This document shows, in pieces, positions 1 through 20,123 of a stretch of 20,123 bases of DNA. How positions within the stretch are numbered: position 1 is the first letter of the stretch; each line of letters begins with the position of its first letter. Both the position numbers and the translations under genes were made by a program. The notes below the pieces were generated by a model. That model saw only the letters and a list, made by a program, of their open reading frames with translations. It had not been told where the DNA came from and did no database searches. This stretch comes from a virus: positions 1-20,123 of the IMG/VR virus record IMGVR_UViG_3300038627_000007, one strand, 5' to 3'.

Positions 1-2087
1 TCGAGGTCATCAACCCAAGTGCTCCCGAGGGGCATCCCGGTCATGAGCTCATAATAAGTGGCTTCCTGGAGCCAGCTATCCGAAACTGCGGTCGGGTCCC
101 CGACGGGGTCCTCCCACATTGGGTCCTGTGGTTCGAGGTAGGTTGTGGCCGGCAGCCCAAAAACGTCCTCGACGCAATCAAATTTGATTTTACCCTGCAG
201 CACATCCCCATAATTGGCTTTGATGACCCGCAGAACCATCGAGGTTACACCATACTCCGGCCACTCAAAAACTATTGGGTCCCCAGGATTGACACTCCAA
301 CCCTCCCGGTTTACGGTCATTTGCACCTGGGCGAGAGGTGTAGAGTTCTGCTTCAATTCCCGCATGCCAACCTTCGAGGCTATTGTGCTGTCATCAACAC
401 CCGAGAAATTGAGAGTCTGCGCAACAACACCTCCTTGAGCCTGGACGGATGCGAGGTCCTGAAATGTTACAGATGAGTCTTTGAAGTCCCCCCGTTTCCG
501 GTAGGTGATCGTAACCTCATTGATCATTTCGGCAAATGTCGGGCGCTGGAACTCATTCAGTTCCACAATGTTGCTGTCGTCGAAAACCGGCAAACTGGGG
601 ATAGAATAGTCATCACGGATTAGGGTCATGGTAAACAACCCGGTTTCGCGATCAGTGTAAACGACCCCATTGACGTGTTTGAGTACCTCCGTCATGAAAT
701 CCTCGATGCTGCCCTGATTGTTGAGCAGCATAGACAGCCCGAACCCCTCATCATACAGGGTGTCCGCGCATGCCTCAAATGAGCTGTCATCCACACTCGT
801 ATGCGGGTACCCCATCCCCCAGTCCTCATCGAGGATACATTGCCTCAGAATGTGGGCAGCATTCGCAGAGGCCCCAGTCCCCGTCGGATTGATTGACGCT
901 TTAGATGGGTACCAGTCTTTCCCTGGCACGTTTTCAATGCGAAACCACCAAGGCTTGGGGTATGGGCTCATTGCGCAGACGTAACATTGACGGGCAATGG
1001 CAGAGACAACCCCCCGATAAGCGGGGAGAGTTTCAGCGGTCATATTGGGCTGGTCGAGCAAATAATCATTTTGCATTTGGTCCTCAGCCCCAAAACAAAT
1101 ATCGACTTTCCCTTGCACCCCGCCTTCTTTCTTTTCTCCGCCGAATAGCTCAGGAGCAGACACATAAATGCGCTGTTCCGAGGCTCCGGGGGTCGAGGAC
1201 ACCGGCCACAGCTCGTTCATGGTTAAGAGCCTGTCATCCCAAACATAGAGATCTTTCATCAACCCGTTGTATTCATTATCCCGAGATGCTTCCTCATAAT
1301 CCCAGTCCGACCCCAGAGTCCAGGGGCGGCCTGTCCAGCCATTGTGCCCTTCATAGGATGACGAGCTCAGATAAACATTGTTTCTGTGCAAGGATACTGA
1401 GGTTATCTCTGAGATATCCCCGTCGTGGTAATCCCATTTCGAATATTTCCAGAGTACCAGGACCTCGTGCTCTTCTCCCGGAGGGAAAACGTCCTCGTCG
1501 GATAACCAGGTTATATCCGATTCTGTCTCGGCGGATACGCCTGCCACCTGGGCAGTGTACCCAACGCGCCCCTTAGACCGCTGGTACCACAGCGCGAATA
1601 TATCAACCCCGCCGTCGGCGGGGCTGTCGTCCGTATGTTTCCCAAAAAGGACCTGCAGATCGTCCCCCGAATCCGCCGGCGTAAATACGAAAGCAACCGA
1701 AAATTTTCCGCTCTGATCTCCGAACCCGCCAGCCCCAAGGGCACCGGGGCTGAAATCCCCGATATCCATATATCCGTTGGTGAACGTCGCGCCGGTTGAA
1801 TCGAAGGTGACATTTGTTATGTTTTGTGCGTCCGTCAGGGGGCTCAGGGTGCCGTCAATATCATCGTCGGTCAACTCCATTCGCAGATCCCACCCCGATG
1901 GGGGCGTGAACTGTGGCCGGGGGTCCCCGGTTGATCCATCGTAGTAAACCGAACTATTGTATGCGGTGCGCTCACCAGCGTATATTGGGCCGACCTTATC
2001 CACGGGGCCATGACACAGGACCATGTGCAGGCCCATGTAATATTTATAGCCCATTGTTTGGCTTCCGCCTTTTCCGCCTCCGCCCAT
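1..2087 (-). CDS. Tail tip attachment / hub protein (lambda J-like) with LamG-like insertion, partial (3' end outside window)
   Basis: The minus frame is open from an ATG at 2087 to the window edge: 695 complete codons with no stop. It starts directly after the stop of the 68-residue gene (TAA at 2090-2088), with AGGAG upstream. Visible parts: residues 1-43 form a hub start (GYKYYMGLHMVLCHGPVD, then GERTAY). Residues about 44-303 look like a foreign insertion with LamG/concanavalin-like features, ending YNGLMKDLYVWDDRLL. From about 305 the hub resumes (RIYVSAPELFGGEKKEGG, later YPKPWWFRIENVP, DEDWGMGY, LIRDDYSIP and EDVFGLP). These are hallmarks of J-like tail proteins (Phage-tail_3 type). 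By family, the protein forms the trimeric hub closing the tail tip and leads to the receptor-binding parts. The family call is recalled from pattern. The C-terminal receptor region lies outside the window. Confidence 0.88.
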   Translation of the reverse strand, partial: MGGGGKGGSQTMGYKYYMGLHMVLCHGPVDKVGPIYAGERTAYNSSVYYDGSTGDPRPQFTPPSGWDLRMELTDDDIDGTLSPLTDAQNITNVTFDSTGATFTNGYMDIGDFSPGALGAGGFGDQSGKFSVAFVFTPADSGDDLQVLFGKHTDDSPADGGVDIFALWYQRSKGRVGYTAQVAGVSAETESDITWLSDEDVFPPGEEHEVLVLWKYSKWDYHDGDISEITSVSLHRNNVYLSSSSYEGHNGWTGRPWTLGSDWDYEEASRDNEYNGLMKDLYVWDDRLLTMNELWPVSSTPGASEQRIYVSAPELFGGEKKEGGVQGKVDICFGAEDQMQNDYLLDQPNMTAETLPAYRGVVSAIARQCYVCAMSPYPKPWWFRIENVPGKDWYPSKASINPTGTGASANAAHILRQCILDEDWGMGYPHTSVDDSSFEACADTLYDEGFGLSMLLNNQGSIEDFMTEVLKHVNGVVYTDRETGLFTMTLIRDDYSIPSLPVFDDSNIVELNEFQRPTFAEMINEVTITYRKRGDFKDSSVTFQDLASVQAQGGVVAQTLNFSGVDDSTIASKVGMRELKQNSTPLAQVQMTVNREGWSVNPGDPIVFEWPEYGVTSMVLRVIKANYGDVLQGKIKFDCVEDVFGLPATTYLEPQDPMWEDPVGDPTAVSDSWLQEATYYELMTGMPLGSTWVDDL
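1179..1958 (-). other. LamG / concanavalin A-like domain inserted in the hub protein
   Basis: This covers codons about 44-303 of the J-like hub and interrupts the expected continuity between GERTAY and the RIYVSAPELFGG segment. It has the look of a jelly-roll lectin fold: an opening strand (VTFDSTGATFTNGYMDIGDF), a strand pattern FSVAFVFTPADSGDDLQVLFGK, a mid strand VDIFALWYQRSKGRVGYTAQ, then HEVLVLWKYSKWDY, and a closing NEYNGLMKDLYVWDDRLL. The closing segment resembles the G-x-hydrophobic-D-x-hydrophobic-x-hydrophobic-x-x-R-x-L ending of LamG-like domains. A role in binding surface sugar is inferred. The boundaries are approximate. Confidence 0.62.
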
Positions 2088-2294
2088 TTAAGCATTCTCC
2101 TGTGCTATGCGTTTTTTGGCCTGCTCTACAACACGGTTGGCCATATCATCATTAAGCGCCAGTAGGACCTCTGCGGGAAAACCGTGACGCACGAACTCCA
2201 GATAATTCAGCCCATGTTGTGCTAAAAGTTTACGGCGCCCTTTGGCGCAGTAGCCTAATGCTGCAGCATCGCACACCTTGACCAAAATGTCCAC
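2088..2294 (-). CDS. Small tail tip-associated protein (68 residues), function unknown
   Basis: It starts at GTG (2294-2292), overlapping the TAG of the preceding gene by one base (TAGTG). An AGGGGGG ribosome site lies about 8 bases upstream, which supports this start. The 68-residue product is mixed helical with no membrane segment; CAKGRRKLLAQHG and the C-terminal VVEQAKKRIAQENA are basic and helix-forming. It sits between the tiny membrane-anchored tip protein and the hub. Short proteins of this size are common at this place in phages with DUF2163 and J-like genes. I do not recognise a named family, so an assembly role is inferred from position only. Confidence 0.8.
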   Translation of the reverse strand: MDILVKVCDAAALGYCAKGRRKLLAQHGLNYLEFVRHGFPAEVLLALNDDMANRVVEQAKKRIAQENA

Positions 2295-2521
2295 TATTTA
2301 CCCCCCTTAGACTTGACCGGGGTGTATGCCAGGTCCCCGTACCACACAATGTTGGGGCTTTTGAGGACTACAGTCCCGAACACTACGGGCACCGGTCTGC
2401 CCTGCTCAGCCGTTGGTATGTCTGAGTCCGAGAGCATTTGGGGTTTCGCCTCGGGGGGTTTGGGCGCCATCGCATACGCTGCGACCGCCACCACAACTGC
2501 CACAACTAAATAGACCCACAT
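2294..2521 (-). CDS. Small membrane-anchored tail tip protein (75 residues)
   Basis: The ATG at 2521 follows a strong GGAGGGAG site. Residues about 2-17 (VYLVVAVVVAVAAYAM) form one hydrophobic helix. A proline-rich linker follows, then EQGRPVPVVFGTVVLKSPN and WYGDL. That second half matches a segment I recall from the start of tail tip attachment proteins in related phages, where it precedes the hub. Here it is a separate gene two positions before the J-like hub. It may be a tip component or an assembly factor that touches the membrane. The family assignment is from memory of the motif. Confidence 0.8.
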   Translation of the reverse strand: MWVYLVVAVVVAVAAYAMAPKPPEAKPQMLSDSDIPTAEQGRPVPVVFGTVVLKSPNIVWYGDLAYTPVKSKGGK

Positions 2522-2539
2522 TTCTTGCTCCCTCCTTTT

Positions 2540-3352
2540 TTAGAATATGGGGGACCCGCCCATCGGATTTTTAGTCGGTATCCAGGGCTGTCCCCCATAG
2601 TTCAGGATATTATCAAATTTAGAGTTGCAAACTGTCACATTATGGGAGCACCCAGGGTAGGCATTGACTGAGGACCCCACAACCGCGCTCGTCAACTGCA
2701 GGTTAATGGTGAGGGTGTTGCCAACGTGGTTGGTTATGAACCGCTTATTGTATGCACCGTCGTCGAGCAGCTCTATATACCCCCCGGTGTAATACCCATC
2801 GGCCACAAGCGCAAAATCGGATGACACAAGGTTCAGGCCGCTAACGCCGGAAAGAGTCGTCACAAGTTTAAAGTTATCCGCATCGAGTTTACACAGATTG
2901 CCGTATAACAGATATGGGCAGGACACCTGATAAAATCGACGAAGTGTAGGCCTTTTGAGCGAGGAGTGGACGGGCTCGCATCGAACTTCGGCTTTGAATT
3001 CCTTAAACGAGACATTTACCACTCGCCCCACCCATATGGATTTCACCTCGGCGTCGCCGAAGTGGAATCTGCGGACCGTCAGGGATACCCGATCCGTAGG
3101 GGGCGAACTGATATATTGCTGGATGAACTCCGTGGTAGTCGGCATTGTGATGGTGAGGGAATTGCGTATAACATCCTGACTCTGTTCAATTTTGCCTCGT
3201 TTAATCGCTATCGCTGAGTAACTCTGCCCTAAATATGTCTGATCCTCGTCCGCTGAGGTATACCCCCAGAATTGTGCCCCCTCGCGGTCGAATAAGTACA
3301 CCTCAAGGGGACTCCCATCATAGGTGCTCATCTCTTGCGCGTCATAGGTCAT
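2540..3352 (-). CDS. Tail assembly/tip protein, DUF2163 (phage BR0599 family), lambda gpL-like
   Basis: The product is 270 residues. The ATG at 3352 overlaps the stop of the upstream gene in an ATGA (4 bases). The N-terminal half is beta-rich (LEVYLFDREGAQFWGYTS and following). The C-terminal half carries two cysteine pairs: C145-x8-C154 within CPYLLYGNLC, and C235-x6-C242 within GCSHNVTVC. It ends with FDNILNYGGQPWIPTKNPMG. The closing cysteine pattern and the GG-P-x-I-P-x-x-NP ending are typical of DUF2163. Lambda gpL, in the same place, holds an iron-sulfur cluster through four cysteines, so a similar cluster is plausible here but inferred. Residue C125 is an extra cysteine. It probably joins the tip complex between the 617-residue tip protein and the hub. 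Confidence 0.88.
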   Translation of the reverse strand: MTYDAQEMSTYDGSPLEVYLFDREGAQFWGYTSADEDQTYLGQSYSAIAIKRGKIEQSQDVIRNSLTITMPTTTEFIQQYISSPPTDRVSLTVRRFHFGDAEVKSIWVGRVVNVSFKEFKAEVRCEPVHSSLKRPTLRRFYQVSCPYLLYGNLCKLDADNFKLVTTLSGVSGLNLVSSDFALVADGYYTGGYIELLDDGAYNKRFITNHVGNTLTINLQLTSAVVGSSVNAYPGCSHNVTVCNSKFDNILNYGGQPWIPTKNPMGGSPIF

Positions 3353-5202
3353 GGCTCGATCTCCGTTATAGGGATGTTGGTTATGGCCACATTATTGGGT
3401 CGCCACTCCATTTCAATCCGATCTGAGGCCAATCGTTTAAGGCCGATAAAATTTATTTCATCAATTTCGGAGGCATCCACATCCAGATTTGGCGAGAACT
3501 GTATCTCCAGATTCTGGGAGACGTTGATCGTTGCCCCAGTAACTGTTCTGAGCTCGTAGGTCCCATCTGCCATTTTAAAAGCAAGGTGGTTTCGTGCGGT
3601 GGCCTGTCGGGAGTAGTCGTTTGCCTCCGCCTCAAAGGAATCTGCAACATTGCCCTCTGACAACAGCTTGAAATTGTTTTCAAAAGTCGGCATATAAAAT
3701 GGTCTCAACCTACCCGCTCGACGGTGCAGCCATTCCCGGTGTTCCCATATTTCCTGCGCCCCCTCAAGTATGAGTTCAAACTCTCGATTTATCCGAATGT
3801 TGTCCCACGGGGCGTCCCACTCAACAACACCTGATCCTGAGTCTATCGAGTCAATTCGGTGTTGGTATGTGTCATTGACTCCATCTGGCCCGGGTGCAAG
3901 GGGCTCAATAAAATAGGTATCCTCACTATTAAACTGAGTCGCTGTGGGGCTGGTTGCCAATGTTGTGTTGTCCGTTACCTCTAAGACCGTTTCGAGTATG
4001 CTGTCGTAACCGCTTGCCGAGCGTATCGGATCCCGGAGCATGCGTGCAGATCGGACCGGCATCACGTAGGCGTCGGCCGAGTAGTCATCATTCACGCCTC
4101 GGTCAAGAGTGATGCTCGAGGCATCAAATGAGTAGATTTGAAACACGTCGAATTTTCGAGGGTTTTCCCAGATTACTGCCAGCCTCTCGACCCTAAAATC
4201 CCCGTACTGCGTGTCCACGTTGACGGTTGTATCGCCGGAGGTGACTGCGGAGCTCACTTTGCGGGCCTCAATCCACATCGGCACGCCCCACTCCCGTTTG
4301 CGCCAGCCATAGACCAAATTTTCGACCCGATGCATTTCATCCCTGTTCAGGTATGCTCGGATTGCAAGCTGTTGCCTTGGGGATAACCGGGACCTCACGC
4401 GCTGCTCGGTCCCGTTGTATGAGTTCAACACATCTGTTCGCCACACAAGGGACTCAATGACGCCGCTCCGAAAATTGACCGGGAGCAGGACGATCCTTGA
4501 TCCGGTTATATCGACGGTTATGTCTCCAATTGGGCTCTCCCAATCCAGGACGAGACTGGCCTCAATTTGGGGCGGCCCGGCAACCACTACGGTGACCGAA
4601 TAATTCTCTTCTTCGAGCGGATAGTATGATCTCGGTGTCGTTTCCCCTGAAAACTCTGTCCCGGAGTCAAGGTCTATCTCGTTGACTGCATCCAAGCTTT
4701 TTGGCTCAAGGAAAGCATTCCAAACTAAAAATTGCAGCGTCTGCTCGCTGAGGACATTACCAAAATCGAGCAGTATGGGCTCCACCAGAATCCGATTGTA
4801 GAAAACATCCGCGTGACCCCCCGCGAGGTATCCGGTGTGGTTGAACCCCCGCAGGCTTATTGGGCGGTTATTGTTGTACGTTCCACTGAGATCTGGATCA
4901 GAGAGAACATTGTGCGCCTCGTTTTTTGGCTTAAAATGACCGCCGGGGTAATTACCGCCCCAGGTCATGTCCCAGTTTACGTTCCAGCCGTCGTGCAGGT
5001 TGACGTTGCCGCCCCAGTTGAGGTCCCAGTGGTGGTCCCAACTCGGTCGCACATAAATCCTGGAGTTGATATCCCCCGAACGCCCAGAAATAGCTCCGGA
5101 CTCATCCCAGAGTACCGAGAAATACGCGCCGCCCCAGTTATGGCTCCAGTTATGGCTCCAGCCTGATTCAGGCAGGAGTATGTGTCCGGTATAATTGGCC
5201 AT
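3349..5202 (-). CDS. Tail tip/baseplate protein (617 residues) with N-terminal Trp-rich repeats
   Basis: The ATG at 5202 lies one base after the stop of the preceding gene. The upstream ribosome site is weak (GAGTGA), so translational coupling is likely. Residues 15-83 hold three copies of W-x3-W-x3-W-G-G with His, Asn and Asp between the tryptophans. Residues about 150-320 look like a beta-rich domain. After that come SAVTSGDTTVNVDTQYGDF and a stretch ending EIWEHREWLHRRAGRLRPFYMP, a pattern I recall in large tail proteins placed between the tape measure and DUF2163 genes. It probably plays the distal tail or lambda M-like part. The specific function is not proven by any catalytic motif; none was seen. 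Confidence 0.78.
   Translation of the reverse strand: MANYTGHILLPESGWSHNWSHNWGGAYFSVLWDESGAISGRSGDINSRIYVRPSWDHHWDLNWGGNVNLHDGWNVNWDMTWGGNYPGGHFKPKNEAHNVLSDPDLSGTYNNNRPISLRGFNHTGYLAGGHADVFYNRILVEPILLDFGNVLSEQTLQFLVWNAFLEPKSLDAVNEIDLDSGTEFSGETTPRSYYPLEEENYSVTVVVAGPPQIEASLVLDWESPIGDITVDITGSRIVLLPVNFRSGVIESLVWRTDVLNSYNGTEQRVRSRLSPRQQLAIRAYLNRDEMHRVENLVYGWRKREWGVPMWIEARKVSSAVTSGDTTVNVDTQYGDFRVERLAVIWENPRKFDVFQIYSFDASSITLDRGVNDDYSADAYVMPVRSARMLRDPIRSASGYDSILETVLEVTDNTTLATSPTATQFNSEDTYFIEPLAPGPDGVNDTYQHRIDSIDSGSGVVEWDAPWDNIRINREFELILEGAQEIWEHREWLHRRAGRLRPFYMPTFENNFKLLSEGNVADSFEAEANDYSRQATARNHLAFKMADGTYELRTVTGATINVSQNLEIQFSPNLDVDASEIDEINFIGLKRLASDRIEMEWRPNNVAITNIPITEIEP
4954..5160 (-). repeat. Three WxxxWxxxWGG repeats in the tip protein N-terminus
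   Basis: The copies are residues 15-25 (WSHNWSHNWGG), 55-65 (WDHHWDLNWGG) and 73-83 (WNVNWDMTWGG) of the protein starting at 5202. Tryptophans fall at positions 1, 5 and 9 in every copy. The first copy is also repeated at DNA level, with CAGTTATGGCTC occurring twice in tandem near 5137-5160 on the plus strand. Confidence 0.85.
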
Positions 5203-5203
5203 G

Positions 5204-6229
5204 TTATGTCACTCGCCGGTAAGCAAGCCCAAAATTCCCCGAAATGGGGGCCACCATTTGATCGCCGGATTTTTGAAAGTGGGGGTACACGTCCCATTCG
5301 ACCTCGACTGTCTCTTTGGGGGCTATCAGGTCCATACGTATGTGCCGCACACCCTCAACGTGGCCGGCGAGTAGATATCTCCCAGATGTTTCGTCATACA
5401 GAGTTAAATATGTCGGGAACAGACCGGCGCGACCATTGTATGCATTGGGGGATCGATACATCAGCTTTCGGATGAGACTGTCCCCCGAGGTGGAGTCCGC
5501 GTAGACCCCCTGAAACCGCGCCCTTTGGCTGAAAAATGGTGTCGAGGCACCGATGGAGCCCCCGTTGACTATCGCGAAATCGCGATGATCTCCATAGGAA
5601 TTCACCGGGTGGTGTACATACGCACAGTGCCCCTGGGAATAAAAATTCTGGGCATAGCCCGTGCCGAATGCCATCTGCCCGTAGGCACTAATTACCGAGT
5701 TCCAATTCGCTCCAAAACCCTGCGATGCACTGTACGAATTAACCATATACATTGTCTCCCCTGTCAGAAACTCCCCGCCGGTCCAAGCCCCAAATTTGCT
5801 GACATTTCCGAATGACATATGCGTAAAAACTCCGGGCGTTATCTCTAACGAGAGGCTGACAGAGTCACCCGATGCCGAATATAACCAACTGTTGGAATAT
5901 GGCCCAGCCGGCCGGTTAAGAACCGCAACCTTCAATTTCCGGTACATCCCATCGGCTTGTGTCTCCATATTGGCAACTGTTGGGAGTACCAGCATCATGC
6001 GGCACTCAATCTCCCCGTAGGCCCCAAAATCAGCGTCGGTCTGCTGCATGCCCAGGAACCACCAATAGATTCCGCCTTTTCTGAGGATGTACATGTCTGT
6101 TGTGCTTCCGGCTGGGAGTCCTGCCGAGATTTTTGTCTCCTCAGTAAAGCCAGCGTTATTAACCGCAAAGGTGACTATATCCTGCAGTAGTCCGTCTAAC
6201 GTTGTCGGTGTTCCTGTCTCAAAGGCCAT
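5204..6229 (-). CDS. Putative tail virion protein (341 residues), related to its upstream neighbour
   Basis: The ATG at 6229 has AGAGGG upstream that overlaps the end of the preceding gene (stop at 6238). The protein is Gly, Ser and aromatic rich with no membrane segment or signal peptide. Recognisable landmarks are SWLYSASGDSVSLSLEI, FTHMSFGNVSKFGAWTGGEF and SQRARFQGVYADSTSG, then LFPTYLTLYDETSGRYLLAG near the end. I recall the middle pattern from hypothetical structural proteins of several siphophages, but know no named function. Its place between the tape measure and the tip genes suggests a distal tail component. It may be a distant paralogue of the 321-residue gene before it. Confidence 0.8.
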   Translation of the reverse strand: MAFETGTPTTLDGLLQDIVTFAVNNAGFTEETKISAGLPAGSTTDMYILRKGGIYWWFLGMQQTDADFGAYGEIECRMMLVLPTVANMETQADGMYRKLKVAVLNRPAGPYSNSWLYSASGDSVSLSLEITPGVFTHMSFGNVSKFGAWTGGEFLTGETMYMVNSYSASQGFGANWNSVISAYGQMAFGTGYAQNFYSQGHCAYVHHPVNSYGDHRDFAIVNGGSIGASTPFFSQRARFQGVYADSTSGDSLIRKLMYRSPNAYNGRAGLFPTYLTLYDETSGRYLLAGHVEGVRHIRMDLIAPKETVEVEWDVYPHFQKSGDQMVAPISGNFGLAYRRVT

Positions 6230-6237
6230 AATACCCT

Positions 6238-7203
6238 CTATTCCAATTTTAGGGCCGCATAGTTATTGCGGCCGGTGAGTGCTACGTTCTGGATGATCAG
6301 ATAATCGACCCCACCTATTGTGATGGTGTCCTCGGCGGATAGATCCACCTGGCCGTTGCCTGGGGCATAAAAAACCCCCTGCAGGTCCCCAAGGCATTGC
6401 TCGCTGTCCTCGCCGGTGAACAACACCGCCGGGAGTAGAGAATAACTGCCGTCCAGGTTCCCTTGCAGATCGTAATCGAGGTCCCAGGGCCAGCACGCGG
6501 CGTAGGGGATTGCGCCCGCGGAATAGTCACTGGACCCTATCTGCGCCCACGTGGCACTTGGCAGGCGTATGTTGGCCATTTGATACCCATTTGCGGCCTG
6601 GTACAGGTTGCGGTTATTCGTGGACGTCTGGTTGTAGGCTGCGCCTATCGCCGTTCCGGATATAACATGTGGGTATGGGTATTCTGACGGCAGGCCGTAG
6701 GGCAGCAGGAGACCATTATAACTCATATAAAAGTCACCGCCGATTTTGCACACCACAATAAACCTGCGGCCGTTCGCAATAAACCAATAGTCTATGAGGC
6801 TGTTGACCAGGGTATAGAAACAGGGGCCCTCGTCCTGGATGTTATTGCCCGGCTGATCCTCCCAGGCTGAGCCCGTCAGAAAGGCCGTAGCACCTTGGAT
6901 GTACCAATTATAGATGCTGGAAGAGGATGACCCGTACGTGCGGATGTTTACGTGGATGTTGTCCTGTTGCCCCAGCCCCGGCCCCCGTAAATACACATCA
7001 CGGAAATCCTCGGTATATGTTGGTTGACTGGTTATGCCGGACACGGTATACGATGAAACCACTTCCTCCTTTTCGACAACCCAGTTTTGGCTCAGTGACA
7101 CGAGTGTTGCATTTGTCGTTAAAAAATCTCGGAGTTCGGTCAAAAGCAGATCGTGCCCCGATTCCCCAATCCCCGGGTTGACTTGGCCAGATGTCCATGC
7201 CAT
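6238..7203 (-). CDS. Putative tail virion protein (321 residues) downstream of tape measure
   Basis: The ATG at 7203 is preceded by AAGGAG, which overlaps the tape measure stop at 7216. It has no membrane segment. The core holds NWYIQGATAFLTG, YWFIANGRRFIVVCKIGGDF, and LLPYGLPSEYPYPHVISG. The last stretch is a pattern I remember from uncharacterised phage structural proteins. The C-terminal part (SLLPAVLFTGEDSEQCLGDL) lines up loosely with LFPTYLTLYDETSGRYLLAG in the next gene. Tail location is inferred from position; the function is unknown. Confidence 0.8.
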   Translation of the reverse strand: MAWTSGQVNPGIGESGHDLLLTELRDFLTTNATLVSLSQNWVVEKEEVVSSYTVSGITSQPTYTEDFRDVYLRGPGLGQQDNIHVNIRTYGSSSSSIYNWYIQGATAFLTGSAWEDQPGNNIQDEGPCFYTLVNSLIDYWFIANGRRFIVVCKIGGDFYMSYNGLLLPYGLPSEYPYPHVISGTAIGAAYNQTSTNNRNLYQAANGYQMANIRLPSATWAQIGSSDYSAGAIPYAACWPWDLDYDLQGNLDGSYSLLPAVLFTGEDSEQCLGDLQGVFYAPGNGQVDLSAEDTITIGGVDYLIIQNVALTGRNNYAALKLE

Positions 7204-7215
7204 GTTTATAACTCC

Positions 7216-10200
7216 TTATCTGTTGCTGAGCAACTGCGAGAGCTGCGATGAGTTGCGCTCTATTGCGTTCACCAGTGATCTATCACTTGCATCGCTGTTT
7301 AGGTAATCTTCAACCATATTGGGATCCGTTACAAAAATTTTGGATGTCCCTCCATCAGTTTGCGCCGGCGCCTGGGGCCGGTCTGCGGTGGCCTGTTGGC
7401 TCGGGGTCCGAACTGAAACTGTCTCATTTGGGGATGCCCTAAAAGCCACAAGCTGGCTATCTGCACTTCCTGACCCGCCGACACGAAAAGACCCTCCTGT
7501 TTGATAGCCACCCGCGAACTGTGCGCCCTGGATCTGGCTAATTAACCCCGATGTCTGGGCAACCACTCCCGCAATCGCTGGTATGTTTGCAGGGTACCCT
7601 AATCTGGCGGCATTTGCAATACCTTGTGATATCGCGACCGTGGTTTCTGCGATGGCAAAACCTTTGCTCAGCGCGAAAAGTGCGCGATAGGATTTGGATT
7701 GTTCTCCCGCGAAATTTTTAGTCACTTTCGCCAGAGCCCCAAGGGCATCCGATCCCGCGCTTAGCTGCGTTTTGTACCGCTCCATTTCAATGTTCTGTAT
7801 CTCTGCATTGTGCTGGCGGTTAGCCTCCAGGGACAATGCGAGTGCCTCTTTTTCGGAGATTATCCGTGCTTCCTGGAACTGCTGCACTAAATCCAGTCGA
7901 TGCTGCAAGGTATTTTGGAGCGCTGCCAATTGAGCGTCTCCCTCGGGCATCAGATCCATTTGGAGTTGTTGGAGGTCTCCGCCGAGCTGAGTGCCCCGTA
8001 AGGCGTTGGCGTACTCCCTCGCGTTGATTTTTCCTTGATCCAGGAGCGCATTGGCCGCGGCCAAAGTTTTCTGGTACTCCACCACAGGTTTCCTGATCTG
8101 TTCTAACAGTTTGGTTTGGGCTTTCAGGGCCTCATTTTCAGCGGCAGCGGCAGTGGCCGCGGCAGTGGCCGCGGCAGTGGCCGCGGCAGTGGCAGCGGCA
8201 GCGGCAGCGGCAGCGGGCTGTTGCTGTGCGCTGACGCGAGTCTCGGAAATCTCCCGAGCTCGTTTTTGGATGGCCTCGAAAGCAGGGGTAACCGCAGTGA
8301 TTAGATCGCCCACATAGTCTTGCTGAAACCCACTGACAAAAGCCTCCCGGACCTCGGCGCCAATGCCCTTGATTTTTTCCGATCCGCCATCAGGTCCGAT
8401 TTTGATTTTCACTTCTTTGGGGCCTCGGTTGAGCTGGTCCCAAAGTTTGTCAACGGCAACGCCGACAAGCCCCATTGCCCGAATGGCAAAACCGGCGAAG
8501 GCCTTAAACTGATCCAGGAGGAAACCGAACACACCCTTAAACACGCTTATAATGTACTGACCGGTTTCAGACCCCAAAGCATCAAGTATAACCTCTTTAA
8601 GTCGCCTAAATATAACGAGGCCCGCCCGGGTAAGCCCCACATAATACCCAATAATACCATTCACCGTGGCCCTCGCCGCTTTAAGCACGACACCAAAAGC
8701 GACGCCGAACCCGGAGAGAACCCCCTGCGCTTTCGTGACTGCCCATGTAAACCCATCGCGGATTGTGGCCACAACCGGGCCGACCGATTCAGATATGAGC
8801 TGGAAAGCCGCGACGGCATAGTCCCTCAATGTGACCACACCATCTGCGCTCACCGCTATCCGATCACCGAAAGCTATAAGCAACCCCACAACAATAACTA
8901 TCGCGGTAGCGAGTGCAGCTATTGGGTTTGCAGCAATTGCAGCAGAAAAAGCTCGTGCGCCCGCGGATAGCCGGGGGAATAGCAGGTTGAGCTTGGCGAA
9001 GATACCTGTTGATTTCTTCGTAGCCGCCGCGAGGCTGGTTTGAGCGGCAGCCAACCCTGCGGTTTGCGTCGCCAGCTGGGCCTCAAAGATCGCAACTTGC
9101 TTGAGAACGGCCAGGCGGGCATACTCTGCAGTCGTGCTCCCATGCACAACCACGGCTTTAGAAGCCTCGGCCTGTATTCGCGCAATAGTGGCCCGTGTTG
9201 CCTCTACCTCGGCAGTCCTCGAGGCGACGAGCGCTGCGGCTTTTTGGGTTTCCGCAACAGCGGACCCCAACACAACCACATTTCCCGAGGCGACGGCCGC
9301 GGTAAACTTTAGGGCAGCCACGGCCGATGTGATAAATGCTTCGGCCCGTATTGCGAGGAAGTATGTTGCCCAAGCCGCGGCCCCTGTCACCAACGCCGAT
9401 GTTAATTCCCTTAAATTATCCGCCGTGGATCGGAGAACCGCTGCGAGATCGCGGAATATTTGGGTCAATATTGAGGTCGCGCCGAGATCCCCGAAAGCGA
9501 TTACCACTGCTTCAATTGCAGATTTAACCGACAACAAAGCGCCGTTGAGGTTGTCGTCCATGACGGCTGCAACCTCCTTCGCAAACCCCGCTGAGTTTTT
9601 CAGTGATTCTGTCAACTCCTTAACTTTTGGGATGCCATTAGATAGGACCTCAAAGGCCGGGCCACCCCGATCCCCAAATATTTGCAGTGCTAACCCGGTA
9701 TCAACGCCGGCGGCGGCCAGCCTCTCTAACGCCTTGGTCAGACCAACTTGGGACACCTTCACATCGTCAGCAGAGATACCCAGAGATTTAAATATTTTTT
9801 GCGTGTTCCTTGCCGGGGCCTCGAGCTCTGACAGAATTCGGCGAAGGCCGGTTCCCGCAAGGGATGCCTGGAGGCCAGCATCGGAAAGCGCACCGATTGC
9901 GGCAACCGATTCCTCGAGGCTCACATTCATGCCGGCGGCTACCGGTGCGACAAATTTTGTGGCCTCCCCCAACTGGACTACGGTTGTGTTGGCGCTGTTG
10001 GCGGCTTTGGCAAGCACATCCACAACCTTACCCGTCTTGGATGCCTCAAGCCTAAATCCAGTAAGAACATTGGAGGCTATGTCTGCCGCGGTCCCCAGAT
10101 CTAAAGCCCCCGCCTGAGCGAGCGTTAGCGTCCCCTCAACTGACGCCAGGACTTGCTGTGTCGAGAACCCCGCACGGGCGAGGAACCCCATCGCCTCGGC

Positions 10201-10506
10201 GGCCTGTGTTGCGGAATACCTCGTCGTTGCCCCGAGGTCTTTGGCGGTATTCTTTAGTGCCGCAAATTCGCCAGCGCTGGCGCGAGTTATGGCCCGGACG
10301 TTGGCCATCTCCTGGGAAAAACTTGCAAGTGTTCTCACAGACTGGGCAATCAGCAACCCGCCGCCAATTAGCCCGAAGGCACTGCCTATTGTTCTTCGGA
10401 GTTTATCCGCGGAGTTCTCAATTTTGTTGAGCTCTCCCCGAACTACCTTAGACCCACGACGGGCTCCAGAGGGATCAATTTTGACCTGAACGTCGAAATT
10501 TGCCAT
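7216..10506 (-). CDS. Tail tape measure protein (TP901 type, lambda H-like)
   Basis: This is the longest gene, 1096 residues. It starts at the ATG at 10506 with GGGAG about 12 bases upstream and overlaps the end of the T frame by 32 bases. Residues about 60-330 match the TP901 tape-measure core (SQEMANVRAITRASAGEF, TRYSATQAAEAMGFLARAGF, LSDAGLQASLAGTGLRRILS). A hydrophobic segment at about 525-546 (IAALATAIVIVVGLLIAFGD) could span a membrane during DNA entry. An AAAT repeat linker at about 763-789 precedes a charged helical region. The end (FAGGYQTGGSFRVGGSGSAD) resembles the C-terminus of lambda H and similar proteins. The protein sets tail length. By the usual rule of about 0.15 nm per residue, the shaft would be roughly 160 nm (inference). 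Confidence 0.96.
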   Translation of the reverse strand: MANFDVQVKIDPSGARRGSKVVRGELNKIENSADKLRRTIGSAFGLIGGGLLIAQSVRTLASFSQEMANVRAITRASAGEFAALKNTAKDLGATTRYSATQAAEAMGFLARAGFSTQQVLASVEGTLTLAQAGALDLGTAADIASNVLTGFRLEASKTGKVVDVLAKAANSANTTVVQLGEATKFVAPVAAGMNVSLEESVAAIGALSDAGLQASLAGTGLRRILSELEAPARNTQKIFKSLGISADDVKVSQVGLTKALERLAAAGVDTGLALQIFGDRGGPAFEVLSNGIPKVKELTESLKNSAGFAKEVAAVMDDNLNGALLSVKSAIEAVVIAFGDLGATSILTQIFRDLAAVLRSTADNLRELTSALVTGAAAWATYFLAIRAEAFITSAVAALKFTAAVASGNVVVLGSAVAETQKAAALVASRTAEVEATRATIARIQAEASKAVVVHGSTTAEYARLAVLKQVAIFEAQLATQTAGLAAAQTSLAAATKKSTGIFAKLNLLFPRLSAGARAFSAAIAANPIAALATAIVIVVGLLIAFGDRIAVSADGVVTLRDYAVAAFQLISESVGPVVATIRDGFTWAVTKAQGVLSGFGVAFGVVLKAARATVNGIIGYYVGLTRAGLVIFRRLKEVILDALGSETGQYIISVFKGVFGFLLDQFKAFAGFAIRAMGLVGVAVDKLWDQLNRGPKEVKIKIGPDGGSEKIKGIGAEVREAFVSGFQQDYVGDLITAVTPAFEAIQKRAREISETRVSAQQQPAAAAAAAATAAATAAATAAATAAAAENEALKAQTKLLEQIRKPVVEYQKTLAAANALLDQGKINAREYANALRGTQLGGDLQQLQMDLMPEGDAQLAALQNTLQHRLDLVQQFQEARIISEKEALALSLEANRQHNAEIQNIEMERYKTQLSAGSDALGALAKVTKNFAGEQSKSYRALFALSKGFAIAETTVAISQGIANAARLGYPANIPAIAGVVAQTSGLISQIQGAQFAGGYQTGGSFRVGGSGSADSQLVAFRASPNETVSVRTPSQQATADRPQAPAQTDGGTSKIFVTDPNMVEDYLNSDASDRSLVNAIERNSSQLSQLLSNR
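8141..8216 (-). repeat. In-frame tandem repeat coding an Ala-Ala-Ala-Thr linker
   Basis: The plus strand shows three exact 12-base units, CAGTGGCCGCGG, at 8151-8186. They are flanked by 6-base CAGCGG-like units out to 8216. In the tape measure frame the 12-base unit encodes A-A-A-T. The unit is a multiple of three, so copy changes would keep the frame. Confidence 0.9.
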
Positions 10507-10861
10507 GGGACGGTGCTCCCTTTTTGGGGGTTTTTGTGGCTAATTTTCTCTCATACCAATTGAGATATTTGGTGTCCATCTCTCTAATAATGTACACCAG
10601 GCTGTCGGTGTTTTCTGCATCAAGCTCGGCTCTCTCCGCGTAATGGATTATGTGGTGCCAGGGTATCGGCCCCGGCGGCCCCTCACAAAACTGTCGGCAC
10701 GAGCTCAGGTGATAAAATGCGGTGAGGATGAACTCGTCCCCCGGGTATACTGGCGGCTCCCTCTCCGCCCATTCGGGGAGAGGAAGACCTTTTGCTATTC
10801 GCGCCTGCAGAGAGAATTCTTTTTCCCGGTATTCCAGCTCCCACAACAGGCGCTCTGTTAG
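10475..10861 (-). CDS. Tail assembly chaperone T domain, expressed as G-T fusion by -1 frameshift
   Basis: This frame lies -1 relative to gene G and is entered at the GGGAAAC site (10867-10861). After slippage the next codons read CTA ACA GAG CGC CTG TTG (L-T-E-R-L-L), then WELEYREKEF. The T part is 128 residues. The fusion from 11283 to 10475 would be 269 residues; lambda G-T is 279. T has no ATG of its own near the start, only a possible TTG at 10846 with no good ribosome site, which favours frameshift expression. It contains FILTAFYHLSSCRQFCEG and IPWHHIIHYAERAEL. It ends in a lysine-rich tail (KLATKTPKKGAPSHGKFRR) and overlaps the tape measure start by 32 bases. By analogy, T binds the tube protein while G keeps the tape measure soluble. 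Confidence 0.85.
   Translation of the reverse strand, partial: LTERLLWELEYREKEFSLQARIAKGLPLPEWAEREPPVYPGDEFILTAFYHLSSCRQFCEGPPGPIPWHHIIHYAERAELDAENTDSLVYIIREMDTKYLNWYERKLATKTPKKGAPSHGKFRRSGQN
10801..10853 (-). promoter_or_regulatory. Possible stimulatory stem downstream of the slippery site
   Basis: On the minus strand GCGCCTG (10853-10847) can pair with CAGGCGC (10807-10801), with an added G-U pair. The loop is about 37-39 bases. The first arm begins 7 bases after the heptamer, within the spacing usual for -1 frameshift stimulators. The large loop weakens the case, and lambda itself does not depend on a strong structure. Confidence 0.3.
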
Positions 10862-11283
10862 TTTCCCGATTTTGTCTCGATGTCGGGCATCTCGCCCGAA
10901 AAATTTGAGCTCTTACCGGCGAAGTCCCGAATTTCATCAAACAACCAATCCGGCAACGCGGCGAGAAAATCTGCGCAATTTTCCTTGGTGAACTCTACGG
11001 GCTCCCCATCAGAGTCGAGTATACCGTCCCAGCCGACGATAACAAACTTGGGGAAAAGGTCTCGATCTTGCTCCCGATTCTCTTTTATCATAACCTGGTT
11101 GATTGCCCCGGATTGCACAGCCCGCATGTTGCGGCGGGACCGTTTCAAGACAGCATTGAAATATGGTTTGTTAACTTCCGTCGCCGGCTTCAGGGTGATT
11201 GTGGGTTCCCCATTGATTTGGTAGATCACGAAATCGGCGGTTTTTCCCTTTACATCCAGGTTTTTAAGGTGACTAAAATTCAT
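10858..11283 (-). CDS. Tail assembly chaperone G-like protein (141 residues)
   Basis: The start is the ATG at 11283 (MNFSHLKN), with GGAGGAG six bases upstream. An in-frame TTG further up lies beside that ribosome site and is not a credible start. Lambda gpG is 140 residues, almost the same length. The protein holds KTADFVIYQINGEPTITLKP, VLKRSRRNMRAVQ and DLFPKFVIVGWDGILD. It is acidic towards the end. The gene lies between tube and tape measure and ends S-G-N-stop with GGGAAAC right before TAA. A shortened duplicate lies just upstream. The family is inferred from position, length and the frameshift signal rather than from strong sequence recall. Confidence 0.86.
   Translation of the reverse strand: MNFSHLKNLDVKGKTADFVIYQINGEPTITLKPATEVNKPYFNAVLKRSRRNMRAVQSGAINQVMIKENREQDRDLFPKFVIVGWDGILDSDGEPVEFTKENCADFLAALPDWLFDEIRDFAGKSSNFSGEMPDIETKSGN
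10861..10867 (-). promoter_or_regulatory. -1 programmed ribosomal frameshift heptamer GGGAAAC
   Basis: On the minus strand the last sense codons of gene G read G-GGA-AAC-TAA. This fits X-XXY-YYZ exactly with X=G, Y=A, Z=C, and the TAA follows at once. Lambda uses GGGAAAG for G-T. After a one-base backward slip the tRNAs would re-pair on GGG and AAA, and reading continues in the T frame to 10475. Confidence 0.88.
10943..11073 (-). repeat. Coding repeat shared by gene G and its shortened duplicate (copy 1)
   Basis: This 131-base stretch matches 11354-11484 at 124 positions by my count. All seven differences are transitions. Five are silent; two give F/L and I/V changes. Confidence 0.85.
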
Positions 11284-11355
11284 TTTTTGCTCCTCCAATT
11301 TTTATGTTTCGCGGGATTTAGTTGACTCTTAGTTTACCACATTGCCAGCCCTAAA
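11259..11355 (-). repeat. Leader direct repeat, copy 1
   Basis: This stretch matches 11487-11583 over 97 bases with one G/A difference near 11321. It holds the first codons of gene G, its ribosome site and the upstream leader. It also holds one arm (11336-11349) of the stem-loop that is complete at 11564-11601. Confidence 0.9.
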
Positions 11356-11511
11356 CCAATCCGGCAACGCGGCGAGAAGATCTGCGCAGTTTTCTTTAGT
11401 GAACTCTACGGGCTCCCCATCAGAGTCGAGTACGCCATCCCAGCCGACGATAACAAACTTGGGGAAAAGGTCTCGATCTTGCTCACGGTTTTTAAGGTGA
11501 CTAAAATTCAT
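11329..11511 (-). CDS. Shortened duplicate of gene G (60 residues), possible remnant or mini-chaperone
   Basis: It starts at the ATG at 11511 with the same GGAGGAG site as gene G. It reads MNFSHLKN, then jumps in frame over the 61 residues that follow in gene G, and continues REQDRDLFPKFVIVGWDG through AALPDW. After that it reads into a copied half of the stem-loop arm, giving FRAGNVVN and a stop. It therefore lacks the basic middle part, the acidic end and the slippery site. The frame has stayed open and most differences from gene G are silent, so it could still be translated. A simple decaying remnant is equally possible. Confidence 0.65.
   Translation of the reverse strand: MNFSHLKNREQDRDLFPKFVIVGWDGVLDSDGEPVEFTKENCADLLAALPDWFRAGNVVN
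11354..11484 (-). repeat. Coding repeat shared by gene G and its shortened duplicate (copy 2)
   Basis: Partner of 10943-11073, offset by 411 bases. The leader copy joined to it (11487-11583) is offset by only 228 bases. The 183-base difference is the in-frame internal deletion. Confidence 0.85.
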
Positions 11512-11583
11512 TTTTTGCTCCTCCAATTTTTATGTTTCGCGGGATTTAATTGACTCTTAGTTTACCACATTGCCAGCCCTAAA
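11487..11583 (-). repeat. Leader direct repeat, copy 2
   Basis: Partner of 11259-11355. This copy leads into the complete stem-loop after the tube gene, so it keeps the likely original junction. Copy 1 breaks off at CTAAA, where the sequence changes to gene G coding sequence. Confidence 0.88.
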
Positions 11584-11601
11584 TCAAGCTGGCAATGTGG
11601 T
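11564..11601 (-). terminator. Strong stem-loop after the tail tube gene (terminator-like or mRNA stabiliser)
   Basis: A perfect 14-base inverted repeat (ACCACATTGCCAGC and GCTGGCAATGTGGT) surrounds a 10-base loop, starting 5 bases after the tube stop codon. The minus strand continues AAACTAAG, with no T-run, so it is not a full intrinsic terminator. A partial attenuator or protection of the abundant upstream message is more likely. Confidence 0.6.
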
Positions 11602-11606
11602 GTTGA

Positions 11607-13088
11607 TTAGGGCACATACGGGAACTGAGTTACTCCGAGGGAGGTCCCCAGGGTTGTATCCCCAAATGCCTGTGCTGTCGTGTTCATCAGTATGGACTCA
11701 TTGACCGGGAATTCCCGGTCGCCGCCGCCGAGGGTCATGCTCGGGATGTCTACCAGGATGGCCCCGTCGTCGTTAGCGATTGAGAAATCCATGGTGACGG
11801 TTGTGTTGTTCCGAATCGCGGTTACCACATCCGAATCGGTGAACAGCAATTGAGCTTCGATGTCAATTTCGAAATTACCGGAGTTCATGTATTTCGCGCC
11901 CAGTTGGCCGAGGACTTTTTCGGGGCTCACGTTGTTGTTGATGTTAAAAGTCAATGATTTAAAATCCGTTGTCAAACCGGTCTCGTCAACCTCGGTGATC
12001 CGCAACCGGGCGATGTCTGCTGAGGTATTAAACGCACCAGTCTGCACCGGTACAACCGGGCTGTCAGCATTGGTCGCCCGCGTAGTGGATGGGGGCTCGG
12101 TATCCGTGCCCACAAAAGCGAATGTTACCGATGCTTTATCCGTCAGGGGGAGCTCAAACCCAACGGTATTGCAGTAATTCCCTTTTGCGTATTCATATTC
12201 GTCGGTACCAACGCCACCGAGATCCTGATAGGCACCCTCAAACTGAAAGCTGCGCTCCAGGTAGTCCCCATCGTCGACGGACACATTGCGGACAAAACGT
12301 CCGAAATACAGGTCAACCTCCTGTGTGGTGTTGGCTTCGGTTACGAACGTCTGGCTCTTCTTATCGAGAGTGAGCAGGTTCGCAGCAATGGCTGTTACGC
12401 GGGCATAGCCGGCGTTTTCGGCATTGGAGAACTGATTCAAAGCCGCATCGCCACCAACCCAGATTGCTTGACCGACGGTGAGGTCCAAGGTTGTGAAGTC
12501 CAGGGCTGTACTTGTCAGGTTTCCGTTTGCATCCACATCGAGATCACCTGCCGCGGATCGAAACCCGCAGACATCGACGCTTACGTTCTGCGTCGCGGGG
12601 ATTGCGGCCTCGTCCGTCAGATCGGTGGTGACTGGAATTGTGGTTGTGGTGGAACCAGAATCGACCAATTTAAGGCCATTGTTTGCAGAGTTTGTGAACC
12701 CCCGAGCATAAACCAGGGTGTTTTGGGCCATCGCCGACGAAATGGTCGGGATCGTGTACTCATCGGTAGCGCCACCGGTAACAGCAGTCGGGACGGTGTG
12801 CTCAGGCCCAACGAAGTCGGAGAAACAGAAGCCCTCGATAAAATCGATGAAATGCTCCAGCGTCAGATCGGCGTCGAATTCAACAGCGCTGTCGAGGTCT
12901 GTAACGGTCCCCTTACGGCGCTGGCGACTTTTGCTTATTGGACTGCGGGCAACTGTGGTCACCGTCGCGCCGAAGGTGCTTATCGCGTTTGGCTCAAGCA
13001 CCTTCCACGAGGGTGACCCAGGTAACGTCCCCAGACTCGACTCAATTGCGTAGGCCAGGGAAAAATTGTTTGTTAGTGTGCGTGACAT
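11607..13088 (-). CDS. Major tail tube protein (Phage_tube_2 type)
   Basis: The product is 493 residues. It starts at the ATG at 13088 behind AGGAGGAG, which overlaps the stop of the terminator gene. The N-terminus has SLAYAIESSLGTLPGSPSWK, then SRQRRKGTVTDLDSAVEFDA and LTLEHFIDFIEGF. The C-terminal half has FVRNVSVDDGDYLERSFQFE, NNNVSPEKVLGQLGAKYMN and IPSMTLGGGDREFPVNESIL. I recognise this as the tube protein pattern of siphophages. It polymerises into stacked rings around the tape measure. The position between the tail terminator and the G/T pair is the standard one. It is longer than many tube proteins, and residues about 110-280 may hold an added beta domain. A strong stem-loop follows. 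Confidence 0.9.
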   Translation of the reverse strand: MSRTLTNNFSLAYAIESSLGTLPGSPSWKVLEPNAISTFGATVTTVARSPISKSRQRRKGTVTDLDSAVEFDADLTLEHFIDFIEGFCFSDFVGPEHTVPTAVTGGATDEYTIPTISSAMAQNTLVYARGFTNSANNGLKLVDSGSTTTTIPVTTDLTDEAAIPATQNVSVDVCGFRSAAGDLDVDANGNLTSTALDFTTLDLTVGQAIWVGGDAALNQFSNAENAGYARVTAIAANLLTLDKKSQTFVTEANTTQEVDLYFGRFVRNVSVDDGDYLERSFQFEGAYQDLGGVGTDEYEYAKGNYCNTVGFELPLTDKASVTFAFVGTDTEPPSTTRATNADSPVVPVQTGAFNTSADIARLRITEVDETGLTTDFKSLTFNINNNVSPEKVLGQLGAKYMNSGNFEIDIEAQLLFTDSDVVTAIRNNTTVTMDFSIANDDGAILVDIPSMTLGGGDREFPVNESILMNTTAQAFGDTTLGTSLGVTQFPYVP

Positions 13089-13097
13089 GCTCTCCTC

Positions 13098-13508
13098 CTA
13101 TTTTATAGCGTCAAAATTAAATTCGAGGATAACGTTCTGCTGATACCATTCGTCATCCGATCCTATTGTTTTAATCTCCCCATTGTAAAACCAGAGATCA
13201 TTTATTTTTTCGCCCTCGAACAGGTTGAGGGAATCCTCCGCCAGGTCATCATTGTCATTCGTTGCATGCCCCGTGGGCGTGAAAACCTGAACGAATAGCA
13301 TGCCCTGTTTCTGGAATCTCCGGGTTCCGCTCCTGCCGAGGGAGCTTTGAGCCCCGCCGGAAAATCGAACGCTGACCCGAACCCACTTTACACCGCTACC
13401 CGTTTCGGGCGGCGTGAAAGGTTGGTTGTCCAGCGCGATCTCAAACTGTCCCGAGAATTCGGTCAGATAGCGGGCCATAATGGCATTCCGAACTGCTTTG
13501 GGGGTCAT
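13098..13508 (-). CDS. Tail terminator protein (lambda gpU-like role)
   Basis: The product is 136 residues. The ATG at 13508 follows directly on the stop of the preceding gene, with AGAGGAGGT upstream. The N-terminus is a helix (TPKAVRNAIMARYLTEF), followed by beta strands: KWVRVSVRFSGGAQSSLG, FQKQGMLFVQVFTPTG, and NVILEFNFDAIK at the end. The order of helix, strands with a central R-F-x-K-Q-G-x-x-x-V-Q-V-F segment, and a closing strand fits the tail terminator fold. These proteins cap the tube and join it to the neck. The place just before the tube gene supports this. Confidence 0.82.
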   Translation of the reverse strand: MTPKAVRNAIMARYLTEFSGQFEIALDNQPFTPPETGSGVKWVRVSVRFSGGAQSSLGRSGTRRFQKQGMLFVQVFTPTGHATNDNDDLAEDSLNLFEGEKINDLWFYNGEIKTIGSDDEWYQQNVILEFNFDAIK

Positions 13509-13895
13509 TTATTTGTACCTCCTCTTATTGGCTCGGTTCACCGCGGCCCTTATTTCAGACTCCACAAAACCCTCGGGGGCCTGTTTGGAGCTGCCGGCGT
13601 TTAACCGCCCGACATAAGGGACATTGTTTGTAACGTAGATGGGGCCTTCTGACACCGTCCAGGTTACAACCTCAGCCACTCCCGCAGTAGAGGCCCCACT
13701 ATCGATTTGTTCCGGGGTTCCTGCTGCCTCCGTTTTTGGTTGACCTTTCGAGGGTATCCAGTTGGCCCGCGCCCATCCAGTATCGACGGGGGTGGCCTCA
13801 ACGACGCCTCCATGGATGTCGAGGGCGAGGCCGATGACAGCCCTTTCGGTTACCACGTTTAGACGAGCTATAACGTTGTCAGTTTGTTTGCCCAT
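13509..13895 (-). CDS. Tail completion / neck protein, HK97 gp10-like
   Basis: The product is 128 residues. Start and stop overlap the preceding gene as TAATG at 13897-13893, with GGGGGG upstream. The family pattern is clear: a helical start (VVTERAVIGLALDIHGG), then EATPVDTGWARANW, then YVTNNVPYVGRLNAGSSKQA, PEGFVES and a basic C-terminus (NRANKRRYK). In HK97 gp10-like proteins the TPVDTGxxRxNW and Y-x-x-x-L-x-x-G-x-S-x-x-A-P-x-G-F motifs are the main signature. The protein helps finish the tail end that joins the head. Confidence 0.9.
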   Translation of the reverse strand: MGKQTDNVIARLNVVTERAVIGLALDIHGGVVEATPVDTGWARANWIPSKGQPKTEAAGTPEQIDSGASTAGVAEVVTWTVSEGPIYVTNNVPYVGRLNAGSSKQAPEGFVESEIRAAVNRANKRRYK

Positions 13896-14284
13896 TAGGC
13901 CCCCCGAATTTGTAGTATTATTGTCACGATAATGCCCGCAACCTCGATTCGCTCAGTGCTTACAACCGTCCAGACGTCGGATCCATCAATCAACTTCGCT
14001 CCCTGTTTTATCCCAGATATTTGCCCAGATGTCAATGGGTCGATAGATAAGATGGCCTTCCGGTCACCCATGAGGATCACTTTGTCATCGATGTAACTAT
14101 CCTCATATTCATACAACAGTGCCTCGACAGAAAAGTTCTCCGGCGTCAAGGGTACCCCGGCTCCCGGGTCATTTGGGTCAAGGGCTCCCTCGGTAAATAT
14201 CCGAAGGATCCTCGTGTCTCCAAGATCCGCAAGTGCATCGGTAACCCCATTGAGTATGTCTTGAGCAATGCTTGTGTCACCCAT
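13895..14284 (-). CDS. Head-tail stopper-like neck protein (129 residues)
   Basis: The chosen start is the ATG at 14284 (MGDTSIAQDILNG), one base after the stop of the adaptor gene. The frame extends upstream to an ATG at 14335, which would add 17 basic residues and overlap the adaptor by 50 bases. The shorter form fits family size and spacing better. The longer form has AGGGG upstream, so it cannot be excluded. The protein is beta-rich (NFSVEALLYEYEDSYIDDKV, ILMGDRKAILSIDPL, VVSTERIEVAGIIVTIILQI). The strand-rich body with a late T-E-R-I-x-x-A-G-x-x-V-x-x-x-L-Q-x-R ending is typical of small neck proteins between adaptor and tail completion. The stopper role is inferred from this and from order. 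Confidence 0.75.
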   Translation of the reverse strand: MGDTSIAQDILNGVTDALADLGDTRILRIFTEGALDPNDPGAGVPLTPENFSVEALLYEYEDSYIDDKVILMGDRKAILSIDPLTSGQISGIKQGAKLIDGSDVWTVVSTERIEVAGIIVTIILQIRGA

Positions 14285-14285
14285 T

Positions 14286-14732
14286 TTATACCCCAGTCTC
14301 GCAGTAATCGTCATCCGCAGACGGCGGGTTGTCATTCATGCCCCTGCGGAACACACCTGCGTAGCGGTCCTCATCCTCATTATTGGAGCCCATTGTGTCA
14401 ATGCTCACTCCGGTCAATTGCGGCGCTCCGGCACCGGCTCCGATGCCCCCTCCACCCTCGCCGCCCCCCTCACGCGCTCGCTGGTCGTAGCCTTTTGCGA
14501 GTGCGTCGTAGTGCTCAAATTTCTGCTGATTTTCGACAGTTACCGGACCGGCCTTGACCTTTGTTTTGGCGGCGTAGTGTGCGGCCAGAGTCCTTGCGGC
14601 TGTAGCCGCGGCGCGGTAGACGTTATCTTCAATCAGTAGTATAGTGTCGTAGTGGGTGTCGTCGAACACTTGACTTGCGCCCGATGGGTCATCCACTAAG
14701 ATCCTTAATTGTGCTACGGTTACGGTTGCCAT
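14286..14732 (-). CDS. Head-tail adaptor / connector protein (148 residues)
   Basis: The ATG at 14732 lies inside the end of the membrane protein gene (13-base overlap), with GAGGGGGAA upstream. The N-terminal two thirds are helical: DDTHYDTILLIEDNVYRAAA, then TAARTLAAHYAAKTKVKAG, then a Q-Q-K-F-E-H-Y-D-A-L-A helix. A glycine-rich stretch (EGGGEGGGGIGAGAGAP) follows, and the end is GVFRRGMNDNPP. This layout, including the F-x-x-G-M-x-D-N-P close, is familiar from phage proteins encoded between capsid and neck genes. The protein probably binds the portal ring after packaging. Confidence 0.78.
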   Translation of the reverse strand: MATVTVAQLRILVDDPSGASQVFDDTHYDTILLIEDNVYRAAATAARTLAAHYAAKTKVKAGPVTVENQQKFEHYDALAKGYDQRAREGGGEGGGGIGAGAGAPQLTGVSIDTMGSNNEDEDRYAGVFRRGMNDNPPSADDDYCETGV

Positions 14733-15103
14733 GGGAAGTTCCCCCTCGTCGATGCGTCCACCCCGAGTTTCGATTTCAGCAGGAGAGATTCGTAAGCAAG
14801 CCCACGATAACTCTCACGGACCTCCGGGGGTGCCCCGGGGACAGTAGCTCCGCCGTATCGATCCTCAAGCGTCCACATGCGTTTTTGCAGTGCGTATAGT
14901 CTGTCCTCCTGGATTTTATGATCCAGCCTCTCCCCAATAAGGTCGACGCTTTTCATAACCCGTTTAATGTCGTCCGCAGTCGCAAACCGGGTCTCATAGG
15001 CGCCGACCCCAAATACTATCCCTGCGAGAGCGGCCGCCGCCGCGATTGTTGACCCTATCCGTTTTATCCATAAAACCGGGGTGTCCTCTGTTATGTTGCC
15101 CAT
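14720..15103 (-). CDS. Single-pass membrane protein with helical cytoplasmic-type domain, function unknown
   Basis: The product is 127 residues. The ATG at 15103 has GAGGAAAG upstream. Residues about 16-36 (IGSTIAAAAALAGIVFGVGA) form one membrane helix. After it come charged helices with a heptad look (DDIKRVMKSVDLIGERLDHK, DRLYALQKRMWTLEDRY), then a Pro/Gly turn and a C-terminal helix. There is no cleavable signal peptide motif. It is the only membrane protein in the neck block and overlaps the adaptor gene by 13 bases. The short anchor plus coiled coil could suit a holin-like, exclusion or entry function, but nothing seen decides this. Confidence 0.78.
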   Translation of the reverse strand: MGNITEDTPVLWIKRIGSTIAAAAALAGIVFGVGAYETRFATADDIKRVMKSVDLIGERLDHKIQEDRLYALQKRMWTLEDRYGGATVPGAPPEVRESYRGLAYESLLLKSKLGVDASTRGNFPWQP

Positions 15104-15168
15104 CTGGTACTTTCCTCAACCCTCCCGTGTCCCTTGTACTCCCCGCTCCGGAAAGGCGCATTTAATTA

Positions 15169-15197
15169 GGGGGCCTCCTTCAGAAGGGAAGCCCCCC
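15169..15197 (-). terminator. GC-rich stem-loop after the second fibre gene (terminator-like)
   Basis: The minus strand reads GGGGGGCTTCC, CTTCTGAA, GGAGGCCCCC, followed by TAATTAAAT. The stem is about ten pairs with one bulged G and one G-U pair. The tail is AT-rich but not a pure T-run. It lies about 10 bases after the stop at 15207, between the fibre and neck blocks. Confidence 0.55.
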
Positions 15198-15206
15198 GCG
15201 AGTTTA

Positions 15207-16427
15207 CTACGTCGCGTATTTGATTAATATTGACCCGGCGCCCTGCGAGGCCCCGGAGAGCGTCAGGGTACCGGTAACTTGAGCACTGGATTCGTCCACC
15301 CAGCTGTCACCCTTATAAATGCCTAACGTTGTGAGATCAATATGAGTATCCGGAGCGACGGCATCGTCATCGCCTGCATCCCCGATATCCAGAATGGGGG
15401 TTGTGCCATCAAAAATTGTACTCACCCGCACCACCCACCCAATTACGTATGCGCCAGTAGGAAGAGCGCTGCCAACATTGAACGGGGATGCGGTGTCGTA
15501 CGCGAAATCCACTTTTTTGTACTGCAGCGAGTCTTTAGCTGATAATGTTCCCGCGCTGTGCTCGATTGTGTCCTCATCCACGGTCACACCCGCGCCGTTA
15601 GCGCCCACTGTTAGGGGCGCAACTGTTGTTCCCGTTGTGACGTCGGGCTTAATCTCCAGGCCGCCGTTGCCGCCGTCGAACTGGATAGCACCGTCGGACT
15701 CCAGATTGATCTGGATGTCGTTTGCCGTTTCGGTCAATCCCGCTGCGGTGTCAATGACATCAGTCACGTCGACCGAAAACTGTAGCGTAGACAGGTCCAG
15801 CCCGTCGCCAGCAGTATATGCTCCAACGCTCGAAAACTGTGTCCAGGATATGGAATCCGTCCCGACTGTAGCAACACTACCCGTTTGCACCCAACCCGTG
15901 GCGGCATTCGCGGTGCCACTCTCGATAAAAACAAAATCGCCTGGCTCGATCTCGGCGGCCTCATCAAAATCAGTAACCCGCGTCAGAACCCAAAAGGTAT
16001 CCACGGCGTTCCCAACCTCAGTCACGGTGTAAACACCGTTCTCCTCGGCGCTGGTCTGATCCTTCACCAGGATTCGCTGGCCAGCAACTGCCTGGGTTCC
16101 ATCCGGCGCGAAGGCCTCGTATGAGGTGTTACGGGTAATCGTTGCGCCGACCCCGAGTGTCCCATTATCATAGGTCACAGTCCCGAGGTCTGCTGTCGTT
16201 GCGTAGACCGCGGATTCCAGGACGTCGAGTCCCTCAATGGCCGAATCAAGTTGCGCTTTTGTCACGACGTCGTTGGACGCGGATCCATTGGCCGCCCGCA
16301 GAATGACATATGCGTCGTCCGCGGCATTCCTGGCCTCAATAACGCCCGAGCTGTTTTTGACCCGGGGTCCACCCTGGGATAACTCCACGTTCTCACTGAT
16401 ACCGGTCAATCCATAATTTTTGCTCAT
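15207..16427 (-). CDS. Fibre-like virion protein (406 residues), shares N-terminal domain with upstream fibre
   Basis: The ATG at 16427 has AAGGGAG upstream, partly overlapping the stop of the first fibre gene (16439). Residues 1-65 (MSKNYGLTGISENVELSQGG and onward, up to VTKAQLDSAIEGLD) match the first fibre closely. Residues about 70-200 are a fibre module I know from many phages: GQRILVKDQTSAEENGVYTV, FWVLTRVTDFDEAAEIEPGD, VFIESGTANAATGWVQTG. The rest is beta-rich, low in charge variety, and ends in GAGSILIKYAT. This is probably a trimeric fibre. Its place between capsid and neck genes fits a head fibre as well as a tail fibre. No enzyme or chaperone domain was seen. Confidence 0.8.
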   Translation of the reverse strand: MSKNYGLTGISENVELSQGGPRVKNSSGVIEARNAADDAYVILRAANGSASNDVVTKAQLDSAIEGLDVLESAVYATTADLGTVTYDNGTLGVGATITRNTSYEAFAPDGTQAVAGQRILVKDQTSAEENGVYTVTEVGNAVDTFWVLTRVTDFDEAAEIEPGDFVFIESGTANAATGWVQTGSVATVGTDSISWTQFSSVGAYTAGDGLDLSTLQFSVDVTDVIDTAAGLTETANDIQINLESDGAIQFDGGNGGLEIKPDVTTGTTVAPLTVGANGAGVTVDEDTIEHSAGTLSAKDSLQYKKVDFAYDTASPFNVGSALPTGAYVIGWVVRVSTIFDGTTPILDIGDAGDDDAVAPDTHIDLTTLGIYKGDSWVDESSAQVTGTLTLSGASQGAGSILIKYAT

Positions 16428-16438
16428 GCTTCACTCCC

Positions 16439-18598
16439 TTACCAGGTCGATATAGCAACCCGTTTCCATGTATCCGTTGCGACGCATACATAGATGTAAT
16501 TTGTATCCCAGGCAATATCCCCCTGGTTGCCCGTATCCGATGCCGATGCCGGAGTTTTTGACGTCCTCAATCTCACGGTGTCACTGTTGATATCTAATTT
16601 TGTGGTAGGCGACATCACACCAATACCAACATTACCGGTAATATAAGAATCGCCTGAACCATCCACCTGCAGTTCGCTGGCAACTACTTTAAAAACACCG
16701 TTAGTACCCGGAGAAACTTCAATATTTCCACTGGCAGTTTCATTCACTATACTATAAGTTTGCGTTCCGGAACTACCAAAACCAACATACCCGACACGGC
16801 TCGTATTATCTCCCCTATAATATTCAATGGTGCTATTTACCTCTGTATCGGTGCTGGCTCCTGTGTCAGACTGCCTTATATTTGCTCCCAAATTACCTGA
16901 TAGGTGTAAAGAGGCTGATGGACTATCTGTTCCAATACCAACTTTACTATCATCATCAATATAAACACCAGAACCTTCTACGGCTGTAGTTCCATCATAC
17001 CTCGCTACTTGTTGGTCTGTTCCAGCAGTATAATCAGGCTTTGCGGACACGAGGCTATCCACCTCGGTCTCGGTGTAGTAACGGCCATCGTGAGAACTTC
17101 CAGCTTCATGCGTTGTTATCTCGCCGTCAACATAGGTCTTAACTGCTTGCTCAGTGGGCACGGCGTCATCACTGTTACCCGCCAGGGTTCCATCAATGGA
17201 AAACTCATTTATTCCGGTACCATTCTGAAGTGAGAGTTTTCCGTCTGTGTCGAGTGTCAGTCGTATGGCGGCCGCGTCCTCATCAGTAATGTTGAAGTCG
17301 GGGGTGTTCGTCGAGTTGATGGAAAACCGTTTGCCCGCGTTGCTCTCCAAGGATAGACTCGCCTCTTGTCCCTGGATGTGGACGGGGTCCAGGGGAGCCT
17401 CAGTTCCGACTCCGATTCTTTCCGAAATGATCAGGTCATCATCCTCGTATATATCCCCCAGAGTTTTAAGTGTGCCATTTGCCACGTCCCCCAATGTGGC
17501 AAAATGCCTGTTGGAGAAGGACACCAGCGTGTCCCCTGCCCCGACAAAGTATCGTCGGTTGTTGGCGAAACCTGACACATAGTAGGCGTTGAAACTGGCG
17601 TCCAGGTCTGCGTTATCAGACGCGCTGTCGAAATACAGGGCATACCCATCGCCCGCACCGTTGCCCGCGCAACTGAGTTGGATTTTGGTGTATTGTTTCA
17701 CGTACCCATCGCCCCCGTACACCCCAATAGGCGTGCATATATCTGCGTTGGAGGCGTTGTTGGACGTGGCCGCTATAGTCGCGATCTCGCAGAGTATCTG
17801 CCCCTCACTCAAGTCATTTATGACCGACAGATTGCCACTGCTGGCGCCTATAGTGCCCCTCGCTATACTCCGCAGGTAATAAAAAAGATTGTTATCCGTC
17901 TGCAAGTTTATGGGAGCGAAGGTTCCACCGACCGCCGAAGTATTTGACATCGTGTAGTTGAGCGAAACCGAGATCATATATAGGCCAACGCCGCAAGCGG
18001 CATCGATTGCCTTGGGTTGTATGGCTGCAGTCGAGGACATTGTTATGTCACTGTGCTCCACGCGATAAAACCCGGTCACGCCAGCCCCCGCGGTTGCGTC
18101 GAGCAGCACGTCCGAGCTGGAAGTGGGGGTCATCTGCAAATCAATCCAGTCAACGTGTGCCTCTATACTTGGGAGGGTTAGCAGTGTGCCCGATGTGGCG
18201 GTGATCTTAGCCCCCCGTCGGCCGTCTGCGCCTATAAGGGTCACATAGTTTTTAAGGACCACATTTTCCGCATACTCCCCGGGATAGACAATAACTGCGT
18301 ATCTGTTATCGTCGGCGGCATCGGTGATGCTGTCGATGGCGCTTTGAATGGAGCTGTGTTCTGCACCGCTCTTGGCCACAAACCTGACTCCTGCATAGGA
18401 GATAGGGACCAAGGCGTCCAGTTGGCCCTTGGTAACTGCATCATTTGCGGCGGAGCCATCCGCGCACCTCAGCACCGAGTATGCGTCGTCGGCATTGTTG
18501 CGCGCCTCGACGGCACCTGAATTGTTTTTAATCCGAGGCCCACCCTTGGCCAGTTCGACGTTGGCGCTCGCCCCGGATAATCCATATCGCTTGCTCAT
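16439..18598 (-). CDS. Fibre/spike-like virion protein with beta-helix (719 residues)
   Basis: The ATG at 18598 has AGGGGAGG upstream. Residues 1-62 are the domain shared with the 406-residue fibre (GLSGASANVELAKGGPRIKN, VEARNNADDAYSVLR, VTKGQLD). Residues about 70-370 look like a right-handed beta-helix of pectate-lyase type (HSSIQSAIDSI, YAVIVYPGEYAENVVLKNYV, TLIGADGRRGAKI). From about 395 there are fibre repeats of the form GVGTEAPLDPVHIQG and GIGTDSPSASLHLSG. The end (NQGDIAWDTNYIYVCVATDT, WKRV) is a common phage fibre C-terminus. DNA coding residues about 523-680 is markedly AT-richer than its surroundings. Polysaccharide binding or cleavage is possible, but I could not point to catalytic residues. 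Confidence 0.83.
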   Translation of the reverse strand: MSKRYGLSGASANVELAKGGPRIKNNSGAVEARNNADDAYSVLRCADGSAANDAVTKGQLDALVPISYAGVRFVAKSGAEHSSIQSAIDSITDAADDNRYAVIVYPGEYAENVVLKNYVTLIGADGRRGAKITATSGTLLTLPSIEAHVDWIDLQMTPTSSSDVLLDATAGAGVTGFYRVEHSDITMSSTAAIQPKAIDAACGVGLYMISVSLNYTMSNTSAVGGTFAPINLQTDNNLFYYLRSIARGTIGASSGNLSVINDLSEGQILCEIATIAATSNNASNADICTPIGVYGGDGYVKQYTKIQLSCAGNGAGDGYALYFDSASDNADLDASFNAYYVSGFANNRRYFVGAGDTLVSFSNRHFATLGDVANGTLKTLGDIYEDDDLIISERIGVGTEAPLDPVHIQGQEASLSLESNAGKRFSINSTNTPDFNITDEDAAAIRLTLDTDGKLSLQNGTGINEFSIDGTLAGNSDDAVPTEQAVKTYVDGEITTHEAGSSHDGRYYTETEVDSLVSAKPDYTAGTDQQVARYDGTTAVEGSGVYIDDDSKVGIGTDSPSASLHLSGNLGANIRQSDTGASTDTEVNSTIEYYRGDNTSRVGYVGFGSSGTQTYSIVNETASGNIEVSPGTNGVFKVVASELQVDGSGDSYITGNVGIGVMSPTTKLDINSDTVRLRTSKTPASASDTGNQGDIAWDTNYIYVCVATDTWKRVAISTW
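16561..17030 (-). other. AT-rich module within the fibre gene
   Basis: Counting the six lines 16681-17040 gives 150 G or C in 360 bases, about 42%. The line at 17041-17100 gives 58% and the line at 16501-16560 gives 55%. The change falls within the coding frame, which stays open. It matches the C-terminal fibre repeats and suggests a recently acquired piece. Confidence 0.7.
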
Positions 18599-18610
18599 GT
18601 TCTGCCTCCC

Positions 18611-19087
18611 CTACACTGTGACTGCGACGACAAGAGAGTAACTGAAAGTTACACTTGCGCCGGCGCCGCCGGTTATTAGCCCTAATCGAACCTGGCCGCC
18701 GGAAACGTCCGCGGAGAATGTAACACCGCTGACTATATCCTCCCCAACAACCCCTTGCCGGATCTGCTCTACCGAGGCGTTGGTGCCATCCGACCCGACG
18801 CCGAGACGGCCGTGTTCCTGGTAGGTCCCATCGTCCATGTGGTATTCGAGGGTTACACGTCGGACACTCGCGGATGCACCTAAGTCGATGTACACGTCGG
18901 GGCCGTCATCCAAAAATGTCTCAGCACCGTCTACTTTAAGCCCCACCTCGGACAGGAGCGCGAAACTGTCCGCCATGTCCCGAATGAAATCATCGACAAC
19001 TTTTGCCGTCCTGTAGTGATTCCAAATGCCTTTGTTAGGCACTGAATCCTGGTACGCTTTAATTTGAGCTCGTGTTAAAACTGCCAT
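18611..19087 (-). CDS. Hypothetical phage protein (158 residues), fibre-adjacent
   Basis: The ATG at 19087 has AGGAGGGAG upstream, and the stop of the preceding gene lies just before it. The N-terminal third is helical (VLTRAQIKAYQDSVPNKGIW, VVDDFIRDMADSFALLSEVG). The C-terminal two thirds are beta-rich with YIDLGASASVRRVTLEYHMD and a closing hydrophobic strand (ASVTFSYSLVVAVTV). It has no membrane helix, the final strand being too polar at its start. I do not recognise the family. Its position before the two fibres suggests a capsid decoration or fibre-attachment role, which is inference. Confidence 0.75.
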   Translation of the reverse strand: MAVLTRAQIKAYQDSVPNKGIWNHYRTAKVVDDFIRDMADSFALLSEVGLKVDGAETFLDDGPDVYIDLGASASVRRVTLEYHMDDGTYQEHGRLGVGSDGTNASVEQIRQGVVGEDIVSGVTFSADVSGGQVRLGLITGGAGASVTFSYSLVVAVTV

Positions 19088-19100
19088 TGTTCTCTCCCTC

Positions 19101-19481
19101 CTAACTCAGCAAGTCATTTTCGGCGGCAATTGCCTGGGCCTGGGCCTCAGCTATGCGGAGTGGTTTTTTGTTCAATGCCTCGCCATCCTTCAGGACGTCA
19201 TACCAGCCCCCACCCTTATGGACCACTTTGGGGGGCTGTTCCAGCTCGGACCCAACAACTTCGGGCTCGGGGGTTCCGCTATCCCGCATGATCTCCTTAA
19301 AATAGGGGTCTCTCTCCGATACCAGTCTGCGCTGTTCATACATCTGCGTGATTCTGCGCCAAGGGAGCGCCAAATGCCTGGTGTTTAGTTCCTGGCCGGG
19401 AAGCAACCGTACTCCGCTGCCCAGGTTTACAATTCGGCGTGCGAACAACCTTGTGTGCTTTGTTAGCGGTGCCAATTTCAT
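19101..19481 (-). CDS. Hypothetical phage protein (126 residues), capsid-adjacent
   Basis: I chose the ATG at 19481 (MKLAPLTKHTRLF) because AAGGAGGG sits nine bases upstream. The frame is open further up, but that part runs through the stem-loop after the capsid gene. The N-terminus is basic (TKHTRLFARRIVN), with LLPGQELNTRHLALPWRRIT. The middle is mixed, and the end is an Ala-rich helix (RIAEAQAQAIAAENDLLS). A short segment (VVHKGGGWYDVLKDGEALNK) looks like a small beta motif. I know no family for it. Decoration, head completion or scaffold-like roles are all possible from position. Confidence 0.75.
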   Translation of the reverse strand: MKLAPLTKHTRLFARRIVNLGSGVRLLPGQELNTRHLALPWRRITQMYEQRRLVSERDPYFKEIMRDSGTPEPEVVGSELEQPPKVVHKGGGWYDVLKDGEALNKKPLRIAEAQAQAIAAENDLLS

Positions 19482-19508
19482 GGTGTTGCCCTCCTTACGG
19501 GATTGAAA

Positions 19509-19534
19509 GGCGGCGGCAAGGATATGCCGCCGCC
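19509..19534 (-). terminator. Stem-loop after the major capsid gene
   Basis: A perfect 10-base inverted repeat (GGCGGCGGCA and TGCCGCCGCC) has a 6-base loop. It lies 24 bases past the capsid stop at 19558. On the minus strand it is followed by TTTC, a very short T-run. A partial terminator that lowers downstream expression relative to capsid is plausible. Confidence 0.65.
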
Positions 19535-19557
19535 GTGTCATCTGTCGATAGGTTATG

Positions 19558-20123
19558 CTATGATACGACGCTCAAAAACAGGTACCCGAGGTCTGCGGCT
19601 ACCAACTTGCTATCAAAGGCCATCTGGATCTCAACGCGGTCCGACTCGATTTGCTCAAGCCTGAAACGTTTGATGCGGTTGCCTTCCTGGCCGGCGCCTA
19701 CAAAGCTGGTCCAACTGAAAGTGTACCCGGCGGTCGGGGTCATGATGCCGGGACGCGGTGCAGAGTAGCACAGCAAAGCATGTTTTCCACCGATGAAAGA
19801 GTGCGAATTGGTGGCACCTTCTTTAGCGGTGTTCTCGATCGCTTTCATCACGAGGATGCGCTCAACTTCGAGCAGCTTCATGAGGGCTTCCAGGTTAGCC
19901 ATTGCAGGGTGTCCCGGGGTTTGACCGTATTTGATGCGGTCAACGATGTCGGGATGGTCAATCAACGCATCATAAACGGCTTTTCCGAGCACCAACGTGT
20001 TGGGCTCGAAACCCGTGGACTCCAGAACAGTGCTGCGAGCACCACGAACGTCCTCGATGGGCACGCCGGATGCAGTGTCCCACAGGTTGGAGGGAGTGGA
20101 CTCATTGGTCCATACACCGGTCA
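19558..20123 (-). CDS. Major capsid protein, C-terminal part (5' end outside window)
   Basis: The frame is open from the right edge, giving 188 residues in the window. It begins TGVWTNESTPSNLWDTASGV and continues PIEDVRGAR, then GFEPNTLVLGKAVYDALIDH, IVDRIKYGQTPGHPAM, LLEVERILVMKAIENTA and IGGKHALLCYSAPRPGIMTP. It ends SDRVEIQMAFDSKLVAADLG and YLFLSVVS. I recognise this series from the major capsid proteins of many siphophages with an HK97-like fold. It forms the icosahedral shell. Internal GTG or ATG codons after the edge are not the real start, since conserved sequence lies before them. The gene stops at TAG (19560-19558). Confidence 0.92.
   Translation of the reverse strand, partial: TGVWTNESTPSNLWDTASGVPIEDVRGARSTVLESTGFEPNTLVLGKAVYDALIDHPDIVDRIKYGQTPGHPAMANLEALMKLLEVERILVMKAIENTAKEGATNSHSFIGGKHALLCYSAPRPGIMTPTAGYTFSWTSFVGAGQEGNRIKRFRLEQIESDRVEIQMAFDSKLVAADLGYLFLSVVS

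Follow-up and report, generated by a model that had tools for sequence, protein, structure and literature searches.

Tail gene order and the shortened copy of G

Is a second, truncated copy of a tail assembly chaperone gene, lying directly beside the complete one, a new small gene or the remnant of a rearrangement? The question is raised by a 20,123-base uncultured virus record, an IMG/VR fragment (the window, analysed here over its whole length), whose minus strand carries the tail genes, first the tail terminator and tube genes, next the short G copy, and then G, T, and tape measure. The locus displays, base by base, how a phage tail gene is copied at a hairpin and trimmed without loss of frame, and rearrangements of this kind supply raw material from which small new proteins of phages can come. 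Were the short protein made and used, it would be a third partner in the G/G-T stoichiometry that is known to be essential to tail assembly. As it stands, the rearrangement is clear but unremarkable, and belongs to a single uncultured phage. All features of the tail locus given below are on the minus strand.

By its protein family match, predicted fold, synteny, and slip site, the intact G (10858-11283, 141 codons) is judged to be a genuine tail assembly chaperone. It matches PHROG 313 over residues 1-129 (E = 3e-20), and a Pfam search with G alone gave no match. Its AlphaFold model (pLDDT 81) has predicted tail assembly chaperones as its best named fold matches, with E values of about 1e-5; none of the solved structures matched G, either by sequence or by fold. 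The gene sits between the tube gene (11607-13088; Pfam Phage_tube_2, E = 3e-27; PHROG 290, E = 3e-64) and the tape measure gene (7216-10506). The GGGAAAC slippery site at its end (10861-10867) recurs in the nearest relatives in the same form, GGGAAAC-TAAC, and is followed by the overlapping T frame, −1 relative to G and extending to 10475 (10475-10846; Pfam Phage_TAC_18, E = 3e-14; PHROG 3817), so that frameshifting is predicted from the sequence. In position, GGGAAAC site, −1 T frame, and family and predicted-fold matches, the intact gene resembles the G/G-T pair of lambda-like siphophages (PHROG 313, PHROG 3817/Phage_TAC_18). Unlike that pair, it has an extra shortened copy upstream, and no second copy of this type was found in relatives.

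Two sets of direct repeats (11259-11372/11487-11600 and 10943-11079/11354-11490), of a length far beyond chance, define the duplication. The first is a leader repeat, whose upstream copy (11487-11583) holds the loop and 3′ arm of a stem-loop, the leader, the ribosome site, and the first 8 codons, and whose downstream copy (11259-11355) lies 5′ of the intact G; its 97-nt core has 96 matches, the sole difference falling at 11321/11549. The second is a coding repeat, at 11354-11484 in the short copy and 10943-11073 in the intact one, with 124 of the 131 nt in its core identical and seven different. These figures agree to the base with the original prediction, made from the sequence alone, and bear out its reading that G was partly copied into the space that separates it from the tube gene.

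The short copy is an open reading frame of 60 codons (11329-11511; PHROG 313, E = 4.5e-11) with its ATG at 11511 and a stop ending at 11329. Its product comprises residues 1-8 and 70-113/114 of G, followed by FRAGNVVN, eight codons read out of the loop and 3′ arm of the stem-loop, as had been proposed for its new 3′ end. The alignment places the missing segment at 11077-11259 of the intact gene, 183 nt or codons 9-69, matching the predicted in-frame loss of 61 codons. The start codon and ribosome site are intact, also as predicted, with GGAGGAG (11518-11524) 5′ of the ATG, and the sequence would allow the short copy to be translated independently, from a start of its own.

Hairpins at the tube-G junction

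The stem-loop that supplied the new 3′ end lies directly after the tube stop (11564-11601), with a 16-bp stem, a 6-nt loop, and no U-tract. Its predicted folding energy of −28.7 kcal/mol (z = −7.7) was equalled by 0 of 200 shuffled sequences, an inverted match was also recorded there, and the structure is judged real. It was rejected as an intrinsic terminator, as it has no U-tract and none was called on it. A feature that the original prediction missed is a hybrid hairpin at the duplication junction (11336-11373), in which a G-derived 5′ arm pairs with a stem-loop-derived 3′ arm over 13 bp, so that the junction rebuilds a hairpin 5′ of the intact G. This hybrid is weaker (−20.6 kcal/mol, z = −3.6) and ranks 8th of the 406 possible breakpoints in G.

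Hairpins after the tube stop also occur in many relatives in which the gap between tube and G exceeds 50 nt. Strong examples directly follow the stop in loci L005, L006, L009, L026, L028, L053-L056, and others, and their sequences are unrelated. About a third of the relatives have a short gap, of 10-40 nt, and no hairpin. The post-tube hairpins may possibly represent an RNA element of conserved position and variable sequence.

A single copy in related phages

Named relatives of the phage include the Roseobacter RDJL, Ruegeria Tedan, Pseudomonas RSP, and Shewanella S0112 phages, to which G is only 41-52% alike; uncultured contigs are closer, at up to 82% for the tube protein and up to 70% for G. 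In RDJL, S0112, and related records (L005, L006, L008), the tube homolog is annotated as major capsid protein, although it matches Phage_tube_2 by way of the protein in the window. Because an alignment of nine G proteins was too variable for scanning, loci were reached through the tube protein in viral contigs and genomes and the neighboring G was then read. This gave 82 tube-related metagenomic loci with G next to the tube gene, encoding 60 distinct full-length G proteins.

In none of these 82 loci does the space between tube and G contain another G-like stretch, and when 87 loci were each compared with themselves, no repeat appeared at the tube-G junction. Each of 223 phage records with a G match has one G-like place, and scans of viral contigs with a single G protein, with the junction sequence, and with the exact stem-loop found nothing. 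The duplication therefore appears private to this record, with G single-copy in relatives, a statement that holds above the strain level since the search set may omit records nearly identical to the window. The literature searched, largely open access, nowhere describes a second chaperone copy that has been shortened. The duplicated and diverged tail-tube genes of the Vandenendeviridae are likewise a tandem tail-gene duplication beside the chaperone locus (PMC12846349); there the tube copies are full length and family-wide, whereas here a single record has the duplication and one of its copies is truncated.

Longer tube-G gaps in 3 loci were considered as possible G fragments and rejected once their sequences had been read, since what fills them is unrelated inserted DNA of 0.3-0.95 kb (L062, 4551-5507; L068, 4566-4872; L075, 4599-5002). 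The insertion in L068 contains an ORF of the 88-codon class and that in L075 a reverse-strand stretch, and from such sequences the tube-G gap seems to accept insertions.

Origin of the duplication

The head-to-tail arrangement of the copies, the homology at the breakpoint, and the single copy in relatives identify a partial tandem duplication. The duplication is real in the sequence, was found in this record alone among those searched, and has one copy shortened by an in-frame deletion. We consider probable the account given below, in which the short copy is most likely a remnant that plays no part in tail assembly. The unit would have been 411 bp before the deletion and is 228 bp after it. 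At the outer junction, TTGCCGGATTGGTT, with which the copied part of G ends, is similar to TTGCCAGCTTGATT in the 5′ arm and loop of the stem-loop. The junction had been predicted to lie where ATTGGTT of G resembles CTTGATTT in the loop, and on the left side of the breakpoint 11 of 15 positions are indeed identical, a level reached by 0.02% of all pairs of breakpoints in G and the leader. The two ends of the inner deletion share only AACC/AATC.

A plausible sequence of events starts with a tandem duplication of about 411 bp, covering the loop of the stem-loop, the leader, and the first 114 or so codons of G, joined where TTGCCGGATTGGTT would have met the resembling TTGCCAGCTTGATT. The 183-bp in-frame deletion within the upstream copy may have come later or together with the duplication. 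The duplication was probably caused at the hairpin by template switching or by illegitimate recombination, and duplications by short-homology events of this type are similar in their head-to-tail unit, imperfect breakpoint homology at a hairpin, and secondary deletion. The intact G, with its own leader, ribosome site, and rebuilt hairpin, would presumably allow the phage to tolerate the insertion. What differs from such duplications is that the leader and the coding block have diverged unequally, which points to an added allele exchange or conversion.

The unequal divergence is seen in the distribution of the differences. The copies differ at eight coding positions, six of them silent, and the two replacements, I88V and F106L, occur in the G of relatives (V in 41 of 61, L in 5 of 61). 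In the shared coding block, about 6 of 28 silent sites differ (dN 0.020, dS 0.245, dN/dS about 0.08) versus 1 of 97 positions in the leader (p = 0.0005), and seven of nine differences cluster within 59 nt (p = 0.02), all of these being small counts with statistics chosen after the data were seen. Some constraint contributes to the low divergence of the leader, which includes the ribosome site and eight codons. The suggestion in the original prediction that a remnant might have been caught early is consistent with the nearly identical leader but conflicts with the silent sites. Leader and coding block thus do not appear to share one clock, and a single duplication would not be expected to yield such divergence. 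The mismatch is best explained by a coding block taken from a diverged allele, or by homogenization of the leaders, either of which suggests a mosaic history. An attempt to polarize the silent differences by the nearest relatives failed, third positions being saturated.

Possible function of the short copy

The original prediction had left two possibilities, a 60-residue protein that competes with or tunes G/G-T, or a remnant. The evidence favors the remnant, and no sign of a role in G/G-T assembly was found. The short copy has lost the two N-terminal strands, helix 39-56, the first half of helix 64-81, and everything past residue 114, including the conserved C-terminal helix at 112-123 (FDxxRxF...NF). 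The new stop at 11329 comes before the slip site, so the GGGAAAC is missing and no G-T can be made. Neither the full N-terminal domain and C-terminal helix of a chaperone nor the slip site required for the G-T fusion is present, so the short copy most likely has no role in tail assembly. The model of the short protein is poor (pLDDT 59, pTM 0.30), although small proteins often model poorly.

It seems unlikely that the short copy is instead a working gene, its product a truncated 60-residue G that would tune chaperone stoichiometry and have G, G-T, or the tape measure protein as its binding partner, after an old duplication in which selection held both leader and coding block. The start, ribosome site, and frame are intact, the deletion is in frame, and the residues kept include R70-P111, the best-conserved stretch of the protein; the low dN/dS and conservative replacements also fit, and the G:G-T balance is essential in other phages, as the TP901-1 mutants show (PMC4493119). 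Against this stand the lost domains and slip site and the poor model, together with the lack of the short copy in every relative searched. On the assumption that every change postdates the duplication, such an excess of silent differences would be expected in a neutral short copy with p = 0.03-0.09, a range set by the choice of transition bias, which is weak evidence of selection. It was rejected as proof, since a diverged full-length allele predicts the silent excess equally well. If the coding block did come from such an allele, the excess would reflect selection on full-length G in another phage rather than on the short copy, and the mosaic history in this way weakens the case for selection. 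Selection also hardly explains a leader that is 99% identical beside silent sites at about 79%, because the leader differs strongly from that of the nearest relative (L018). More doubtful still is the more specific proposal of a third product of the G locus, made from a gene of its own and not by frameshifting, in which the 60 residues would form a truncated chaperone, kept by selection, with an influence on tape-measure binding or on the ratio of G to G-T.

An effect in cis also looks unlikely. The added leader, ORF, and hairpin would here alter the output of G relative to the tube protein, for instance by keeping ribosomes on the message or through the weaker second hairpin, and the peptide would be irrelevant. 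The strong stem-loop directly after the tube stop, the hairpins at this position in many relatives with longer gaps, and the 13-bp hairpin rebuilt before the intact G are consistent with such a role. However, the stem-loop lacks a U-tract and was not predicted to be a terminator, the third or so of relatives with a short gap and no hairpin indicate that it is dispensable, and the hybrid hairpin may be no more than a consequence of the breakpoint homology.

Least probable is an assembly artifact merging two strain variants in a metagenomic contig, as might be suspected of an uncultured IMG/VR fragment whose copies differ like alleles and whose duplication is in no other record, but at each of the two novel junctions the shared sequence is 2-4 identical bases and not a long word, the longest identical run between the copies (62 nt) is below a typical read, and the outcome preserves frame, start, and ribosome site.

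Other repeats and paralogs

Elsewhere in the window, 2 adjacent minus-strand genes for fibre- or decoration-like proteins (15207-16427 and 16439-18598) are 67% identical over their first 64 residues and divergent thereafter, which by sequence comparison marks them as a second, older partial duplication. Another adjacent pair on the minus strand (5204-6229 and 6238-7203), each matching PHROG 687 (structural protein), are likely old paralogs too diverged for BLAST to join. A 12-nt tandem repeat at 8127-8222 encodes an alanine/threonine-rich stretch of the tape measure protein. Outside the window, a 219-kb contig filed as an Alteromonadaceae genome (JAESPQ010000022.1) carries four tube loci (L098-L101) spaced about 65 kb apart and looks like a phage concatemer or an assembly repeat that was binned as host.
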